Origin: a bacterium
Lineage (GTDB): Bacteria > Myxococcota > UBA727 > JAUIJE01
Assembly: GCA_030431455.1 (NCBI GenBank)
Contig: JAUIJE010000006.1
Coordinates: forward strand, 372,001-436,000
Direction of reading: 5' to 3'
Length of the DNA stretch: 64,000 nt
Shown: piece after piece, positions 1-64,000 of the stretch
How the letters are laid out: every line of letters starts with the position of its first letter
How positions within the stretch are numbered: position 1 is the stretch's first letter
The notes under the pieces: generated by a model
The model's database searches: none
Told to the model about the DNA's origin: nothing
The model's input: only the letters and a program-made list of their open reading frames with translations
Made by a program: the position numbers and the translations under genes

Positions 1-547
1 CGCGCTCCATCCCGCCCGCGTCGGGGGCGACGATCACGAGGTCGTCCGGCTTTTGTCCGTCGGAGCAAAACTGCTCCTTGAGGTCCGCGAGCATGATCGG
101 CATCGCGTAGAGGTGGTCGAAGGGCACGTTGAAGAACCCTTGAATCTGGCCCGCGTGCAACTCCATGGAGATGACCCGGGTGGCGCCGGCCGCGGACAAC
201 AGGTCCGCGACGAGCTTGGCGGTGATGGGCGCGCGGGGCGCGACCTTGCGATCCTGTCGGCCGTAGCCGTAGTAGGGGATGACGCAGGTGATCTCTTCGG
301 CCGACGCGCGCTTGAGCGCGTCGGTCATCACCAACATCTCCATGAGGTTCTCGTTGGTGGGTGGGCAGGTCGACTGCAACACAAACGCGTGCAGCCCGCG
401 CACGCTTTCGCCCACCTCCACCATCGTCTCCCCGTCGGAAAAACGTGTGACCCGTGCGTCCCCGAGGGGCATCTCGAGGATGTGCGCCACCTGGTGGGCG
501 AGGTCGGGGTTCGAGTTGCCGGCAAAGATTTTGATTTCGCTCGTCAC
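1..547 (-). CDS. prs: Ribose-phosphate pyrophosphokinase, N-terminal part (cut by left window edge)
   Basis: Cytosolic enzyme making PRPP from ribose 5-phosphate and ATP, the entry point to nucleotide, histidine and NAD synthesis. About 182 residues are visible. They begin VTSEIKIFAGNSNPDLA and carry the family hallmarks in order: the early SDGE segment, the PPTNENLMEML stretch, PYYGYGRQDRK (flexible catalytic loop) followed by PITAKLVADLL, the ELHAGQIQGFF segment, and the start of the PDAGGMERA region where the window ends. The GTG start at 547 places the conserved IKIFAGN beta strand right after the N-terminus, as in known enzymes. The gene diverges from the YbeD-like gene across about 210 bp. 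The identity is secure; the remaining C-terminal residues, including the PRPP loop, lie outside. Confidence 0.95.
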   Translation of the reverse strand, partial: MTSEIKIFAGNSNPDLAHQVAHILEMPLGDARVTRFSDGETMVEVGESVRGLHAFVLQSTCPPTNENLMEMLVMTDALKRASAEEITCVIPYYGYGRQDRKVAPRAPITAKLVADLLSAAGATRVISMELHAGQIQGFFNVPFDHLYAMPIMLADLKEQFCSDGQKPDDLVIVAPDAGGMER

Positions 548-761
548 GGTGTGTCCCGGGAATGATCGTGGCCCTCTTTAACCCGGCGAACGCGATCGTT
601 GAACCGTCCGGATCGAGTCTGTTCACGTCGAAAATCGCCCGACGCGGGTGTAGGCGAACGGACGACCCCGTCGCCTGGGCACGCCCCCGCGCGTTCGTTA
701 CAATCAACCTGTGAAGCGTGACGAAGCAGGCCCGTTGATCGGCTGGTCGTTGGGGGCGGGG

Positions 762-1037
762 ATGAAGCGCCGGCCCCTCGAGGAGCTCCTGGACTTTCCG
801 TGCACCTACACGTTCAAAGCGGTCGGGCTGGCCACCCGTGACCTCGCCGGCTCCTTGCGGCGCGCGGTCCAACGGGTGCTCGGCCGCGGCATCGAAGACG
901 ACGAGTGCCGGGTGCGCGACAGCGCGGCCGGGCGCTACCAAGCGGTAACCTTCGAATTTCGTGTGGAAAACGGCGACGAGTTGTACTCCGTGTACCGGGT
1001 GCTCCAGGCCGACGAACGGGTGAAATACATCCTGTGA
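762..1037 (+). CDS. YbeD/DUF493 family protein
   Basis: Small soluble protein of 91 residues with the YbeD (DUF493) fold, a ferredoxin-like ACT-type domain whose molecular role is not established. The start MKRRPLEELLDFPCTYTFKAVG lines up with the LNELLEFPTPFTYKVMG opening of E. coli YbeD, and the end (ENGDELYSVYRVLQADERVKYIL) matches the usual C-terminal helix and strand. I chose the ATG at 762, preceded by a GGGGGCGGGG stretch, because the in-frame GTG at 711 would add 17 residues the family lacks. It stands alone between prs (divergent) and tamB, 84 bp downstream. Confidence 0.8.
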   Translation: MKRRPLEELLDFPCTYTFKAVGLATRDLAGSLRRAVQRVLGRGIEDDECRVRDSAAGRYQAVTFEFRVENGDELYSVYRVLQADERVKYIL

Positions 1038-1121
1038 CGGGCCCGGTGCGGGCGGCCCGAAATGAAGCATCCGCGAGCCTGGACCGTTAGTGTGTAGGCC
1101 CCTGACGGGTGTGATCCCGCG

Positions 1122-4100
1122 ATGATCGTTCGACGACGCTACCGGCTCTTGTTTGGCCTCGCCCTCACCGGCGGCGCGCTGTGGTTGTTGCTGCGCGCGG
1201 TCACCAGCCAGCCGTCGGTGGACCTGTTGGTCGAAGAGCTGTCGGTGCGCTTGTCCAAGGAGTTTGGCCTCACCCTCACCGTGGGCAACGTCGACGTGGC
1301 GCCCGAGCAGGCCCAGGTGGTGCTGTCCCCGGTGCTGGTCCGCGACGCCGACGACGAGGTGTTGTTCTCCGCCCAGCGCATCGAGTTGAGCCTGTTGCCC
1401 CTGGAGCTGTTCCAAAAGCGGCTCGCGGTGCGCTCCCTGGTCATCGAAGAGCCGTTCCTCCACGTGCGGCTGCGCAAGGACGGTTCCATCGCGGGCATTC
1501 GCGTCCCCGAGGGGGCGAGCCCCGCCGACGACCCGCTGGTCAAGCTCGACGTCCACGACTTCCGGGTGTTGCGCGGCAGCGGCCGGCTCAGCGTGGAAGA
1601 ACTCGGCGAGGTGGTGTTCGAAAGCGTGACCAGCCGCTTGCGGGGCAGCGGCCCCGACGGGCACCGGCTGAAGTTCTCGGTGGGGCAAGCGGCGTTCACC
1701 CACAACAAGGGCAAGGTCACCACCGAACGATTCGGCGGTCGCATCGTGGTGTTCGGCGACGGCCTGCTCGAGCCCGAGCGGGTGTCGATCTCGGACATCA
1801 CCCTGCGCAGCGAAGCGGGCACCGTCGACGTGGCCGGCAACGTGTTGATCGCGGCCTACGACAAGCTGCCGGCGTTCGATGTCACCGTGCACGGGTCGGC
1901 CGACTTCCAGCGCCTGCTGCAGCCCTTTGACCTCCCGGTGGGGGTCGAGGGCCAGGTCGCGGCCACCGTCAATGTCTCTGCAGAGCAGGGGGCGCAGGCC
2001 CTCAAGGCCGAAGGCCATGCCGATGTCGAGGCCCTGCAGGTCGACGGCTACGACGTGGGCACGCTCCGGGGGGCGTTTGTCGGGGACCGCGACAAAATCG
2101 TGTTCCCCCGGGCGACCTGGCAGGTGGCCGACGCCCTGTTGCGGTGCCAAGGCACGTTTCATCTCGATGAGAACATCACCTACCAGTACGAAGTGAGCGG
2201 CGCGGACCTGTCGATTTACAGCCTGCTCGACGGTCTGCAGATCGGTGGGTCTTGGACCGACGTGCGCGTCGACGGGGACGTGGTGGGGGACGGGCAGGTC
2301 CTGCCCGAGTTTCTCGTCCGGGGGCATGGCCGGGGCCACTTTCACGACTTGCTGGTGGCGAGCCGGGACGCGCGCCGGGCCCGGCCGGGGGATGTGGTGC
2401 TGACCAACCAACGCGACATCGGGGTGGACGCGGAGTTCTTCGCGGACATGTCCCACCTGCGGCTGGACGGTTTTATCGACGACGGTTGGACCCGGGCGGA
2501 CGGCACGGTGATCTTGCACTTCTCGGCCACCGAGGGGTTGGAGATCGTGGCCGACGGGGCCCAGGGCGATTTCAAGAGCGTGGGCGAGCGGGTGGGGTCG
2601 CTGCCCTTGACCGGCGCGGGTGGCTTCCGCCTCGAGGTGGGCGGCCCCTACGCCGACCCCTGGGTGCAGGTCGACGCGGTGGGCAAAGACATTGCGGTGG
2701 ACGGCTTCCCGGTGGCCGACCGGGGCGCGGCCTTGATCGGCTACCGCGACGGCAAGATGACCCTCACCGACATCGATGCGCAAAAAGGGAAAAGCCAGTT
2801 CGGCGGGACGCTGGCTTTGGACTGGTTCCGCAAGCACGACCGGTACCGCATCGTCGACGACGAGGGCCACGAGATTGTGCCCTTCGTGACCGAGTCGGTG
2901 CCGGGCTTGGCGGTGGACGCGGACTTGGTGGTGACCCGGGGCCGGGCCGAGGACCTGCGCGCGATGATCCCGGCCCGATTCGGCGACAGCGGGGTGCTCG
3001 GCTTTTTCCGCACCCTCGACGTCGACGGGCCGGTCACCGCGCAGGTCACGACCACGGGCTACATCGGGGACGGGACCGTCGACCACCTGGTCGGCGGGGG
3101 ACAGGTCACGGTCTTGCCCACCGCGCGGTTGTTGGGCCAGACCCTCACCGGGGGGCAGGTCGACGTGCGGCTGACCCCCGACCGCATCTACGTCGACCCC
3201 TTGCGCCTGGAGGCCGCGGGCGGGGAATGGCGGTTCGGCGGTTCGATCAAGCGCGCCACCGGGGACACCCAGGGGGATTACCGGGTGAACGAAGTGGCGC
3301 TGTCGGGCCTGGACGCGCTGCAAGGCGCGGGCACCTTCACCGGCCAGCTGTTGTCCGAGGGTCGCGTCACCGGTGACATCGCCAACCCGGTGGTCGACGG
3401 CCGGGTCCAGCTGCGCGGCGCCCAGTACGACGACATCCCCCTCCGCGACGCGTTCCTCACGTTGCACCACGAGGACCGGGTCGCCCACCTCCACGGGCCC
3501 GTGCTCGGCCGGCGGGGGCAGGGTGAGTTCGAAATCGCCACCACCGCGCCCTACGCCTACAGCGCGGACATCGACGTCAACCGTGGCCCGGCGGTGGACC
3601 TGTTGCCCCCGGACATGATTCCCCAAGACCTCGACGTCTTCACCGCCGGCACCCTCGCCGCGAGCGGCGCGCTCTCCACCATGAGCGAGAGCCGGGGCAC
3701 GATTCAACTCGCCACCCTCGAGATCGACCGGCCCGACCTCCCGGTCAAAAACACCGCGGATGTGCTCGCCCACTTTCGCGGCGACAGCCTCACCATCGAC
3801 CAGTTCGAGCTCGCCACCCCCCAACGCGACGCGCTCTCCCTGTCCGGCACCCTCAGCACAGAAACATTGGGTCTCACCGTGCAGTCCAAAGGCCAGCTTT
3901 GGTTCTTCACCCACTTCATCGACGCCCTCACCAGCGCCCGGGGCGGCTACGACCTGCAACTCTCGGGGACGGGGACGTGGGACAGCCCCCGCTGGGCCGG
4001 GACCGCCACCCTCACCCGGGCCACCTTCAACGTGGCTGACTTCCACCCCACCATCCGCGGGGTCGACGCCAACCTGCGGTTCCAAGGCCGTCACGTCATC

Positions 4101-5225
4101 GTCGAACAAGCGGTGGGCAAACTCGGCGACGCCCCCTTCGACCTCGACGGCACCGTGCGTCTCGCCGGTCTCAGCCCCGACCGCTACGACCTCAAAATGG
4201 CGTTCAAGGACTTGAAGCTCAAGATCCCCGAATGGCTCCCCACCCGCACCAGCGGCACCGTGACCCTCACCGGCCCGGCCGACTTCCCCACCCTCGGCGG
4301 CGAGGTCGAACTCCTCCAGGCCACCTACACCGAAGACATCAACGTCGACCGCATGCTCCCCGAGTTCCGTCGTCAACTGCGCCGCCCCTTGGTGTTCGAC
4401 AAGACCGAAGAAGACCTGCGCTACGACATCCACCTCGTGTCCCCGGGGGGCATCGTTGTGCACAACAACATTGCGGATATCGAGGCCAAGGGTGACCTCT
4501 ACCTCGTGGGCACGGACGAGCGCACCGGGCTCAAAGGCAACCTCTCCCTGCTCAGCGGCACCGCGGTGTTCCGCAACAACACCTACCGCCTCACCCGGGG
4601 CACGGTGGAGTTCACCGACACCTACCAGGTCTCCCCGTTGCTCGACATCGACGCCGAGACCCGGGTGCGCGACTACGACATCACCGCCCGGCTCAACGGG
4701 CCGCTGCGGGATTTGCGCATCGACCTCTCGAGCCAGCCCGAGCTCGCCGAGATCGACATCCTCGCGTTGCTCACCTTCGGCTTCACCCAGCTCGAGCTGC
4801 AGAACACCACCGTGAGCGCCGGCGCCGCCGGCCTCGAGGTGGTCAGCGCCTACACCGGGCTCGACCAGGAGGTGCGCCGCATCCTCCCCGACGCGGTCCG
4901 GGGCAACGGCGTGCTCACCGTCGACGAGCTGCGCCTGACCTCACAGTTCTCCTCGCGCCAGCAGTCCAATGTGCCTGCGGTGCGCGTGGGCTTCGAGGTC
5001 AACCCTGGCTTTTGGGGCCTCGACGGCAGCAAGCTGCGGCTCCAGTCCACCCTGCTCGACGCCACCGGACAGGGCACCGACCAAAGCGTGGAGTGGGAAA
5101 AGCGGTTCGACAACGATCTGCGGTTCCGGCTCACCTGGCGCAGCCAAGACCGCGGCGCTTGTCCCCAATGCACCAACCAATGGGGCGACGTCGGCGCGGA
5201 CTTGCGGTACCGCTGGGAGTTCTAG
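1122..5225 (+). CDS. tamB: TamB-like translocation/assembly module (AsmA/TamB superfamily)
   Basis: Very long periplasm-spanning protein of 1367 residues. The N-terminus is a basic stretch (MIVRRRYR) followed by one hydrophobic segment at about residues 8-24, an inner-membrane anchor. The body is repetitive beta-strand sequence typical of the AsmA/TamB bridge-like lipid-transfer fold. The last 350 residues contain the DUF490 signature, with alternating strands such as GNLSLLSGTAVFRNNTYRLTRGTVEF followed by the Asp- and Leu-rich LAEIDILALLTFGF, and end in an aromatic residue, RYRWEF. TamB proteins link inner and outer membranes and are implicated in autotransporter insertion and phospholipid transport. 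No tamA/BamA-like gene is adjacent. A strong GC hairpin follows the stop at 5231-5253. Confidence 0.85.
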   Translation: MIVRRRYRLLFGLALTGGALWLLLRAVTSQPSVDLLVEELSVRLSKEFGLTLTVGNVDVAPEQAQVVLSPVLVRDADDEVLFSAQRIELSLLPLELFQKRLAVRSLVIEEPFLHVRLRKDGSIAGIRVPEGASPADDPLVKLDVHDFRVLRGSGRLSVEELGEVVFESVTSRLRGSGPDGHRLKFSVGQAAFTHNKGKVTTERFGGRIVVFGDGLLEPERVSISDITLRSEAGTVDVAGNVLIAAYDKLPAFDVTVHGSADFQRLLQPFDLPVGVEGQVAATVNVSAEQGAQALKAEGHADVEALQVDGYDVGTLRGAFVGDRDKIVFPRATWQVADALLRCQGTFHLDENITYQYEVSGADLSIYSLLDGLQIGGSWTDVRVDGDVVGDGQVLPEFLVRGHGRGHFHDLLVASRDARRARPGDVVLTNQRDIGVDAEFFADMSHLRLDGFIDDGWTRADGTVILHFSATEGLEIVADGAQGDFKSVGERVGSLPLTGAGGFRLEVGGPYADPWVQVDAVGKDIAVDGFPVADRGAALIGYRDGKMTLTDIDAQKGKSQFGGTLALDWFRKHDRYRIVDDEGHEIVPFVTESVPGLAVDADLVVTRGRAEDLRAMIPARFGDSGVLGFFRTLDVDGPVTAQVTTTGYIGDGTVDHLVGGGQVTVLPTARLLGQTLTGGQVDVRLTPDRIYVDPLRLEAAGGEWRFGGSIKRATGDTQGDYRVNEVALSGLDALQGAGTFTGQLLSEGRVTGDIANPVVDGRVQLRGAQYDDIPLRDAFLTLHHEDRVAHLHGPVLGRRGQGEFEIATTAPYAYSADIDVNRGPAVDLLPPDMIPQDLDVFTAGTLAASGALSTMSESRGTIQLATLEIDRPDLPVKNTADVLAHFRGDSLTIDQFELATPQRDALSLSGTLSTETLGLTVQSKGQLWFFTHFIDALTSARGGYDLQLSGTGTWDSPRWAGTATLTRATFNVADFHPTIRGVDANLRFQGRHVIVEQAVGKLGDAPFDLDGTVRLAGLSPDRYDLKMAFKDLKLKIPEWLPTRTSGTVTLTGPADFPTLGGEVELLQATYTEDINVDRMLPEFRRQLRRPLVFDKTEEDLRYDIHLVSPGGIVVHNNIADIEAKGDLYLVGTDERTGLKGNLSLLSGTAVFRNNTYRLTRGTVEFTDTYQVSPLLDIDAETRVRDYDITARLNGPLRDLRIDLSSQPELAEIDILALLTFGFTQLELQNTTVSAGAAGLEVVSAYTGLDQEVRRILPDAVRGNGVLTVDELRLTSQFSSRQQSNVPAVRVGFEVNPGFWGLDGSKLRLQSTLLDATGQGTDQSVEWEKRFDNDLRFRLTWRSQDRGACPQCTNQWGDVGADLRYRWEF

Positions 5226-5290
5226 ATTTTGAGGGGGGAGTCCCTCCCCCCTCGGCCCTCACGCTTCGCAAGCTCGGCGATATCGGCTGG

Positions 5291-5328
5291 CCATTCCGAA
5301 GGAATGGCTTAAGCAACGCGAAGCGTTG
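5291..5328. repeat. Double-palindrome repeat, copy 1
   Basis: Two small perfect stem-loops in tandem: CCATTCCGAAGGAATGG at 5291-5307 and CAACGCGAAGCGTTG at 5314-5328, each with a 3-nt loop (GAA) and separated by 6 nt. A second copy lies at 5395-5432. The arms are identical in the two copies while loops and spacer differ, which is what compensating or structure-constrained evolution of a REP-like element would give. No transposase is nearby. Confidence 0.75.
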
Positions 5329-5394
5329 CCACCCCACTCCCCCCTCGAATCCTCCCTGGCCTCCGGCCGTCGGATTCGGCGTCGTGTGCGATGG

Positions 5395-5432
5395 CCATTC
5401 CGGAGGAATGGTTTACCCAACGCAAAGCGTTG
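5395..5432. repeat. Double-palindrome repeat, copy 2
   Basis: Second copy of the element at 5291-5328, in the same orientation: CCATTCCGGAGGAATGG at 5395-5411 and CAACGCAAAGCGTTG at 5418-5432. Arms are identical to copy 1; the loops are GGA and AAA instead of GAA and GAA. The 104-bp spacing and the similar flanking context suggest local duplication of a small mobile or regulatory repeat. Confidence 0.75.
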
Positions 5433-5503
5433 CCATCGCATACGTCCAGTCAGGGAATCGCAACTCGCTGAGGTTTTGCAGTGTGCATTCGCTCTGGGGT
5501 ACG

Positions 5504-5528
5504 AAAAACGGAGCCCTCGCGGGCTCCG
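5504..5528 (-). terminator. Intrinsic terminator of the peptidoglycan-active gene
   Basis: Read on the minus strand, an 8-bp stem (CGGAGCCC with GGGCTCCG, 5509-5516 and 5521-5528) is followed at once by five T residues (5504-5508). It lies 20 bp past the stop codon at 5549. Confidence 0.85.
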
Positions 5529-5548
5529 TGCTCGGGGTGATGGGTGGC

Positions 5549-7642
5549 TCAGTCGATGTATTTGTCGATGAGGGGCAGCATCGCGTCCCACTTGAGCAGG
5601 CCGGTCTTGCGTCCGGGGGGCACGCGGATGATGCGGCCGCCGCTGCCCACCGAGGTGCCACCCGGGTGGTAGGGGTGCGGGTTGCTGTCGCTGGGCTTGA
5701 ACATGAAGCTCTCGCCGGTCTCTTTGGCCCGTCGGGTGAACGAGCTGTTCGGGCCCGAGATGTAGGCGGTGGCGGCCACCGCGATGTCGCGTTGGCTCAT
5801 GTTCGGGCCCACGGTGACCCCGGCGGTTTTGGCGTTGCGCTTGAAATGCTCGGCCGCGATGACCGCGCTTTGCAGGCGGGACCGCTCGGTGTCGGTGCCG
5901 CGCTCCCAGGTGCCGAGCCCATGTTTCTGCAGGATCGCGTTGCCGTCGGCGGTGGACACGTGGCGGGGGTCGAGACCGTAGCCGCTTTCGGGGCCGTGGG
6001 TCGACGAGCGCAGGGTGCCCGAGCCGGACTCCTGCGCGTGGATCGCGCCGATGAACGACGCGGGCACCCCGGTGAGGGCGGAGGCCCGTTTGTACGTCTC
6101 GGCGTGCTTGGGCACCTCGCGGGCCAGGGACCGTCCCTTGGCGCTCGCTTCTGCGGCCGCGACTGCAGCGGCATTGGGGGTGAAGTTCGCCGAGGTCGCG
6201 GTGCCGTCCGCGGTGGTGTTGTCATTGGCCGCGGGGGCGGCGCCGAGGGCGGACCAGGTCTGGGGCCCGACGATGCCGTCGACGGTGAGGCCGTTGGCGC
6301 TCTGGAAGCGGCGCACGGCGCGTTCGGTGTTGGGCCCGAAATCGCCGTCTACCGCGCCGGGGGAATAGCCGGCCGCGGCCAGGCGGTTCTGCACGTCCCG
6401 CACCGCTTCGCCGTCCGCCCCCCGCCGCAGGGTCGGGGTGTTGACCGGCGCAGTCGAGGTGGCGCCCGGCCCAGAGACATTGCCGGGGGACGTGGACTGC
6501 CCGCTGGTCACCGGGTCTTGGCCGTTGACGACGGTGACCCCGATCTTGCCAGGGTTCCCGCTGCTGTTGACGTCCCCCCAGAACCGTTGCCATTCCTGCG
6601 GGGGCAGGGTCAGGCACCCCGCGCTCGACGTGGTGTTGGTGCCCCCTTGGTGAAAGAGCATGTCGTTGCTGGTGCCCATTTGGTCGCGGCTGTCGAAGTT
6701 GCCGTCTTGGTTGGTGTCCCGCTCGGCGGCCTGGGTGCCGGTGGGGCGCAATGCTTTGGCATACAAAGATCCCGGTTGGCGCTGTTCGCGGCCGTAGTGC
6801 ACGCCGGTTTGGTACTCGTAATGGCCCTCGGGGACCCGGCCGAGGTCCCGGCGGCCGTCCCCGTTGATGTCTTCCCCGAAGCGGCCCGCGCTGCTCCCCG
6901 CGGGGTCGGTGTTGCCTTGGTAGTCGCGCACGTGTTTGGTGCCGTCGGCGTCCTTCCAGGCCATCACGAACTTGTCGTTGTAGACGCCGCCCCGGGGCGC
7001 GGTCTTGTAGTTTTGGTCGGTCCGGAATGCCATCACATTGCGGTCGCCGGGCTGGTCTTTCCAAGTCCCGCCGCGCTCTTCGACCATGCGTTGGTAGGCG
7101 TCGTATCGTTCCGCTTCGGTGGTGGGCGGGGTGGTCGCCTCCACCGCGCCGGCGCGTTCGGTGCTGGGGTTTTGCAGGCCGGTGCTGACGTTGACCCCGG
7201 GCTCGGCGGGTTGGTTGGTTTCCCGATCTGCGCGGGCTTGGGCGTCGGCGGCCACCGCGGTCTTGCGGGCGGCGGCCTGGGCTTCGGGGGTGGCGGCGAC
7301 GCGACCGGCCTGGGCGGGTTCGGCCGCGACCTGGGGGTTGTCGAGGGCGCGCATGGTGTCGGGCCCGATGCGGCCATCGACCTGAAGGCCCTGCTGGCGC
7401 TGGAAGTCGCGCACCGCTTGTTCGGTCTGGGCCCCGAAGCGCCCGTCGACGCGGAGGTCGGCGCCCTGTTCATTGAGGCGTTTTTGGGCCGCGGCCACGT
7501 CGAGCCCGCGATCGCCGGCGTCGAGCACGCGGCTGCCCCGGCGCACCGGGTCGAGGGTGCTGTCGGGGCCCTGGGCGCGCTGCGGTGCTTGGGGGCGTTG
7601 GCGCGGTTGGGTGTTGGATTGGGGAATAGCGGTGGCGACCAT
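5549..7642 (-). CDS. Modular peptidoglycan-active protein: two PG-binding domains, central GC-motif domain, lysozyme-like domain
   Basis: Protein of 697 residues. Order: a Gln/Pro/Arg-rich N-terminus with no signal peptide (1-40); PG_binding_1 domain (about 45-102); Ala-rich linker; a central domain (about 180-375) with two DxNxDG calcium-loop-like motifs (258-266, 309-320) and HQGGTNTTSSAGCLTLP around Cys343, which recalls the HxxxxSxGC active site of L,D-transpeptidase-like (YkuD) domains; second PG_binding_1 domain (about 408-466); and a C-terminal lysozyme/transglycosylase-like domain (about 505-640) with candidate catalytic Glu538 in AIHAQESGSG. The start MVATAIP at 7642 was chosen because the frame continues upstream only as antisense of the amidohydrolase. 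It probably cleaves or remodels cell wall, perhaps of other bacteria. How it leaves the cytoplasm is unclear. Confidence 0.75.
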   Translation of the reverse strand: MVATAIPQSNTQPRQRPQAPQRAQGPDSTLDPVRRGSRVLDAGDRGLDVAAAQKRLNEQGADLRVDGRFGAQTEQAVRDFQRQQGLQVDGRIGPDTMRALDNPQVAAEPAQAGRVAATPEAQAAARKTAVAADAQARADRETNQPAEPGVNVSTGLQNPSTERAGAVEATTPPTTEAERYDAYQRMVEERGGTWKDQPGDRNVMAFRTDQNYKTAPRGGVYNDKFVMAWKDADGTKHVRDYQGNTDPAGSSAGRFGEDINGDGRRDLGRVPEGHYEYQTGVHYGREQRQPGSLYAKALRPTGTQAAERDTNQDGNFDSRDQMGTSNDMLFHQGGTNTTSSAGCLTLPPQEWQRFWGDVNSSGNPGKIGVTVVNGQDPVTSGQSTSPGNVSGPGATSTAPVNTPTLRRGADGEAVRDVQNRLAAAGYSPGAVDGDFGPNTERAVRRFQSANGLTVDGIVGPQTWSALGAAPAANDNTTADGTATSANFTPNAAAVAAAEASAKGRSLAREVPKHAETYKRASALTGVPASFIGAIHAQESGSGTLRSSTHGPESGYGLDPRHVSTADGNAILQKHGLGTWERGTDTERSRLQSAVIAAEHFKRNAKTAGVTVGPNMSQRDIAVAATAYISGPNSSFTRRAKETGESFMFKPSDSNPHPYHPGGTSVGSGGRIIRVPPGRKTGLLKWDAMLPLIDKYID

Positions 7643-7807
7643 AAACCTGCTCCGGGGTGTTGGGTGGACAGGTTTGTTTTCGGGAACCGGGCGGGACCGG
7701 CGCTCGGGGGATCGACCTACGACGCGCGCAGAACGTAGGACACTCTCCGTCCTCGTACCGGATGATGCGACATGAAGGGGGATGTGGGACAGGATGCTAA
7801 GGGTTTG

Positions 7808-7813
7808 ATTATA
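7808..7813 (-). promoter_or_regulatory. Possible -10 box for the peptidoglycan-active gene
   Basis: On the minus strand this reads TATAAT, the sigma-70 consensus, inside a short AT-rich island of an otherwise GC-rich divergent spacer (7643-7892). It would give a leader of roughly 160 nt. No good -35 hexamer is seen 16-18 bp upstream, so this is tentative. Confidence 0.3.
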
Positions 7814-7892
7814 TTGGACGATCGGCCGGGCTTCTGCGGCCCGGGGACAATCGCGGGGACGGGTCCGCCTGGCCTCTGTTAGCGTCCCGCGC

Positions 7893-9071
7893 ATGCTGGC
7901 GTTGGTGGCAGAGGCGGTGTTTACCGGGGAATCACGGACCCCGCTGATCGAAGGCGGGGCGCTGCTCATTGACGGCGGCATCATCCGCCAGGTGGGCCCG
8001 GCCAAACACGTGGTCAAGAAGTCGATGACCCGCATCGATGTCGAGGGGGTGGTGTTGCCCGGCCTCATCGACGCCCACACCCACGTCTGCCTGTCCGCGA
8101 GCGCGGACCCGGGCAGAGACATTGCGAACGAACACCCCACCCGCACCACCGCCCGCGCCATCCGCAGCCTGCAGCAACATGTGGACGCAGGGGTCACCAC
8201 CATTCGTGATGTCGGGGGCGTGCACGGCATCGACCTCGAGCTGTCGCGCCTGCAGCGCGAAGGGTTCGTGGAAGGCCCCGAGGTGTTCGCGGCCGGACGT
8301 TTGGTGTGCATGACCGGGGGCCATGCTTGTTTTTTGGGCATCGAGGTCGATGGGGGCGATGAGGCGCGCAAGGCCGCGCGGTCCCAGCTGAAAGCGGGGG
8401 CCCGGCTGCTCAAGGTCATCGCCACCGGGGGCATCATCACCGAGGGGGTTCGCCCGGGCGCGGCCCAGCTCACCGTGGCCGAGATGCGCGCGGTGTGTGA
8501 GGAAGCGGCCAAGGCCCAAAAGGTCGTGGCCGCCCACGCCCAGGGCAGCGAAGGGATCGAAAACGCCCTCGAGGCCGGCTGCCACAGCATCGAGCACGGG
8601 TTCTGGCTCAGCGACCGGGCCATCCGCACCATGAAGCAACAGGGCCGGGTGCTGGTGCCGACCTTTGCCGCGTTGCGCACCATGCGGGCGCGCGCCGACC
8701 AGCTGCCCGCGTTTATTCGTGACAAGCTGGACGAGGTCGAACGACCCCAGATGTCGTCGTTCAAGCGGGCGGTGGCGGCGGGGGTGGTGGTGGCGTGCGG
8801 AACCGACGCGGGTACGCCCTTCAACCCGCACGGCAACATCAAAGAAGAGCTGGCGGCGTTCTCCGAGGCCGGGCTCGACCACGAGAGCGTGTGGCGGGCC
8901 GCGACCACCGGCGGTGCAGCGGCATTGGGGATCGACGACCGCGGGGTGCTGACCCCCAACCGCCGGGCCGACGTGATCGCGGTGTCCCGCGACGTGTTTC
9001 AGGACCCGCGTCAGTACGACCGGCCGCGGCTGGTGATGCAACGCGGCGAGGTTCTGCGGGGGCCGACGTGA
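7893..9071 (+). CDS. Amidohydrolase (imidazolonepropionase/prolidase-like metal-dependent hydrolase)
   Basis: Metal-dependent hydrolase of 392 residues in the amidohydrolase superfamily. The metal site is complete: DAHTH (Asp60, His62, His64), a candidate carbamylated Lys174 in RLLKVIATGG, His215 in AAHAQG, His235 in SIEHG, and Asp305 in CGTDAGTPF. Superfamily members near this one hydrolyse cyclic amides or Xaa-Pro-type dipeptides; the substrate here cannot be told from sequence. The N- and C-terminal strands that form the small beta-sandwich (GALLIDGGIIRQVGP and RADVIAVSRDVFQDP) are present, so the protein is full length. Its stop overlaps the start of the ferredoxin gene, so the two are translationally coupled. 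Confidence 0.85.
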   Translation: MLALVAEAVFTGESRTPLIEGGALLIDGGIIRQVGPAKHVVKKSMTRIDVEGVVLPGLIDAHTHVCLSASADPGRDIANEHPTRTTARAIRSLQQHVDAGVTTIRDVGGVHGIDLELSRLQREGFVEGPEVFAAGRLVCMTGGHACFLGIEVDGGDEARKAARSQLKAGARLLKVIATGGIITEGVRPGAAQLTVAEMRAVCEEAAKAQKVVAAHAQGSEGIENALEAGCHSIEHGFWLSDRAIRTMKQQGRVLVPTFAALRTMRARADQLPAFIRDKLDEVERPQMSSFKRAVAAGVVVACGTDAGTPFNPHGNIKEELAAFSEAGLDHESVWRAATTGGAAALGIDDRGVLTPNRRADVIAVSRDVFQDPRQYDRPRLVMQRGEVLRGPT

Positions 9072-9382
9072 CGGTGCGCTTTGTGGCCAGTGAAGAAGAC
9101 GGGGGCACGGTCACCGAGGTGGCCGCGGACCCGGGCAGCAACCTCCTCGACCTCGCGCACAGTTTTGGGGTGCCGGTGGCGACCCTGTGCGGGGGCAACC
9201 TCGCTTGTCGTTGTTGCCGGGTGGCGCTCCTGGAGGGGGCGGAGGTGTCGGCCCCCGCGTCCCGGGAGCGGGAGGCGCTCGAGGAGGTGGGGGCGGCGCC
9301 GGACGAGCGGTTCGCGTGTCAGACCACGGTGGAGGGGGACGTGGTGGTGTTGATCCCGCCCCTCGACGAGATGCTGTCGTGA
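9068..9382 (+). CDS. [2Fe-2S] ferredoxin, adrenodoxin type
   Basis: Electron-transfer protein of 104 residues. The cluster ligands are Cys41, Cys47 and Cys50 in CGGNLACRCC (Cys-x5-Cys-x2-Cys spacing, as in adrenodoxin and Isc ferredoxin) plus Cys84 in RFACQT. An extra Cys49 lies inside the motif. The gene starts with GTG at 9068, overlapping the amidohydrolase stop, and its own TGA overlaps the GTG of pyrD, so three unrelated-looking enzymes are coupled. In this place it may feed electrons to or from a neighbour, but the class 2 PyrD downstream normally uses quinone and needs no ferredoxin; the partner is therefore unknown. Confidence 0.85.
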   Translation: MTVRFVASEEDGGTVTEVAADPGSNLLDLAHSFGVPVATLCGGNLACRCCRVALLEGAEVSAPASREREALEEVGAAPDERFACQTTVEGDVVVLIPPLDEMLS

Positions 9383-10389
9383 GCGGGGGGTGGTACGGCC
9401 TGGCCAAGCCCGCGCTGTTCGCGCTGGATGCGGAGACCGCCCACAATGTCACGCTGTCGATGCTGTCCGCCTACGCCCGGGTGTTGCCGCGTCCCGATCC
9501 CGTCGAGGACGGGGTCGAGCAGATGGGCCTGACCTTCGGCTCGCGCTTGGGTCTGGCCGCGGGCCTGGACAAGAACGCCCGGGCCATTCCCGCCTGGCAA
9601 CGCCTCGGCTTCGGCTTTGTCGAGGTCGGCACCGTGACCGCCTACCCCCAGCCGGGCAACCCCCCGCCGAGGCTGTTTCGCATCCCGGATGCACTGGCAT
9701 TGTTCAACCGCATGGGCTTCAACAACGAGGGGGCCGAGGTGGTGGGCCAGCGCTTGGCCCGGTTGCGCGACAAAGACGCGGTCACCGTCCCGGTGGGCAT
9801 CAACCTCGGCAAGTCGAAGGTCACGCCCAACGCCGAGGCCGCCGCGGACTACAAGAAGAGCTTTCGCGCCACCGCGCCCTACGCGGACTACGTGGTCATC
9901 AATGTGTCGAGCCCCAACACCCCCGGGCTGCGCAACCTGCAAAGCACCGAGCAGCTCGCGATCATTCTCGACGCGGTGATGGAAGCCAACCAAGAGCTCG
10001 ACCAGGGGCGGCCGGTGCTGGTCAAGCTCGCGCCCGACCTCGCCGATGAAGACACATTGGCGTGCGCGGACACCGCCCGGGACAAAGGCTGTGCGGGCTT
10101 GATCATCAGCAACACCACCATCGACAAGTCCCTGGTCGATGACCCCCCCGCGGGCAGCGGGGGGCTGTCGGGGGCGCCGCTCCTCGCGCGCAGCACCGCC
10201 CAGCTGAAGCAGGTGCGCGACCACGTGGGCCCGGATTTTACCCTCATCGGCGTGGGGGGCGTGACCGACGCGGCCGGGGCCCAGGCCAAACGGGACGCGG
10301 GGGCGGACCTGGTCCAGATCTACAGCGGTCTTATCTACCGAGGGCCCCGGCTCATCGACGAGCTCACCGCCGCGTTGGCCGACGGCTGA
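9379..10389 (+). CDS. pyrD: Dihydroorotate dehydrogenase (quinone), class 2
   Basis: Fourth step of UMP synthesis: oxidises dihydroorotate to orotate with FMN and passes electrons to membrane quinone. It has 336 residues. It has the class 2 N-terminal membrane-associating helix region (WYGLAKPALFALDAETAHN), GLAAGLDKN (59-66), NRMGFNNEG, the catalytic NVSSPNTPGLR at 175-185 with the active-site serine that marks class 2 enzymes (class 1 has cysteine), VKLAPDL, SNTT and the FMN-phosphate loop (GVGGV, YSGLIYRGP). The start GTG at 9379 overlaps the ferredoxin stop. The gene converges with coaBC, only 6 bp away. No other pyr gene is in the window. Confidence 0.95.
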   Translation: MSGGWYGLAKPALFALDAETAHNVTLSMLSAYARVLPRPDPVEDGVEQMGLTFGSRLGLAAGLDKNARAIPAWQRLGFGFVEVGTVTAYPQPGNPPPRLFRIPDALALFNRMGFNNEGAEVVGQRLARLRDKDAVTVPVGINLGKSKVTPNAEAAADYKKSFRATAPYADYVVINVSSPNTPGLRNLQSTEQLAIILDAVMEANQELDQGRPVLVKLAPDLADEDTLACADTARDKGCAGLIISNTTIDKSLVDDPPAGSGGLSGAPLLARSTAQLKQVRDHVGPDFTLIGVGGVTDAAGAQAKRDAGADLVQIYSGLIYRGPRLIDELTAALADG

Positions 10390-10395
10390 CCAACC

Positions 10396-11595
10396 TCAAG
10401 CGGGGCGAACCTCGTCGAGGATGCGCTGGGCGAGGGCGGCCTTGCGGCCCCGGCCCAGGTCCAGGTCGCGCCCGTCTTTGAAAAAGAGCCGCAGGTGGTT
10501 GTCCTCGGCCCCGAAGCCTTGGCCTGCGCTCACGTCGTTGGCGCAGATGACGTCACATTGTTTGCGGGCGAGCTTGTCTTTGGCGTACGCCTCGATGTTC
10601 TCGGTCTCGGCCGCGAACCCCACCAATGTGCCTGCAAAGTCGCTCGCCCCCAGCGCGGCGAGGATGTCCGGGGTCCGCTCGAAGGCGATGGTCAACGGAC
10701 CGTCCCCCTTCTTGCGTTTCTGTTCGCTGACCGCGGCGGGCCGGTAGTCGGCCACCGCCGCGGCCATGATGATCACGTCGGCGCGGTCCCGCCGGGCAAA
10801 CACCGCGTCGTGCATCTGTTGGGCCGAACGCACCGCCACCATCTCGACCCCGGCGGGGGCGGGCAACGCGGTGGGGCCGTGGATGAGCACCACCTCGGCG
10901 CCCCGGCCGGCGGCGGCTTGGGCCAGGGCATAGCCCATCTTCCCCGACGAGCGGTTGGTGAGGTACCGCACCGGGTCGAGGTCCTCGGCGGTGGGGCCGG
11001 CGGTGACAAGCACCACCCGCCCGGCGTAGTCGCCGGGGCCGAGCGCGGCGCCCACCGCGGCCACGATGTCGGCGGGCTCGACCAGCCGCCCGTCGCCCGC
11101 CCGCCCCGAAGCGAGGTCGCCCCGGGCGGGGCCGACCACCACCGCGCCGCGGTCCCGCAGGGTGGCGACGTTGTGTTGGGTGGCCGGGTGATGCCACATG
11201 CGCGATTCCATGGCCGGCGCGACGAGCAGCGGGCCGTTCACCGACAGGGCGGTGGTGGTGAGCGCGTCGTCGGCGAGGCCGGCGGCGAGCTTGGCCAGGA
11301 CCTGGGCGGTGGCCGGGGCGACGACGAGGGCTTCGGCCCAGTACGCGAGCTCGACGTGGCCGATGGCGCCCTGGTCGGTCTGAAGCGCGGAATCCAGCAC
11401 CGGGTGCGCGCTCAGCGCCTCGAAGGTCAGCGGGGTGACGAACGCGGTCGCCCCCCGGGTCATCACCACCCGCACCTCCGCGCCGGCGTGGCGCAGCTGG
11501 CGCACGAGGTCGGCGGCCTTGTAGGCGGCGATCGAACCGCTGACCCCGACGAGAACGCGGCGGCCGGACAGGCGGGGCAGGGCGGGCGGGGACAC
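10396..11595 (-). CDS. coaBC: Bifunctional phosphopantothenoylcysteine decarboxylase/synthase
   Basis: Two steps of coenzyme A synthesis: CTP-dependent ligation of cysteine to phosphopantothenate (CoaB, C-terminal half) and FMN-dependent decarboxylation (CoaC, N-terminal half). It has 399 residues from a GTG at 11595, giving VSPPALPRLSGRRVLVG before the flavin-binding GVSGSIAAYK. CoaB hallmarks are clear: VTAGPTAEDLDPVRYLTNRSSGKMG, AAAVADYRP, KRKK, and ICANDVS. In CoaC the classic PxMNxxMW motif reads PAMESRMW (Glu for Asn), and the ACGxxGxGR loop reads LASGRAGDGR (Ser for the catalytic Cys). As far as I recall, actinobacterial enzymes depart from the E. coli pattern at these same positions, so activity is still likely. 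A longer upstream frame exists but runs antisense to the HEAT-repeat gene and was rejected. Confidence 0.92.
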   Translation of the reverse strand: MSPPALPRLSGRRVLVGVSGSIAAYKAADLVRQLRHAGAEVRVVMTRGATAFVTPLTFEALSAHPVLDSALQTDQGAIGHVELAYWAEALVVAPATAQVLAKLAAGLADDALTTTALSVNGPLLVAPAMESRMWHHPATQHNVATLRDRGAVVVGPARGDLASGRAGDGRLVEPADIVAAVGAALGPGDYAGRVVLVTAGPTAEDLDPVRYLTNRSSGKMGYALAQAAAGRGAEVVLIHGPTALPAPAGVEMVAVRSAQQMHDAVFARRDRADVIIMAAAVADYRPAAVSEQKRKKGDGPLTIAFERTPDILAALGASDFAGTLVGFAAETENIEAYAKDKLARKQCDVICANDVSAGQGFGAEDNHLRLFFKDGRDLDLGRGRKAALAQRILDEVRPA

Positions 11596-11661
11596 ACCCT
11601 GGAAATACCAACTCGACCCCCTGGTTTGAAATAAGCGGTGCCGAACAGTAAAGGACACGCC

Positions 11662-13545
11662 ATGGACCAGGCCCTTCAAGACGCCGCGCAGGCGCTGCTC
11701 AGCCCCATCGGAACGGTGCGTGACCAAGGCGAGCAGACCTTGCTCGCGGCGAAGAAAAAGGCCCTGCCGGCCCTGGTCCACGTGCTCGAGACCGCGCCGC
11801 TGTCCGACGAGGTCCGCGTGGGCCGGGTGGCCCTGTTGCTCGGCGCGTTCCGCGCCCGGGACGCGCTCCTGTCGTTGCTCGAGCGGGCCACCAGCGACAA
11901 GACCCACGCCGACGACCGCCCCCTGGTGGCGCGCGCGATCTGCGAAATCGTCGACGGACGGGACGCGTTCGACGACCGCGTGCTCGACGCGCTGGACGCG
12001 ATGGGCAAAAGCCCCGACCGGTTTGTGCGGGCCTTCGCGGCCAAAGCCTACGGCGCGCTTGGCGATGCCCGGAGCCGGGCCCGGGTCGAGGCCTTTGTCG
12101 ACGACCAGGACGCGTGGGTGCGGGAGCAGGCCGAGCTGGTGTTGCGCGACCTCCGGCAACTCAGCGCCGCCGACGAGCCCGAGCAGGACTTCGCCAGCCT
12201 CGTCGCCGCGGCCAACGCCGCGGGGGGCGCGCTCAAGCCCTGGCTCGACGACCTCAACGACGCGCGGCGCCCGGTCCGCGAAGCGGCCATCGGGGCTTTG
12301 TGCCAAGCCGGCCGGGAGGCGGTGCCGCACCTCCTCGACAAGCTCAACCAACCGCACACCCGCGCACGCATCAGCGCGGCCCAGGCCCTGGGGCAGATCC
12401 AAGCCACCGAGGCGGCCAGCACCCTGCTCATCGCGGCCACCGCCCCGGCCCAAAGCCCCCTCGAGCGCGAGCTGCGCCCGGTGGCGTTGCGCGCGTTGGC
12501 CAACTGCCTGACCGGCCTCGAGGACGGCGTGTGCGACGCGCTGTTGCCCCTGGCCCGCGACGACGATCGCTTCGTGCGCGCGGCCGCGCTGTTGTGCCTC
12601 GGCCGGCTCGCCGACCGCCGGGGCATGCGCGCGGTGGTCGCGGCCCTGACCGAGAACGACCCGTTCGTGATCGAATCCGCCGCCATCGCGCTGTCGGAGG
12701 GCGTGCGCGAAGAGGACGTGGAGCTTGTGCCCGCGCTGCTCGACGCGTTCGACAAGAAGCCGCAGAAGGGCATGAGCGCCCTGCGGGAGGCGATCCTCAT
12801 CGCGCTGTCCCGCATCGAAATCACCGCCGAGCCGTTGCGGGTCCGGGTCCGCCACCGGGTCCGCCATGAGATTTTGGGCCCCACCGCGGCGCTGCGCAAA
12901 GCGGCCTTGGCGCTGCTCGAGCGGCTGTTCGCCGACGACGACCCGCCGCCGGTCAAGGTGATCGATCTGGCGCTGTCGCGGTTGTTCGACGACCACCCGG
13001 AGGTGCGGGTGGTGGCGGCGTCGCTGTTGGCGCGCCATCTCGAGCCAGGGTTCACCGCGGCGGTGCCGTTGTTGACCCGCGCCATCGGCCGGGGCGAGCG
13101 CACGGTGTCGTTGTTGTGCGTCGAGGCGTTGGCCCGGCACGACACCATCGCGGCCAAAAAGGCGCTCGAGGAGCTGACCACGTCGGGGGACAGCGCAGTG
13201 GCGTTGCGTGCCGCCGAGCTGGTGGAGAGCTTGTCCCCAAAGACCGAAGAGTGGCGGTTTGTGAGCAAGCCGCGGGTCGAGGCCCCGCCCCGTCGGGCGA
13301 TCAGCCAAGCCCCCCGGACGCCGCGGCGGGTGAAGGCGGTGACCGACGAGCCCGCGGGGGCGGTGGTGACGGCGAGCTTCGGTCCCGAGCCCGCGACCCC
13401 CGAGCCCGCGCCGCACACCCTGCGCGACGAGTACAAAGCCCAGTCCCCGGCCCCCGCCGCCGAGGGAGCGGCGCCGAAGAATCCGCCGGGCGACGACGAC
13501 GGTGAGGACGATGGCAGCTCGGTGACGCCGCGCTTCGTGGATTGA
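11662..13545 (+). CDS. HEAT-repeat protein with disordered acidic C-terminus
   Basis: A 627-residue all-helical protein built from about a dozen HEAT/armadillo-type repeats (recurrent patterns such as AREAAIGALCQAGREAVPHLLDKL, DRFVRAAALLCLGRLADRRG, HPEVRVVAASLLARHLEPGF), giving a protein-binding solenoid up to about residue 540. The last 80 residues are Pro/Ala-rich and then acidic (GDDDGEDDGSS). No catalytic motif, signal peptide or membrane segment. The ATG at 11662 has AAAGGA six bases upstream; an in-frame GTG at 11638 would add eight residues. It lies 86 bp upstream of mreB on the same strand, which suggests, but does not prove, a role as a scaffold linked to the cytoskeleton. Confidence 0.75.
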   Translation: MDQALQDAAQALLSPIGTVRDQGEQTLLAAKKKALPALVHVLETAPLSDEVRVGRVALLLGAFRARDALLSLLERATSDKTHADDRPLVARAICEIVDGRDAFDDRVLDALDAMGKSPDRFVRAFAAKAYGALGDARSRARVEAFVDDQDAWVREQAELVLRDLRQLSAADEPEQDFASLVAAANAAGGALKPWLDDLNDARRPVREAAIGALCQAGREAVPHLLDKLNQPHTRARISAAQALGQIQATEAASTLLIAATAPAQSPLERELRPVALRALANCLTGLEDGVCDALLPLARDDDRFVRAAALLCLGRLADRRGMRAVVAALTENDPFVIESAAIALSEGVREEDVELVPALLDAFDKKPQKGMSALREAILIALSRIEITAEPLRVRVRHRVRHEILGPTAALRKAALALLERLFADDDPPPVKVIDLALSRLFDDHPEVRVVAASLLARHLEPGFTAAVPLLTRAIGRGERTVSLLCVEALARHDTIAAKKALEELTTSGDSAVALRAAELVESLSPKTEEWRFVSKPRVEAPPRRAISQAPRTPRRVKAVTDEPAGAVVTASFGPEPATPEPAPHTLRDEYKAQSPAPAAEGAAPKNPPGDDDGEDDGSSVTPRFVD

Positions 13546-13631
13546 GCGGCGTCTCGTTCCAGCAAAAGCTTTCCTCGAAAGCCAAAGTTGCCTAGTGTGG
13601 CGCCGCGCACTTTGCGCCACGGGGAGCGTCG

Positions 13632-14654
13632 TTGTTCAAGAACTTCCTGTCCTTCTTCAACACCGATTTGGCGATCGACCTCGGCACCGCCAACACATTG
13701 GTGCATGTGCGGGGCAAAGGGGTGGTCCTCAACGAGCCCAGCGTGGTCGCCATCGCCAAGAGCGGAAGCCAGACCCGCGTGCTCGCGGTGGGGCGCGACG
13801 CCAAAGAGATGCTGGGCAAGACCCCGGGCAACATCGTCGCCATCCGGCCCATGCGCGACGGGGTCATCGCCGACTTCACCGTGACCGAGGCGATGATCCG
13901 CGCCTTCATCAACAAGGCCATCGACCGCCGCTTCACCCGCAGCCGTCTCATCATCTCGGTCCCGGCTGAAATCACCTCCATCGAGCAAAAGGCCGTGCGC
14001 CAGGCCGCCCTCGGCGCCGGGGTGCACGAGTGTTTCCTCATCGAGCAGCCGATGGCCGCGGCGGTGGGCGCGGGCCTGCCCGTGCGCGATGCCCGGGGCT
14101 CGATGATCATCGACATCGGCGGGGGCACCACCGACGTGGCCGTGATCAGCCTCGGTGGGCTCGTGTCCTGCGAGACGCTGCGCATGGCCGGCGACAAGTT
14201 CGACGAGTCCATCGTCAACTTCGTGCGCAAACGCCACAACATCCTCATCGGGGAGCGCACCGCTGAGCTCATCAAGCTCAAGATCGGCAGCGCCTACGAG
14301 CTCGACGAGGAGCTCGACATCGAAGTGAAGGGGCGCGACCTCATCACCGGCGTGCCGCGTTCGATCACCGTGACCAGCGTCGAGATCCGCGAGGCCTTGC
14401 ACGACAACGTGCGCCAGCTCGTCGGGGCGGTCAAAGCCACCCTGGAGCGCACGCCCCCGGAGTTGTCCGCGGACATCATCGACCGCGGCATCGTGCTCTG
14501 CGGCGGCGGGGCCAACATCAAAAATCTCGATGTGCTCCTGTCCGAAGAGTGCGCGCTGCCCGTGTTCGTGGCCGAAAATCCCCTCCACGCGGTGGTCGAC
14601 GGCGTGGGCACGGTCCTCGAGAACCTCGACCAATACAAAAAGCTGCTCATCTGA
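13632..14654 (+). CDS. mreB: Rod-shape-determining actin homologue MreB
   Basis: Actin-like ATPase that forms membrane-bound filaments guiding lateral wall synthesis. It has 340 residues and all actin-fold nucleotide motifs: phosphate 1 (AIDLGTANTLVHVRGKGVV), connect 1 (IEQPMAAAVGAGLPV), phosphate 2 (MIIDIGGGTTDVAVI) and adenosine loop (IVLCGGGANIKNLD). The N-terminal MFKNFLSFF is the amphipathic membrane-binding helix. The start is TTG at 13632, preceded by GGGGAG. Unusually, mreC and mreD are not downstream; an intrinsic terminator follows at once. In organisms with gliding motility MreB also supports motility complexes. Confidence 0.95.
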   Translation: MFKNFLSFFNTDLAIDLGTANTLVHVRGKGVVLNEPSVVAIAKSGSQTRVLAVGRDAKEMLGKTPGNIVAIRPMRDGVIADFTVTEAMIRAFINKAIDRRFTRSRLIISVPAEITSIEQKAVRQAALGAGVHECFLIEQPMAAAVGAGLPVRDARGSMIIDIGGGTTDVAVISLGGLVSCETLRMAGDKFDESIVNFVRKRHNILIGERTAELIKLKIGSAYELDEELDIEVKGRDLITGVPRSITVTSVEIREALHDNVRQLVGAVKATLERTPPELSADIIDRGIVLCGGGANIKNLDVLLSEECALPVFVAENPLHAVVDGVGTVLENLDQYKKLLI

Positions 14655-14655
14655 G

Positions 14656-14677
14656 CCCCGCGTCGGCGGGTTTTTTT
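14656..14677 (+). terminator. Intrinsic terminator of mreB
   Basis: Stem CCCGC (14657-14661), loop GTCG, GCGGG (14666-14670), then seven T residues (14671-14677), starting 3 bp after the mreB stop. Confidence 0.8.
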
Positions 14678-14863
14678 GGGATCCGCGCAACTCGGCCGGT
14701 CCCGGCCCGGATTCAGTGCACGAGGGGGAGACCGCGGCGTGCCCGGAGCGCGGCTGGTCTCTTTGCGTCCATCGCACGGTCTCGGCGCTCGTCGCCGAAC
14801 GGTGAAGTTGCGCGCGCAGCGCGCTTGGCGGTGGAGGCGGGGGAGGGACCCTCGGGATGTCCC

Positions 14864-14958
14864 GATCAAATCTCCCGCGCCCGATCAAATCTCCCGCGCC
14901 GGATCAAATCTCCCGCGCCGGATCAAATCTCCCGCGCCGGATCAAATCTCCCGCGCCC
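14864..14958. repeat. Five tandem copies of a 19-bp unit
   Basis: The unit GATCAAATCTCCCGCGCCG starts at 14864, 14883, 14902, 14921 and 14940, exactly 19 bp apart; copies differ only at the last two or three bases (CCCG, CCG or CGG junctions). The AT-rich half GATCAAAT stands out against the GC-rich background. It lies 11 bp beyond the stop of the nitroreductase gene on the other strand. Near identity of the units points to recent slippage, so copy number probably varies between strains. Confidence 0.9.
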
Positions 14959-14968
14959 CGGTCTGTCT

Positions 14969-15562
14969 CTAGGGCAGGGGCGCACCCCAGCGTGCGCCGA
15001 ACACAAACGCGTCCTGGGGCCGGCGGGTGCGCGGCGCTTGCTCTTTTTTGCGGCGCTCCTCGTCGAGGTCCATGGCCAAGACCCCGTGCCCGATGGCGAT
15101 GGCGGTCACCGGCTCGGCGTCGTCGGGCAGGCCGTACGCGGCCCGGACCTGGTCGGCGGAGAACCCCGCCATGTGGTGCAGGTACAGGCCGTGGTGGGTC
15201 GCCTCCAATGACATTTGGGCGGCGGCGAGCCCGATATCATGCCAAGCGTGGCGGTTGGCTTTGCCATTTTTGGCGAAGGTGGTCATGGCCACGGTGATGA
15301 GCAGGACCGAGGCCTCCCGGGCCCAGGTCTGATTGCCCTCGGCCAGGCAGTCGAGCATGGTCGCGAACGCTTCTTGGTCACGTCGCCGCGCGACCAAGAA
15401 GCGCCAGGGCTGCTCGTTGAAGGCGGAGGGGGCCCAGCGCGCGGCCTCGAACAACGAACGCAACGTGGCGTCGTCGATGTCGCGGTCGGCGAACGCCCGC
15501 GGGCTCCAGCGGGCGCGGATCAAGGGGTGCACGTCGTGGTCGGTGTCAGCGGGCTTGTCCAT
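14969..15562 (-). CDS. Nitroreductase-family FMN oxidoreductase
   Basis: Flavoprotein of 197 residues in the nitroreductase superfamily, which reduces nitro compounds, quinones or enones with NAD(P)H. Family features: the N-terminal RARWSPRAFADRDID (FMN-phosphate-binding RRSxRxF pattern), ARWAPSAFNEQPWRFLV (the PSxxNxQPW flavin segment), HDIGLAAAQMSLEATHHGLYLHHMAGF and the GLPDDAEPVTAIAIGHG segment, where members contact FMN. ATG at 15562 with AGGG upstream; the frame extends 14 residues further but without family similarity. The physiological substrate is unknown. It diverges from nothing: the upstream gene on the same strand begins a little over 60 bp away. Confidence 0.85.
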   Translation of the reverse strand: MDKPADTDHDVHPLIRARWSPRAFADRDIDDATLRSLFEAARWAPSAFNEQPWRFLVARRRDQEAFATMLDCLAEGNQTWAREASVLLITVAMTTFAKNGKANRHAWHDIGLAAAQMSLEATHHGLYLHHMAGFSADQVRAAYGLPDDAEPVTAIAIGHGVLAMDLDEERRKKEQAPRTRRPQDAFVFGARWGAPLP

Positions 15563-15622
15563 GGGCCCTGCATGCCATCTTGTCGTGGCCAGGCCAAGGC
15601 CCAATGGAATTGCTTTGTTTGC

Positions 15623-16447
15623 TCAGAACCGCATCGCCAGCGCCCGGCGGGGCCGTGCCCATGTGACTGGATCTGAACCGGCGTCGGCGCCGGGCGGGGG
15701 CGCGGCCGCGGCCGCATCCAGCAACGCGCTGGTGGCGGTGCTGGCCATCAACGCCATCGGGCCGGTGAGCAGGGCCAACACCACCACCGCGGCCGCCCCC
15801 CCGAGCAGGCTGGTTTGGGCCCAGGGGGGCAGCTCGCCATCGGTGAAGGTCGAGAGCGCGCCAAACCCGCCGATCATCGCCGCCAACCCGAGCACCCCTG
15901 GCAACAGGCCCACCAAGGTGGCGAGGGTGGGCCATAGTACCGGCCGGTTCTGGGTCAGCCGGGACACCAGGGTCCCGATGCCGGTGCCCAAGGGGGCGGT
16001 GACCCCGCCGGCCGCGGCGGGGATGACGCCGATGATGGCGATGACCACGCCGACGATGACGGCCACCGCGCCCCCGCAGCCGCCCTGGGTCGCGCCCGCA
16101 AAAATCATGTACGACCCGAACCCGACGAGCACCAAGGCGGCGGCGAACGGCCCAAAACCCCCGACGGCACAACCGAGCGCAGCCCACACCGGGGTGAGGA
16201 AATCAAACGCGGTCAGCGTGTCCGCGGGCGCGATGGTCTCGGCCGCGTCCGGGTCGGGGCGGGCCCGCTGTCGGCCGTCGTCCGGGGCCGGCGGGGGCGG
16301 GGGCACGGGCACGGGCGCCAGCTCGGTCTCCGCGGGGTCGTCGGCCAGGCCATCGGGCGCGTCCTCGTCGGCCGCCGGATCGCCCCCCGGCGCGGCACCC
16401 GGCGGCAGCCCCGCGGTCAAGCAGGCCAGGGCCAGCCACGCGAACAT
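15623..16447 (-). CDS. Exported multi-pass membrane protein of unknown function
   Basis: 274 residues. A cleavable-looking signal (MFAWLALACLTAGLPPGAAPG) is followed by an acidic/Pro-rich stretch (residues 25-75), then a hydrophobic part with about four membrane segments (GCAVGGFGPFAAALVLVGFG, GAVAVIVGVVIAIIGVIPAAAGG, LATLVGLLPGVLGLAAMIGGFG, LLGGAAAVVVLALLTGPMALMA) and a short polar tail. No motif identifies a transporter or enzyme. It starts 9 bp after the matrixin-like protease gene and is probably co-transcribed with it. Confidence 0.6.
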   Translation of the reverse strand: MFAWLALACLTAGLPPGAAPGGDPAADEDAPDGLADDPAETELAPVPVPPPPPAPDDGRQRARPDPDAAETIAPADTLTAFDFLTPVWAALGCAVGGFGPFAAALVLVGFGSYMIFAGATQGGCGGAVAVIVGVVIAIIGVIPAAAGGVTAPLGTGIGTLVSRLTQNRPVLWPTLATLVGLLPGVLGLAAMIGGFGALSTFTDGELPPWAQTSLLGGAAAVVVLALLTGPMALMASTATSALLDAAAAAPPPGADAGSDPVTWARPRRALAMRF

Positions 16448-16456
16448 GTCGCGAGT

Positions 16457-17215
16457 CTACGCGCGGCGTCGTCGACGAACCAAGCCCACCAAGGCGATCG
16501 CCCCAAGCCCGAACACCGCCGGGCCCGCGGCGCCGGTCGCCGCACACCCGCAGGCGCTCTTTTTCGGCGCCGGCGCGTCGGGCGAGCGGGCGGGGGCGGG
16601 GCTCATTTCCGGCTGGGCGGGGATGACCCCGGCGGGGCCGCGCGCCTTTCGCTCGGTGGGGGTCGCGCCCGGGTCGCCGAGCACCGCGCACGCGCCCGAC
16701 TCGTCGTCGGCGGTGAGCAGGGTCTGGCGGCGCTGGCCGAGGTGGATGCCCGCGTGCATCAGGGCCAAACGGTTGGGGGTGTGGTCGAGCCCGAGCACAT
16801 GGCCGAGCTCGTGGGCCACCACCGTCTCGGGGTCGAGCTCTTGGGGGCGGGGCCCGAACGGGCGTTTGACGTCGATGAACACCCGGGCGGCGTCGGCCCG
16901 GCCGCTCGGCTGGCTGTCGACCTCGGTGTAGGCCGGGACCTTGTCGCCGGCGGTCCACGGCGTGCGGGTGTCGACGACCACCTGCGCGTCCTTCGCGGAC
17001 TTGACCCGGCGCAGGGTGGTCTTGGTGCACGCCGGCGCGTTCCAGGTGGCGAGCGCGGCGTCGAGCGCGGGGCCAAACGTGGGGGCCAAGCCGGGCGCGA
17101 TGAACACCCCGATGGGCTCGCCCACCGGCCACTTGATGCGGTTGCCGTCGTCGTTGACGGCCCGGGCGAAGGCGGGGGTGGACGAGAGCGAAACCAACAA
17201 CGCGAGGGTGAGCAT
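16457..17215 (-). CDS. Secreted matrixin-like zinc metalloprotease with MYXO-CTERM-like tail
   Basis: 252 residues from ATG 17215: signal peptide MLTLALLVSLSSTPAFA, then a metzincin-type catalytic domain with the zinc-binding motif VVAHELGHVLGLDH (HExxHxxGxxH, catalytic Glu between the first two His) and the downstream Met-containing turn ALMHAG. A Pro/Ala-rich linker leads to a C-terminal CGC, one hydrophobic helix (AGPAVFGLGAIALVGLV) and RRRRRA: the MYXO-CTERM layout thought to be processed by a myxosortase at the cysteine, so the enzyme is likely surface-anchored or released. A terminal frame extension upstream of the ATG was rejected because it would bury the signal peptide. Confidence 0.85.
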   Translation of the reverse strand: MLTLALLVSLSSTPAFARAVNDDGNRIKWPVGEPIGVFIAPGLAPTFGPALDAALATWNAPACTKTTLRRVKSAKDAQVVVDTRTPWTAGDKVPAYTEVDSQPSGRADAARVFIDVKRPFGPRPQELDPETVVAHELGHVLGLDHTPNRLALMHAGIHLGQRRQTLLTADDESGACAVLGDPGATPTERKARGPAGVIPAQPEMSPAPARSPDAPAPKKSACGCAATGAAGPAVFGLGAIALVGLVRRRRRA

Positions 17216-17266
17216 GCGCCTCGGTAGCGTCGCGGGATCGAAAAAGAAAGGCCGCGCGCGGGGCAC

Positions 17267-17301
17267 AAAAAAAGGCGCCGGCCCCCGCAAGGACCGGCGC
17301 C
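17267..17301 (-). terminator. Intrinsic terminator of the acidic lipoprotein gene
   Basis: Minus-strand stem GGCGCCGG (17294-17301) with CCGGCGCC (17274-17281), 12-nt loop, then seven T residues (17267-17273). Confidence 0.85.
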
Positions 17302-17320
17302 CGCGCACACACCTGTCTGC

Positions 17321-18463
17321 TCAGGCGTCGATGTCGTCGACGTTCTCGGCGTCGTCTTCGTCGATGTCGTTGGCCCCCGACGCGTCGAGCATATCGTCGA
17401 GCTCGGGGTCGGCGTCGTGGCCGTTCTCGTCGAGGGCGAGGTCGATGTCGTCCCTCTCGAAGCCGCCGCACGCGGAGGGCGCGTCGACGTCGCCTTCGTC
17501 GATCCCGTCCACGTCGTCGTTGGTGGCGTCGTCGTCGGCGTAGGCCGCGCGCAGGCCATCGGCGTCGAAACACTCATGGGCGCGGCGCAGCACCTCGACC
17601 GGGCGGGGGGACACGCGGGCGAGCACCGCGTCGGCCCGGCCGCCGACCCCGTGGGCCCAGCGCACGCGCAGGCCGAGCAGCTCGATGCCGTCGCGTTCGA
17701 TCAGGTCCCCGATGGCGATGGCGCGGATGCGGCCGCCGACCCCGGGCTTGTGGATGAAGTCGAAGCCGTGGTTGCGGGCGGGCGTGCCCTCCACGTCGTC
17801 GTGGCGGGTCATGTTCCGGTAGAACACCCGGCGGCCGATGGCGCCTTCTTGCCCGGTGGCGAACAGCACGTGCAGGCTCCCGGTGGCGACGTCGCCGCCG
17901 GTGAGTTCGGAGATGTGGCCGAGGTTGATGTGCAACCGGCCGCCGCCTCGGCGGGGGCTGTCCTCGTCCCCCTGGAGAAACACCCCGGTCATCAGCCGCA
18001 CAAAGTCACTGCGGTCGGCGCCCTCGGGCTTGCCCAGCACCAGGTAGCGGACCCGGCCCTCGGCTTGGCGGATGGCGAGCAACCGCATGTCCACCCCGTC
18101 GACGGTGCGGGCCCAGACCCCGTAGGGCCGGCCGTCTTCGGTCTCGCCGCTGATGTCGGGGTCGCGGTTTTCGATCGCGCCCTTGATGCGCCGGAGCACC
18201 GAGCGGATTTGGCCGATGGTCTCCCGCGCCTTTTGCCGGCCTTGGGCGAGCAGCGACGCGGGGTCGCCGATGGTGATCGCCCCCGCGGTGGGGTCGTCGT
18301 CCTCGACCAGGAGCGCGTCGATGTCGAACACGTCGTCGACGCTCACCGGGCTCTGCTCGCCGTCTCCGTCGCCGGGCCCGCGTCCGCCGTCGCAGGCCGC
18401 GGTCGCGGCGAGGGCGAGCAGGCTGGCGCACAGGCCGGGGAGCAAAACGTGTCGAGTCATCAT
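17321..18463 (-). CDS. Acidic lipoprotein of unknown function
   Basis: 380 residues. Signal peptide with lipobox LAATAAC (Cys24), followed by a Gly/Asp linker, so anchored in the envelope. A mostly folded region spans about residues 60-290 (QGRQKARETIGQIRSVLRRIKGAIE, RYLVLGKPEGADRSDFVRLMTGVFLQGDED). The last 70 residues are extremely Asp/Glu-rich (DDDATNDDVDGIDEGDVDAPSA and on), suggesting calcium or cation binding. ATG at 18463 has GGAGG seven bases upstream; a second ATG follows directly. I recognise no family. It has its own terminator and a 178-bp upstream gap to the kinase gene. Confidence 0.7.
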   Translation of the reverse strand: MMTRHVLLPGLCASLLALAATAACDGGRGPGDGDGEQSPVSVDDVFDIDALLVEDDDPTAGAITIGDPASLLAQGRQKARETIGQIRSVLRRIKGAIENRDPDISGETEDGRPYGVWARTVDGVDMRLLAIRQAEGRVRYLVLGKPEGADRSDFVRLMTGVFLQGDEDSPRRGGGRLHINLGHISELTGGDVATGSLHVLFATGQEGAIGRRVFYRNMTRHDDVEGTPARNHGFDFIHKPGVGGRIRAIAIGDLIERDGIELLGLRVRWAHGVGGRADAVLARVSPRPVEVLRRAHECFDADGLRAAYADDDATNDDVDGIDEGDVDAPSACGGFERDDIDLALDENGHDADPELDDMLDASGANDIDEDDAENVDDIDA

Positions 18464-18641
18464 GAAAACCTCCGTGGGTCGTGGGTGTCACACGGGGAAT
18501 CGCAAGGTTCGGACCATGTCGCGCCCGCCCAAAAAGCTAATGAATTCAAGGGGTATTGTGTCCCGGCCGATCCCTGGAGGGACCGGCGCGGCCCGGTCGG
18601 CGATCCCTGCAGGTACCACTTGTCGGGGGCGGCCGGCCGGA

Positions 18642-20156
18642 TCAGCGGGCCACGAGCTTCACCTCGACCTCGAAGGCATCGCCCTCTTGGGCCGCGGCCG
18701 GCGGGCTTACGTCGTACCGCGCGGTGTGAAACCCTTCCTTGCGAAACTCCAGCACCCGCGGCGTCCCGGTCACGAACCGCCAATCCAGGGTCATCGGCGC
18801 CTGGCCGAGCATCTCGGCCTGGGTGCCGCGGATCTCAAACACCCGCACCCCCGCGGCCGGCTCGGTCTTGACCTTGACCTTGACCCGGGTGCCCTCGACC
18901 GGCTGGGGGTCCATCGGCGGGGGCGGGGGCGGGTCGCGCCGGTGCAGCCCGAGCTTCAGCCCCCCGAACACAAGCAGCGCCAAGAGCGCGCCAAACGCGA
19001 TGCCGACGAGCGCCACCCGCCCGCCCCCCGGCGCCGCGCGCGCGGGCAAAGACGTCGCCCGGGCCGGCCGGTGGTCGGACAGGTCGGTCTGGCCCACGGG
19101 GGGCCGGTGTCGGTGCCCGGTGGACGCGGTGTCGTCGCGGGGCCGTTTCTTTTTGGTCAGGGGCACCGGACTTGGCGGGGGCGAGGCGCGGGGCACGCGG
19201 TCTTCGCGCGAGCCCTCTTCCCACAGCTGGCGGGGGATCTGCCCCGACAAACCCGCGCGCACACCTTTGAGCCGGTCGATGACGTCGCTCATGGTCTGCG
19301 GCCGGGTGTCGGCCTCTTTCATCAGGCAGTCGCGGACCAACGATTCCAGCGCCCGGGGAATGCCGCTCTCCATCGGGGGCGGGTCTTTGTTGAGGTGCTT
19401 GAGCATGACCTCGACGGGGGTGTCGCCGTCGAAGGGCACCCGCCCCTCGAGCATCCGGTACATCACGCAGCCCAACGAGTAGATGTCCGCGCGCCCGTCG
19501 ATGGCCCGGCCTTCGATCTGCTCGGGGCTGACATATCGTGGAGAGCCAAGGAACGTCCCCACCCGGGTGAGGTTCAACGCCTTTTCCTCGTCGGAGAAGG
19601 TCTTGGCGAGCCCAAAATCCAGCACCTTGACGAAGTGTTCGTCCGCGTCGTCTTCGTCGCCTTGGCGCAGCAACATGATGTTGCCGGGCTTGAGGTCCCG
19701 GTGCACCACCCCCGCTTCGTGCGCTTCGCGCAGTGAGCGGCAGACCTGGAGGATCACATGCACCGCCTGCGGCACCGTCAGCTGCTCGTTCTTCAACGCC
19801 CGCGTCAGGGTCACCCCGTCGAGGTACTCCATGGCGATGAACAGCACCTTCTCATCCGCCACAATGTCACTGCCATAGTCGAACACGGTGATGGTGTTGG
19901 GGTGCTTGAGCCGCGCCGCGGTCGAGGCCTCAAAGAAGAAGCGACTTTGAAACTCCGCCTCGCGGGCCTTGCTCGGCGCCTGGGCGAGGATCTTCACCGC
20001 CACCGCGCGTTCGAGACTGGCCTGGTGGGCGCGGTAGACCGACCCCATGCCGCCGCGACCGATGAGCTGCAGCAACGTGTACCGCCCATCGATGATGCGA
20101 CCCAGCATCGGGTCGGCGGCCGGGTTGCCGGGGTCCGCCCCGCCGGGCTCATTCAT
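18642..20156 (-). CDS. Membrane-anchored Ser/Thr protein kinase (Hanks type) with C-terminal PEGA-like domain
   Basis: 504 residues. Kinase domain at about 26-290 with every catalytic element: GRGGMGSVYRAH (P-loop), VAVKIL (catalytic Lys), HRDLKPGNIML (catalytic loop), DFGLA (Mg-binding DFG), GSPRYVSPEQ (activation/P+1 loop) and the DIYSLGCVMYRMLEGRVPF helix. A basic, Pro/Ser/Thr-rich juxtamembrane region (310-390) precedes one membrane helix (VALVGIAFGALLALLVFGGLKLGL) and a periplasmic domain RVKVKVKTEPAAGVRVFEIRG typical of PEGA-like beta domains. The layout senses an envelope signal outside and phosphorylates targets inside. It is divergent from the BamB-like gene; targets are unknown. Confidence 0.92.
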   Translation of the reverse strand: MNEPGGADPGNPAADPMLGRIIDGRYTLLQLIGRGGMGSVYRAHQASLERAVAVKILAQAPSKAREAEFQSRFFFEASTAARLKHPNTITVFDYGSDIVADEKVLFIAMEYLDGVTLTRALKNEQLTVPQAVHVILQVCRSLREAHEAGVVHRDLKPGNIMLLRQGDEDDADEHFVKVLDFGLAKTFSDEEKALNLTRVGTFLGSPRYVSPEQIEGRAIDGRADIYSLGCVMYRMLEGRVPFDGDTPVEVMLKHLNKDPPPMESGIPRALESLVRDCLMKEADTRPQTMSDVIDRLKGVRAGLSGQIPRQLWEEGSREDRVPRASPPPSPVPLTKKKRPRDDTASTGHRHRPPVGQTDLSDHRPARATSLPARAAPGGGRVALVGIAFGALLALLVFGGLKLGLHRRDPPPPPPMDPQPVEGTRVKVKVKTEPAAGVRVFEIRGTQAEMLGQAPMTLDWRFVTGTPRVLEFRKEGFHTARYDVSPPAAAQEGDAFEVEVKLVAR

Positions 20157-20294
20157 GGACGCAACATAGCATCGACCCCGGCGCCGCGAAAAACCCTATC
20201 CCTGCGTGATTTCACTCGTTTTGGTTCACGGACCTGTGTTAAAAACGCGGCCTCTGGGGGAGGGCAGGCGGCCCTTCATCGTCGAGGGGGTGCC

Positions 20295-21485
20295 ATGACA
20301 TTTGCCACTGCGGTGACGAAGCGGTTGGGGTGTGTCGCGCTGTGGACGGCGCTGATCACCGGCGCGGGCTGCTCGTCCAACATCGATCAGGTGTGGAAGT
20401 ACAAATCGTTCTCCGCCTCACAGAGTTCGCCGGCGGTGGCGGGCGACCTCATCGTGTTCGGCACCCGCTCCGGCGAAGTGCACGCGGTGACCAAAGAGGG
20501 CGCGTTCCGGTGGAAGTTCCAGACCCGCAAAGAGGTCATCTCCGCCCCCGCCATCGTCGACAACCTCATCTTGTTCGGCAGCACCAACAGCAATTTCTAC
20601 GCGGTGGACATGTCCGGCCGCCAGGTCTGGAAGTACCCCACCCTCGACCGCATCAAGGGCGACCCGGTGGCGGTGGGCAAAGACGTGGTGTTCGGCTCGT
20701 ACGACAAGCACCTGTACCGTTTGCAGGCGGCGGACCGGGAGCTGGTGTGGGTGTTCCCCGACGACCTCGGCGCGGACGAAGAGGCCGAGGAGCCGGCGGA
20801 AGACGAGAAAAAAGAAGGCGACGCCGCGGACGACGCCCCGGCCAAAAAGGCCGTCGACAAATCGATGTGGCCGATGGGGGCTTTTTCCTACGCCCAACCG
20901 ACGGTGACCAGCGGGGGCTTGATCCTCGCGGGCAACCTCGACGGACACATCTACGCCGTCGATGTGCAGACCGGAGAGCTCAAGTGGCGCTTCGCCACCG
21001 AGGGGGTGGCGCAGAATCTCGGGGTGACCTCGACCATCGTCGAGCGCGATGGGGTCCTGTACTTCGGGGCCAACGACGGCCACGTCTACGCGGTGAACCT
21101 CGGGGACCGCAAGGTGAAGTGGAAGTTCAAGACCAACGACGAGGTCAACAGCTCGCCGACCTTCGACGACCAAGGCACATTGTTCGTGGGCAGCCGCGAC
21201 AAGCGGCTGTACGCCCTCGACGCGGCCACCGGGGCCAAGAAGTGGGAGTTCGTGTGCGAGGGGCCCATCTTGTCGCAGCCGGTGGTGTACCAGACCTTGG
21301 TCATCTTCGGCGCCGGTGAGGGCGACGGTCACGTGTACGCGGTCAACACCCAGACCGGCAAAGAGTTCTGGAAGTTCAAGACCGAGGGCGCGGTGGACGC
21401 CGACCCGTACCTCGACGGGGACCGGTTCTACATCGCGTCCGCCGACCGCAACCTGTACGCGTTCCAGATCAAAAAGACCCCTTGA
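20295..21485 (+). CDS. BamB-like PQQ-repeat beta-propeller lipoprotein
   Basis: 396 residues. Lipobox LITGAGC (Cys26) after an N-terminal signal peptide. The mature part is an eight-bladed-propeller-type array of PQQ/pyrrolo-quinoline-like repeats, each with the motif (G)xxYAVDxxTGxxxWKF: HAVTKEGAFRWKF, YAVDMSGRQVWKY, YAVDVQTGELKWRF, YAVNLGDRKVKWKF, YALDAATGAKKWEF, YAVNTQTGKEFWKF. An acidic/Lys insert (about 163-190, EEAEEPAEDEKKEGDAADDA) interrupts the fourth blade. BamB itself bridges BamA in outer-membrane protein assembly; a similar role is plausible but no other bam gene is near. ATG at 20295 follows GAGGGGG. The reading frame runs upstream only as antisense of the kinase. Confidence 0.8.
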   Translation: MTFATAVTKRLGCVALWTALITGAGCSSNIDQVWKYKSFSASQSSPAVAGDLIVFGTRSGEVHAVTKEGAFRWKFQTRKEVISAPAIVDNLILFGSTNSNFYAVDMSGRQVWKYPTLDRIKGDPVAVGKDVVFGSYDKHLYRLQAADRELVWVFPDDLGADEEAEEPAEDEKKEGDAADDAPAKKAVDKSMWPMGAFSYAQPTVTSGGLILAGNLDGHIYAVDVQTGELKWRFATEGVAQNLGVTSTIVERDGVLYFGANDGHVYAVNLGDRKVKWKFKTNDEVNSSPTFDDQGTLFVGSRDKRLYALDAATGAKKWEFVCEGPILSQPVVYQTLVIFGAGEGDGHVYAVNTQTGKEFWKFKTEGAVDADPYLDGDRFYIASADRNLYAFQIKKTP

Positions 21486-21504
21486 GCCGGGGCCGCCCAC
21501 GAAC

Positions 21505-21536
21505 AAAAAACGCCTCCCCCCGGGAGGCGTTTTTTT
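21505..21536. terminator. Bidirectional intrinsic terminator
   Basis: Perfect 8-bp stem CGCCTCCC/GGGAGGCG (21511-21518, 21522-21529) flanked by A6 on the left and T7 on the right, so it works for the BamB-like gene on the plus strand and for the five-gene operon ending at 21577 on the minus strand. Confidence 0.9.
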
Positions 21537-21576
21537 GGGGGATGTGCGGTGATCGCGTCAGCGCGACCGGGATGGG

Positions 21577-21780
21577 TCAGGGGGTGGGCGGGTCGTCCAC
21601 CTCGAACCGGACGCGGTTGTGCGACCCGTCGCACCGCGGCGCGGTGGCCGAGGCCCCGCAGCGACAAAGCAAGATCCGATCGCCGAACCGCTCGAGCACG
21701 TCCCCGTCGTAGCCCTCGACGTCGACGTCGCCTTCGATCACCAACGGGCCGCCTTTGCGGCACCGGATGCGAACCGTCAC
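21577..21780 (-). CDS. CDGSH-type [2Fe-2S] protein
   Basis: Very small protein (67 residues) consisting of one CDGSH iron-sulfur domain: CRCGASATAPRCDGSH has the exact 3Cys-1His ligand spacing (Cys-x-Cys-x8-Cys-x3-His) that holds a redox-active and pH-labile [2Fe-2S] cluster. The remainder is short beta strands (VRIRCRKGGPLVIEGDVDV). The GTG start at 21780 overlaps the stop of the truncated-globin gene, so the two are translationally coupled. Related proteins respond to redox and nitric-oxide stress and can transfer clusters. It is the last gene of a five-gene operon and is followed by a terminator. Confidence 0.88.
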   Translation of the reverse strand: MTVRIRCRKGGPLVIEGDVDVEGYDGDVLERFGDRILLCRCGASATAPRCDGSHNRVRFEVDDPPTP

Positions 21781-22406
21781 GGGGCCTCCCCGGCACCGGC
21801 CTGGCGGGCGGCCGCCTCCACCGCCGGGGCGCAGGTCGTGCAATAGGATTTGCCGGTGCGCACGTGGTACCGCACCAGCTCGCCCACCTCCACCGCGTGG
21901 CCGCAGCCATCGCACATCGAGCCGAACTCGAGCACCACTTCATCAAAGCCCTCCAGCGGCAACGACCGGCCGCGGAGTTTTTTGGGGATGGGCTCGCGCT
22001 TGACGATCTGTTTGCGAAACACCTCGTCGACCTTGCGCCATTGGGCCCAGTGCGCCTCAGACAGTCCGTGCCGCAACGCCGCGGCTTCGAGCAGAGACTC
22101 GCGCAGGTCGAACATCTCGTCGGTGATGACCATCCAGTGGTGCGCGTTTCGCGGGCGGTCCCCGAAGTACACCTTCACCCCGGTGAACAGCTCCATGAGA
22201 AAGTTGTACTGCTTGGACACGATGCGCTCTTTGGTGACCCCCTCGAAAAAAGGGCCAAGCCGCGGATGGGCCAACACCTGGGTGTAGAAGTCCTCCAGGA
22301 TCGTGCGCAGGAGCTTGCCGTCGTCGAGCGCTCTCCACAGTTCGGGGTTGGCGGCGAGGTCGCCGGCGCGCCTTCGGTGGGTGTGGTAACCGGGGATGTC
22401 ATCCAT
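21777..22406 (-). CDS. Truncated-hemoglobin-like protein with C-terminal zinc ribbon
   Basis: 209 residues from ATG 22406. Residues of about 20-130 match the truncated globin fold: ILEDFYTQVLAHPRLGPFF (B helix and CD turn), KQYNFLMELFTGVKVYFGD (E helix and EF loop), RPRNAHHWMVITDEMFD carrying the candidate proximal haem histidine, then the G and H helices. Unlike ordinary truncated globins it continues with a polar linker and CDGCG-x18-CTTC (in SMCDGCGHAVEVGE and SYCTTCAP), a four-Cys zinc-ribbon-like or rubredoxin-like knuckle. Truncated globins bind O2, NO or CO. The start overlaps the end of the PATAN gene by 8 bp and the end overlaps the CDGSH gene. Confidence 0.8.
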   Translation of the reverse strand: MDDIPGYHTHRRRAGDLAANPELWRALDDGKLLRTILEDFYTQVLAHPRLGPFFEGVTKERIVSKQYNFLMELFTGVKVYFGDRPRNAHHWMVITDEMFDLRESLLEAAALRHGLSEAHWAQWRKVDEVFRKQIVKREPIPKKLRGRSLPLEGFDEVVLEFGSMCDGCGHAVEVGELVRYHVRTGKSYCTTCAPAVEAAARQAGAGEAP

Positions 22407-23283
22407 GCAGTCCGTCCAGCTTCTCCAGCTCGGCTTGGGACATGGAGATGACCAAGCCCAGGTTGCTGTAGTCCTTGCACACCGCCACGAACACCTGGCC
22501 GCGGTGTTTGTGGGCGCGCTGAATGATGGTGCAGCTGTCGGCCCCGATGGAGACCAAACGGTCCATGCTGCTCGTCGAGGCTTCGACCCCAGGGCCGTAT
22601 TTGGCCTCGAGCCGGGAGATGGCCCCGGAGCGCAGGTAGTCCGAGACCGCTTCGACCAAGCTGGTGCGCTCCTCGATGTTGAGGGCGTCACCCGGGCTCA
22701 CCCCGAGGAGCCGGGGGCCGTTGAGATCGATCACCGCGAGGGCCGCGCAGTGGGGGATGTGTTCGCGGGCTTGGCTGATCTCCGCCTCGGTGAACGCGGG
22801 GGTGTTGTCGGTGGCGACGAGCAGGCTGCCGTCGAGTTCGTGGGGCATCGCGTCGACGAGCTCGTCGAGGCCGAATACGTATTTGTTGGAGTAGGACCGG
22901 CTCAACGGCACGAACAGCGCCCGCAGCGGTCCCTCCATCCGGGCGATGCCCGCGATGTGATGGGCATTGTGTTTGAGCAACGAGCGCCGCAGCCCGTCCT
23001 CGTCGACGAGACCCCAGCTCACCAGGGTCTCGCCGAAGGCTTTGCGCGTGTTTTGGCACTCCTTGAGCACCGCCCCGAGGTCTTCCCGCCGCAGGCCCGT
23101 CTCGTCGCAGAGCACGTCGCCCAGCCGCCGCTTCACCGCGTCGCACGAGATCCACGCGATCTTCTTGTCGTACAAGTAGATGCGGGCGCTGGCGGCCAAG
23201 CCGCGCACCACGATTTCGCCGCTGCCGTGGGTGGCCGCGGCGTCGTCGAGTGCATCCAGGACCTCGGCGGGAATGGGGGTCAT
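22399..23283 (-). CDS. PATAN (DUF4388)-like protein with C-terminal roadblock-like region
   Basis: 294 residues, soluble. The N-terminal part (about 10-140) has the layout of DUF4388/PATAN domains of bacterial signalling proteins: a GSGEIVVRG strand, a gene-typical YLYDKKIAWISC turn, GDVLCDETGLRREDLGAVLKECQ and GETLVSWGLVDEDGLRRSLLKHN helices. The C-terminal part (about 165-290) resembles a roadblock/LC7 fold (EISQAREHIPHCAALAVIDLNGPRLLGV, then TIIQRAHKHRGQVFVAVCKDYSNLGLVISMSQAELEKL). Roadblock proteins act as activators or platforms for small Ras-like GTPases such as MglA. It begins 2 bp after the stop of the roadblock gene and overlaps the globin gene, so all three are made together. Confidence 0.7.
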   Translation of the reverse strand: MTPIPAEVLDALDDAAATHGSGEIVVRGLAASARIYLYDKKIAWISCDAVKRRLGDVLCDETGLRREDLGAVLKECQNTRKAFGETLVSWGLVDEDGLRRSLLKHNAHHIAGIARMEGPLRALFVPLSRSYSNKYVFGLDELVDAMPHELDGSLLVATDNTPAFTEAEISQAREHIPHCAALAVIDLNGPRLLGVSPGDALNIEERTSLVEAVSDYLRSGAISRLEAKYGPGVEASTSSMDRLVSIGADSCTIIQRAHKHRGQVFVAVCKDYSNLGLVISMSQAELEKLDGLHG

Positions 23284-23285
23284 GA

Positions 23286-23690
23286 CTACAGCGCGGCCTC
23301 GACTTTGGGGGCGGCCATGCGGCTTTTGGTCAGGACCATGCCGACGTTGGCGCTGCTGCGGACGACGTAGACGGTGGCGTGGTCATTGTAGGTCTTGCCG
23401 CGGATGAAGACGTGGATGAGGTTGTTGGAGAACGCGATCATCTCGTTGAAGTAGTGAACGCCGTCTTCCCCTTGGCCCCGGGCCTTGCGGAACATTTTTT
23501 CGATGGTGGTCACGCTCTGCCCTTGGAACATCTCCGCGGTGGCGGCGGCGACGAGGTCGATGACCTCCCGGGGGTGCGAGTCGACGGTGTTGACCCCGAG
23601 CAACATGCCGGTGGCCATGTCGACGTAGCCGATGGCCACACACTCGGGAACGCTGGCTTGCGCCTCTTTCAATGCACTGTCCAAAGACAT
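23286..23690 (-). CDS. Roadblock/LC7-like protein
   Basis: 134 residues with a roadblock/LC7-type pattern: ALKEAQASVPECVAIGYVDMATGMLLGVNTVDS (helix, strand and the G-rich turn), EVIDLVAAATAEMFQG (central helix), HVFIRGKTYNDHATVYVVRSSANVGMVLTKSRM (antiparallel strands). Such domains dimerise and regulate or scaffold Ras-superfamily GTPases (for example MglB for MglA in polarity control). No GTPase gene is in the window, so its partner would be encoded elsewhere or be the PATAN/roadblock protein next door. The start at 23690 has AGGAGAAG upstream, overlapping the TAG stop region of the ABC-phosphatase gene. Confidence 0.7.
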   Translation of the reverse strand: MSLDSALKEAQASVPECVAIGYVDMATGMLLGVNTVDSHPREVIDLVAAATAEMFQGQSVTTIEKMFRKARGQGEDGVHYFNEMIAFSNNLIHVFIRGKTYNDHATVYVVRSSANVGMVLTKSRMAAPKVEAAL

Positions 23691-23699
23691 CTTCTTCTC

Positions 23700-25031
23700 C
23701 TAGGCGGCGGTGCCGCGGTTTGCGTGATGGTCGGCGCGCGCGGCCACATGCCGCGCGAACCGGGTCAGGAACTCTTCTTGTTCGGCCGACTGTACCCACC
23801 GGGGGTTGGTGGTGCGGGCCGCTTCCAATGCTTCTGCACCGCTCGCCCCCCGGCGCACGAGCTGGGCCGCGAGCATTGTGCCGGTGCGGCCCATGCCCGC
23901 GCGGCAGTGGAGGGCGACGACGTGGCCGGCGGCGAGCAAGCCCTCGATCTCATCGGTGAAGGCCAGCGCTTCGTCGAGCCCGGGCGCGTGCATGTCGTCG
24001 ATGGGGAAGAAGCGGGACGCGATGTCGACCTTGTCGAGCTCACCCGCGGGCACCAGCCGGCGCTCCTCGAGGGTCACGAGCACGGTGATGCCCGCGCGCT
24101 TGAGCAGGTTGAGGTCGATGTCGACGTCGTCGACCACCCCGGGGCGCGGGCAGCCCGCGAGCTCGCCCGGGATCAGCCACCGGAAGCCACGCGGCCCCCC
24201 CGCGCTCGCCACCGCGGCCCGGGCCGCGGCCGACAGGGGCGGGGGCTCGGGCGCGTCGTCGGCGAGGTCTTCGCGGACCGCGCCGGGGGTGGGCAGGCGG
24301 CTGCCCCCGGTCTTGACGAACTCGGCCGCGACCTCGCTGGCCGGGGCCAAGAAGAACGCGGGGGTGGGCTGGGTGCACTGCGAGCGGCCGCCCGCGAGCA
24401 GCGTGGTGTGGCCGCCGAGCCGTTGGGCCCGGTCTTGGCGGTGGGTCACGAGCAGGACCGCCCGGGTGCAGGCCGCGTCGGCGATGAGGTCGAGCAGGGC
24501 GTCGGCGTCGGCGTCATCGAGCCCGGCGGTGGGCTCATCGAGCAGCAGGAGGGGGGCGTCGCTTTGCAGGGCCGCGGCCAGGGCCACCCGGCGTTGGTCG
24601 CCGCGCCCGAGCAGGTGGCCCTCGTCGTCGAGACGGTCCACGAGGTCGTCGAGCCCCCAGAACGCGAGGTGTTTTTTGAAGTGCGCGCGCTGCTCGGCCC
24701 GCGACAGGGCCCCCCGGCGCGGCAAGGACTCGGCCAGCGAGCGGGACACGGTGCGCGAGAGCAGCTGGAGGTTTTGCTCGACCAAGGGCGGGCGGCGCTC
24801 CTCGGGCACATCGTGCAGCGGCCGGTCGCAGAACCGGGCGGTACCCCACACCTGCAGCCCCGGGGCGCCCTCGTTGCGACCGGCCAGGGTCCGGAGCAGG
24901 GTGGACTTGCCCCCGCCAGCGGGGCCGACGATCAGGTGCAGCCCGGTCTGGTCGAGGTCGAGGGAGAAATCGGCGATCACGACCCGCGCGCCGTACGCCA
25001 CCCCAAATCCCGACAGCTGCAAAATCGACAT
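23700..25031 (-). CDS. ABC-type ATPase fused to a dual-specificity protein phosphatase
   Basis: 443 residues, soluble. Residues 1-225 are an ABC ATPase: Walker A GPAGGGKST (36-44), Q-loop EQN (85-87), a degenerate signature LGRGDQRR (141-148) in place of LSGGQ, Walker B LLLLDEP (161-167) and H-loop His197. A Pro/Ala linker joins a cysteine phosphatase domain (about 285-430): PGELAGCPRPG, an Asp pair in FFPIDDMHAPG (possible general acid) and the P-loop HCRAGMGRTG (375-384, nucleophile Cys376, Arg382). No permease is near. The combination of an ABC motor and a DSP phosphatase is not one I recognise. It is the first gene of the operon with roadblock, PATAN, globin and CDGSH genes, 9 bp upstream of the roadblock start. 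Confidence 0.85.
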   Translation of the reverse strand: MSILQLSGFGVAYGARVVIADFSLDLDQTGLHLIVGPAGGGKSTLLRTLAGRNEGAPGLQVWGTARFCDRPLHDVPEERRPPLVEQNLQLLSRTVSRSLAESLPRRGALSRAEQRAHFKKHLAFWGLDDLVDRLDDEGHLLGRGDQRRVALAAALQSDAPLLLLDEPTAGLDDADADALLDLIADAACTRAVLLVTHRQDRAQRLGGHTTLLAGGRSQCTQPTPAFFLAPASEVAAEFVKTGGSRLPTPGAVREDLADDAPEPPPLSAAARAAVASAGGPRGFRWLIPGELAGCPRPGVVDDVDIDLNLLKRAGITVLVTLEERRLVPAGELDKVDIASRFFPIDDMHAPGLDEALAFTDEIEGLLAAGHVVALHCRAGMGRTGTMLAAQLVRRGASGAEALEAARTTNPRWVQSAEQEEFLTRFARHVAARADHHANRGTAA

Positions 25032-25192
25032 GAGTCCGCTTTTCCAGTTTTGAGGGGAATCCCTCGAACACTGGGCTATCGGCTTGTCTTGATTTGAAAC
25101 GAAGGGCGCAGCGCTTGATCTTTTGTCTTGTTGACGACGACCAGCGGGTTTTCAGCGTCGGATTTCTGGCGGTCGCGCCGCGCGCGCGGCCC

Positions 25193-25813
25193 CTAGGCGG
25201 GGGCGGCCGGGATCGAGGCGAGGAACTCGGCGCGCCGGGCCGGCTCGTCGGCAAACGATCCCGCGAACGCTTGGGTGCGCACGCGCTCGTCGCCGCGTCG
25301 GTTTTCGCCGAGCAGCAAACACAGCTGTTCGGCGTCGACGACACAGGCCGCGCCGCGGGCTTGTCCGTGGGTGACCAGGGCGTTGACGATGTCGCGGGTG
25401 ATCCACTCTTGGTAGGTCAACCGGTGGCTGATGGCGTCGACCATGCGCGCGATCCGGCCGAAGCCATGCAGGCGGCCGCCGGGGTGGTAGGCGACGTGCG
25501 CGACACCCCGAAACGGGACCAGGTGGTGGGGACACACCCCGTGCACGGCGATGCCCCGGATGATGACCACGTCCTCGCGGTCGTCGACGAAGCCGTCGCC
25601 GAGGATGGTCGAGAGATCTTGGCCGTAGCCTTCGAGCAGCCGGGTCTGCCACAGCTCGCGCACCCGCCGGGCGGTCTTGTCGGTGTGGGCGGTGCCGGGG
25701 TCGATGCCGCAGGCGGCGAGCAGCTCGGTCACCGCCCGCTCGAAGCGGGCGGGGTCAAAGGGGCGTCCGGGCTCGATGCCGACAGGGCGGGCGGCGGGAT
25801 CGGGGCTTTCCAT
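25193..25813 (-). CDS. folE: GTP cyclohydrolase I
   Basis: First step of tetrahydrofolate (and pterin) synthesis: GTP to dihydroneopterin triphosphate. It has 206 residues. Zinc ligands Cys94 and His97 in VHGVCPHHLVPF and Cys165 in DAEQLCL; substrate and fold elements TARRVRELWQTRLLEGYG, GRLHGFGRIARMVDAISHRLTYQEWIT and the GDERVRTQAFAG end. The ATG at 25813 gives a short family-typical N-terminus; an upstream extension of the frame runs antisense to the LON gene and was rejected. It is divergent from the LON-domain gene across about 100 bp and unrelated in frame to the phosphatase operon 161 bp downstream. No other fol gene in the window. Confidence 0.93.
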   Translation of the reverse strand: MESPDPAARPVGIEPGRPFDPARFERAVTELLAACGIDPGTAHTDKTARRVRELWQTRLLEGYGQDLSTILGDGFVDDREDVVIIRGIAVHGVCPHHLVPFRGVAHVAYHPGGRLHGFGRIARMVDAISHRLTYQEWITRDIVNALVTHGQARGAACVVDAEQLCLLLGENRRGDERVRTQAFAGSFADEPARRAEFLASIPAAPA

Positions 25814-25915
25814 GGCGGGCTTTTGGGCTCCAAGTGGCAAGAATGGGATACGTTTGTAGGATAGGGGACGCACCGCGGGAATGACATCGAAAGGACCGAT
25901 GCCGGTGACGATGCC

Positions 25916-26563
25916 ATGAGCGACACGTCCGATTTCGACCTGGCCACCGCCCTGCACGACGTGCCGGTGTTCCCGTTGCCGGGCTGCGTGTTTTTTCCGC
26001 ACACGCTGTTGCCGCTGCACGTGTTCGAGCCGCGGTACCGGGCCATGACCCAGGCCGCGATCGACGGCAACCGGCTGATCGCGGTGGTCAACTGCGACGC
26101 CGACGAGAACATCGAGCCGGTGGCCGGCGTCGGACAAATCGTGAACCACATCCAACACCCCGATGGGCGGTGGCACATCCTGTTGCGGGGCCTGGCCCGG
26201 GTGAAGGTGCTCGAGGAGCTCCCCCCGGGCGATCGGTTGTTCCGCCGGGTGCGGGCCGCGGTGCTCGACGATGTCATCGTCGACGAGCAGATGGTGCAAG
26301 ACGAGCTGCGCACGCTGCAGCAAGTGTGCACCCAGCTCTACCACACGTGTGAAGACGCCTACGCCACGGTCCAAGAGTTGACCTCCAAGGTCTCCGCCCC
26401 CGGGGTGCTCGCCGACGTGATTTGCGCCGCCACCCTCGAGGAGGGCAAGGAGAGACAGGCCACGCTCGCCGACTGTTGTGTGGTATCGAGGCTCAAGCGC
26501 GCGACGGGGGCGGTCAGCGACTTCCTCCTGCAGAAGACCGATCAATCAGGGGTGGTGCATTGA
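25916..26563 (+). CDS. LON substrate-binding (N-terminal) domain protein
   Basis: 215 residues equal to the N-terminal substrate-binding domain of Lon protease standing alone. Signature: DVPVFPLPGCVFFPHTLLPLHVFEPRYRAMTQAAIDGNRLIAVV (the PLFPLPxVVLFPGxxLPLxIFEPRYR pattern) and GVGQIVNHIQHPDGRWHILLRGLARVKVLEE. A C-terminal coiled-helical part (QELRTLQQVCTQLYHTC) follows. There is no ATPase or protease domain. In other bacteria such stand-alone proteins bind substrates or act in uncharacterised quality control. Its stop TGA overlaps the TTG start of the TatT-like gene, placing it first in a coupled operon of exported TPR proteins. Confidence 0.85.
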   Translation: MSDTSDFDLATALHDVPVFPLPGCVFFPHTLLPLHVFEPRYRAMTQAAIDGNRLIAVVNCDADENIEPVAGVGQIVNHIQHPDGRWHILLRGLARVKVLEELPPGDRLFRRVRAAVLDDVIVDEQMVQDELRTLQQVCTQLYHTCEDAYATVQELTSKVSAPGVLADVICAATLEEGKERQATLADCCVVSRLKRATGAVSDFLLQKTDQSGVVH

Positions 26564-27321
26564 GAGTGGGTTCGGTGCTGGTGGCGATGGCGATGACCGT
26601 CGCCGGGGGGGCAGGGGCCGAGACCGATTTGGTCGTCGTGCAACAAGAGGTGAAGGCGGGCCACGAGTTCATCGAGGTGAAGGCCAACACCCTGAAGAAT
26701 CTTCGCCAGGGCGTGGCCCTGTTGTCGCGCCACGGGGCCGACGCCCGCTTGAGCAAGGGCGAGCGCCTGCTCATCTACACTGACATTGCGCGAGCACAGT
26801 TGCGGATCGGGGATTTGATCGACGACTCCGACGCCAAGATCGTCGAGTACGACAAAGGCCGCAAAGCCTCGCAGCAGGCCCAGGCGCTGGACCCCAAAAA
26901 CGCGGATGCGGTGTTTTGGGAGGCGGCCACCGCCGGGTGCATCGGGCGCGAAAAAGGGCCGTTCAAGGCGGCGTCCCAGATTCCCGAGCTGCGCGCCAAG
27001 TTCGAACAAGCGTTGAAGCTCGATCCCAACCATCACTACGCGCGCGATTCGCTGGCCCAGATGTACCACCTGGTGCCGGGCATCCTCGGCGGCTCCGACG
27101 ACAAGGCCGAAGAACTTTTCCGCGAGGTCATCCGCCGCGACCCCCACTTCACCCCGGTCAAGGTCCATTTTGCCTCGTTCCTCATCGATGAGGGGCGCGA
27201 GGACGAGGCCAAGGTGTTTCTCCAGCAGGTCAGGGACGCCAAGCGCACCTCCGTGCCCCACGACTTCCGCAAGTTCAACCGGCCCAACGCCATTCGTATG
27301 CTCCAAAAGCTCGACGAATGA
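26560..27321 (+). CDS. Exported TPR protein resembling TatT (TRAP-associated)
   Basis: 253 residues, from a TTG at 26560 that overlaps the previous stop and follows AGGGG by 8 bp; a GTG at 26566 is an alternative. Signal peptide VGSVLVAMAMTVAGGAGA. The rest is TPR-like helical hairpins with a family-typical landmark YHLVPGILGGSDDKAEELFREVIRRDPHFTPVKVHFASFLIDEGREDEAKVFL, where TatT-type proteins carry PGxxGGxxxKA. TatT components partner TRAP-type or other periplasmic binding proteins; no TRAP gene is nearby, so I take it as a periplasmic TPR scaffold. Operon partner of the next two envelope proteins. Confidence 0.7.
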   Translation: MRVGSVLVAMAMTVAGGAGAETDLVVVQQEVKAGHEFIEVKANTLKNLRQGVALLSRHGADARLSKGERLLIYTDIARAQLRIGDLIDDSDAKIVEYDKGRKASQQAQALDPKNADAVFWEAATAGCIGREKGPFKAASQIPELRAKFEQALKLDPNHHYARDSLAQMYHLVPGILGGSDDKAEELFREVIRRDPHFTPVKVHFASFLIDEGREDEAKVFLQQVRDAKRTSVPHDFRKFNRPNAIRMLQKLDE

Positions 27322-29204
27322 CGCCACGGTGGGTTCGCGCGGGCCTCGTGGGGGGGCTCGCCACAATGTGGCTGGGTTGTCAGACCACGTCGGAGCAGGC
27401 GCCCCCCCCGTCGTCCCCGTCTCGCGCCCGTCCCGTCCCGTCGTCCGCCGACGCGCACCCCGCGGGCCCGACCTTCGATCCCCTGCGCCGCCCGTCCTCG
27501 GAGGCGTATCGCTTGTTCTTGGAAAGTGAGCTGCGCATCGAGGACGGGGACCTGCTCGCGGCCCAGCGCGCGCTCAAAGAAGCGACCATCCACGACCCGG
27601 GTTCGCCCTATCTCCGGACCCGGCTCGGCGAGGTCAACCTTTTGGTGGGCAACATCCAAGGCGCGGGTCGGGCTGCCTCCGCCGCGCTGCGCCTCGACCC
27701 CGCCTACGTGCCCGCCTGGCGCCTGTCCGCCCAAGCCGCGCGCGCCGATGGCGACGACGAGGGCGCCGAGGAATCGCTGCGCGCCGCCCTCCGCCACGCC
27801 CCCGGCGACCGGGACGCGTCGGTGGCCTTGGCCGAGATGTGCATCGAACAAGGCCGCGTCGACGAGGCCGCGCGCATCGTCGAGCACTGGATGGAGACCG
27901 ACCCCGCGTCCATCGACGGGTACCTGGCGCTGGCCCGGCTGTTCGCCGAGCGGGGCGACGTGGCCCGGGCCCACGTCTACGTGGGGCGGGCGTTGGTCCG
28001 CGACGACCGTTCGGTGGACGCGCTCGAGCTCGCGGTGCGCCTGTTCCACACCGAGGGCGACGATGCACAAGCATTGGACGCGGTCCGCCGGCTCGAACGC
28101 GAGCGCGGGGATTCACCCCGGATGCGCCACGACCTGCTGGCCGCGCTGTGGCTGGCCGGCCGCGTCGACGAGGCCCGCGAGCTGATGGCCGCGTGGTTCG
28201 ACGACAACCCCTCCGCGGACATGGCCCTGCTCGCGGCCGACGCGCTCGAGACCGCGGGGGCCACCGCCGAGGCGCGCCACGTGCTCGAGCGCCACCCCCA
28301 GGCCGGGGCCAACGATCAGGTCGGCGCCCGCATCGCGCGCATGGCGTTTCACGTCGGGGAGTTTGACGTCGCGGCCCAGAAAGGGTGCGCGTTTTCCGAC
28401 CCCGACCCCCGCTGGGGCGCGTACCTCGAGGCGTTGTGTGTGCGCGCCCTGGTCTATTCCGGCCAGCTCGACGGGGCCCGGACCCGCTACGACCGCGCGG
28501 TGGCCACGTTTCCCAAAAGTTGGCGGGTGCTCTCGGCCGGTCTCGACCTCGAAGCGGTCTCGGGCACGACGGTGGGCGTGCTCGAGCACGTGACCCGGGT
28601 GCGCGAGCAATCCCCGTTGGCCCTCGACCTCCTCGAGATCCACCTGCGCGCCCTCGAGCACCGGGGCATGGTCGACGACGCCGGCGCGGTGGTCGACGCG
28701 GTGCTGGCCAAGCGGCCGCACCAGCCCGACGTGCTCATGCAAAAGGCCCGGCACCTCGAGCGGGTGGGCAAAGCCGCGGCCGCGGCCCACATCGTGGTCC
28801 AGCTCATCGAGCGGGCGGACCGGCCCAGCACCGAACATTTGAACTTCGCCGCGTTCACCATCGCCGACCACGACCTCGGCACGGGGCAGCCGGTGGAGTG
28901 GGCCCGGCGCGCCCTGCTCCGGGATCCGCTGTCCGGCTACGTGATCGATACGTTGGGCTGGGCGTTGCTGCGCGCCGGTCACGTCGACGAGGGGGCGACG
29001 ATGTTGCAGCGGGCGGACCGGCTGTCGCCCGACGAGCCGGAGATCCTGTACCATTTGGCGGTGGCCAAAAAACGCCAGGGCCACGGGCAAGAGGCCGCTC
29101 AGCTGTGGCAGCGTGCAAAGACATTGGTGTTGCCCACGGACCCGGTGCGCACAAAGCTGTCCCCCGACGGGCCGATCAGCCTCGCCCCCGGTGGGCACCG
29201 GTGA
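27318..29204 (+). CDS. TPR-repeat lipoprotein
   Basis: 628 residues. Signal peptide and lipobox MWLGC (Cys21), a Pro/Ser-rich linker, then about a dozen TPR motifs covering the rest (for example SPYLRTRLGEVNLLVGNIQGAGRAASAALRLDPAYVPAW, EPEILYHLAVAKKRQGHGQEAAQLWQRAKTL). It is large enough to wrap a long partner, as TPR lipoproteins of type IV pilus, gliding and outer-membrane assembly systems do. ATGA overlap with the upstream gene and GTGA overlap with the downstream lipoprotein gene show it is co-translated with both. No catalytic motif. Confidence 0.8.
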   Translation: MTPRWVRAGLVGGLATMWLGCQTTSEQAPPPSSPSRARPVPSSADAHPAGPTFDPLRRPSSEAYRLFLESELRIEDGDLLAAQRALKEATIHDPGSPYLRTRLGEVNLLVGNIQGAGRAASAALRLDPAYVPAWRLSAQAARADGDDEGAEESLRAALRHAPGDRDASVALAEMCIEQGRVDEAARIVEHWMETDPASIDGYLALARLFAERGDVARAHVYVGRALVRDDRSVDALELAVRLFHTEGDDAQALDAVRRLERERGDSPRMRHDLLAALWLAGRVDEARELMAAWFDDNPSADMALLAADALETAGATAEARHVLERHPQAGANDQVGARIARMAFHVGEFDVAAQKGCAFSDPDPRWGAYLEALCVRALVYSGQLDGARTRYDRAVATFPKSWRVLSAGLDLEAVSGTTVGVLEHVTRVREQSPLALDLLEIHLRALEHRGMVDDAGAVVDAVLAKRPHQPDVLMQKARHLERVGKAAAAAHIVVQLIERADRPSTEHLNFAAFTIADHDLGTGQPVEWARRALLRDPLSGYVIDTLGWALLRAGHVDEGATMLQRADRLSPDEPEILYHLAVAKKRQGHGQEAAQLWQRAKTLVLPTDPVRTKLSPDGPISLAPGGHR

Positions 29205-30043
29205 TCCCGCGGGTCCTTGCCCGGGCCGGGCTGCTCGCCTGGGGGGTGGCGCTCGCCGCCGGTTGTGGGCCCAAGGCGCCGCCGCCGGTGCCCGAGGTGG
29301 GTTTGACCCCCGAGCAGGCGGCGGCGCGGCTGCGCACCGAACAAGCGCGGCGGTTGCGCATCGAAGCGGTGTACCGGGCCACGCTCCCCGGGATGATGGC
29401 GGCGATGCCCGCGGTCGACATCGAGGTGTTCGCGCAGCAGCCCGATCAGCTCTACGTCGCCGCGAAGGGATTTTTTGAGATGCCGATGCTGGTGGTGGCC
29501 AGCGATGGCGCGTCGGTGACGGTGTACGACGCGCTCCACCCTGCGGGACCGCAGTGGAAAAAAGGGCCCGCCACCGCCCAGGCCCTCAACCGGTATTTGC
29601 CCGCGGCGTTGTCCCCGCAGGACCTGGTGCACGTGTGTTTGGGCGCGGTGGTCCCGTTCACGCGGGTTCGCGGTTTTGTCGAGGACGACGGCGCCGGCGG
29701 GTACGTGCTCACCGTCGAGCGCGCGGACGGCTCCACGGTGGCGGTGCGGGCCGCCCACCAGACCGATCACATCCGCGAGATGGTGTTTTGCGGGCCGGGC
29801 GCCCCCGCGGACGCCGGGCCGGTGCCGAGCGCTTCGTGCCCCATTCGGGTCCAAGCCGAGGACCTCACCGCCGGCCCCGACGGGCTCGCGGTGCCGCACA
29901 CCTTGCGCATCGAGGTGTCGCGCGGCGGGGCCGTCGACGTCGTGGGGCTGCGCATGAAGCGCGGCACCGTCAACGGCGAAGCGTTCCCCGCCGCGCTGTT
30001 CGTGGTCCCGGCCCCCGCCGGCGGGACCTATGAGCCGCTGTGA
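29201..30043 (+). CDS. DUF4292-like lipoprotein
   Basis: 280 residues from a GTG that overlaps the TPR gene stop. Lipobox LAAGC (Cys22). Residues 40-270 suggest a beta-rich fold related to LolA/LolB-like lipid-binding proteins (RIEAVYRATLPGMMAAMPAVDIEVFAQQPDQLYVAAKGFFEMPMLVVASDGASVTVYD, then TLRIEVSRGGAVDVVGLRMKRGTVNGEAF). DUF4292 members accompany TPR lipoproteins in envelope clusters. It could carry lipid or lipoprotein between membranes together with the TPR partner; this is inference from fold only. Confidence 0.6.
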   Translation: MIPRVLARAGLLAWGVALAAGCGPKAPPPVPEVGLTPEQAAARLRTEQARRLRIEAVYRATLPGMMAAMPAVDIEVFAQQPDQLYVAAKGFFEMPMLVVASDGASVTVYDALHPAGPQWKKGPATAQALNRYLPAALSPQDLVHVCLGAVVPFTRVRGFVEDDGAGGYVLTVERADGSTVAVRAAHQTDHIREMVFCGPGAPADAGPVPSASCPIRVQAEDLTAGPDGLAVPHTLRIEVSRGGAVDVVGLRMKRGTVNGEAFPAALFVVPAPAGGTYEPL

Positions 30044-30104
30044 TCCACCCCCGCGCGGTCGCCTCGACTGGCGACAAACTAGAGCCGGTGAGGGGGCGCG
30101 GGCT

Positions 30105-30815
30105 ATGATCGAGCCCATGCATCAACCCATGCGCCTGGGGGAGCTCTTGCTGCGCGCCGGTGTCGTCACCGAGCTGCAGCTGCGCGCGGCGCTCGCCGAG
30201 CAGAAACGGTGGGGGGGCAAGCTCGGCACCGTGCTGGTGCGCATGGGCGCGCTCAGCGAGGACCTCCTGGTCAAAGCGCTGTCCAAGCAGTTGGGCATCC
30301 CCCGCGCCAACCTCGCCGAGGTGTCGGTGCCCAAGACCATTTTGGACAAGATGGGGCGCAAGCTCTGCGAAGAGCACACGGTGTTGCCGCTGTCCTACAT
30401 CCAAGAGCGACGGGCGTTGCAGGTCGCGGTGTCGGATCCGTTCAACGTGGTCCTGCTCGACGACCTGTCCCGGCGCACCGGGGTCCGGGTCGAACCCGCG
30501 CTCGCCGGGGAGGGGGCGATCCGCGAGGCCATCGCCAAGGTGTTCGGGGGGGCGGTCGACGAGTCGGTGAGCGGCCGCGAGCCGGGCATGAAACTCCTGA
30601 ACAACCAGATGACCTCGCTGCTCGAGCAGACCCCGGTGAAGGAAGGCCGCCGCATCCCCACGGTGGTGGACCGGGTGGCCCAGCCGATGATCGACAAAAA
30701 TCTCGCCGAGCTCACCCAGATGGCCGAACATCAAGAGCGCGTCCTGCGCACTGTTCTCGAAATCCTCGTCGAGCGGGGCGTGTTGCAACCCGACGACATC
30801 AAGCGCCTGGGCTGA
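30105..30815 (+). CDS. MshEN-domain protein (GspE N-terminal-like), short form
   Basis: 236 residues from ATG 30105 (ATGs at 30117 and 30129 are alternatives). Residues 8-150 form a MshEN domain, the N-terminal module of type II secretion and type IV pilus ATPases that can bind c-di-GMP: RLGELLLRAGVVTELQLRAALAEQKRWGGKLGTVLVRMGALSEDLLVKALSKQLGIPR, followed by the second half LAEVSVPKTILDKMGRKLCEEHTVLPLSY. There is no ATPase domain. The C-terminal 80 residues are helical, ending ILVERGVLQPDDIKRLG. It sits directly upstream of a second MshEN protein on the same strand. Confidence 0.85.
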   Translation: MIEPMHQPMRLGELLLRAGVVTELQLRAALAEQKRWGGKLGTVLVRMGALSEDLLVKALSKQLGIPRANLAEVSVPKTILDKMGRKLCEEHTVLPLSYIQERRALQVAVSDPFNVVLLDDLSRRTGVRVEPALAGEGAIREAIAKVFGGAVDESVSGREPGMKLLNNQMTSLLEQTPVKEGRRIPTVVDRVAQPMIDKNLAELTQMAEHQERVLRTVLEILVERGVLQPDDIKRLG

Positions 30816-30895
30816 GCCCGGGCCCCACGACCGGCTTTCGGGGCCAGGACTTTGACGTCCGCCCCCAGCTTGGCGAAACTCGGACCCACTAACGT

Positions 30896-33800
30896 ATGGC
30901 GGCGCGCAAGCGAATCGGAGAGCTGCTCTTGGAGGCCGGGGTCATCGACCGGTTCCAGCTGGAGTCCGCCTTGGTGCACCAACGCCAATGGGGCGGACCG
31001 CTCGGTCGCATCCTCGTCGACAACGGTTTCGTGAGCGAGGCGTTGCTCATGAAGTCGCTCGCCTCCCAGCTGCGGTTGCCGTTGCTCAACCTCGACCAGC
31101 AACACATCCACGAGAAGGTCATCGAGCAGCTGCCCGCCGATTTGGCCGAGACCTACAATGTCATTCCGGTGCGGGTGCAGTTCCAAGAGGGGCGCGGCTC
31201 GATCTTGTTCTTGGCCATGGCCGACCCCACCAACGTCGAGGCCATCGACGCGGTGCAGTTTCGCACCGGCAAACGGGTCAGCCCCGTGCTCGCCCCCGAG
31301 GGGCAGCTCGAGCGCGCGATCCGCCGCCACTACCACGGCGAGGCCCAGTACAGCTCGGAGGAGGGGTACGGCAACGCGCAGTTCGCCGGCACCGAGCTGG
31401 AGCTCGAGGACACCGGGCCCAAGTACCGCCCCGCGATGTTGTCCCAGTCGGGCGTGCCGCTCGCGGCCTTGAAGGGGCCGCGCAACGAAGAAGAACCGAT
31501 CCCGGTCGTGACCGGCGCGATCGTCGAGGACAAGCCCTCCGGGTCGGGCCCCGCCGCCCCCGCCCCCGCCGCGCCCGAGCCCCGGGCCACGGTGGCGCCG
31601 CTGGGCTGGGGCCCGTCGGGGGACGCCGGTCCCGACGAGGGGGACGAGAGCGCGCCCCTCGACCTGGGCGCGATCGCGACCCCCCTCGACGACGTGCCGC
31701 TCGAGCTCTCGCTCGACGACATGCAACCCGCGGCGGTGCCCACCGCGCCGTTGATCCCGCTGCGGCCCGACGACGAGCCCGTGCAGGTCGCGTCCTTGCC
31801 CCTCGAGAACATCGAGACCTTGCCCGCGTCGGCCCTCATCCCGATCGGCGACCAACCGCCGGCGGACGACGCGGGGCCGGCGGTGGCGGGGGACATCGTG
31901 TTCGAGGGGGTGCCCGGGGCCCTGCCGCCCGGCACCCACGATCCGCAGATCGAACAGCGGGACCAAGACGCGCCCCTCGACGCGCCGGCCTCGTTGGTGC
32001 TGACCCCGGTCGAGCCCGACACGCCCGCCCCGTCCCCGCCCCTCGACGAGGGCCCGGGCACCGACCCGGGCGACGAGGACCTTCTCCCCCCGCCGGGCGC
32101 GGTCGCCATCCACATCCCGTCCGACGAGGAACCGATCCCCGAGCGCCCGGCCGAGCCCTCGATCGTCATCGCCCCGGACCTCAGCGAGCCGCCCCCCAAG
32201 CGGGCCCCCGCATCGGTCTCGGTGGTGGCCGAATCCGAAATTCGCCAGCCCGGGGCGCTGACGGGACCGGCCGACGGGCCCTCCATCGTCGTCGACGACG
32301 CCCTGTCCAACCCGCCCGCCCCGTCGCCGGTGGGCCCCCCGCGGGCCGAGACCTACGACGTCGATGTGGGCCCGAGCCCGTTCGACGGGCCCGGCACCGA
32401 CGGGGGCGGGCCCGACGCGCTCCCGGATGCCTCGGCGTTCATCGAGTCCGCGTCCGACGAGGCCGAGCCGGTGGTCGAGCCCGCGCCGCCCGACCCCGAG
32501 CCCGCACCCGCGGCGGTCGACGACGAGCCGCCGGCCCCTCCCGTGCTCGCCGCCGACCCGGCGCCCGGGGGCCTGCGCCCGTTGCCCAACACCGGCGAGA
32601 CCCCCGCGGCCCCCGGCGGCGACCCGCTGCCGGGCATGCCCGAAGCGTCGTCGGACGAGGACCTGGGCGTCGACGTCGACGTCGACGCCGACGAGGACGA
32701 GGACGATGACCAGGACGCGGGCGCCACCCCCCTGTCCGCCGCCGACCTCGCCTCCCTCGGGCTTGGCACATTTGGCAGCGTCCCGCCCACCCCAGCCCCG
32801 GCCCCAGCCTCCGATGACCTCGCCGCCGCCGGCATCTCCACCCAGCCGACGCTGTCGTCGTCGACCGACGAGCGCATCCCCGCGCTCGAACAAGGCGGCT
32901 CCCTCGGCGCGGCCCCCCCCGCGGCCCTCTCCGGCGCGGAGATACCCGCCTTTGAGCAGGGCCCTTCGTCCCACCCCGACGACGAGCCCGCGTCCCCGGT
33001 CGAGGCGCCCCCGCCCCCGGCCGCGCAGGCGCCGGCCGCGCTGCCGCCCCTTCCCCCGCCCCCCGCGCCGGCCCCGGCGCCGGCGGTGGCGATGGTGCCG
33101 GCGGCCGAGGCCGCGGCGTTCCCCATTCTCGATCACGAGCGGGGCGCGCCCGCGGCGCTGACCGGGGCCGCCCGCGTCGACGACGTGGCGGTGTTGCGCA
33201 TCCCGGGGACATCCGGGTTCGACGCGACCTTGGGCATGATCGCGCAGGTCGCGTCGGGTTGGGCGATGGCCGCCGACGACACCGATGTGCCCAACGGCAA
33301 GGCGTCGGCCGACCTCCCGCCCCTGCGCGCGGGCTGGTCCACGTCGTCGTTCGCCGCGGTCGACGCCCCCGAGAAGCTGCGGGTGCGCCCGGGCGGCCCG
33401 GTGGCCTTCGAGGCCACCCGTCAGGTCGTGCCCGTCAACGCCGAGAGCCTCGAAGGCCTCGAAGAGGTCTCGCGCCTGCGGCAACAAATGGAGCGGGCGA
33501 TCAGCTTCGCCCCCGGGGCCGCGGCCGCGCGGGTGGAGCCGGTGCACGACTATGTGCCGTCGACGCAGCGCGCGCTCCGCGGGGGCGCGCCGCCGTGGGC
33601 GGAGATCGACGCGGTGGGGGGCGGCCTGTCGGTGCCGCACACCGCGCCGATGTTCACCGAGTCGGACACCGGCGAAGCCTCGGACGACGAGGGGGCCGTG
33701 CCCGCGCCCCCCGCGTTTGAGCCGTTCCCGACCCCGGGCACCACCCAGTTGATGCCCGTGCCCGGCGGGGCGCCGCCCGCGTCCGACGAGGGCGGGGCGG

Positions 33801-34177
33801 TCCCGGCGCCGCCACCGCTCGACGAGCCGGTGCCCACCCCGCCCCCGCTCGGCCTCGACGAAGCCCCAGCGGGGCCGGACGACGACGACGACGTGGGCCT
33901 GTACGACGACGAGGATCACGACCCGCACGCGGTCACGCCTTACTCCGCGGTGCCGCGCGCCCTCACCCTCGACGTGGACGGCCCGATCACGGGGGCCGAC
34001 GCGGACGAGAGCGAGGAAGACCTCGACGCCGAAGCCAACGCCTTCGAGCACGTCACCCCGACGAGCATCACCCGCTTGTCCCCCGCCCAGCTGCGCAAGT
34101 TGGCCGCGCGCATGATCGAACGCGGCGATCTCACCGGCGCGGACGTCGAGGCCGCGACCACCGACGACGACGACTGA
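30896..34177 (+). CDS. MshEN-domain protein with very long disordered acidic/Pro-rich tail
   Basis: 1093 residues. Only the first about 150 are a folded MshEN domain (KRIGELLLEAGVIDRFQLESALVHQRQWGGPLGRILVDNGFVSEALLMKSLASQLRLPLLNLDQQHIHEKVIEQLPADLAETYNVIPV). The rest, about 900 residues, is built of Pro, Ala, Asp and Glu with very few aromatics and only short ordered islands (for example DVAVLRIPGTSGFDATLGMIAQVASGWAMA at about 765). It ends with a small helical unit, SPAQLRKLAARMIERGDLTGADVEAATTDDDD. No ATPase follows. It lies 80 bp after the short MshEN gene; the pair share domain architecture and likely work together, perhaps as a c-di-GMP-responsive scaffold with a flexible spacer. Confidence 0.8.
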   Translation: MAARKRIGELLLEAGVIDRFQLESALVHQRQWGGPLGRILVDNGFVSEALLMKSLASQLRLPLLNLDQQHIHEKVIEQLPADLAETYNVIPVRVQFQEGRGSILFLAMADPTNVEAIDAVQFRTGKRVSPVLAPEGQLERAIRRHYHGEAQYSSEEGYGNAQFAGTELELEDTGPKYRPAMLSQSGVPLAALKGPRNEEEPIPVVTGAIVEDKPSGSGPAAPAPAAPEPRATVAPLGWGPSGDAGPDEGDESAPLDLGAIATPLDDVPLELSLDDMQPAAVPTAPLIPLRPDDEPVQVASLPLENIETLPASALIPIGDQPPADDAGPAVAGDIVFEGVPGALPPGTHDPQIEQRDQDAPLDAPASLVLTPVEPDTPAPSPPLDEGPGTDPGDEDLLPPPGAVAIHIPSDEEPIPERPAEPSIVIAPDLSEPPPKRAPASVSVVAESEIRQPGALTGPADGPSIVVDDALSNPPAPSPVGPPRAETYDVDVGPSPFDGPGTDGGGPDALPDASAFIESASDEAEPVVEPAPPDPEPAPAAVDDEPPAPPVLAADPAPGGLRPLPNTGETPAAPGGDPLPGMPEASSDEDLGVDVDVDADEDEDDDQDAGATPLSAADLASLGLGTFGSVPPTPAPAPASDDLAAAGISTQPTLSSSTDERIPALEQGGSLGAAPPAALSGAEIPAFEQGPSSHPDDEPASPVEAPPPPAAQAPAALPPLPPPPAPAPAPAVAMVPAAEAAAFPILDHERGAPAALTGAARVDDVAVLRIPGTSGFDATLGMIAQVASGWAMAADDTDVPNGKASADLPPLRAGWSTSSFAAVDAPEKLRVRPGGPVAFEATRQVVPVNAESLEGLEEVSRLRQQMERAISFAPGAAAARVEPVHDYVPSTQRALRGGAPPWAEIDAVGGGLSVPHTAPMFTESDTGEASDDEGAVPAPPAFEPFPTPGTTQLMPVPGGAPPASDEGGAVPAPPPLDEPVPTPPPLGLDEAPAGPDDDDDVGLYDDEDHDPHAVTPYSAVPRALTLDVDGPITGADADESEEDLDAEANAFEHVTPTSITRLSPAQLRKLAARMIERGDLTGADVEAATTDDDD

Positions 34178-34216
34178 CCGCTTGACCCCGCGGGCCTATC
34201 GGACCATCAAGGGCCC

Positions 34217-35230
34217 GTGGCCGAACCGCTGCTCAGCATCGAAGACCTCTGCGTCGAGTTTGGCACCGACGACGGGCCGGTGCGGGCGGTCGACGGTGTG
34301 TCGCTCGAGGTGCACGAGGGCGAGACCCTCGGCGTGGTGGGCGAGTCAGGCTGCGGCAAGAGCGTCACCGCCCTGTCGATCATGCGCCTGATCAAGTCCC
34401 CGCCCGGCCGGGTGGTGCGCGGGAGCATTCGCTACAGGGGGCGAGACCTGCTCACCCTGCCCGCCGAAGAGATGCGCAAGCTGCGCGGCAATCGCATCTC
34501 GATGATTTTCCAAGAGCCGATGACCTCGCTCAACCCCGTGTTCACCGTCGGGGACCAAATCGGCGAGGCGATTCGCCTGCACCAGGGCGCGACCAAAAAA
34601 GAGGCCGAACAACGCGCCATCGACATGCTCGGCAAGGTCGGCATCCCCGCCCCCGAGCAGCGGGTGCGCAGCTATCCCCATGAGCTGTCCGGCGGCATGC
34701 GCCAGCGGGTGATGATCGCCATGGCCCTGGGGTGCGAGCCCGACCTGCTCATCGCCGACGAGCCCACCACCGCCCTCGACGTCACCATCCAAGCCCAAAT
34801 CCTCGATTTGATCCAAGCGCTGCAACACGACTTCGGCATGGCGGTGGTGCTGATCACCCACGACCTCGGGGTGGTGGCCGAGACCTGCGACCGCGTGCAG
34901 GTGATGTACGCGGGGCGCGTGGTCGAGGTCGCCACCGCCGCGCAGCTGTTCGATGCGCCCCGCCATCCGTATTCATTGGGTCTGCTGCGTTCGGTCCCCG
35001 GCTGGCAGGGCGAAAAGAGCCCGCTCCCCACCGGCGCCGACGGCCGGCCCCGGCTGCGCACCATCGAGGGCATGGTCCCCAACCTGCTCGAGCTCGACGG
35101 GGGCTGCCGGTTCCGGGCCCGTTGCAGCCGGGCCCAAGACGATTGCCGGGCCCAAGACCCCCCGCTCACCGACGACGCGGGCCGTCGCTTTGCGTGTTTC
35201 CATCCCGTGCCGGTCCCGGAGGCGCCGTGA
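34217..35230 (+). CDS. oppD: Oligopeptide/dipeptide ABC importer ATPase, OppD/DppD type
   Basis: 337 residues, GTG start at 34217 with AAGGG just before. Walker [10 protein letters not shown]-loop [11 protein letters not shown], signature [16 protein letters not shown], Walker [14 protein letters not shown]-loop LITHDLGVV, and the C-terminal oligo_HPY motif with cysteine-rich [20 protein letters not shown] typical of the OppD/F family, which often binds an iron-sulfur cluster. It powers uptake of peptides together with OppF (next gene) and the membrane permeases and binding protein, none of which are in this window; they are presumably encoded elsewhere. Confidence 0.88.
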
Positions 35231-36207
35231 CCACGCTCGTCGAGGCCCGGGGCCTGAAAAAACACTTCCAGGCATCGTCCGGCCTGTTCGCGGGGAGCAA
35301 GAAGGTCCTCCGCGCGGTGGACGGCATCGACCTCGACATCACCGCGGGCGAGACCCTCGGCTTGGTGGGCGAATCGGGCTGTGGCAAATCCACCCTCGGC
35401 CGGGTGTTGCTCCGCCTGCACGAACCCACCGCCGGTACCATTCGGTACCGCGGCGAGGACATCACCGGGCTCCCCGCCGGCCCGTTGCGCGCCTTGCGCC
35501 GCAAGATGCAGATCATCTTTCAGGACCCCTACGCGTCGCTCAACCCACGCATGACCATTGGCAGCATCGTGGGCGAGGCCTTGCAGATCCATGGGCTCGC
35601 CCCCGGGGCCGAACGCGAGGCCCGGGTCGCGTCTCTCCTCGAGCGGGTGGGCCTGCGGCCAGACGTGATGCACCGCTACCCCCACGAGTTCTCGGGGGGC
35701 CAACGACAGCGGGTGGGCATCGCGCGGGCGTTGGCGGTCGAGCCCGAGTTCATCGTGTGCGACGAGCCCATCAGCGCCCTCGACGTGTCCATCCAGGCCC
35801 AGGTGGTCAATCTTCTCCAGGACCTGCAGCAAGAGCTCGGGCTCACCTACCTGTTCATCGCCCACGACCTCACCGTGGTCGAGCACATCTCGACCCGGGT
35901 GGCGGTGATGTACCTCGGCAACATCGTCGAGCTTGCGTCGCGCGATGACCTCTACCGCGACCCCAAACATCCCTACACCCGCGCGTTGTTGTCTGCGGTC
36001 CCGCACCCGGTGCCCGGGGGCAAAAAAGAACGCATCGCGCTGCGCGGCGAAATCCCCAGCCCCATCGATCCCCCGTCGGGCTGCAAGTTCCACCCGCGTT
36101 GCCCGGAAGCCACCGACGTGTGCCGCACCACCGAGCCCACCTTGGTGACCCTCGGGGGCACGCGGCAGGTCTCCTGTCACCTGTACCCCGGCGACCGCCC
36201 CAGCTGA
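35227..36207 (+). CDS. oppF: Oligopeptide/dipeptide ABC importer ATPase, OppF/DppF type
   Basis: 326 residues, GTG at 35227 overlapping the oppD stop. Complete ATPase motifs: Walker [13 protein letters not shown]-loop [13 protein letters not shown], signature [16 protein letters not shown], Walker [14 protein letters not shown]-loop IAHDLTVV, plus the C-terminal [19 protein letters not shown] oligo_HPY/cysteine motif. Forms a heterodimer with OppD. The gene is followed by a hairpin that works as a terminator only for the opposite strand, so oppF transcription may end by another route. Possible substrates are short peptides; orphaned ATPase pairs like this are common. Confidence 0.88.
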
Positions 36208-36251
36208 CCGTGACCGTCGAGGCCGGACGCGCCGGCCGAGATGCTCTGCAC

Positions 36252-36282
36252 AAAAAAAGGAGCCCCGTGTCGACGGGGCTCC
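36252..36282 (-). terminator. Intrinsic terminator of the Ala-rich protein gene
   Basis: Minus-strand 9-bp stem GGAGCCCCG/CGGGGCTCC (36274-36282 and 36259-36267) followed by seven T residues (36252-36258). Confidence 0.85.
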
Positions 36283-36309
36283 GGGCTTCGCCTCAGGAGA
36301 TGGGCAGGA

Positions 36310-37314
36310 TCAGCCTTTCCACCAGCCCCACACCGCCTTGCCGACATCGCCGGCCAGGGAGATGGCGTCGCCGACCACGGGGATGACCCCGGCGGCTTGG
36401 GTGGCGGCGTAGACCCCGGCGACGACTTTGTCGCCGGTGGTGGCGTTGGGATCTTGGAAGGTGTTGATCGCGTCGCGGGTCGCCTGGGTCGCGGACGCGA
36501 CGTCGGCGGCGATGCCGAGCACGGGGATGGATTTGGCCACCGTCTTCGCGGTGGTCTTGAGCACCTTTTCCGCCGCTTCGCTCGTCACTTCCTTGGCCAG
36601 CTTTTCGGCCGCGCCTTGGGTCACCTCAGCGGTGGTCTTGGCGGCGTCGATGCCGGCGGCGGCTTGGTCGATGGCGTTGTCGCCGTTGATCGCTTTGTCG
36701 ACGTTGCCCGCGATGTCGGCGACGTTGGCCAGGCCCTTGGCCGCCCCGCCGAGCTTTTCGGCGGCATCCCCGATGGCTTCGGCGGTCTTGCCGTCGACCT
36801 TGTCGGCGATGGCTTGGGCGGTGTCGGCGGCGGTGCCGGCCAGGCCGGCCGCGGCTTCGGTCTTTTCGACGGTGGAGGCGTTTTCATCGGCGAGGGTCTG
36901 GGCGTCTTTGACCGCGCCGGCGACGTTGGCCGCGCCGTCCGCGACCGATTTGGCGGTGTCGGAGTTCACCGCTTCGGCGGCTTGGCTCGCGATCTTGGCC
37001 CCGGCTTCGGTGCGGGCCGCGGCCGACGCTTCGTCGTTGGCCACGGTCTCGGCGTTCTGCACGGTCTTGGCCGCTTGGTCGACGCGGGACTTGGCTTGGG
37101 CCTCGGCCGCGGTGGCGGCCTTGCGGGCGTCGGCCTGTTGTTGGGGGTTCACCTCGGCGCGTTGGGCCGCGGGGGTGTTGGTGGCTTTGGCCTGCGACTG
37201 GGCCTGGGTTTGGGTCTTGGCGGTGCTCGAGCGATTGACCGACTGGCTCCGGGAGACGGAGGAGCGGCTGGCGGACGAGCGAGAGGCACCAGAAGCGCCG
37301 GCGGAAGCAACCAT
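36310..37314 (-). CDS. Ala-rich amphipathic repeat protein with non-signal Ser/Gln-rich N-terminus
   Basis: 334 residues, unknown. The first 35 residues are Ser/Ala/Arg-rich (MVASAGASGASRSSASRSS) without a hydrophobic core; the middle (40-260) is a long run of Ala/Glu/Lys/Val repeats with the character of LEA-like or coiled amphipathic helices (AETVANDEASAAARTEAGAKIASQAAEAV; ADENASTVEKTEAAAGLAGTAADTAQAIADKV); the end (about 265-334) has two hydrophobic helical hairpins, SIPVLGIAADVASATQATRDAI and GVYAATQAAGVIPVVGDAISLAGDV. This could insert in membranes in the manner of pore-forming or secreted effector proteins, but there is no direct evidence. CAGGAGA sits 6-12 bp upstream of the ATG, and a terminator follows. 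Confidence 0.6.
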   Translation of the reverse strand: MVASAGASGASRSSASRSSVSRSQSVNRSSTAKTQTQAQSQAKATNTPAAQRAEVNPQQQADARKAATAAEAQAKSRVDQAAKTVQNAETVANDEASAAARTEAGAKIASQAAEAVNSDTAKSVADGAANVAGAVKDAQTLADENASTVEKTEAAAGLAGTAADTAQAIADKVDGKTAEAIGDAAEKLGGAAKGLANVADIAGNVDKAINGDNAIDQAAAGIDAAKTTAEVTQGAAEKLAKEVTSEAAEKVLKTTAKTVAKSIPVLGIAADVASATQATRDAINTFQDPNATTGDKVVAGVYAATQAAGVIPVVGDAISLAGDVGKAVWGWWKG

Positions 37315-37577
37315 GGGTTTCTCCTGAGGTGAGGTGTGTGGACGAGGTTCTTATCGGGGACCGGGGCCGAGAGTTTTTGGTCGATCGGCGGATGCGACAT
37401 CGACGACCAGCGCGCTGAGAGGCCTACATGTAGGGCGGACAACCCCGCGCGCGGCGTGCACGTGGTGCGGGGGCCGCGGTATGTCTCGGGGCGGTGGATG
37501 CCCCGCCCCGCGGTGGATCTCGTCGGGCGGCATTGCCTGGGGGCGGGGGCGACCCATCTTGAAGGGGGGAGGGCAGC

Positions 37578-38480
37578 ATGACGGACGAAGAAAGTGGCGG
37601 CGGTTTTTTTACGGTCGGTGCGTTGCTGGTCGCGTTGGTGGTGGCGGTGGGCGGCGCCGGCTACGTCTTGATGCCCACGTACAACGAGCTGGTCAGTCTC
37701 GATGAAGACGTGCAGAAAGAGTGGGCCAACATCGACGCCTTGCTGCAGCAGCGGTACGCGTTGATCCCTTCGTTGACCGCCGCCGTGCGCGGCGCGACCG
37801 ACCAGGAGGACGACATCTTCCTCAACGTCGCGAACGCCCACGCCGGGTACCAGACCGCGACGACCCGCAGCGAGAAGATCGAGGCGTCCTATCGGGCCGA
37901 GCGCCAGCTGGGTCGCTTGAGCGGGTTTTTTGCCCGGTACCCCAACTTGAAGTCCAACCAGAACATCGACCGCCTCATGACCGAACTGTCCTCGGTGGAG
38001 GGACGCATCGCGTCGCAACGCATGGCCTACAACGAATCGGTCAAAAAGCTGAACACCCTGCAGCGCTCCCTGGGCGGCTCGTTGGTGGCGCGGGTGGCGG
38101 GCTTTGAGGTGGCCGCCTACTACCAGCCCCCCACCGGGGCCCGGGTCAACCCGGGCATCAACCTGGGCGGAAACGCGAGTTCCCACCAAGCGATGGACGA
38201 CAAGCTCAAGCAACGTCCCGAGGTCGCGGCCGAGGCCGGCGGTACCGCACCGCCGAGCGAGGGCGAACAAAAGAACGACTACCTCAAGCGCGTCGCGTTC
38301 CGCGGCTCGGTGGGGAGCGGAGAAGACGTCAAGGTGATCCTCGAGCTGCCCGAGGGCGGGTCGGTGACGGTGGCCCGGGGCCAGCCGATCCCGGGCACCG
38401 ACGCGATGGTGCTCGGGGCCGACGAGACCGGCGTGGTGGTCCAGACCAAAGGCGGGGCCACCTTTCGCCTGTCGAAGTGA
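37578..38480 (+). CDS. LemA-family membrane protein
   Basis: 300 residues. A hydrophobic segment (TVGALLVALVVAVGGAGYVLMPTYN) near the N-terminus anchors it, and the LemA core follows: YNELVSLDEDVQKEWANIDALLQQRYALIPSLTAAVRGA with the conserved QR-x-LIPxL element, then RLSGFFARYPNLKSNQNIDRLMTELSSVEGRIASQRMAYNESVKKLNTLQ. LemA proteins are single-pass inner-membrane proteins of unknown function, often linked to envelope stress and phosphatase systems. Unlike the short family members it adds about 120 residues at the C-terminus, ending in a small beta domain (KVILELPEGGSVTVARGQPIPGTDAMVLGADETGVVVQTKGG). ATG at 37578 after GGGGGGAGGGCAGC. Confidence 0.85.
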   Translation: MTDEESGGGFFTVGALLVALVVAVGGAGYVLMPTYNELVSLDEDVQKEWANIDALLQQRYALIPSLTAAVRGATDQEDDIFLNVANAHAGYQTATTRSEKIEASYRAERQLGRLSGFFARYPNLKSNQNIDRLMTELSSVEGRIASQRMAYNESVKKLNTLQRSLGGSLVARVAGFEVAAYYQPPTGARVNPGINLGGNASSHQAMDDKLKQRPEVAAEAGGTAPPSEGEQKNDYLKRVAFRGSVGSGEDVKVILELPEGGSVTVARGQPIPGTDAMVLGADETGVVVQTKGGATFRLSK

Positions 38481-38600
38481 GCCGCTCGCCGAGCGCGACC
38501 GGTCAGCCAGCAATGCAATTACATTGTGCGGGGTGCGATCTCCGGGTCGCACCCTGACCGGGGTGTCGGGTTGCGGGCGGTACCGCACACCACGCGCCGC

Positions 38601-38615
38601 GGTCACACCGTGACC
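38601..38615. promoter_or_regulatory. Dyad GGTCAC-ACC-GTGACC, candidate operator upstream of the caspase-fold gene
   Basis: Perfect 6-bp arms (GGTCAC at 38601-38606 and GTGACC at 38610-38615) with a 3-bp spacer, lying about 140 bp before the ATG of the caspase-fold lipoprotein in a 272-bp gene-free interval. Consistent with a dimeric regulator site, but only one copy is seen. Confidence 0.4.
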
Positions 38616-38752
38616 AACCCACAGACCATTTGCGCATAGTCGGCCGTGAACACCGGTTGTGCAGATACCGACCGTGACGCATCCCGCGCACGCGAGGCCC
38701 TCATCCACTGCAATGTTTCTGTGCGCCCCCGGGCGCGCCTTGGGAGACCTCC

Positions 38753-39946
38753 ATGTTCACGTGCAAAACACCGCCAAACACCCCCGTCCACCTCGTCACC
38801 ACCCTCGCGTTGGCCGTCGCCGGCCTCGGTCTCACCGCCTGCCCGGGCGGCGATCCCGGCGGGGACCCGGCCGTCACCCTCGAACCTTCCGAGGAGCTCG
38901 ACACCTCCATCGACGGGCAGTGCACCGAGACTTGCCCCACCTGCCTCGGCAACGACGCGCTCATCGTCATCGGCACCCCCGATCACAACCAACACAAAGT
39001 CGACGCCCGGGCCGCCGAACGCGCCGCCACCGAGCAGGGCTTTTGGTTCGCCGATCCCAACCAGCTCACCGACGCCCCGGTGGGCAAGACCCAAGCCCAG
39101 CTTGCGCTGGAGCGATTGGCCAAAGCCCCGCAGCCGGTGCGCACGTTGGTCGTCGTCATCCACGGACACGGGGTGAGCGGCGCGCTCTGGTTCAACGACC
39201 GGTCGCGCATCCCCTACGCCGATCTGTACGCCGCCATCGCCAAGCTCGACGCCTGTCAGGTCTACATCTCCAACGACACCTGCCACTCGGGCACGATGTT
39301 CGACACCATGCCCCGCGAAGGCGTGGCCAAGTGCCTGACCGTGGCCGCGTCGTCGGCCGGCGACACCCCCTCGAGCTGCACCAACGGTTTGTCCCAAGCG
39401 TTCACCAACCGGGTGTTCCGCGGCGAAAACCTCGCCGACGCCCTGCGCGCCGCCGCGCTCAGCCCCGGGGTGCAATCCAACCGCACCCCCGGTCAGGTCC
39501 GCACCATCCAGAACCCGTCGTGTTCGTGCGATTCGGATTGCCTGCTCTGGCTCCCCTTCGGCGACGACGGGTACCAAGGCGAGCAGGACGAGGTCGAGCC
39601 CGAGGCGATGCCGTTGCCCGAGCCGGAGCCGGTGTCCGACGACTGCGCGGGCGAGACCGAGGTGGGCCGGTGCGATGGCCAGACCGCGATGTACTGCGCG
39701 GAGGGCGAGCTCGTGCAGGAAGATTGTGAGGCCGAGGACGCGCAGTGCGTGTTCTTGACCGACCAGTCCCGCTACGGCTGCCTCGTCACCGCGCCCGAGC
39801 CGGACAATGTGTGTGCGGACGTGCCCCCCGAGGGCGCGTGCATCGACGGCGCCGCGGTGTACTGCAACGGGGACGAGGCGTTCATCTGGGACTGCGCCGC
39901 CGAGGGGCTGACCTGCGTGACCCAAGGCGAGGTGTTCTGCGGCTGA
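38753..39946 (+). CDS. Lipoprotein with caspase/legumain-like peptidase fold and cysteine-rich C-terminal repeats
   Basis: 397 residues. Lipobox LGLTAC (Cys30). Residues 65-265 have the caspase/legumain (clan CD) dyad: HGHG at 137-140 (catalytic His in VVVIHGHGVSGAL) and DTCHSG at 175-180 (nucleophile Cys177, in YISNDTCHSGTMFD). The preceding beta-strand alternation (ALIVIG, TLVVVIHGHG) matches the fold. C-terminal residues 290-397 hold two disulfide-rich repeats of about 45 residues (for example RCDGQTAMYCAEGELVQEDCEAEDAQC and ACIDGAAVYCNGDEAFIWDCAAEGLTC). It would be an envelope-anchored cysteine protease. An intrinsic terminator follows. Confidence 0.8.
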   Translation: MFTCKTPPNTPVHLVTTLALAVAGLGLTACPGGDPGGDPAVTLEPSEELDTSIDGQCTETCPTCLGNDALIVIGTPDHNQHKVDARAAERAATEQGFWFADPNQLTDAPVGKTQAQLALERLAKAPQPVRTLVVVIHGHGVSGALWFNDRSRIPYADLYAAIAKLDACQVYISNDTCHSGTMFDTMPREGVAKCLTVAASSAGDTPSSCTNGLSQAFTNRVFRGENLADALRAAALSPGVQSNRTPGQVRTIQNPSCSCDSDCLLWLPFGDDGYQGEQDEVEPEAMPLPEPEPVSDDCAGETEVGRCDGQTAMYCAEGELVQEDCEAEDAQCVFLTDQSRYGCLVTAPEPDNVCADVPPEGACIDGAAVYCNGDEAFIWDCAAEGLTCVTQGEVFCG

Positions 39947-39964
39947 GCCGCACCCCGCAGACAG

Positions 39965-39995
39965 AAAAACGCCCCACCGACCGGTGGGGCGTTTT
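39965..39995. terminator. Bidirectional intrinsic terminator
   Basis: 9-bp stem CGCCCCACC/GGTGGGGCG (39970-39978, 39983-39991), flanked by A5 and T4, between the convergent caspase-fold gene and the permease gene. Confidence 0.85.
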
Positions 39996-40013
39996 GTGTG
40001 GGTGACGCGTCGC

Positions 40014-40520
40014 TCACACCGGCGAGAGGCGCACCCAGTTGGTGACCACCCGGGTGAGCACCCCGGCGAGGAGCGGCAACGGGATACACACCAGGTACCG
40101 CAGCACCGCCAAGCGCATGCCCAAAAAGCCGACCTCGATGGGCAGCTTCACGAGGGCGAGCAACGAGAGCGAGCTCACATAGGTCACGAGCACCGCCGGG
40201 CTCACCCCCGCCTGGAACAGCCCGCCGGCGATGGGCAGCCCCACGATGTTGCCCGCGGGGGTCAAAAGCCCCGCGATCCACGCCGTGACAATGCCTTTGA
40301 AGCCGGCCGCGTCCGAGAGCCACCCGTCGACAAAACCCTGAGGCAACAGCACCTCGATGGCGCCCATGATCAAAAAAGCAAACGCCAAGATGGGCAAGAA
40401 CTTCGCCCCGGTGCCGAGCGCGGATTTGCCCGCGGCCGCGAACGCCCCGTCGCCCTTTTGCCAGAGGAGCACCACCAGCACCGCGCCGATGAGCCCCATG
40501 AAGATGAGCGCGCCCTTCAT
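40014..40520 (-). CDS. Half-size permease (UPF0718/DUF318-like)
   Basis: 168 residues, about four membrane helices (ALIFMGLIGAVLVVLLW; FLPILAFAFLIMGAIEVLLP; GIVTAWIAGLLTPAGNIVGLPIAGGLFQAG; VLVTYVSSLSLLALVKLPIEVGF plus a final one). The sequence resembles one half of DUF318/UPF0718 permeases (ArsP-like). Full-length family members have two such halves, so this would work as a dimer. The substrate is unknown. ATGA overlap with the RPH-like gene (40517-40520) places it in the same operon, which suggests a role in export or handling of the compound sensed by the TetR protein. Confidence 0.65.
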   Translation of the reverse strand: MKGALIFMGLIGAVLVVLLWQKGDGAFAAAGKSALGTGAKFLPILAFAFLIMGAIEVLLPQGFVDGWLSDAAGFKGIVTAWIAGLLTPAGNIVGLPIAGGLFQAGVSPAVLVTYVSSLSLLALVKLPIEVGFLGMRLAVLRYLVCIPLPLLAGVLTRVVTNWVRLSPV

Positions 40521-43216
40521 GCCGCGGCCCCGTCCGCGTCGTCGTCGTCGTCGTCGAGAATCGTGACCAGGCCGCTGTCCCCGTCGACGCGGATGCGCTG
40601 CCCGGTCTTGATCTTGGTCGTGGCGTCATCGACCCCCACCACCGCGGGGATGCCGTATTCGCGCGCCACCACCGAGCCGTGGGTCATCAGCCCGCCCACC
40701 TCCATGACCAACCCCGCGGCGTGCACGAACAACGGCGTCCACCCCGGGTCGGAAAAGGGCGCGACCAGAATCTCCCCGTCGTGCAACACCTCTTTGCGTG
40801 GGTCGCGCACCACCCGCGCGATGCCGACCACTTCGCCCGCCGAGGCCGCCACCCCGCCGAGGGCGCCGTCGGGCACGTCGGTGCGGGCCGCGGCCACCGG
40901 GACTTCGCCCTCGCTGGTCACCACCCGGGGCACGGTGAGGGTGCGTTGCCGCGCGTACGCGGCCCGGCGCCGCAACACCAATGCCTGTGCATCTGAGAGC
41001 TCGCCCCGGCCGAGGGCGGCCACCTCGCGGAAGGTCAAAAACCACACGTCGTCGCCGGCCGCGAGCGCGCCTTGTTGCACCGCGCGGGCCGCGATCTGCT
41101 GCGCGGCCCGGTGCGCCTCGTCGAAGAACAGCAGCAGGTAGTACTTGCCGTGTTCGCGCAGGGCCATGTACGCGCGGGCCATGCGGGCCAACCGCCGGAT
41201 GCGGCCCCGGCGCCAAAAGGGCGCGGCCTTGGCCATGCGGTCGATCAATGCCGCTGCACGCTCGCCGGCGGCTTTGTGGTGCGCCCAGTGGTCGCCCTTT
41301 TTCCGGTCGCCCTTGGACATGCCCACGATGGACATCACCAGGCTCGAGGGGTCGTCGCGCCAGCGGGCGCTCGACGCGTCGATCTCGCCCGGGCAGCGGT
41401 GCCCGTACCGATCGACGAACGCGTCCCACGCGGCGTAGAACGCTCCGCCCCCGGGCTTGGGGGCAAAATCGGCGCGTACGTCCTCGACCACCGTCGGGGG
41501 GTGGCCCTGTTCGAGGGCGGGCACGAGCCCGTCCACCTCCCGCGCGAGGTCGGCGACGTCGGCGAGGGCGAGGTCCATCTCGGTGGTGACGTTGCCGGTC
41601 AGGCCCCGCACGATGTCTTGTACCTCGGTGAGGGGCACGTCCTGGGGCGCGAGCTTGCCCAGGCGGTTCCAGGCGTAGCCGCCACAAATCACCACCGGGG
41701 GAAAGCCGTTGAGCAGCTGGGGCATCACCCCGTACACGACCTCGATCACCCGCAACAGGCGCGTGGACAGATCGGGGGCGTCGTCCAACCGGGCGCGCCC
41801 GTCGTCGACAACCCTCTGCAGGGTGGTCGACAACGCGGCCGCGACCCGCTCGGGGTCCTTGGCCCAGAACGCCCGCCACAGCCCCTTGAACACCGGGCGC
41901 AGCACCCGGGCGAACACCGTGTGCCGGTCCACGCGGGGGCCCGGGCCGGCGGTCACCGCGGGCCGGTCCTTGACCGCGGCGAGGCTGAGGCCGACCCGCT
42001 CGTCGACGATCTTCAGGATGCGCGGAAAAATCGCCGACAACGGAAACGTGCGCAGGGCGGCGGTGAAGTCGCCGAACACCCGGCCGCCCGCGGTGCGGAT
42101 CACCGCGCTGTCATCGCTCGGCGTTTCTTTGCCGAAGGGAAAGCCGGCCTGCAAAAACGTCGCCCCGAAGGGCCGCATCGCCTCGGTCATGACCTGGATG
42201 TGGCCGATGGAGACGAAGGCGTGCACCGAGGTGTCACCCGGGGCGCGCACGGGCTCGACGAGGGGGAACAGCGAGGTGATGGCCCGGGTCTGCAACAGGT
42301 GCAATGTGCCTGCCCCGTCGATGGCCCATTCGATGTCCTGGGGCGCGCCCTGATGCGACTCGACGGTGCGGGCGAGCGCGACCAAGCCCGCGAGCTGCGC
42401 GTCCGACAGGCAGGGCCGGGCCCGGTCCGCGTCGGGGATGGGCCGCTCCTCGGTGCCGCCCGCGGGCAGGGCAAAGATGCCCAGGGCTTTGTCCCCCACG
42501 CGGGTCTCGAGCACCCGGCCGGAGTCCTTCTCCACCCGGTAGAGGTCGGCGTTGACCTTGCCGCTCACCAGCGCTTCGCCCAGGCCATAGCTCGCGTCGA
42601 TGCTGCACACCCCGCGGTGTTGGCTCACCGGGTCGGCGGTGAACAAGATGCCGCTCACCGCGGGCTCGACCATCTGCTGCACCACCACCGCCAAGGCCGC
42701 GCCCTCGTCGGCAAAACCGTGCTGGCGCCGGTACAGCACCGCACGATCTGTGAACAGCGAGCCCCAGCAGCGCTGCACCGCGCGCAGCAATGTCTCTTCA
42801 TCGTGCAGGTTGAGCACGGTGTCTTGCTGTCCCGCGAAGCTCGCCTCGGCCAAGTCCTCGAGGGTCGCGCTCGAACGGGCCGCGACCTTCAACGTGTCGC
42901 CCAGCGCCCGGTACGCGGCGACAATGGCCGCGCGCAGCTCATCGGGCAGGGCCGCGCCCTCGATGATGTCGCGCACCCGCGCGGCCTCGACGCGCACCTG
43001 TTCGACGTCGCTGGGCCCAAGACCGGCCAAGCGGTCGAGCCCGAGGTCGAGCCCGGCCACGAACCGTTCGTAGGCGTCGGTGCCGACCACGAAGAACGTC
43101 GGCACCGGCAAGCCCGCGCGCGTCATGCGCAACAGGTTGAGCCCTTTGCCGCCCACCGCGGACAAGGGCGCGTCCGCCCCCGCCTCGAACACCCACGTGC
43201 CGCCCGGTTCGGTCAT
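40517..43216 (-). CDS. PEP-utilising enzyme, rifampicin-phosphotransferase-like
   Basis: 899 residues. N-terminal ATP-grasp module (about 10-330) of the PEP synthase family, with KGLNLLRMTRAGLPVPTFFVVG, ARSSATLEDLAEASFAGQQDTVLN and QDIEWAIDGAGTLHLLQTRAI. C-terminal swivelling phospho-histidine domain (about 800-885) with EILVAPFSDPGWTPLFVHAAGLVMEVGGLMTHGSVVAREYGIPAVV, where His846 is the phospho-acceptor. This is the architecture of rifampicin phosphotransferases, which inactivate rifamycins, and related PEP/ATP enzymes; the PEP-synthase-specific C-terminal PEP/pyruvate-binding barrel is absent. Start ATG 43216 overlaps the TetR stop and its end overlaps the permease gene. Confidence 0.85.
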   Translation of the reverse strand: MTEPGGTWVFEAGADAPLSAVGGKGLNLLRMTRAGLPVPTFFVVGTDAYERFVAGLDLGLDRLAGLGPSDVEQVRVEAARVRDIIEGAALPDELRAAIVAAYRALGDTLKVAARSSATLEDLAEASFAGQQDTVLNLHDEETLLRAVQRCWGSLFTDRAVLYRRQHGFADEGAALAVVVQQMVEPAVSGILFTADPVSQHRGVCSIDASYGLGEALVSGKVNADLYRVEKDSGRVLETRVGDKALGIFALPAGGTEERPIPDADRARPCLSDAQLAGLVALARTVESHQGAPQDIEWAIDGAGTLHLLQTRAITSLFPLVEPVRAPGDTSVHAFVSIGHIQVMTEAMRPFGATFLQAGFPFGKETPSDDSAVIRTAGGRVFGDFTAALRTFPLSAIFPRILKIVDERVGLSLAAVKDRPAVTAGPGPRVDRHTVFARVLRPVFKGLWRAFWAKDPERVAAALSTTLQRVVDDGRARLDDAPDLSTRLLRVIEVVYGVMPQLLNGFPPVVICGGYAWNRLGKLAPQDVPLTEVQDIVRGLTGNVTTEMDLALADVADLAREVDGLVPALEQGHPPTVVEDVRADFAPKPGGGAFYAAWDAFVDRYGHRCPGEIDASSARWRDDPSSLVMSIVGMSKGDRKKGDHWAHHKAAGERAAALIDRMAKAAPFWRRGRIRRLARMARAYMALREHGKYYLLLFFDEAHRAAQQIAARAVQQGALAAGDDVWFLTFREVAALGRGELSDAQALVLRRRAAYARQRTLTVPRVVTSEGEVPVAAARTDVPDGALGGVAASAGEVVGIARVVRDPRKEVLHDGEILVAPFSDPGWTPLFVHAAGLVMEVGGLMTHGSVVAREYGIPAVVGVDDATTKIKTGQRIRVDGDSGLVTILDDDDDDADGAAA

Positions 43217-43986
43217 TGTGTCGCTCCGTGGAGAAACAGCTGCACCAGCCATGTCGCCTCCTCTTCGGTGTCGTCGGTGCGGGGGGGCAAAAGCGCCGCC
43301 CCGGTGAGCAGCGAGACAAACCCCATCACCAATGGAACTGGGTCTTGTTCGGGCAGGTGGCCCGCGCGCATCTGGGCCACGAAGTAGCGGCCGAGGGCGT
43401 CGCGGGTGGTGCGCTGGTTGCCCCGCAGCCGGTCGAGCATCCCCGCGCCTTCGCCGGCCAGCGACGTGCCCACCAGGCCACGGTAGCGCCGAATGAACAC
43501 GAGCATGCGCACCGCCACCGGCCGCAAGACCTCGTCGAGAGGCCCGTCGGCCTGTTCCAAAAACGCCATCGCCTCGTTGCGCGGGGAGATGCCGGCGACG
43601 AAGGCGCGCAGCAGCCCTTCGCGGTCCGAGAAGATGCGGTAGATGGTCACCGGCGAGACCTGGGCCTTGGCCGCGATCTCATCGACGGTGACGTTCTCGA
43701 TGCCGCGGGTGCCGAACAGCGCGTCGGCCGCGGCGAGGATGCGGTCTTTGGCCGGGCCCATGCCGGGCACGTCGTGGCCGGCCGCGGCCACCTTCTTGAG
43801 CACATCGTCGCCGCTGCCCGCGAAGCGGTAGAGGGCCGGGCGCGACACGCCGAGTGTCCGGGCCAGGGCGGTCATGGAGAAACGATCCTGGGCCACGAGC
43901 TGGGCCGCGTGGTCGACGACCACGGCCTCGGTGAGGCTGTCGGGGACGGGAATGAGATCAGGCTTGGACATCTGCAAGATAGACAT
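43213..43986 (-). CDS. TetR-family regulator with two tandem helix-turn-helix segments
   Basis: 257 residues from ATG 43986 (43971 is an alternative). It contains two DNA-binding-like segments: one at about 28-58 (AAQLVAQDRFSMTALARTLGVSRPALYRF) and a standard TetR N-terminal domain at about 80-122 (KDRILAAADALFGTRGIENVTVDEIAAKAQVSPVTIYRIF), followed by a ligand-binding helical domain. Ordinary TetR proteins have only the second. It may bind two half-sites or two operators. Likely represses the coupled RPH-like and permease genes, and itself: a palindrome lies directly upstream. The start has no Shine-Dalgarno sequence. Confidence 0.8.
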   Translation of the reverse strand: MSILQMSKPDLIPVPDSLTEAVVVDHAAQLVAQDRFSMTALARTLGVSRPALYRFAGSGDDVLKKVAAAGHDVPGMGPAKDRILAAADALFGTRGIENVTVDEIAAKAQVSPVTIYRIFSDREGLLRAFVAGISPRNEAMAFLEQADGPLDEVLRPVAVRMLVFIRRYRGLVGTSLAGEGAGMLDRLRGNQRTTRDALGRYFVAQMRAGHLPEQDPVPLVMGFVSLLTGAALLPPRTDDTEEEATWLVQLFLHGATQ

Positions 43987-43987
43987 T

Positions 43988-43997
43988 ACTTGCAAGT
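43988..43997. promoter_or_regulatory. Palindrome ACTTGCAAGT next to the TetR start codon
   Basis: Perfect 10-bp palindrome placed 1 bp upstream of the ATG at 43986; a related imperfect inverted repeat, ATCTTGCAGAT, lies within the first codons on the minus strand (43969-43979). Position and symmetry fit an autoregulatory operator of the tandem-HTH TetR protein. Confidence 0.45.
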
Positions 43998-44010
43998 GTT
44001 CGGGCCTGTC

Positions 44011-44052
44011 AAACGAAAGCCCCGACCCGCGTCCACACGCCAGATCGGGGCT
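44011..44052 (-). terminator. Likely intrinsic terminator of mrp
   Basis: Minus-strand 8-bp stem AGCCCCGA/TCGGGGCT (44045-44052 with 44018-44025), 19-nt loop, followed by TTTCGTTT; 16 bp past the mrp stop. Confidence 0.6.
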
Positions 44053-44067
44053 CTTTGGCAGGGGGCC

Positions 44068-45267
44068 CTAGCTCAGAATGGGCAGGCCGCCCTTGGGTCC
44101 CGGCTTTTTGGGGGTCCCGGAGATCGAGATCGCCGGCCCGAGGGATTGCTGCATGTTTTGTTCGCCGGTGACCGCGAGGGTGGTGGCGACGTTCTGCGCG
44201 AGCTCGATGAAGGCCTTTGCCGACGCGCTCTCGGGGTGTTCGATCACCACCGGGGTGCCGGCGTCGCCCGCGCTGCGCACGGACACCTCGATGGGGATCT
44301 CGCCGAGGAAGTCGAGGCCGAGCTTGTCCGCGGCCTGGTGGGCTCCCCCGTGGGCGAAGATCTCATGCCGCTTGTCACAGTTGTCGCAGATGAAGTAGCT
44401 CATGTTCTCGACGAGGCCGAGGGACGGGATGCCGACCTTATCGAACATGTTCTTGGCCCGGATGACGTCGGCCAGGGCCACGTCTTGCGGGGTGGACACG
44501 ATCACCGCGCCGGTGACGAGGATCTGTTGGGCGATGGTGAGGTGGATGTCGCCGGTGCCGGGGGGCAGGTCGACCACCAGGTAGTCGAGCTCGTCCCAGG
44601 CCACGTCGCGGAACATCTGCATCGAGGCGGACGCGATCATCGGGCCGCGCCACACCATGGGCTGGTCCATGTCGACGAGAAAACCCATGCTCATCAGCTT
44701 GAGGCCGTGCCGGGTCATGGGCAGGAGCTTGGGGCGCTCGTCGTTTTCGCCGGGGATGGTGCCCGGGCGCGCGCCGTCTTGGATGCCGAGCATGGTGGGC
44801 ACCGAGGGCCCGTACACGTCGGCGTCGAGCAGCCCGACCTTGCAGCCGAGCTTGGCCAACGCCGCGGCGAAGTTGGCCGCCACCGTCGACTTGCCCACGC
44901 CCCCCTTGCCCGAGGCGATGAGCAGCACGTTCTGGATGCCGGGCAGGGCTTGTTGCTCCTTGCCGCTGCCCGCGGCGGGCAGGACGTTGGACAGGATCTT
45001 GAGCTCGACCTCGGCGACGGAGAGCGCGGTCTTGGCCTTTTCGATCACCTCTTGCTCGAGCGCCGCCCGGCCGGACAAGGCGAGGGTGGGCAGGATGAGC
45101 TCGACGGTGACGTGGTCTTTTTTGGTCTGCTCGGCCGCGCCCACCCACTCGAGGGACACGATGTCCTGGTCAAACGCGGGATGACGCACCGCGCGCAATG
45201 CCTCCTCGAGGGTGGCTTGTTGGTCCGCGGACAACGCGGCCGGCTTTTTCGAAAAACCCAGAACCAT
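44068..45267 (-). CDS. mrp: Mrp/NBP35-type iron-sulfur cluster carrier ATPase
   Basis: 399 residues. N-terminal MIP18/DUF59-like domain (about 15-95, LEEALRAVRHPAFDQDIVSLEWV) then a deviant Walker P-loop NTPase: SGKGGVGKST (119-128), switch I region VDLPPGTGDIHLTI and CDNC (Cys293, Cys296 in ICDNCDKRHEIF), the CxxC that binds a bridging [4Fe-4S] cluster. It transfers clusters to apo-proteins. It points away from the thiS-thiG-thiC-thiE cluster across a 119-bp spacer; ThiC needs a [4Fe-4S] cluster, so a functional link is plausible. Ends in the GGLPILS tail. Confidence 0.93.
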   Translation of the reverse strand: MVLGFSKKPAALSADQQATLEEALRAVRHPAFDQDIVSLEWVGAAEQTKKDHVTVELILPTLALSGRAALEQEVIEKAKTALSVAEVELKILSNVLPAAGSGKEQQALPGIQNVLLIASGKGGVGKSTVAANFAAALAKLGCKVGLLDADVYGPSVPTMLGIQDGARPGTIPGENDERPKLLPMTRHGLKLMSMGFLVDMDQPMVWRGPMIASASMQMFRDVAWDELDYLVVDLPPGTGDIHLTIAQQILVTGAVIVSTPQDVALADVIRAKNMFDKVGIPSLGLVENMSYFICDNCDKRHEIFAHGGAHQAADKLGLDFLGEIPIEVSVRSAGDAGTPVVIEHPESASAKAFIELAQNVATTLAVTGEQNMQQSLGPAISISGTPKKPGPKGGLPILS

Positions 45268-45386
45268 GTGTGGCCTCCTGCGGATCGCTTAGGAACGGCC
45301 TCGCAGCGTGTCAATGAGCGGCGTTCGGCCCGCGGTCCCGGGCGCCAGGGCGTTGCTGTTTCGGCCCAACCCGCTAAACGACGGCC

Positions 45387-45590
45387 ATGCGCATCGCGGT
45401 GAACGGAACAAGCCAAGAGCTGCCCGCCGAGGTCGAGAGCGTGCAGGACCTGGTCTCGACGCTGGCCTTGGCCCAAGAGCAAGTCGCGGTGGAGCACAAC
45501 GGCGCCATCGTTCGTCGCGCGGCGTGGCCGAAGGTCGCGCTCGCCGACGGGGATGTGGTCGAGATCGTGACCCTGGTCGGGGGAGGATGA
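45387..45590 (+). CDS. thiS: Sulfur carrier protein ThiS
   Basis: 67 residues, ubiquitin-like beta-grasp protein whose C-terminal Gly-Gly becomes a thiocarboxylate that donates sulfur for thiazole formation. [45 protein letters not shown] shows the usual pattern, and it ends VTLVGGG, the conserved double glycine. It begins 119 bp from mrp and runs 1 bp from thiG. It is the first gene of the plus-strand thiamin cluster. No TPP riboswitch (THI-box) is evident in the 45268-45386 leader. Confidence 0.88.
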
Positions 45591-45591
45591 C

Positions 45592-46392
45592 ATGGCAGCG
45601 TTGACCGTCGGCTCGGTGGAGCTGCAAAGCCGGCTCATCGTGGGCACCGGCAAATACAAAAACCTCGACGAGGCCGAGACCTGCCTGCGCGTGTCCGAAG
45701 CCGACATGGTCACGGTGGCGATCCGGCGCGTGCCCCAAGCGGCCCCCGGCGAGCGCAGCTTGTGGGACGTCATCCCCGAGGGCATGCACATCCTGCCCAA
45801 CACCGCGGGCTGCTACACCGAGGACGATTGTGTGCGCACCGCGCATCTCGCCCGGGAGCTGCTCGGCGAAGAGCGCGGAAAGTGCATCAAGGTCGAGGTC
45901 ATCGGGGACGAAAAGACGCTGTTCCCCGACGTGGCCGCCACCATCGCCGCGACCAAGCGGCTGGTGGACGAAGGCTTCATCTGTATGCCGTACATCACCG
46001 ACGACCCCGTGAGCTGCTTGAAGCTGCTCGACGCGGGGGCGCACGCGGTGATGCCGCTGGCCGCCCCCATCGGGTCGGGCCTCGGGATTCGCAACCCCTA
46101 CAACCTCAAGATCATCCTCGAGCAGGTCCGGGAAAAAGCCCCCGGCGTGCCCGTCATCGTCGACGCCGGGGTGGGCACCGCGTCGGACGCGGCCTTCGCC
46201 ATGGAGATGGGCGTCGACGGCATCCTGATGAACACCGCCATCGCCCAAGCCAAGGACGCGCCCAAGATGGCGGTGGCCATGCGCGACGCGGTGCGGGCCG
46301 GCCGCATGGCGTTCGAGGCCGGGCGCATTCCGCGCAAGCTCTACGCCACCGCCTCGAGCCCCCTCGAGGGCACGCTGCCCTCGCTCAACTAG
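45592..46392 (+). CDS. thiG: Thiazole synthase ThiG
   Basis: 266-residue TIM barrel that condenses deoxyxylulose 5-phosphate, the ThiS thiocarboxylate and dehydroglycine into the thiazole phosphate. Conserved [18 protein letters not shown] start, Schiff-base lysine region [96 protein letters not shown]. It follows thiS by 1 bp. ThiO or ThiH (the glycine or tyrosine oxidase) is not in the window, so that step is encoded elsewhere. Confidence 0.95.
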
Positions 46393-46443
46393 CCTCCCCT
46401 CGCCCCACCGGCTCTTCACAGTTTCTTGATCCCGGACACCGAC

Positions 46444-48228
46444 ATGCCGACCTTCCAACGCTTCGACTACCCCGCCCTCGGCGAAAACCCCAGCACCGCA
46501 AAAGACGGCACCACCCCCGGCAGCTTTGCCCTCAAAGCCCACATCGGCAGCGCGCTTCCGTTCAGCTCGCCCGACACCCCCGGCATGCCCGCCCCGTCGG
46601 ACAAGACCGCGTGGGACTTCATGCCCGACGACTGGACCAAGAACGACGACGGAAGCTGGTCGGCGCCGGCGGGTTTTGTCCCCGTGACTCAACTCGAACA
46701 CGCGCGGCTTGGCACCATCACCCCCGAGATGGAGCGCGTGGCCGCCCGGGAGCCGCACCTCACCGCCGTCCAGGTGCGCGACGAGGTCGCCGCGGGCCGC
46801 ATGGTCATCCCCGCGAACAAGAACCACCTGCGCCACAACCTCGACCCCATGGCCATCGGCCGCGCGGCCAAGACCAAAATCAACGCGAACATGGGCGCGT
46901 CCCCGGTCAGCTCCGGCACCGACGAGGAAGTGGAAAAACTCCACTGGGCGGTCAAATGGGGCGCGGACACGGTGATGGATTTGTCGACGGGGGGCGACCT
47001 CGACAAGACCCGCGCCGCGATCATCGAAAACAGCACCGTGCCCATCGGCACCGTGCCGATCTACTCCATGATCATCGGCCGGCAGATCGAGGACCTCGAC
47101 AAACAAGCGGTGCTCGACACCTTGGCCCACCAAGCCGATCAAGGCGTGGACTACTTCACCATTCACGCCGGCGTGCTGAAAGAACACTTGCCGTTCGTCA
47201 AAGACCGGCTCATCGGCATTGTGTCCCGGGGGGGCTCGCTCCTCGCCAAATGGATGCTCCACCACGACAAGCAGAACCTGATGTACACCATCTGGGAAGA
47301 CATGTGCGACGTGATGCGCGAACGGGACGTGACCTTCTCCATCGGGGACGGGCTGCGCCCGGGCGGCCTGGCCGACGCCAGTGACATTGCCCAGCTGAAA
47401 GAGCTCGAGACCCTGGGCGAGCTCACCGAACGCGCCTGGAAAAAGGGCGTGCAGGTGATGGTCGAGGGGCCGGGGCACGTGCCGTTCGATCAGATCGAGT
47501 TCAACATGAAAGCCCAGCGCGCGGCCTGCCACGGCGCGCCGTTTTACGTGCTCGGGCCCCTCGTGACCGACATCTTCCCCGGCTACGACCACATCACGTC
47601 CGCCATCGGGGCCACCGCCGCCGGCTACCACGGCGCGTCCATGCTCTGTTACGTGACCCCCAAAGAGCACCTCGGCCTGCCCAAGAAGGACGACGTGAAG
47701 CAGGGCTGCGTGGCGTACAAAATCGCCGCCCACGCCGCCGACGTGGCCCTCGGCATCCCCCACACCCGGGACCGCGACGACGAGCTCACCAAGGCCCGGG
47801 CCGCGCTCCACTGGGAAAAACACTTCGAGCTCAGCTTCGACCCCGACCTCGCCCGCGCCTACCACGACGAGGATCTCGACGTGGACACCGACTTCTGCGC
47901 GATGTGTGGCCACGACTGGTGCTCGGTCCGCATCAGCAAAGAAATCCAAGAGTTCGCGTCGGGCAAAGCCGATGACTACGCCTGGGAAAAGCCCCAGGTG
48001 AGCGCGGCCCTCACCGACGAGCAAAAGGCCATTCTCGAACAGCGCGGTCACCTCTCGCCCGACGAGATTCACCGCTTGGCGAGCAAGACCAAAAAGAAGC
48101 TCGGCAAAGACGGCGACAAGGCCGCGTGCCACTCGGACACCACCGACGCGGACAAAGCTTTGGCCCTGCAACAGGCCGAGCTCGTCTCGCTCACGCCCTC
48201 GAAAAAGGGCATGCGCAAGACCGCCTAG
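46444..48228 (+). CDS. thiC: Phosphomethylpyrimidine synthase ThiC
   Basis: 594-residue radical-SAM-like enzyme rearranging aminoimidazole ribotide to the HMP-phosphate pyrimidine of thiamin. The C-terminal cluster motif CAMCGHDWC (CxxCxxxxC) in [21 protein letters not shown] holds its [4Fe-4S] cluster; the core holds [66 protein letters not shown] and [42 protein letters not shown] 46444 chosen over the TTG at 46426 because the protein starts MPTFQRFDY. It ends with about 100 residues of C-terminal extension typical of many bacterial ThiCs. Confidence 0.95.
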
Positions 48229-48257
48229 GGCAGGGACCGAAACGAGAGAGGCGCGCG

Positions 48258-48857
48258 ATGGGCTCACGGCAAAACCCGCGCGAAGCGTTTTGCCGGCTGC
48301 TCATCACCGACGAGGCCGCGGCCTTGGCCCGTGGCCGTTCGGTGGCGGGGCACATCCAAGCCGCGCGCCTGCCCCCCGGCTGCGCCATCCTGTGGCGGGA
48401 CAAGCACACCCCAGAAAAAGACCTCGCGCCCGTGGCCCGGGCGGTGGCCGCGGCCTGCCGGGCCCGGGGCGTGCCCATGCTTGTGCACAACCACATTGGC
48501 CTCGCCCCCGAGGTGGGCGCGGCCGGCCTGCATCTGTCCAGCGACCGCGACCCCGAAAAGGCCCGGCGCCAGCTGCCGCCCGGCATGTGGCTCGGCCAGA
48601 GCCTGCACCGCGGGGACGAGGGCCGCGCGCGCGCACCGCTCGATTACGTGACCGTGGCCCCGGTGTTCGCGCCTTTGTCCAAGCCCGAGGACGTGCGCCC
48701 GCCGCTCGGGCTCGACGGCCTGCGCACCTTTTGCGCGGCCGCGGCGGTGCCGGTCTACGCCCTCGGGGGCATCGAGCGTGAAGCCCAGCACGCCGCGAGC
48801 GTGTCCACGGGGGCCGCCGGCACCGCGGTGCTCTCCGCGTGGTTTGTCGCGCCCTGA
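48258..48857 (+). CDS. thiE: Thiamin-phosphate synthase-family protein
   Basis: 199 residues from ATG 48258. TIM-barrel landmarks: LLITDEAAALARG, VPMLVHNHIGLAPEVGAAGLHLSSDRDP, MWLGQSLHRGDEGRARAPLDYVTVAPVFAPLSKPE (the conserved YVxxGPVFxTxTK region, here changed to YVTVAPVFAPLSKPE), VPVYALGGIE. ThiE couples pyrimidine and thiazole phosphates to thiamin monophosphate. The TKxx part is variant, and the related TenI proteins share the fold without this activity. Its place after thiS-thiG-thiC makes synthase activity likely. Confidence 0.78.
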   Translation: MGSRQNPREAFCRLLITDEAAALARGRSVAGHIQAARLPPGCAILWRDKHTPEKDLAPVARAVAAACRARGVPMLVHNHIGLAPEVGAAGLHLSSDRDPEKARRQLPPGMWLGQSLHRGDEGRARAPLDYVTVAPVFAPLSKPEDVRPPLGLDGLRTFCAAAAVPVYALGGIEREAQHAASVSTGAAGTAVLSAWFVAP

Positions 48858-48878
48858 GGGCGTGGTACGTCCCGCCCC

Positions 48879-49934
48879 ATGAACACCTCCCGCAAAAACC
48901 TGGTCTCCGCCGTCGGTGCGCTGTGCACCATGTGGTTGCTCGCCGCTTGCGAAGGCCCCATGCCCCTGCACATGAGCGAGGTGGCCATCGCGCTCACCCC
49001 CGCGGACGTGACCGTGACGATGTCACTGCACGACTTGGTGTACGGGGACAAAAGCGATGAGCTGAGCCGGTTTGTGTCCATGGCCGGCATGGTCAGCCCC
49101 GAGCGGGCCTTGCCGCGGCTGCAGGCCAAAGGGGGATACCGGTGGATCAAGAAGTTCGCGCGGTATGAGCTCGCGCCCCAGGGGGCGGGTCTGGATCTCA
49201 CCCTCGGGTTGGTCGCGGACCGGTCCACCTTCGATGCGTGCGCCGCGCGGCTCTGCGCGCTGGGGGGCGGCACGAAGCTGACCGGTGACGACAAGAAGTG
49301 CGACGGCATCCCGCTCAAGCTCTGCGACGGCAAGTACCTCGCCCTCGAGGAGAAGCGGGCCGAGCCGGGCATGACCTGGCCCCAAAGCGCGGCCCGGATT
49401 GTGCTGTCTGGCGACGTGCCGAAGGCCCGGACCCCCCAGCAGATCTCGGCCCGCGACGCCTATGCACAGTTTGTCGGTCCCGGGGCCAAAGATGCGCTCG
49501 CCACCGCGGACTGGATCGAACAGTACGCCCAGGCCTTCGTCGAGGGGGACGTGGCCCGGTGCAAAAAACTCGACCAACAAGAGCAGCGCCTGTCGGACGA
49601 GTGGGCCAACCTGCGCGAGGCCCAGCGCAAGCGCTTGCGGCTGGGCGCGGTCCACGCCCTGCTCGAGGCGTTCGACCCCGAACACTTGCAGGAGCCCCCC
49701 GGGGCGTATACGGACAGCTTCGCCACCGCCCCCGCCTACGAGGACGTGCTCCCGAGCCGGGTACCCCCGGCGACGTTGATGGCCCTGCGCGCGGCCTATG
49801 AAATTGGATGGCGCGCCCCCGACCCGGCGCTGTCCGAACGCCTGCGCGCGGCGTGCGATCTGTCCGTGTCCCGCCGGCACGACGAGGTGCGCTCCTTTTG
49901 CGCCCTGCTCGCGCCCCCCCCGCCGAACCGCTGA
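48879..49934 (+). CDS. Lipoprotein of unknown function
   Basis: 351 residues with a signal peptide and lipobox LLAAC (Cys24). The mature protein is mixed alpha/beta with three or four cysteines at about 110-150 (AACRL-like FDACAARLCALGGGTKLTGDDKKCDGIPLKLCDGKYLALEEK) that could make disulfides, and helical segments rich in Arg/Glu near 205-245. No family recognised and no catalytic motif. It lies 21 bp after thiE and points toward the SRAP gene, so it may be read through from the thiamin cluster, but nothing links it to thiamin. Confidence 0.6.
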   Translation: MNTSRKNLVSAVGALCTMWLLAACEGPMPLHMSEVAIALTPADVTVTMSLHDLVYGDKSDELSRFVSMAGMVSPERALPRLQAKGGYRWIKKFARYELAPQGAGLDLTLGLVADRSTFDACAARLCALGGGTKLTGDDKKCDGIPLKLCDGKYLALEEKRAEPGMTWPQSAARIVLSGDVPKARTPQQISARDAYAQFVGPGAKDALATADWIEQYAQAFVEGDVARCKKLDQQEQRLSDEWANLREAQRKRLRLGAVHALLEAFDPEHLQEPPGAYTDSFATAPAYEDVLPSRVPPATLMALRAAYEIGWRAPDPALSERLRAACDLSVSRRHDEVRSFCALLAPPPPNR

Positions 49935-49937
49935 GCG

Positions 49938-50606
49938 CTATTCGTCCTCCACCGGGTCGAGGCACTCCTCGCCCTGGTGGCGCACGTTGTTGACGTACTT
50001 GCTGACCTCGAAGGTCTCGAGCACGTCGTTGGCCGCGGGGGCCATGAGGTCGATGAGCGCGGGCAGCGGCGCGCTCTTGTCGAGCCAGAGCTTTTGCAGC
50101 TCGGGCTCGAGCACGACGGGCATGCGGTTGTGCACCTCGGCGCAGAGATCGTTGGCCGCGCAGGTCAGCACCGTGCAGGTCTCGATGTCGAACGCTTTGT
50201 TGTAGCCCCAAATGCCGGCCATCGCGAGGGGCTGGCCGTCGGCGCGGCGGTACACAAACGGGCGCTTGTTGGTCTTGCTCTCGCGCAGCCACTCGTAAAA
50301 GCCGTCGAACACCACCAGGCAACGGCGCTTTTCAAACCCGGACTTGAACATGCGCTTTTCATGCACGGTCTCGCTCTTGGCGTTGGTGACCATAAACGGC
50401 CGCTTGCCCTCGTCTTTGACCCAGGGCGGAATCAGCCCCCAGTGCAGGCCCACCAGCTCGCGCCCCTCGTCGCTGGGCCGCACCGCCGCGACCTCGGTGG
50501 TCGGCGCAATGTTATAGCGCGCGTCATCGGCCCCCATGTTGTCGAGGGCGTTGAACACCTGGGCGAGCTTGGCCGACGGGGTCTTGCGGTAGGCGCGTCC
50601 ACACAT
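49938..50606 (-). CDS. SRAP/HMCES-family protein (YedK-like)
   Basis: 222 residues. SRAP proteins form a covalent thiazolidine bond with abasic sites in single-stranded DNA through Cys2 after Met removal. MCGRAYRK at the N-terminus gives Cys2; RYNIAPTTEVAAVRP, HWGLIPPWVKD, NAKSETVHEKRMFKSGFEKRRCLVVFDGFYEWLRES (active-site Glu near FYEW), MAGIWGYNK and HNRMPVVL complete the family pattern. No DNA-repair or SOS gene is adjacent. It is convergent with the unknown lipoprotein gene (3-bp gap). Confidence 0.93.
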   Translation of the reverse strand: MCGRAYRKTPSAKLAQVFNALDNMGADDARYNIAPTTEVAAVRPSDEGRELVGLHWGLIPPWVKDEGKRPFMVTNAKSETVHEKRMFKSGFEKRRCLVVFDGFYEWLRESKTNKRPFVYRRADGQPLAMAGIWGYNKAFDIETCTVLTCAANDLCAEVHNRMPVVLEPELQKLWLDKSAPLPALIDLMAPAANDVLETFEVSKYVNNVRHQGEECLDPVEDE

Positions 50607-50718
50607 GGCGACAGGCTAACCACCCCGGGCCCCCTGTGACCATCCCCACAGCGCGGCCGCGCGGGCAAAATGTCTGGCCCCCGAACACGTCCAAGCGCCC
50701 GGTTGCGACGGAGGTTGT

Positions 50719-51276
50719 ATGTGGAGTCTCTTGCTCCTGGGGGCGTTGTCGACGCCGGCCCAGGCCGAACCGGCCCCCGCGGTGGTGGCGTGGCGGCAGG
50801 ACGATGGGTTGGCCCTGCTCCGGCTCGGGGGCGGTGACCCCGGCCACGGACAGCGGTTCAAGCTGGTGCGCGACGACGAGGTCCTCGACCTCACCCCGCT
50901 GGAGGCCGCCAGCCTCACCGGCCACGACGACATCGCGCAGAAGATCGTCGCCTTTCAGGCCGGCCAGATCGTGCTCGCCAGCACCAGCATCGTCGCCGTC
51001 ACCGGCTTGAGCGTCGTGGCCCTGGCCGGGGGGATGATGCTGTTGATGCCGGTGGTCGACCCCGCCCTCGACACCGGCTTGCCCCGCGAACCCTTGGCCC
51101 TCGGCACCGCGGGCGCGGCGCTGGGCATGGCCGCGGTGATGGGCGTCTCTGCCGCCGGGGGGGCTTTGCTGTTTCACCTCGTCGCGCCCACCGAGGAGGA
51201 AATGTCCTCGATGAGCGGGGTGGCCTATCTCGGCGATGGCGATCTGAAGCTCACCCAAACCATTCCCTGTGAATAG
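50719..51276 (+). CDS. Exported membrane protein, paralogue of the next gene
   Basis: 185 residues, ATG 50719 with GGAGG 7 bp upstream. Signal peptide (MWSLLLLGALSTPAQA), a soluble part containing VLDLTPLEAASLTGHDDIAQKIVAF, and two hydrophobic segments (IVLASTSIVAVTGLSVVALAGGMMLL; LGTAGAALGMAAVMGVSAAGGALLF). It ends near SSMSGVAYLGDGD. The TPLxAxxLxGHxD element and the SGVxY end reappear in the next gene, so the two are paralogues. No function known. Confidence 0.6.
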   Translation: MWSLLLLGALSTPAQAEPAPAVVAWRQDDGLALLRLGGGDPGHGQRFKLVRDDEVLDLTPLEAASLTGHDDIAQKIVAFQAGQIVLASTSIVAVTGLSVVALAGGMMLLMPVVDPALDTGLPREPLALGTAGAALGMAAVMGVSAAGGALLFHLVAPTEEEMSSMSGVAYLGDGDLKLTQTIPCE

Positions 51277-51287
51277 CGAGGCGTTCG

Positions 51288-51812
51288 ATGTTGCTCCCCA
51301 GCTTGTCCCTGTTGGCCTCGTTGGCCGCGCACCCGCACCCCGACTGTACCCCGTGCGAAAAAGAGGTCCCGGTGCCCCGGGTGCCCGTCACCGTCGTGGC
51401 GGTGGACAAAAACATCCCCCAACAGGTCCGGGCCTGGGCCGCGGATGGCCCCGCGGCGTCGCATCTGGCGTTCTACGCCGAGACCGGGGGGCGCCGGGTC
51501 CCCATCACCCCGCTGCGCGCGATGCAGCTCGCGGGGCACAAAGACCACGCCGACGCCCTTCAGCTGGCGCACCGGTTCTCGATGGTGCCCGACGGCCAGC
51601 TCGAGGATGAGTTCTTGGTCTACCTTGTGCGGCCGCTCGGACTTGGACCGGTGCACGTCGATGTGTGGGAAGCGGCGGGGTCTTGTTTGCTCACCGCGAC
51701 CCCGGCGTTCTGGATGCGTCCGATGGTGAACAGCGGCGCGCGCTGGGTGTTCGCTCCCCGCGACGACGAGCTCAGGTCGGCTTCGGGGGTGACGTACCGT
51801 CCAACGAACTGA
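51288..51812 (+). CDS. Exported protein, paralogue of the preceding gene
   Basis: 174 residues. Signal peptide MLLPSLSLLASLAA, a CTPCEK pair, then PITPLRAMQLAGHKDHADALQLA, matching DLTPLEAASLTGHDDIAQKI in the neighbour, and it ends DELRSASGVTYRPTN, matching SSMSGVAYLGD. Fewer hydrophobic segments than its partner. The gene follows the first by 11 bp and its last 41 bp overlap the 3' end of the GGDEF gene on the opposite strand, so transcription of one would oppose the other. Confidence 0.6.
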   Translation: MLLPSLSLLASLAAHPHPDCTPCEKEVPVPRVPVTVVAVDKNIPQQVRAWAADGPAASHLAFYAETGGRRVPITPLRAMQLAGHKDHADALQLAHRFSMVPDGQLEDEFLVYLVRPLGLGPVHVDVWEAAGSCLLTATPAFWMRPMVNSGARWVFAPRDDELRSASGVTYRPTN

Positions 51813-53070
51813 AGAAGACGGTCTTGTCCCCGCCCATGGATTTGGCGGTGTACATCGCGCGGTCCGATTGGTCGTACAGCTCGGTCAACGAGGTCGTGTC
51901 GTCGGGGTAGATCGCCACCCCCAACGAGGCCCGCACCACGTGTTCGGCCCCGTCGTAGTCGACCGGCTGGCGCACCACCTCGACGATGCGTTGGCACACC
52001 GAGAGGATCGACTCTTCGTCCTTGGCCTCGTCGAGCAACACCGCGAACTCATCGCCCCCGAGCCGCGCGACCACGTCGTAGGGCCGCACCGAGCTCTCCA
52101 GGCGGCGGGCCACTTCCTGCAGCACCGCGTCCCCCGCCTCGTGCCCGGCGGTGTCATTGACCGCCTTGAACCCGTCGAGGTCGGCGGTCACCAAACCAAA
52201 CTTCTGGCCGTGCCGCTGGGCCCGCGCCACCGCGGCCCCCATCCGGTCGTACAGGGTCGAGCGGTTGGCCACCCCGGTGAGCTGATCCAAAAACGCCAAC
52301 CGGCTCAGACGCTGCTCCGCGCGTTTGCGTTGGCGGGCAAAACGAATCGAACGCCACAGGGTGCGGGGGGACAGCTCGTCCACCGCCACGTGGTCTTGCG
52401 CCCCGAGCGCCAACGCCCCATCGGCGGTCTCCTCGTCGTTGCCAGGTCCGACCATCACCACCCCGGTGCCGCGGGCGAGGGCGCACAGCCGGCGCACCAC
52501 CTCGAGCCCCTGGCCGTCCTCGAGGGACAGTTCGCTGACCACCGCGTCGAAGGCCTGGGTGAGCATGTGGTTGCTCGCTTCGTGGATGTTTTTGGCCAGG
52601 GTCACCGTCGGGGTCTGGGCGTGGGCCCGCAGGGCTTTTTCGATGGTGGTGCGGACCTTTCCCGGGGGGCCCACCACCAACACCGCCAGCCCCCGCACCG
52701 TGGCGGTGGCCGGGCCGAGGCTCTGCATCAGGGCTTCCCGCAGCTCCACCGCGTTCCAGGGGGCGCGCAGGGAGCCGGCGAGCTTGACCCCCCGGCTCTG
52801 GGCGTGCTCCCGGGTGTCGTCCGGGGTGGGCGAGACAATGATGCATTGGGTTTGGGGCTGGAGCAGGGTGATGTGCTGCATCAGGGACAGGCCGTCGACG
52901 ACGGGCAGCCGCAGCGGCACCACCGCGACCCGGTAGTCCCGGGCCCGGGCTTGCTGCAGCGCGGCGTGGGCGCTGTCCACGACCACGTAGTCGATGTCGA
53001 GATCGCCGCACACCGCGGCGATCTCCTCGCTGCGGCGGGGGCTTTGTTCGACAAAAAGCAACGAACGCAC
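51772..53070 (-). CDS. Diguanylate cyclase with two degenerate receiver domains
   Basis: 432 residues from GTG 53070. Residues 1-118 and about 125-245 are receiver-like, but neither is normal: the first has VVPLRLPVVDG where the phospho-Asp should be (LLDLRLPxxDG) and the second VVSELSLEDG (Glu for Asp); the acidic pair near the N-terminus is also missing (FVEQS; VVGPP). The C-terminal GGDEF domain is intact: RLGGDEF (338-342) and an inhibitory RxxD site, RPYD at 329-332, five residues earlier. It would make c-di-GMP, with sensing by protein contact rather than phosphorylation. It converges with the upstream paralogue gene. Confidence 0.9.
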   Translation of the reverse strand: MRSLLFVEQSPRRSEEIAAVCGDLDIDYVVVDSAHAALQQARARDYRVAVVPLRLPVVDGLSLMQHITLLQPQTQCIIVSPTPDDTREHAQSRGVKLAGSLRAPWNAVELREALMQSLGPATATVRGLAVLVVGPPGKVRTTIEKALRAHAQTPTVTLAKNIHEASNHMLTQAFDAVVSELSLEDGQGLEVVRRLCALARGTGVVMVGPGNDEETADGALALGAQDHVAVDELSPRTLWRSIRFARQRKRAEQRLSRLAFLDQLTGVANRSTLYDRMGAAVARAQRHGQKFGLVTADLDGFKAVNDTAGHEAGDAVLQEVARRLESSVRPYDVVARLGGDEFAVLLDEAKDEESILSVCQRIVEVVRQPVDYDGAEHVVRASLGVAIYPDDTTSLTELYDQSDRAMYTAKSMGGDKTVFFSSLDGTSPPKPT

Positions 53071-53125
53071 GGGTGAAGACTAGCCAGGTTGCTGGAAAGC
53101 CTCTACTTCCTCGCGCGCGGGCCGG

Positions 53126-53275
53126 TCACCAGCCGAGCTCGCCGGCGGGCTCTTCGGTCGGCCCGGCCTGGCTCTTGACCCCCCAGCGGATGGCCAGCGC
53201 CACCGCGGCGATGGCCAGGAGGAGGATGAGCACGGCCCATTTGCCAGACGTGCGGGGGGGCGATGGCTTGGTCAT
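53126..53275 (-). CDS. Small single-pass membrane protein (49 residues)
   Basis: Frame MTKPSPPRTSGKWAVLILLL...GELGW: polar N-terminus, one membrane helix (WAVLILLLAIAAVALAIRWGV) and an acidic/Pro tail. ATG 53275 is preceded by GGCGGAG at 7-8 bp, which supports translation. It sits between the GGDEF gene (upstream on the same strand is the ferritin-like gene stop at 53303). Short, so only moderate support: composition, RBS and clean membrane helix all fit a real gene. Function unknown. Confidence 0.55.
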   Translation of the reverse strand: MTKPSPPRTSGKWAVLILLLAIAAVALAIRWGVKSQAGPTEEPAGELGW

Positions 53276-53302
53276 CGCTCCGCCGTAGCATGTTGGCCGG
53301 GC

Positions 53303-54040
53303 TCAGGCAGGCACCGTCGACAGTTGCAGATGGGCCTCGGGGGCGGTGGTCCGCAACCGCCCGATCGCCTGCAGCGCACTCCAGAACAGCCGGCGCAGCG
53401 GCGAGCGGATGATGCCGTGCTCGAGGGCGAAGGCGAGGGTGGCGCGACCGTCTTCAAAAAACGCCTCCGCCTCGAGCCGGCGGTATTCGGCCAGGGTCTC
53501 GAGCCGGGTCTGCTCGTCGGGGGCGTAGCGCTTGGCGATCGCCACGCAGTATTTGAGGTGCCGGGCCTCGTCGGCTTCGATGCCGCCGATCATGCGGGCG
53601 GTGGCCGGGTCGCCGACCTTGGTGAACACCCGGCGCAGCTGGCCGAACTGCGTCGTGGCCCGCTCCTCGATCACCTGCAGCAACACGTAGGCCTTCATGA
53701 CCTGGATGTCCTCGGTGACGTCCTCGTTGAAGAACCCGAGCTTCCTGTCGAGGCGGTGCAACAGAGACATCTCCACCGGGCGTTTGAGGATCTCGACCCC
53801 CTGGCGATCCGCGGCCTCCAGGTACATGGCCTCGTGGCGTTCTTCGTCTTCCTTGTGGATGGTGATCAGCTTGGCCAGCTTCTCGTCGTCGACGTACTTG
53901 AGCAGGTGGTCGAAGATCATGAGCTCGCCGCCGCCGCCGCCTTCGGCCTCCGCGAGCTGGTAGAGCAAAAAGGCGCGGCCTTCGGGGCTGTCGGCCATGT
54001 GGGTGGTGGCGAGTTCGCTCAGTCGGCTGTGCAGGTCCAT
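53303..54040 (-). CDS. Ferritin-like di-iron protein
   Basis: 245-residue four-helix-bundle protein. Carboxylate/His metal ligands of the ferritin-like superfamily appear in two places: KEDEERHEAMY (ExxH) and IEADEARHLKYC (ExxH), with extra Glu in AEAEGGGGGELMIFD and VIEERATTQF. Members handle iron storage, oxygen or peroxide, or act as di-iron oxygenases; substrate is not evident. AAGGAG lies 8-9 bp upstream of the ATG at 54040. A 25-bp operator-like dyad (54058-54082) lies 18 bp upstream, and a similar one precedes the TetR gene, so both are likely controlled by that regulator. Confidence 0.8.
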   Translation of the reverse strand: MDLHSRLSELATTHMADSPEGRAFLLYQLAEAEGGGGGELMIFDHLLKYVDDEKLAKLITIHKEDEERHEAMYLEAADRQGVEILKRPVEMSLLHRLDRKLGFFNEDVTEDIQVMKAYVLLQVIEERATTQFGQLRRVFTKVGDPATARMIGGIEADEARHLKYCVAIAKRYAPDEQTRLETLAEYRRLEAEAFFEDGRATLAFALEHGIIRSPLRRLFWSALQAIGRLRTTAPEAHLQLSTVPA

Positions 54041-54057
54041 GTGTCGTCTCCTTCAAA

Positions 54058-54082
54058 ATGACCAGAATGGTTTTGTGGTCAT
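54058..54082. promoter_or_regulatory. Operator-like dyad upstream of the ferritin-like gene
   Basis: 25 bp with perfect 7-bp arms ATGACCA and TGGTCAT (54058-54064, 54076-54082). It aligns base for base, at the same length, with 54699-54723 before the TetR gene: 18 of 25 positions are identical, including ATGACCA, AATG and GGTCA. Two matching sites in front of a regulator and its neighbour are the normal sign of a shared operator. Confidence 0.65.
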
Positions 54083-54098
54083 GGGTGGGCAAAAAAAA

Positions 54099-54695
54099 TC
54101 AAGGGCTCCCCGGGCGCGGCTTGAGGCCGTCCAGGATCAGGGCGAAGCCGATCTGGGCGCGGGTGGCCATCACCTCCTGGGCGTCGATCGCCCCCTTGAG
54201 GTGGAACATCAACGTGGCCACGTGCATGTCGAGCAGCAGGTGGGCCACCTGGGTGAGGTCGAGGTCGTCGCGGAACCGGCCTTGGCGAATGCCGATGCGC
54301 AGAATCTCGAGAAGGTTGGTCACGCAGACCTGGCGCAACTCGGAAAACCGCTCGCGCAGCTTGGGGAGCATGTCGTCGAACTCCCCGGTGAGCAGGCCTT
54401 TGATCAGCGGGCGCGCGTCGAGCTCAAAAAACGAGCGGCTCGCCTCCTCGAACAAGAGCTCCTCGGCGGGCCGGGCGGGGTCGATGTGCACCGCGCTCTC
54501 CGCGTTCCAGTCGCGGATCTCCTTGAGCAGCACCTCGTAGAACAGGTCGGCCTTGGACTTGGTCGCGAGATAGACCGTGCCCTTGGCCACCCCCGCCTTT
54601 TGCGCCACATCGTCGATCGACGTCTTCTTGAACCCGAAGTGGGTGAAGAGGTCGCAGGCGGCGGCCAGAATCTCGGAGCGTTTTTCCCGGTCCAC
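54099..54695 (-). CDS. TetR-family regulator
   Basis: 198 residues from GTG 54695. N-terminal HTH at about 27-47 (TSIDDVAQKAGVAKGTVYLATKSKADLF), then an all-helical ligand-binding domain (about 50-190). Divergence and operator evidence suggest it represses itself (dyad at 54699-54723, 4 bp upstream of the start) and the adjacent ferritin-like gene (dyad at 54058-54082, between the two genes). The ligand is unknown; iron, haem, hydrophobic toxicant or ROS-related signals would fit the regulated gene. The 198 residues are normal for the family. A longer in-frame start is absent. Confidence 0.85.
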   Translation of the reverse strand: MDREKRSEILAAACDLFTHFGFKKTSIDDVAQKAGVAKGTVYLATKSKADLFYEVLLKEIRDWNAESAVHIDPARPAEELLFEEASRSFFELDARPLIKGLLTGEFDDMLPKLRERFSELRQVCVTNLLEILRIGIRQGRFRDDLDLTQVAHLLLDMHVATLMFHLKGAIDAQEVMATRAQIGFALILDGLKPRPGSP

Positions 54696-54698
54696 GCC

Positions 54699-54723
54699 AT
54701 GACCATAATGCTGATCCGGTCAG
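54699..54723. promoter_or_regulatory. Operator-like dyad upstream of the TetR gene
   Basis: Arms TGACC (54700-54704) and GGTCA (54718-54722). Same 25-bp length and 18/25 identity to the site before the ferritin-like gene. It also contains the nested inverted repeat GCTGATCCGGTCAGC (54710-54724). Lying 4 bp from the GTG start, it would block the promoter. Confidence 0.6.
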
Positions 54724-54760
54724 CGGTCAACCGGCCCTGTCCCGCGATCTGTCTGCGCAA

Positions 54761-54782
54761 CAGTTAGGTGTTGACCTAACTG
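54761..54782. promoter_or_regulatory. 22-bp palindrome, candidate ArsR operator
   Basis: Arms CAGTTAGG (54761-54768) and CCTAACTG (54775-54782), perfect 8-bp dyad, 6-bp spacer TGTTGA. The right arm and spacer overlap TTGACC of the -35 box of the arsR promoter, an ideal place for a metal- or redox-sensing repressor to bind. Confidence 0.7.
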
Positions 54783-54799
54783 TTTGCCGTCGGCTAGAG
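54772..54799 (+). promoter_or_regulatory. Candidate sigma-70 promoter of arsR
   Basis: TTGACC (54771-54776), 17-bp spacer, CTAGAG (54794-54799). Transcription would start at about 54806, next to the ATG at 54807, so the mRNA would be leaderless; there is no convincing Shine-Dalgarno sequence before that ATG. Confidence 0.4.
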
Positions 54800-54806
54800 A
54801 TTGTCC

Positions 54807-55157
54807 ATGGGCGCAGAGAGCAATGTCGTCGATCAAATCTTTCGGGCGCTGTCCGATCCCACCCGCCGCGCGGTGGTGGCCCGGCTGGCCCTCGGCCCGG
54901 CCGCGACCAAGGACCTGTTCGCCCCGTTCGACATGTCGCTGCCGTCGTTCGTGCAGCACATGGGGGTGCTGGAGGATTGCGGCATGGTGCGATCGGAAAA
55001 GCAGGGCCGGGTCCGCACCTATGCATTGGTGCCGGCCCAGCTCCAGCACGCCGAGGATTGGCTCGCCACCCAGCGTGACCTGTGGGAGCGGCGACTGGAC
55101 CAGCTCGACGCCCACCTGCTCGCGATGAAAGCGGAAGAAGAGGACAACAACCGATGA
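54807..55157 (+). CDS. ArsR-family winged-helix regulator
   Basis: 116 residues. Winged helix-turn-helix: IFRALSDPTRRAVVARLALGPAATKDLFAPFDMSLPSFVQHMGVLEDCGMVRSEKQGRVRTYALVPAQL is textbook ArsR/SmtB. No cysteine pair of the metal-binding ELCVCDL type, so it is not an arsenic sensor of the classic kind. The gene is followed by an ATGA overlap with a START-like protein gene, a common pairing in which ArsR regulates the SRPBCC partner. A clear palindrome (54761-54782) over its promoter is the expected autoregulatory site. Confidence 0.9.
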   Translation: MGAESNVVDQIFRALSDPTRRAVVARLALGPAATKDLFAPFDMSLPSFVQHMGVLEDCGMVRSEKQGRVRTYALVPAQLQHAEDWLATQRDLWERRLDQLDAHLLAMKAEEEDNNR

Positions 55158-55636
55158 GCCAAGAACCCGACCTGCGCATCAACCCCGAGCTGGACCTGGT
55201 GCTCGACCGCGTCGTCGACGTGCCCCCGCGTTTGGTGTGGCGCGCCTGGACCGAAGCCGAACAGTTGAAGAAGTGGTTCGTGCCCCGTCCCTGGACCATC
55301 CCCGAGGCGAGCGTGGACCTGCGCCCGGGCGGCATGTTCCGCACCGTGATGCAAAATCCCGAGGGCGAGCGGTTCCCCAACGAGGGCTGTTACCTCGAGA
55401 TCGTGCCCGAGCGGCGCTTGGTCTGGACCGACGCCTTGACCGAGGGGTATCGCCCCGCGGGCGCGGGGTTCATGACCGCCACGCTGCACCTGTTCGCCGA
55501 GGGGGCGGGCACCCGGTACGTGGCGGTGGCCCAGCACGCTGACCCCGAGACCCGGGCCAAGCACGAAGAGATGGGCTTTGTCGAGGGGTGGGGCACATGC
55601 CTGACCCAACTCGTTGAATTGGTGAAGAGCTGGTGA
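55154..55636 (+). CDS. SRPBCC (AHSA1-like) protein
   Basis: 160-residue START/Bet v1-type alpha/beta protein with a hydrophobic cavity: LDLVLDRVVDVPPRLVWRAWTEAEQLKKWFVPRPWTIPEASVDLRPGGMFRTVMQNPEGERFPNEGCYLEIVPERRLVWTDAL and QHADPETRAKHEEMGFVEGWGTCLTQLVELV. AHSA1-type members following ArsR genes are common and bind hydrophobic ligands or act as small enzymes of unclear role. ATG 55154 overlaps the arsR stop, and its GTGA overlap with the hydrolase gene makes a coupled three-gene operon. Confidence 0.85.
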   Translation: MSQEPDLRINPELDLVLDRVVDVPPRLVWRAWTEAEQLKKWFVPRPWTIPEASVDLRPGGMFRTVMQNPEGERFPNEGCYLEIVPERRLVWTDALTEGYRPAGAGFMTATLHLFAEGAGTRYVAVAQHADPETRAKHEEMGFVEGWGTCLTQLVELVKSW

Positions 55637-56454
55637 GCACCAAGTTGAACATGCAGCACGCGGTGTCCGCCGACGGCACCCGCATCGCCTACAGCACCCT
55701 GGGCCAAGGCCCGACGGTGGTTCTTGTCGACGGGGCGCTCTGTCGTCGGGGGTTTGGCCCGGCCAAGCCCCTGGCCGAGAAGCTGCAGGACCGCTTCCGG
55801 GTGGTGTTCTACGACCGGCGCGGCCGGGGCGACAGCGAGCCCGGCCCCGGCTGCGACGTCGACCGCGAGGTGCAAGACCTGCAGGCGGTGATCGCGGCGG
55901 TGGGGGGCGATGTCTTCCTTTACGGCACGTCGTCGGGGGCGATGCTCGCGGCCCGGGCGGTGGCCGCGGGCACCGAGGTGAAAAAGCTCGTCCTGCACGA
56001 ACCGCCCCTGGCCCTGGACGGCACCCACGTGCCACAGCCGCCCGACCTGCCCGCGCGCATCGACCAGGCCATCGCCGAGGACCGCCGAGGCGATGCGGTG
56101 GCGCTGTTCATGAAATCGGTGGGGGTGCCGGCGTTCGGGCGGTTCATGATGAAGCTCATCCCCGGGGTGTGGTCGGGGTTGACCCCGTCGGCGCACACCC
56201 TGCCGCACGATTTTGCCCTCCTCGGCGACACCCAGCGCGGGGGGCCGTTGCCCGAGGACCTGGTGGAGAGCTTTCGGCGCATCGACGTGCCCACCCGGCT
56301 GATGGTGGGCGGCAAAAGCCCGCCTTGGATGCACCACACCGTGAAGCGGCTGGCGGAAGAAATCGCGCACAGCGACGTGGTGGAGCTCGCCAAGCAGCAA
56401 CACAATGTCTCGCCCCAGGCCATGGCCCCCGCGTTGGCGTGCTTTTTTGCCTGA
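55633..56454 (+). CDS. Alpha/beta hydrolase
   Basis: 273 residues from GTG 55633. The alpha/beta fold has the oxyanion-hole area VVLVDGALCRRGFGPA, the Asp-rich YDRRGRGDSEPG strand-loop, and the nucleophile motif YGTSSGA (Gly-Thr-Ser-Ser-Gly) as the elbow. The catalytic His is likely in QQHNVSPQ near the C-terminus. It probably hydrolyses an ester or lipid-like compound; the ArsR/SRPBCC context hints at detoxification. An intrinsic terminator follows. Confidence 0.82.
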   Translation: MSTKLNMQHAVSADGTRIAYSTLGQGPTVVLVDGALCRRGFGPAKPLAEKLQDRFRVVFYDRRGRGDSEPGPGCDVDREVQDLQAVIAAVGGDVFLYGTSSGAMLAARAVAAGTEVKKLVLHEPPLALDGTHVPQPPDLPARIDQAIAEDRRGDAVALFMKSVGVPAFGRFMMKLIPGVWSGLTPSAHTLPHDFALLGDTQRGGPLPEDLVESFRRIDVPTRLMVGGKSPPWMHHTVKRLAEEIAHSDVVELAKQQHNVSPQAMAPALACFFA

Positions 56455-56457
56455 GCG

Positions 56458-56475
56458 CGCGGGCGCCGCGTTTTT
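56458..56475 (+). terminator. Intrinsic terminator of the arsR operon
   Basis: Stem CGCGG (56458-56462) with CCGCG (56466-56470), then T5 (56471-56475), 3 bp after the hydrolase stop. Confidence 0.65.
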
Positions 56476-56587
56476 GTGAGGGCTCAGAAATCTGACCGCG
56501 GCCCGCGGGGTCCCGGCGCATTCCGCGGCGGCGTCTTGGAGGGCACGCTTTTGGCAACCCGGGGGGCATCTGCGCTGTGGAGGCCTC

Positions 56588-59500
56588 ATGCACCGGTTGT
56601 CCGTTCCCCGTTTGTCTTTGGCCCTGGCCGGCGTGTGGTCGTTGACCGCGTGCGGCGGGTCCTGGTTGCCGACCTGGGGGACGCCGGACCCACGCGACCG
56701 CGAGCCGGGGGCCACGTCGTTTTTGTCCGCCGACGGGTACCAAGGCCAAGCCAGCCCCGAGGGGGCCCCGCCCCCGAGCAGCGATGGCGACGTCGCGGTC
56801 GACGATTTGACCGGCGGCGACGAGCGCACGGTGGAAGAGGGCGACATCTACCGCGTGCTCGACAGCGGCCTGGTGTTGAACTTGAACGCCTACCGCGGCC
56901 TGCAGATCGTCGACGTGAGCGACGTGCAAAACCCCGCGGTGGTCGGCCGGGTGCAGGTCTCGGGTACGCCGGTGGAGCTCTATGCGCACCAGGACCGCGT
57001 CTACATTCTGCTCAACAACTGGACCGGCTACTGGGGCGCGCGGGAAGACGTGGTGGTCGAGGAACGCAGCGGGGGATTGGTGTTGAGCGTCGACGTCTCC
57101 GACCCCGCCGCGCCGGTGGTGACCGATCGCAGTTACATTCCGGGTTGGATCCGCAAGAGTCGCATGACCAAGAGCACCACCTCGGCCGCGTTGTACGTGG
57201 CCACCGACGGCTGGGGCGAGGTCGTGGGCGAGGACGGGACCGCGTCGTATCGGAGCACCACCTATGTGCAGTCCTACGATGTCCAGGGCGGGCTGCTCGA
57301 GGAGCGGGACCTGATCGACCTCGGCGGCGCGGTGAGCGACATCCAGGCCACCCCCGCGGCGTTGTTGGTGGCGCGGTTCGATTGGAACGCGGCCAACGAG
57401 AACGACGGCGGCAGTCACCTTCAGGTCATCGACATCAGCGACCCCGCCGGGGCCATGGCCGAGCGCGCGGACATTGTGGTCCGGGGGCGCATCGAGTCGC
57501 AGTTCAACATGGACATCCACGGTCACATCCTGCGGGTGGTGAGCGGCAACTTCTGGAACGCCGAGGCCAACACCAACTTCCTGGAGACCTTCGACATCAG
57601 CGACCTCGACGCGCCGGTGCTCGTCGACGCGGTTGAGTTCGGCGATGGCGAAGACCTCTACGCGACGTTGTTCTTGGACAACAAAGCGTTCTTCGTGACC
57701 TACCAGCGGGTCGACCCCTTCCACGCGTTCGCCATCGATGACGACGGGGTGGCCGAGGAGCGCGCGGAGTTCGTCGTGTCGGGCTGGAACGACTTCTTCA
57801 AGCCCGCGTTCGGCGAGAGCCGCTTGCTGGGGGTGGGCGTCGACGACGCGGACCAAGAATGGAACCTGGCGGTCAGCCTGTACGACATCACCGACCTCGA
57901 CAACCCCACGCCGCTGTTGGCCCGCGAACACGTCACCCAATCCGGCTGGAGCTGGTCGGAGGCCCGCTGGGACCACCGCGCCTTCTCGGTGTTGTCCGAC
58001 GCCGTGTCGGTGTCCGCCCCCGACGGCACGGTCGAGACCGGGCTCATCTTGTTGCCCTTCACCGGCTGGGACCACGAGGCCGATGTGTACCGCGCGGCGG
58101 TGCAGATCTTCACCTTCTCCGAGAGCACCCTGACCCCGCGCGGGGTGATGGACCACGGCTCGTACGTCCGGCGTTCGTTCCTCGCCGGCGGCGCCACCGC
58201 CAACCTCTCCGAGCTGTCGCTCTCGCTGTTCGACACCACCGACCCCGACGCCCCCGTCGAGCAAGGCCGGCTCGAGCTCGCCCCCAACTACGACGATCTG
58301 TTGCGCTTCGGCGCCTACAGCGTGCGGGTGAAGAACAACCAACGCTACACCTGGTGGTGGGGGGGCAACGTGTCCACCGTCCCGGTGGCGTCGGCCGAGA
58401 TCATCCCCCACGACGACCACCCCGACCAAGCCGCGCCCATCGCCAGCGTCGAGATCCCCGCCGGGGCCCAGGTGTTCAAATCCGGGACCCACCTCGTGGC
58501 CGTCGCCACCCGCATCGTCGACTACACCCAATATCCCTACGCCGCCGAGACCGACATCCACGTCTACGACCTGAGCGTGCCCGGCTTGCCGGTGGAGACC
58601 GGGACCTTCACCACCGACGACATTCAACTCGGCTACGGCGGTGGCTGGGGCTACGGCTACTACGATTGTATTGACTGTGGCTGGTACTACCCGATGTTCG
58701 GCACCGGGGGCGACAATGTCTTTGCGGTCGACACCGGCTTGGTGTTCCTCACCCGCACGCCGCAACAAAAACTCGAGGGCGTCCGTCACACCTGCAACAC
58801 CCATCCCACCGACGAATACGTGTGCGAGGGCGGGAGCTTCCAAGACGAGGTCTGCACCTACACCGTGGGCAGCTACACCTGTTCTCACCTCGACGACGAG
58901 CCCGACCTCTGCAGCGGCGGCTTCCAGCGCTGCACCTACCACGCCGGCAACGGGGACTACGACTGCGAAGACATCAGCATGATCGGCGTCCCCAGCGAAA
59001 CCACCTGCTACGACTACGACCAGTACCGGTATTGGCAGTCCTTCAGCCTCACCGCCCTCGACCTGCGCACCCCGGGCCAGCCCGCCTTGGGCAACACCGT
59101 GGCATTGCCTCCCGGCGACGAGGGCATCTCCGCGTTGGTCGCGGACAACGAGGTGTGGGTCTCGTTCTTGCGGCCCGAGTCGATGCCCGGCGACCCCTTG
59201 CCGTACGTGCGGTACTTCGCCCGGGGGGTGAACTACGCCGACGTCGCGAACCCCGAGGTGGGGGTCGCGGTCAACGTGCCCGGCCGGCTCTTGGCCAAGC
59301 ACGACGACCAGCTCTACACCCAGGATCTGGTGTGGGGCAGCAACGTGGTCGAGACCGCCATCGCCAAGCTGAAGCTCCTCGGCCCGGTGGCGGTGCTGCA
59401 GGGCACCCATGTGTTCGAAGACCAGCTGGTGCACCAGGTGTTGCTCGACGGGGCCGGGCACTTGCTCGCCAGCCACCGCACCGCCTGGCAGCTGTGGGCC

Positions 59501-59809
59501 AACGGCGAACCCAACCTGCAGCGCCTGGCGATTCTCGACGCCACCAGCCTCGGGCTCAAGAGCGACACCGACGTCGACAACTGGGGCAACCTGGTGTTCG
59601 CCGATGCCGGCCGCGCGGTGTTCGCGGTGGGTGGCGGGGTGTTGTTGATGAACACCAGCAACGCCGCCGCCCCCGTGGCCCAAGCCTACTTCCCCTACCG
59701 GGGGTGGGGCGCGCAGTTCGTCGTCGACGGCGACGACCTCGTGGTGCCCGCGGGCCCCCATGGGATCTACCGCTTCGACCTCGACACCTACAACCTGCAG
59801 AGTGAATAG
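56588..59809 (+). CDS. Large beta-propeller-type lipoprotein
   Basis: 1073 residues. Lipobox SLTAC (Cys22). Then about 1000 residues of repeat units with a strand pattern of the form LxIVDVSDxxNPxxVGRVxVxG: [80 protein letters not shown], the arrangement of secreted C-terminal-beta-propeller (Ycf48/DUF-type) proteins. A cysteine-rich stretch ([15 protein letters not shown] to [19 protein letters not shown], about residues 735-808) with about 10 cysteines is inserted late. No catalytic motif; it is anchored in the envelope and probably binds a polysaccharide or partner protein. Confidence 0.75.
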
Positions 59810-59943
59810 CGGGTCTGGCGGCGGCCTCGCCATCGGCGCACCCGGCGCGACCACCCCAGCGCCGGGCCAGGCACAACGGGGCTGCCGCCACGGCGGACAA
59901 ATCGGTATATAGAAGCGATCGGTTTTCCGGCGGAGGTGGCGCG

Positions 59944-60603
59944 ATGTATTTCACCAAGAAGAAGCTCGACATGGTCGATCCCCAGGATGCGCTCCCGGGG
60001 CGCGATGACCCGATGCCGGTGCTGGACACGCACCTGGTCACCGACGCGCCGATGAAGGGGCCGTGGCCGGGCAAAGAGGTCGCGCAGTTCGGCATGGGGT
60101 GTTTTTGGGGCGCAGAGCGGCTGTTCTGGCAGCTCGACGGGGTGTCCTCGACGCAGGTGGGGTACGCCGGTGGCTACACCCCGCACCCGACCTATGAAGA
60201 GGTGTGCTCGGGCATGACCGGCCACGCGGAGATCGTACAGGTCGTGTTCGACCCCAAGGTCGTGTCCTACGAGGCGTTGCTCAAGGTGTTCTTCGAGAAC
60301 CACGATCCCACGCAGGGCATGCGCCAGGGCAACGACCTCGGCACGCAGTACCGGTCGGCGATCTACACCACCACCAAGGCCCAGAAGAAGCAGGCCGAGT
60401 CGGCGAAGAAGGCGTACGCGGCGGTGCTCAAAAAGGCCGGCCACGGCGAGGTCACCACCGAAATCAAAGACGCGGGGGCGTTCTATTACGCCGAGGACCA
60501 TCACCAGCAGTACCTCGCCAAAAACCCGAACGGCTACTGCGGGCTCGAGGGCACGGGGGTGAGCTGTCCGGTGGGCTTGGCCGCGACCCGCGCCGCGCCG
60601 TGA
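59944..60603 (+). CDS. msrA: Peptide methionine sulfoxide reductase A
   Basis: 219-residue enzyme repairing oxidised methionine (S-epimer). The active site GCFWG holds Cys53; the remaining family pattern is [59 protein letters not shown] and [26 protein letters not shown], where Cys near the end is the resolving residue. GGAGG lies 7 bp upstream of the ATG. A 40-residue N-terminal extension precedes the core. It is monocistronic as far as can be seen; it has no signal peptide, so it works in the cytoplasm. Confidence 0.95.
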
Positions 60604-60646
60604 TTTGCCGTTGATCTCGCGTGCTTGCGGGTTATGGTCGGCCACC

Positions 60647-61051
60647 ATGAAAACGGCCCTCCGCGTCCTGTCCGGCTCCGCCGCCGCGTTGTTGTTGTTC
60701 CTCACCGCGTGTTTTCCGGGGCAGCGGGAGCTGTTTTGCGAGGTGGGCGAAAGCCGCGACTGTTTCTGCGCGGCCGACGAGAACGGCCGGGTGCCCGACG
60801 GCAGCCAGGTGTGCTCGACCTCCGGGAGCTGGTCGGTGTGCGATTGCAGCGACGACACCGGTGACGGGGATGGCGACGGTGACGGGGATGGCGACGGTGA
60901 CGGTGACGGGGATGGCGACGGTGACGCCGACGCCGGGGCCATGGACGCCGCCGACCCGGTCGACGCCAGCGACCCCGCCGACGCGAGCGACCCCGCCGAC
61001 GCCAGCGATCCGGCCGATGCCGGCGGCGCCGACGCCGCCGACGCGAACTGA
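60647..61051 (+). CDS. Small lipoprotein with Asp-Gly and Asp-Ala-Ser-Asp-Pro repeats
   Basis: 134 residues. Lipobox LFLTAC (Cys22), a small cysteine-rich N-terminal domain ([43 protein letters not shown]), then a tail of about 20 Asp-Gly dipeptides and DASDPA repeats. The tail is encoded by near-exact 18-bp tandem repeats (60860-60925 and 60962-61015). It is very acidic and probably flexible, possibly cation binding or spacer-like. ATG 60647; no family recognised. Confidence 0.65.
60860..61015 (+). repeat. Coding tandem repeats, 18-bp units, in the lipoprotein tail
   Basis: Two arrays: unit GGTGACGGGGATGGCGAC in three copies (60860-60877, 60878-60895, 60902-60919) with a 6-bp extra part between the second and third, and unit GACGCCAGCGACCCCGCC in three copies (60962, 60980, 60998). 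Unit length is a multiple of three, so copy-number changes preserve the frame. Confidence 0.85.
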
Positions 61052-61073
61052 CCGCGCCATTTTCGAAGTAAAA

Positions 61074-61712
61074 TCAGATACTTAACGCGAACGTGCGCGC
61101 GGCTTGAACCATGTCGTCCGGCCACGGGCTCTCCGCCTCGAGCCGGTCCCCGCGCACGGTGACCGACAGCCGCCAGGCGTGCAGGGCCTGGCGGGGCAGG
61201 GCCGTGCACGGCGGCGTGCGGTAGCGGCGTTCGCCGAGCAGGGGGTGTCCCCGGTGGGCGAGGTGCACGCGGACTTGGTGGGTGCGCCCGGTCTCGATGC
61301 GCGCGGTGGCCGCGAACGCGGCCGGGCCACGGGCGACGACCTCCACGGTGGTGCGCGCGGGGCGGCCGGTCTCGTCGACCACCGTGCCTTGGGGGGTGCG
61401 CAGCAGCCGCGCCTCGATGGCGGTGCGGTCCCAGCCGGGCTGGCCGTGGGCCAACAGGGCATAGGTCTTGTGGCCTCGGGCCAGCGCGTCCTGGGCGTCC
61501 TTGACCCACCCGCGCCGGAGCGCGCAAAGCACAATGCCACTGGTGTCGCGGTCGAGCTGGTGCACGGCCCACACCGGGTGGCCGCGGGTCTCGCTCAGCC
61601 AACCCTCCAGGGTCCCGGGCGCGCAGTGCCCGTCCCCGGTGGTGGGCAAGCCCGCCGGCTTTTCACACAACACCAGCGCCCGGTGGTCGAGGAGGACGCG
61701 GGGCCCGGTCAC
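61074..61712 (-). CDS. RluA-family pseudouridine synthase
   Basis: 212 residues. RNA-modifying enzyme that isomerises uridine in rRNA or tRNA. Catalytic motif HQLDRDTSG (Asp54) in place of the usual HRLDRxTSG, plus [15 protein letters not shown] at the N-terminus, [11 protein letters not shown], and [27 protein letters not shown]. Short for the family: no S4 domain. It begins with GTG 61712, which overlaps the stop of the SpoU methyltransferase gene, so both RNA-modifying enzymes are coupled. The target site cannot be inferred. Confidence 0.9.
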
Positions 61713-62461
61713 GACGAGGTCAGGACCCGGCGGTGGGCCTCGGACAGAATCGCGCTCGCCGCGCAGGCGATGTTCAAGCTCTCGACGTGGCCGGTGCCGG
61801 GGATGGTCACGGTGGCGTCCGCGGCGTCGAGCCAGAAGTCGCTGAGCCCGTCGCGCTCCGCCCCGAACACCACCGCGCAGGGGGGCGCCAACGCCGCGTC
61901 GTCGTACAGGCTGAGCGCGGCCCGGGGAGAGGTGGCCACCACCCGGTAGCCCTTTTCCCGGAGCGCGTCCAATGCTGTGGCATTGTCCCCGTAGGCCATG
62001 GGCATCGACTCGGCCGCGCCCTGGGCGGTGCGGAACATCGCCGGGGAGCGGGTCGCGCTCTCCTCAGTGCACAACACCGCCCCCACATCGAAGTGGGCGC
62101 ACACCCGCAAAATCGCGCCGAGGTTGTGCGGGTCCTTGATGTCCTCGAGCACCACCGCGAGCTTGCCCGCGGCGTGGTTGAGCGCCTCTTTGCAGAGCCA
62201 GGGGCGCGGGGCCTTGGCCAGGAAGAACACGCCCTCGTGATGGGTGCTGCGCGCGATCTTGTCGAGCTCGGCCCGCGGAACGATGCGGTCGAGCACGCCC
62301 TCCTCCTTGGCCCACTGGAGGATCGCGCGGTGGGTGCGCATCTCCTCGCGGGCGATGTAGACCCGCACAATGTCTTTGCGCCGGCGCTCAAACACCGCCC
62401 GGCACGCGTGGGTGCCCTGGATGCGCTCCTCGTCGTCCTTGCCTTTGTACCGACCGCCCAT
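61709..62461 (-). CDS. SpoU/TrmH-type RNA methyltransferase
   Basis: 250 residues from ATG 62461. An N-terminal substrate-binding domain (about 5-80, GTHACRAVFERRRKDIVRVYIAREEMRTH and THHEGVFFLAKAPRPWL) and the SPOUT knot: VVLEDIKDPHNLGAILRVCAHFDVGAVLCTEE, KGYRVVATSPRA, VFGAERDGLS and GHVESLNIACAASAIL, the SAM-binding knot with the conserved Asn. Such enzymes make 2'-O-methylated ribose in rRNA or tRNA. The upstream frame extension is antisense to other sequence and was not used. Confidence 0.92.
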   Translation of the reverse strand: MGGRYKGKDDEERIQGTHACRAVFERRRKDIVRVYIAREEMRTHRAILQWAKEEGVLDRIVPRAELDKIARSTHHEGVFFLAKAPRPWLCKEALNHAAGKLAVVLEDIKDPHNLGAILRVCAHFDVGAVLCTEESATRSPAMFRTAQGAAESMPMAYGDNATALDALREKGYRVVATSPRAALSLYDDAALAPPCAVVFGAERDGLSDFWLDAADATVTIPGTGHVESLNIACAASAILSEAHRRVLTSS

Positions 62462-62495
62462 GGGCCCCGGATAGCACACCGCACCCGGTTGGCCC

Positions 62496-62900
62496 TCACC
62501 AGCCGTCGGCCTCCCAGCGGGCGCAGGCGTCGACGACATGCACCGCGCGCCCGTCGGACCCGATGCGCCAGGTGTCGCCCGCGACGATGCTGCCCGGGCG
62601 GCCCACGGCCACGAACACAAAGCCGTCGCCCACCCGGGCCAGGCTGTGGTGGTAGCGGCCGCCGGGGGGAAAGCTCATGCCCAGCGCGTCGAGGGTGCCG
62701 GCGTAGCGGTCCCATTCCCCGCGGTGCGCTTCCTGGGCCACAAAGGCCGCGGCCAGCGTCGTGCGCACGTCGCTGGCCCGGGCCGCGCAGGTGTGACGCT
62801 GCCAGCGGACGACCCCCTGGTGGGTGACGGTGGCCCCCGCCGCGAGCAGCACCAACAGGAGCACCACCCGTTCGGCGCTGTGCGCGCTCCGCCATGTCAT
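62496..62900 (-). CDS. Small membrane-anchored protein, pilin-like
   Basis: 134 residues from ATG 62900. One N-terminal hydrophobic segment (VVLLLVLLAAGATV), then DVRTTLAAAFVAQEAHRGEWDRYAGTLDALGMSFPPGGRYHHSLARVGDGFVFVAVGRPG. The layout recalls type IV pseudopilins, in which a helix is followed by a short beta C-terminus and DALGW-like text, but the canonical G-F-T-L-x-E processing site is absent, so assignment to pilins is uncertain. It overlaps by 4 bp the gene upstream and precedes the SpoU gene on the same strand. Confidence 0.5.
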   Translation of the reverse strand: MTWRSAHSAERVVLLLVLLAAGATVTHQGVVRWQRHTCAARASDVRTTLAAAFVAQEAHRGEWDRYAGTLDALGMSFPPGGRYHHSLARVGDGFVFVAVGRPGSIVAGDTWRIGSDGRAVHVVDACARWEADGW

Positions 62901-63232
62901 TGGAACAACTCGAAACAGCGGCACACGTGCCGCGGCAGGATGACCAAGGCCACGTACGCCAAGGCGTAGGGCACGAGCACCACCAGGGTCAGGCCGGCGC
63001 TGGCGCAGGCCCGGGCCACGGGCTGGAGGCGGGGCTCGAGCACCAGGCGCGGCCGGCCCGGCCACGCCCACCGGCGCCGGGCGGCGCAAAAGGCCCGGAC
63101 CCGGCCGGGGCGGGGCTGCGCAACCTGCGCACCGTCGTCGGGCAGCGTGCGCAGGTCGGGCGCGGCGGGGTCGGGCCCCCGCGGGCCGCGGCCGCGCAGG
63201 GTGGGGCATTGCAGGAACGGGGACAGGTCCAT
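62897..63232 (-). CDS. Small basic membrane protein of unknown function
   Basis: 111 residues from ATG 63232, supported by CCGGAGGTGG just upstream (strong Shine-Dalgarno). The N-terminal 60 residues are basic and Pro/Arg-rich; one hydrophobic helix (AGLTLVVLVPYALAYVALVIL) lies near residue 85, ending in PRHVCRCFELFQ with a Cys pair. No family recognised. The stop overlaps the next small gene by 4 bp, so both are made together. Confidence 0.5.
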   Translation of the reverse strand: MDLSPFLQCPTLRGRGPRGPDPAAPDLRTLPDDGAQVAQPRPGRVRAFCAARRRWAWPGRPRLVLEPRLQPVARACASAGLTLVVLVPYALAYVALVILPRHVCRCFELFQ

Positions 63233-63281
63233 GACCACCTCCGGCCCGGTTGATTCCGAAAACCGTGCCAAGGAGGCGACC

Positions 63282-63309
63282 AAAAAAAACGCGCCCCCGG
63301 CGGGGCGCG
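63282..63309 (-). terminator. Intrinsic terminator of the right-edge gene
   Basis: Minus-strand stem CGCGCCCC/GGGGCGCG (63302-63309 with 63290-63297), short loop, then eight T residues (63282-63289). Confidence 0.85.
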
Positions 63310-63332
63310 CTTTGGGCCGAAGCGGCGGGCGC

Positions 63333-64000
63333 TCAGGTGGGCACGCCCACCGCGGGGTCGTTGAGCTGGGCGAGCACTGCGGGGTCGAGCCCCTCTTTGT
63401 ACTTGCGCACGATGCTCATGCTGCCGGTGTAGTCATGGTGCTCCGCCCCAATGAGGCTGGACAGGGACCGGAGCTCGAGCTCGGGCGGGAAGTTCAACGT
63501 GGTGAGCAGCCCTTGCCACACCTGCGGGTCCCGGCCCCAGCGGTTGCTGTCGTACTCGAGCAGCGCCGCGGCGAAGGTCAGCGCCATCAGCTTGCGATCG
63601 GTGACCGACAGGTCCGGCGACCAGGAGCTGCCTTGGCCCGCGTCCATCATCAGCTGGTAGCCGCCGATGGCGCGCAGGGCCTCGACGGACATGTGGGCGA
63701 AGTTCTTGTTCACCCGCATCTCGAGCGATTCGATGCCGTCGATGGTGGCCTTGTCGAACTTGATGATCTTGTTGGCCTCGCCCGGGCCGGGCTCAAAGTA
63801 GCCCGCGCCGATGACGTTCTGCTTTTTCCATTTCTGGGTGTGGGTGTTGTAGCCGGTGGCGGTGTTGATCCCCATGGCCGCGATGTGGGCCCGGGTCCCG
63901 TCGAGCAGGTCCGCGGGGCGGCCGGGATCGATGGGGGTCCACTCCCGGGCGGTGTCCTCGGCGACCTTTTGGGCATCGAAGTGCACCAGCTTGTCGAGGA
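63333..64000 (-). CDS. Unknown protein, C-terminal part (cut by right window edge)
   Basis: About 222 C-terminal residues of a larger protein; the frame remains open to the window end (reading LDKLVHFDAQKVAEDTAREW). Mixed helical sequence with ATGYNTHTQKWKKQNVIGAGYFEPGPGEANKIIKFDKATIDGIESLEMRVNKNFAHMSVEALRAIGGYQLMMDAGQGSSWSPD and ending NDPAVGVPT. I recognise no catalytic or membrane motif. The gene ends 24 bp before a strong intrinsic terminator. With only a C-terminal part visible, no function is offered. Confidence 0.55.
   Translation of the reverse strand, partial: LDKLVHFDAQKVAEDTAREWTPIDPGRPADLLDGTRAHIAAMGINTATGYNTHTQKWKKQNVIGAGYFEPGPGEANKIIKFDKATIDGIESLEMRVNKNFAHMSVEALRAIGGYQLMMDAGQGSSWSPDLSVTDRKLMALTFAAALLEYDSNRWGRDPQVWQGLLTTLNFPPELELRSLSSLIGAEHHDYTGSMSIVRKYKEGLDPAVLAQLNDPAVGVPT

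Follow-up and report, generated by a model that had tools for sequence, protein, structure and literature searches.

Five closely packed genes in a myxococcotal genome of 7.7 Mb raise the question of why an ABC ATPase fused to a protein phosphatase, two roadblock-type proteins, a truncated globin and an iron-sulfur protein should be encoded together. The genes lie within what is termed here the window, that is, the whole stretch of DNA that was analyzed, which is 64,000 nucleotides long and has a G+C content of about 69%. Roadblock proteins are known partners of Ras-like GTPases; MglA polarity in bacteria and Ragulator/Rag signaling in eukaryotes depend on them. A widespread bacterial branch having an ABC ATPase-phosphatase as its constant partner would widen the regulatory range of the roadblock fold.

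The five genes and their products

All five genes are on the minus strand and encode, in order, the ABC-phosphatase (gene 1; positions 23700..25031, 443 residues), a stand-alone protein with a roadblock/LC7 fold (g2; 23286..23690, 134 residues), a PATAN/DUF4388-like protein with a C-terminal, g2-like roadblock domain (g3; 22399..23283, 294 residues), a truncated globin with a C-terminal CxxC...CxxC zinc ribbon (21777..22406, 209 residues) and a CDGSH iron-sulfur protein (21577..21780, 67 residues, with a GTG start). Gaps of 9 bp between gene 1 and g2 and of 2 bp between g2 and g3 are followed by overlaps of 8 bp between g3 and the globin gene and of 4 bp between the globin and CDGSH genes. On the 3' side of the CDGSH gene, at about 21504..21537 of the minus strand, fold computation locates an intrinsic terminator-like stem-loop with a U-run (-28.5 kcal/mol and z = -2.4 for 21490-21545, with 4 of 200 shuffled sequences being equally stable). 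The first-pass annotation had described five packed genes ending in one terminator and had taken them to be a single operon: open reading frames, spacing and hairpin all match that description, and the spacing, the overlaps and the strength of the hairpin bear out an operon-like unit. No sigma-70-like promoter was found by consensus match, the consensus being uninformative for this host organism. A GCH1 gene (25193-25813) lies upstream, 161 bp away from the cluster; it does not recur next to the module among relatives and is excluded from it.

The first protein consists of an ABC ATPase domain (about residues 1-215; Pfam ABC_tran, 3e-17) and a PTP-SAK/DSP-type phosphatase domain (about residues 280-430; PTP-SAK/Tc-R-P, 1e-19), and its nucleotide-binding and phosphatase active-site motifs are intact. 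Walker A, Walker B and the H-loop, by which ABC ATPases are recognized, are all present, and in an alignment of 42 ABC-phosphatases the Walker A motif, the Q-loop glutamine, the Walker B DE and the H-loop histidine are invariant or nearly so. The same holds for D346 and H375-C376-x5-R382--that is, for the general-acid aspartate and the HCx5R motif of DSP/PTP phosphatases--with the qualification that the 42 relatives were preselected by an HCxxGxxR pattern, so that the aspartate is the sole independent check of the phosphatase motif. The LSGGQ signature motif, in contrast, is degenerate (it reads LGRGDQ in the window and is highly variable among the 42 sequences), and ATP turnover is therefore uncertain. 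Moreover, no permease gene recurs beside the gene 1-g2 pair across the lineages examined. Despite the retained Walker A/B motifs and Q- and H-loops, these two observations make it doubtful that the protein is a nucleotide-powered motor, as had been proposed. They also make it very unlikely that the ABC domain, which does resemble the nucleotide-binding domains of importers, is the nucleotide-binding subunit of an unrecognized transporter, with the phosphatase and roadblock proteins regulating transport. In Rhodobacteraceae the phosphatase can be a separate gene (c51, L089).

Searches with g2 gave no match of note in Pfam, NCBIfam or PHROG, and none of 58 members of its family matched Robl_LC7 (PF03259) at E-values up to 1. 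An AlphaFold (AF2) model built from 58 sequences (pLDDT 91) nevertheless has the alpha-beta-beta-alpha-beta-beta-beta-alpha order of roadblock proteins, matches a Streptomyces Roadblock/LC7 domain (3kye; Foldseek E = 3e-7) and has as its best match the MglB protein of M. xanthus (6hjm; VIA Z 15.7, 117 residues, rmsd 2.1). As modeled, the g2 family is a divergent one, which has a roadblock fold yet falls outside PF03259; between phyla its members are 60-69% identical. Within g3, BLAST shows residues 166-291 to resemble the g2 family (lowest E-value about 4e-9) and residues 10-145, approximately, to resemble PATAN proteins, and DUF4388 is found in g3 relatives; Foldseek matches the AF2 model of g3, whose second half was modeled at lower confidence, to MglB/Ragulator. 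The earlier designation of two of the genes as roadblock-type is upheld, for g2 by the fold of the model and for the C-terminal half of g3 by its resemblance to g2. Scanning genome contigs with g3 alone yielded no matches, making g3 unsuited as an anchor for comparison, and an order-level search turned up no g3 relatives outside the host genome.

The globin (Pfam Bac_globin, 7e-7) has mycobacterial HbN/GlbN as its closest relatives in the PDB. Tyr41 (B10), Gln66 (E11), His89 (F8) and the four zinc-ribbon cysteines are invariant among 10 aligned globins, some of which are fused to a reductase; two of these residues, which align with HbN, correspond to the proximal histidine (F8) and distal tyrosine (B10) of group I truncated globins. 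Judging from its sequence, the protein is probably a heme-binding, group I-like truncated globin. A flavin reductase accompanies the globin, either by fusion or by linkage, at about 18 loci: in the fusions, FAD and NAD domains precede the globin-zinc ribbon, which forms the C-terminal part, and in one full-length case (L130) a 2Fe-2S domain comes first. Such fusions suggest that electron supply to the globin matters. The last protein (Pfam zf-CDGSH, 5e-14) contains the CDGSH motif C-x-C-x2-(S/T)-x3-P-x-C-D-G-(S/A/T)-H, as CRCGASATAPRCDGSH; its gene follows a globin gene not fused to a reductase in the window and at two further loci (L022 and L025), with a 4-bp overlap in all three. With the corrections noted, all five of the original family assignments hold.

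A conserved core with exchangeable accessories

Two whole-genome samples and a census of loci indicate which of these genes belong together. In a phylum-wide search of 195 Myxococcota genomes, g2 was found in 12, which belong to scattered families, and in 9 of these at E < 1e-50. The linker-phosphatase part of gene 1 (likewise at E < 1e-50) occurs in 7 genomes and the globin in 5, all of them within the 9 having a close g2; the remaining two close-g2 genomes have weaker, partial phosphatase matches, one of which lies at a contig end directly adjoining g2. When the host genome is excluded, the hypergeometric probability of such co-occurrence with g2 is 4e-10 for the ABC-phosphatase and 1.2e-6 for the globin, the genomes not being fully independent, since three of them represent a single genus. 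Among 296 Rhodobacteraceae genomes, 7 encode the globin, 8 a close g2 and 6 both; in these six, globin and g2 share a contig and are at most 8 kb apart (P = 7e-9 without the seed genome, subject to some ascertainment bias in that the globin profile included rows found via g2). One genome (G357) has the globin without g2, and two have g2 without the globin.

A profile search of genome contigs with the g2 alignment retained 79 loci from 183 relatives. Loci with g2 occur in Myxococcota, in Delftia, Comamonas and Acidovorax, in Stenotrophomonas, Rhodobacteraceae, Planctomycetota and Vicinamibacteria, and in Saezia. The census set consists of 83 non-redundant loci, namely the g2 relatives closest to the window; based on neighbor profiles that were derived from these same loci, the genes within 3 kb of g2 include a phosphatase at 70 of the 83, an ABC domain at 61, the globin at 21, a reductase at 15, PATAN at 13, X350 at 11, VOC and an MglA-type GTPase at 9 each, a roadblock protein at 8 and CDGSH at 4. 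The families thus do co-occur, even in distant genomes, as a single operon would lead one to expect, and the Myxococcota and Rhodobacteraceae samples are independent of each other. The five-gene set, however, is not fixed: the ABC-phosphatase and g2 form a core, conserved and adjacent across phyla, whereas the globin, CDGSH and PATAN genes are facultative. More generally, this core is accompanied by an exchangeable set of accessory genes (heme, Fe-S, PATAN, VOC and GTPase). It is exceedingly improbable that unrelated genes were merely packed into one operon by chance: the globin, CDGSH and PATAN genes are each absent from many relatives, as this would imply, but the P values of 1e-6 to 4e-10 come from whole-genome samples in two phyla and are joined by linkage at the contig level.

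Mapped onto the ABC-phosphatase tree, the presence of the globin requires 8 changes, which indicates that the association has been made or lost repeatedly. Many core pairs, in Stenotrophomonas, Delftia and Comamonas, have no globin nearby; hence a gas or redox input is not shared by all versions. A protoglobin-GGDEF-EAL gas sensor precedes the core together with a PAS-MCP receptor, as at locus L102; this context occurs, along with transposase genes beside g2, in two Comamonadaceae having almost the same ABC-phosphatase.

GTPases, the globin and a possible phosphatase switch

Globin-zinc ribbon proteins, PATAN proteins and three kinds of GTPase are recurrently linked to the core. The window's five-gene cluster contains no GTPase gene. 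The first-pass annotation had proposed looking in relatives for a nearby Ras-like GTPase of the MglA type, and small GTPases do occur near g2 at 18 of the 83 loci: MglA-family GTPases with a PGQ motif lie near the module at 10 loci and PF03029-type GTPases at 8 more. Dynamin-family genes adjoin g2 in Rhodobacterales. The host genome has four MglA-type GTPase matches, one of them within a cluster (G000:C16) that also encodes two small roadblock-like proteins, a PATAN protein and a response regulator. Together with the MglB-like folds of g2 and g3 and the already known proximity of PATAN proteins to MglA/MglB (PMC4316618), these GTPases favor a modified polarity or motility switch of the MglA/MglB type, in which the roadblock proteins would be the GAP of, or a scaffold for, a Ras-like GTPase acting in trans, and in which the ABC-phosphatase and globin would only tune that GTPase system. 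This explanation is nonetheless somewhat unlikely, inasmuch as g2 has the ABC-phosphatase rather than a GTPase as its constant partner, and as Saezia and one planctomycete, which carry the core, gave no match of MglA or PF03029 type at the thresholds applied. The notion that g2 operates without any Ras-like GTPase, for its part, is weakened by the PF03029-type GTPases that Stenotrophomonas and Delftia encode elsewhere in the genome, away from the core. Anti-phage defense, an idea prompted by the Rhodobacterales dynamins and by a phage contig that carries an orphan g2, was set aside: PADLOC had no specific match across the operon and assigned the first protein to ABC/AAA ATPases in generic terms only.

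The globin invites a different explanation, namely that the cluster is mainly an operon for NO/O2 detoxification or redox repair, the globin being an NO dioxygenase, the CDGSH protein or a fused reductase its donor, and the ABC-phosphatase and roadblock proteins regulatory. The conserved Tyr B10, Gln E11 and His F8 are consistent with this, as are the fusions of the globin to FAD-NAD reductases elsewhere (including the 2Fe-2S-FAD-NAD arrangement) and the known pattern of FNR-like donors for truncated globins (PMC3820574). Most core loci lack the globin, however, the conserved unit being the core itself, and no detoxification role is obvious for the zinc ribbon or the roadblock proteins; as an account of the whole cluster this is unlikely. 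The globin itself may be a reductase-coupled NO dioxygenase instead of a sensor. For this reason, and given a cluster without a GTPase, the earlier description of these genes as a complete sensing-to-output pathway is too strong.

The best explanation, to which a probability of roughly 45% may be assigned, is that the cluster is the local version of a horizontally dispersed signaling module, the core of which consists of the ABC-phosphatase and a dedicated roadblock protein, and that it functions as a redox- or gas-controlled phosphatase switch. The input, the target and the direct contacts of this switch may be inferred as follows. Roadblock dimers (of g2 and of the roadblock domain of g3) would provide a platform for the ABC domain to bind to, joined in some genomes by a Ras-like GTPase; this platform would modulate the ABC domain's nucleotide state and thereby switch the phosphatase fused to that domain, with a protein as the target. 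In those versions carrying the globin, the latter--held reduced by the reductase or, in the window, possibly by the CDGSH protein--would make the switch responsive to O2, NO or redox state. That the ABC ATPase takes the place of the GTPase as the molecular switch, with a roadblock platform, the attached phosphatase as output and the globin and Fe-S proteins as gas or redox input, is possible though on balance doubtful. If the proposed switch exists, it would constitute a heme-linked phosphatase pathway through which O2/NO or redox control could operate, and the reductase-globin-zinc ribbon fusion would acquire a function. Delftia acidovorans, Comamonas testosteroni, Stenotrophomonas and Myxococcus carry the core and can be cultured, which makes it directly testable.

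Relation to known systems

Roadblock-GTPase modules, conservons, PATAN-roadblock neighborhoods (PMC4316618) and reductase-linked truncated globins (PMC3820574) are already known. In the open-access papers searched, no account was found of a core made up of ABC-phosphatase and roadblock protein, or of an association between such a core and the globin; this absence is not proof, and it accords with the initial impression that no system with this five-gene content had been described.

One close comparison is with MglA/MglB/MglC, the polarity module in which Myxococcus xanthus combines a Ras-like GTPase with roadblock proteins (PMC2907295, PMC7949163). Here too there are small, stand-alone roadblock proteins and, in some relatives, PGQ-motif MglA GTPases beside the core; what differs is that the constant partner is an ABC ATPase-phosphatase, that heme and Fe-S proteins are attached, and that no Ras-like GTPase is encoded with the roadblock proteins of the window cluster. 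The actinobacterial conservon, which comprises the histidine kinase CvnA, the roadblock protein CvnB, CvnC and the GTPase CvnD (PMC4316618), is likewise a compact operon that combines a roadblock protein with a nucleotide-binding switch and a signaling enzyme, and small GTPases accompany some relatives of the window module. Its four-gene set is nevertheless a different one, since the core described here has neither a histidine kinase nor CvnC and instead has an ABC-phosphatase fusion with globin and CDGSH accessories. In the PATAN-roadblock gene neighborhoods attributed to Makarova 2006 by PMC4316618, PATAN proteins adjoin roadblock proteins, as they do here; in the present module, unlike in those neighborhoods, PATAN is facultative, is fused in the window to a roadblock domain, and occurs along with an ABC-phosphatase. 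Finally, the globin recalls the FNR-linked truncated globins and flavohemoglobin NO dioxygenases (PMC3820574) in being a truncated globin with Tyr B10 and His F8 to which, in relatives, a flavin reductase is fused or linked, but it differs from them in being C-terminal to the reductase, in possessing a zinc ribbon and in being tied to a signaling core.

Phage and probable mobile-element settings of g2

The core pair of the module, the genes for the ABC-phosphatase and the stand-alone roadblock protein g2, is nearly identical between Paenacidovorax caeni and Comamonas suwonensis (loci L097 and L102), where it follows the genes for a protoglobin-GGDEF-EAL sensor and a PAS-MCP receptor. Because transposase genes follow g2 immediately at both of these loci, and because the pair itself differs so little between the two species, this core was likely transferred recently on a mobile element.

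An orphan g2 roadblock gene, whose product is 63% identical to that of the window, lies at L113:4926-5399 (+) on the IMG/VR contig IMGVR_UViG_3300005330_000015; this contig is of phage origin, with a Mu-type portal gene at L113:3251-4888, and the 10 kb of it that were examined yielded no ABC-phosphatase. On Ruegeria plasmids (L119 and L120), a diverged g2 homologue (41-44% identical) is surrounded by four dynamin-family genes, which are followed by genes for a Ser/Thr kinase and an FHA-domain protein and, in L119, by a PP2C phosphatase gene.

Accessory families and related loci

A family of proteins about 350 aa long (termed here X350), uncharacterised and without a Pfam match, occurs repeatedly near PATAN/ABC-phosphatase genes in Myxococcota (L021, L022, L025, L034, L042-L044 and L048); a 145-aa partial match to it lies near the g2 paralogue at G000:C3 in the window's own genome. 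Fusions of a glyoxalase/VOC domain with a DUF2621-like domain likewise adjoin the module repeatedly (L020-L022, L025-L027 and L076), their genes sometimes overlapping those for the globin or CDGSH protein; the window cluster contains no such gene.

A second locus of the window's own genome (L125, G000:C16:577001-596000) encodes an MglA-family GTPase as part of a longer protein; beside it are genes for a PATAN protein, a response regulator and two small roadblock-like proteins. The range of genome sizes within the order to which this genome belongs is striking: G002-G011 include genomes of only 0.3-2.8 Mb, versus 7.7 Mb for that of the window.

Reductase-globin fusions

Proteins encoded at L130:9942-11477, L103, L112, L042 and L071 join a flavin reductase to a truncated globin and zinc ribbon at the C-terminus, and the first of them adds an N-terminal 2Fe-2S domain. 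No description of this architecture was found in the papers searched.
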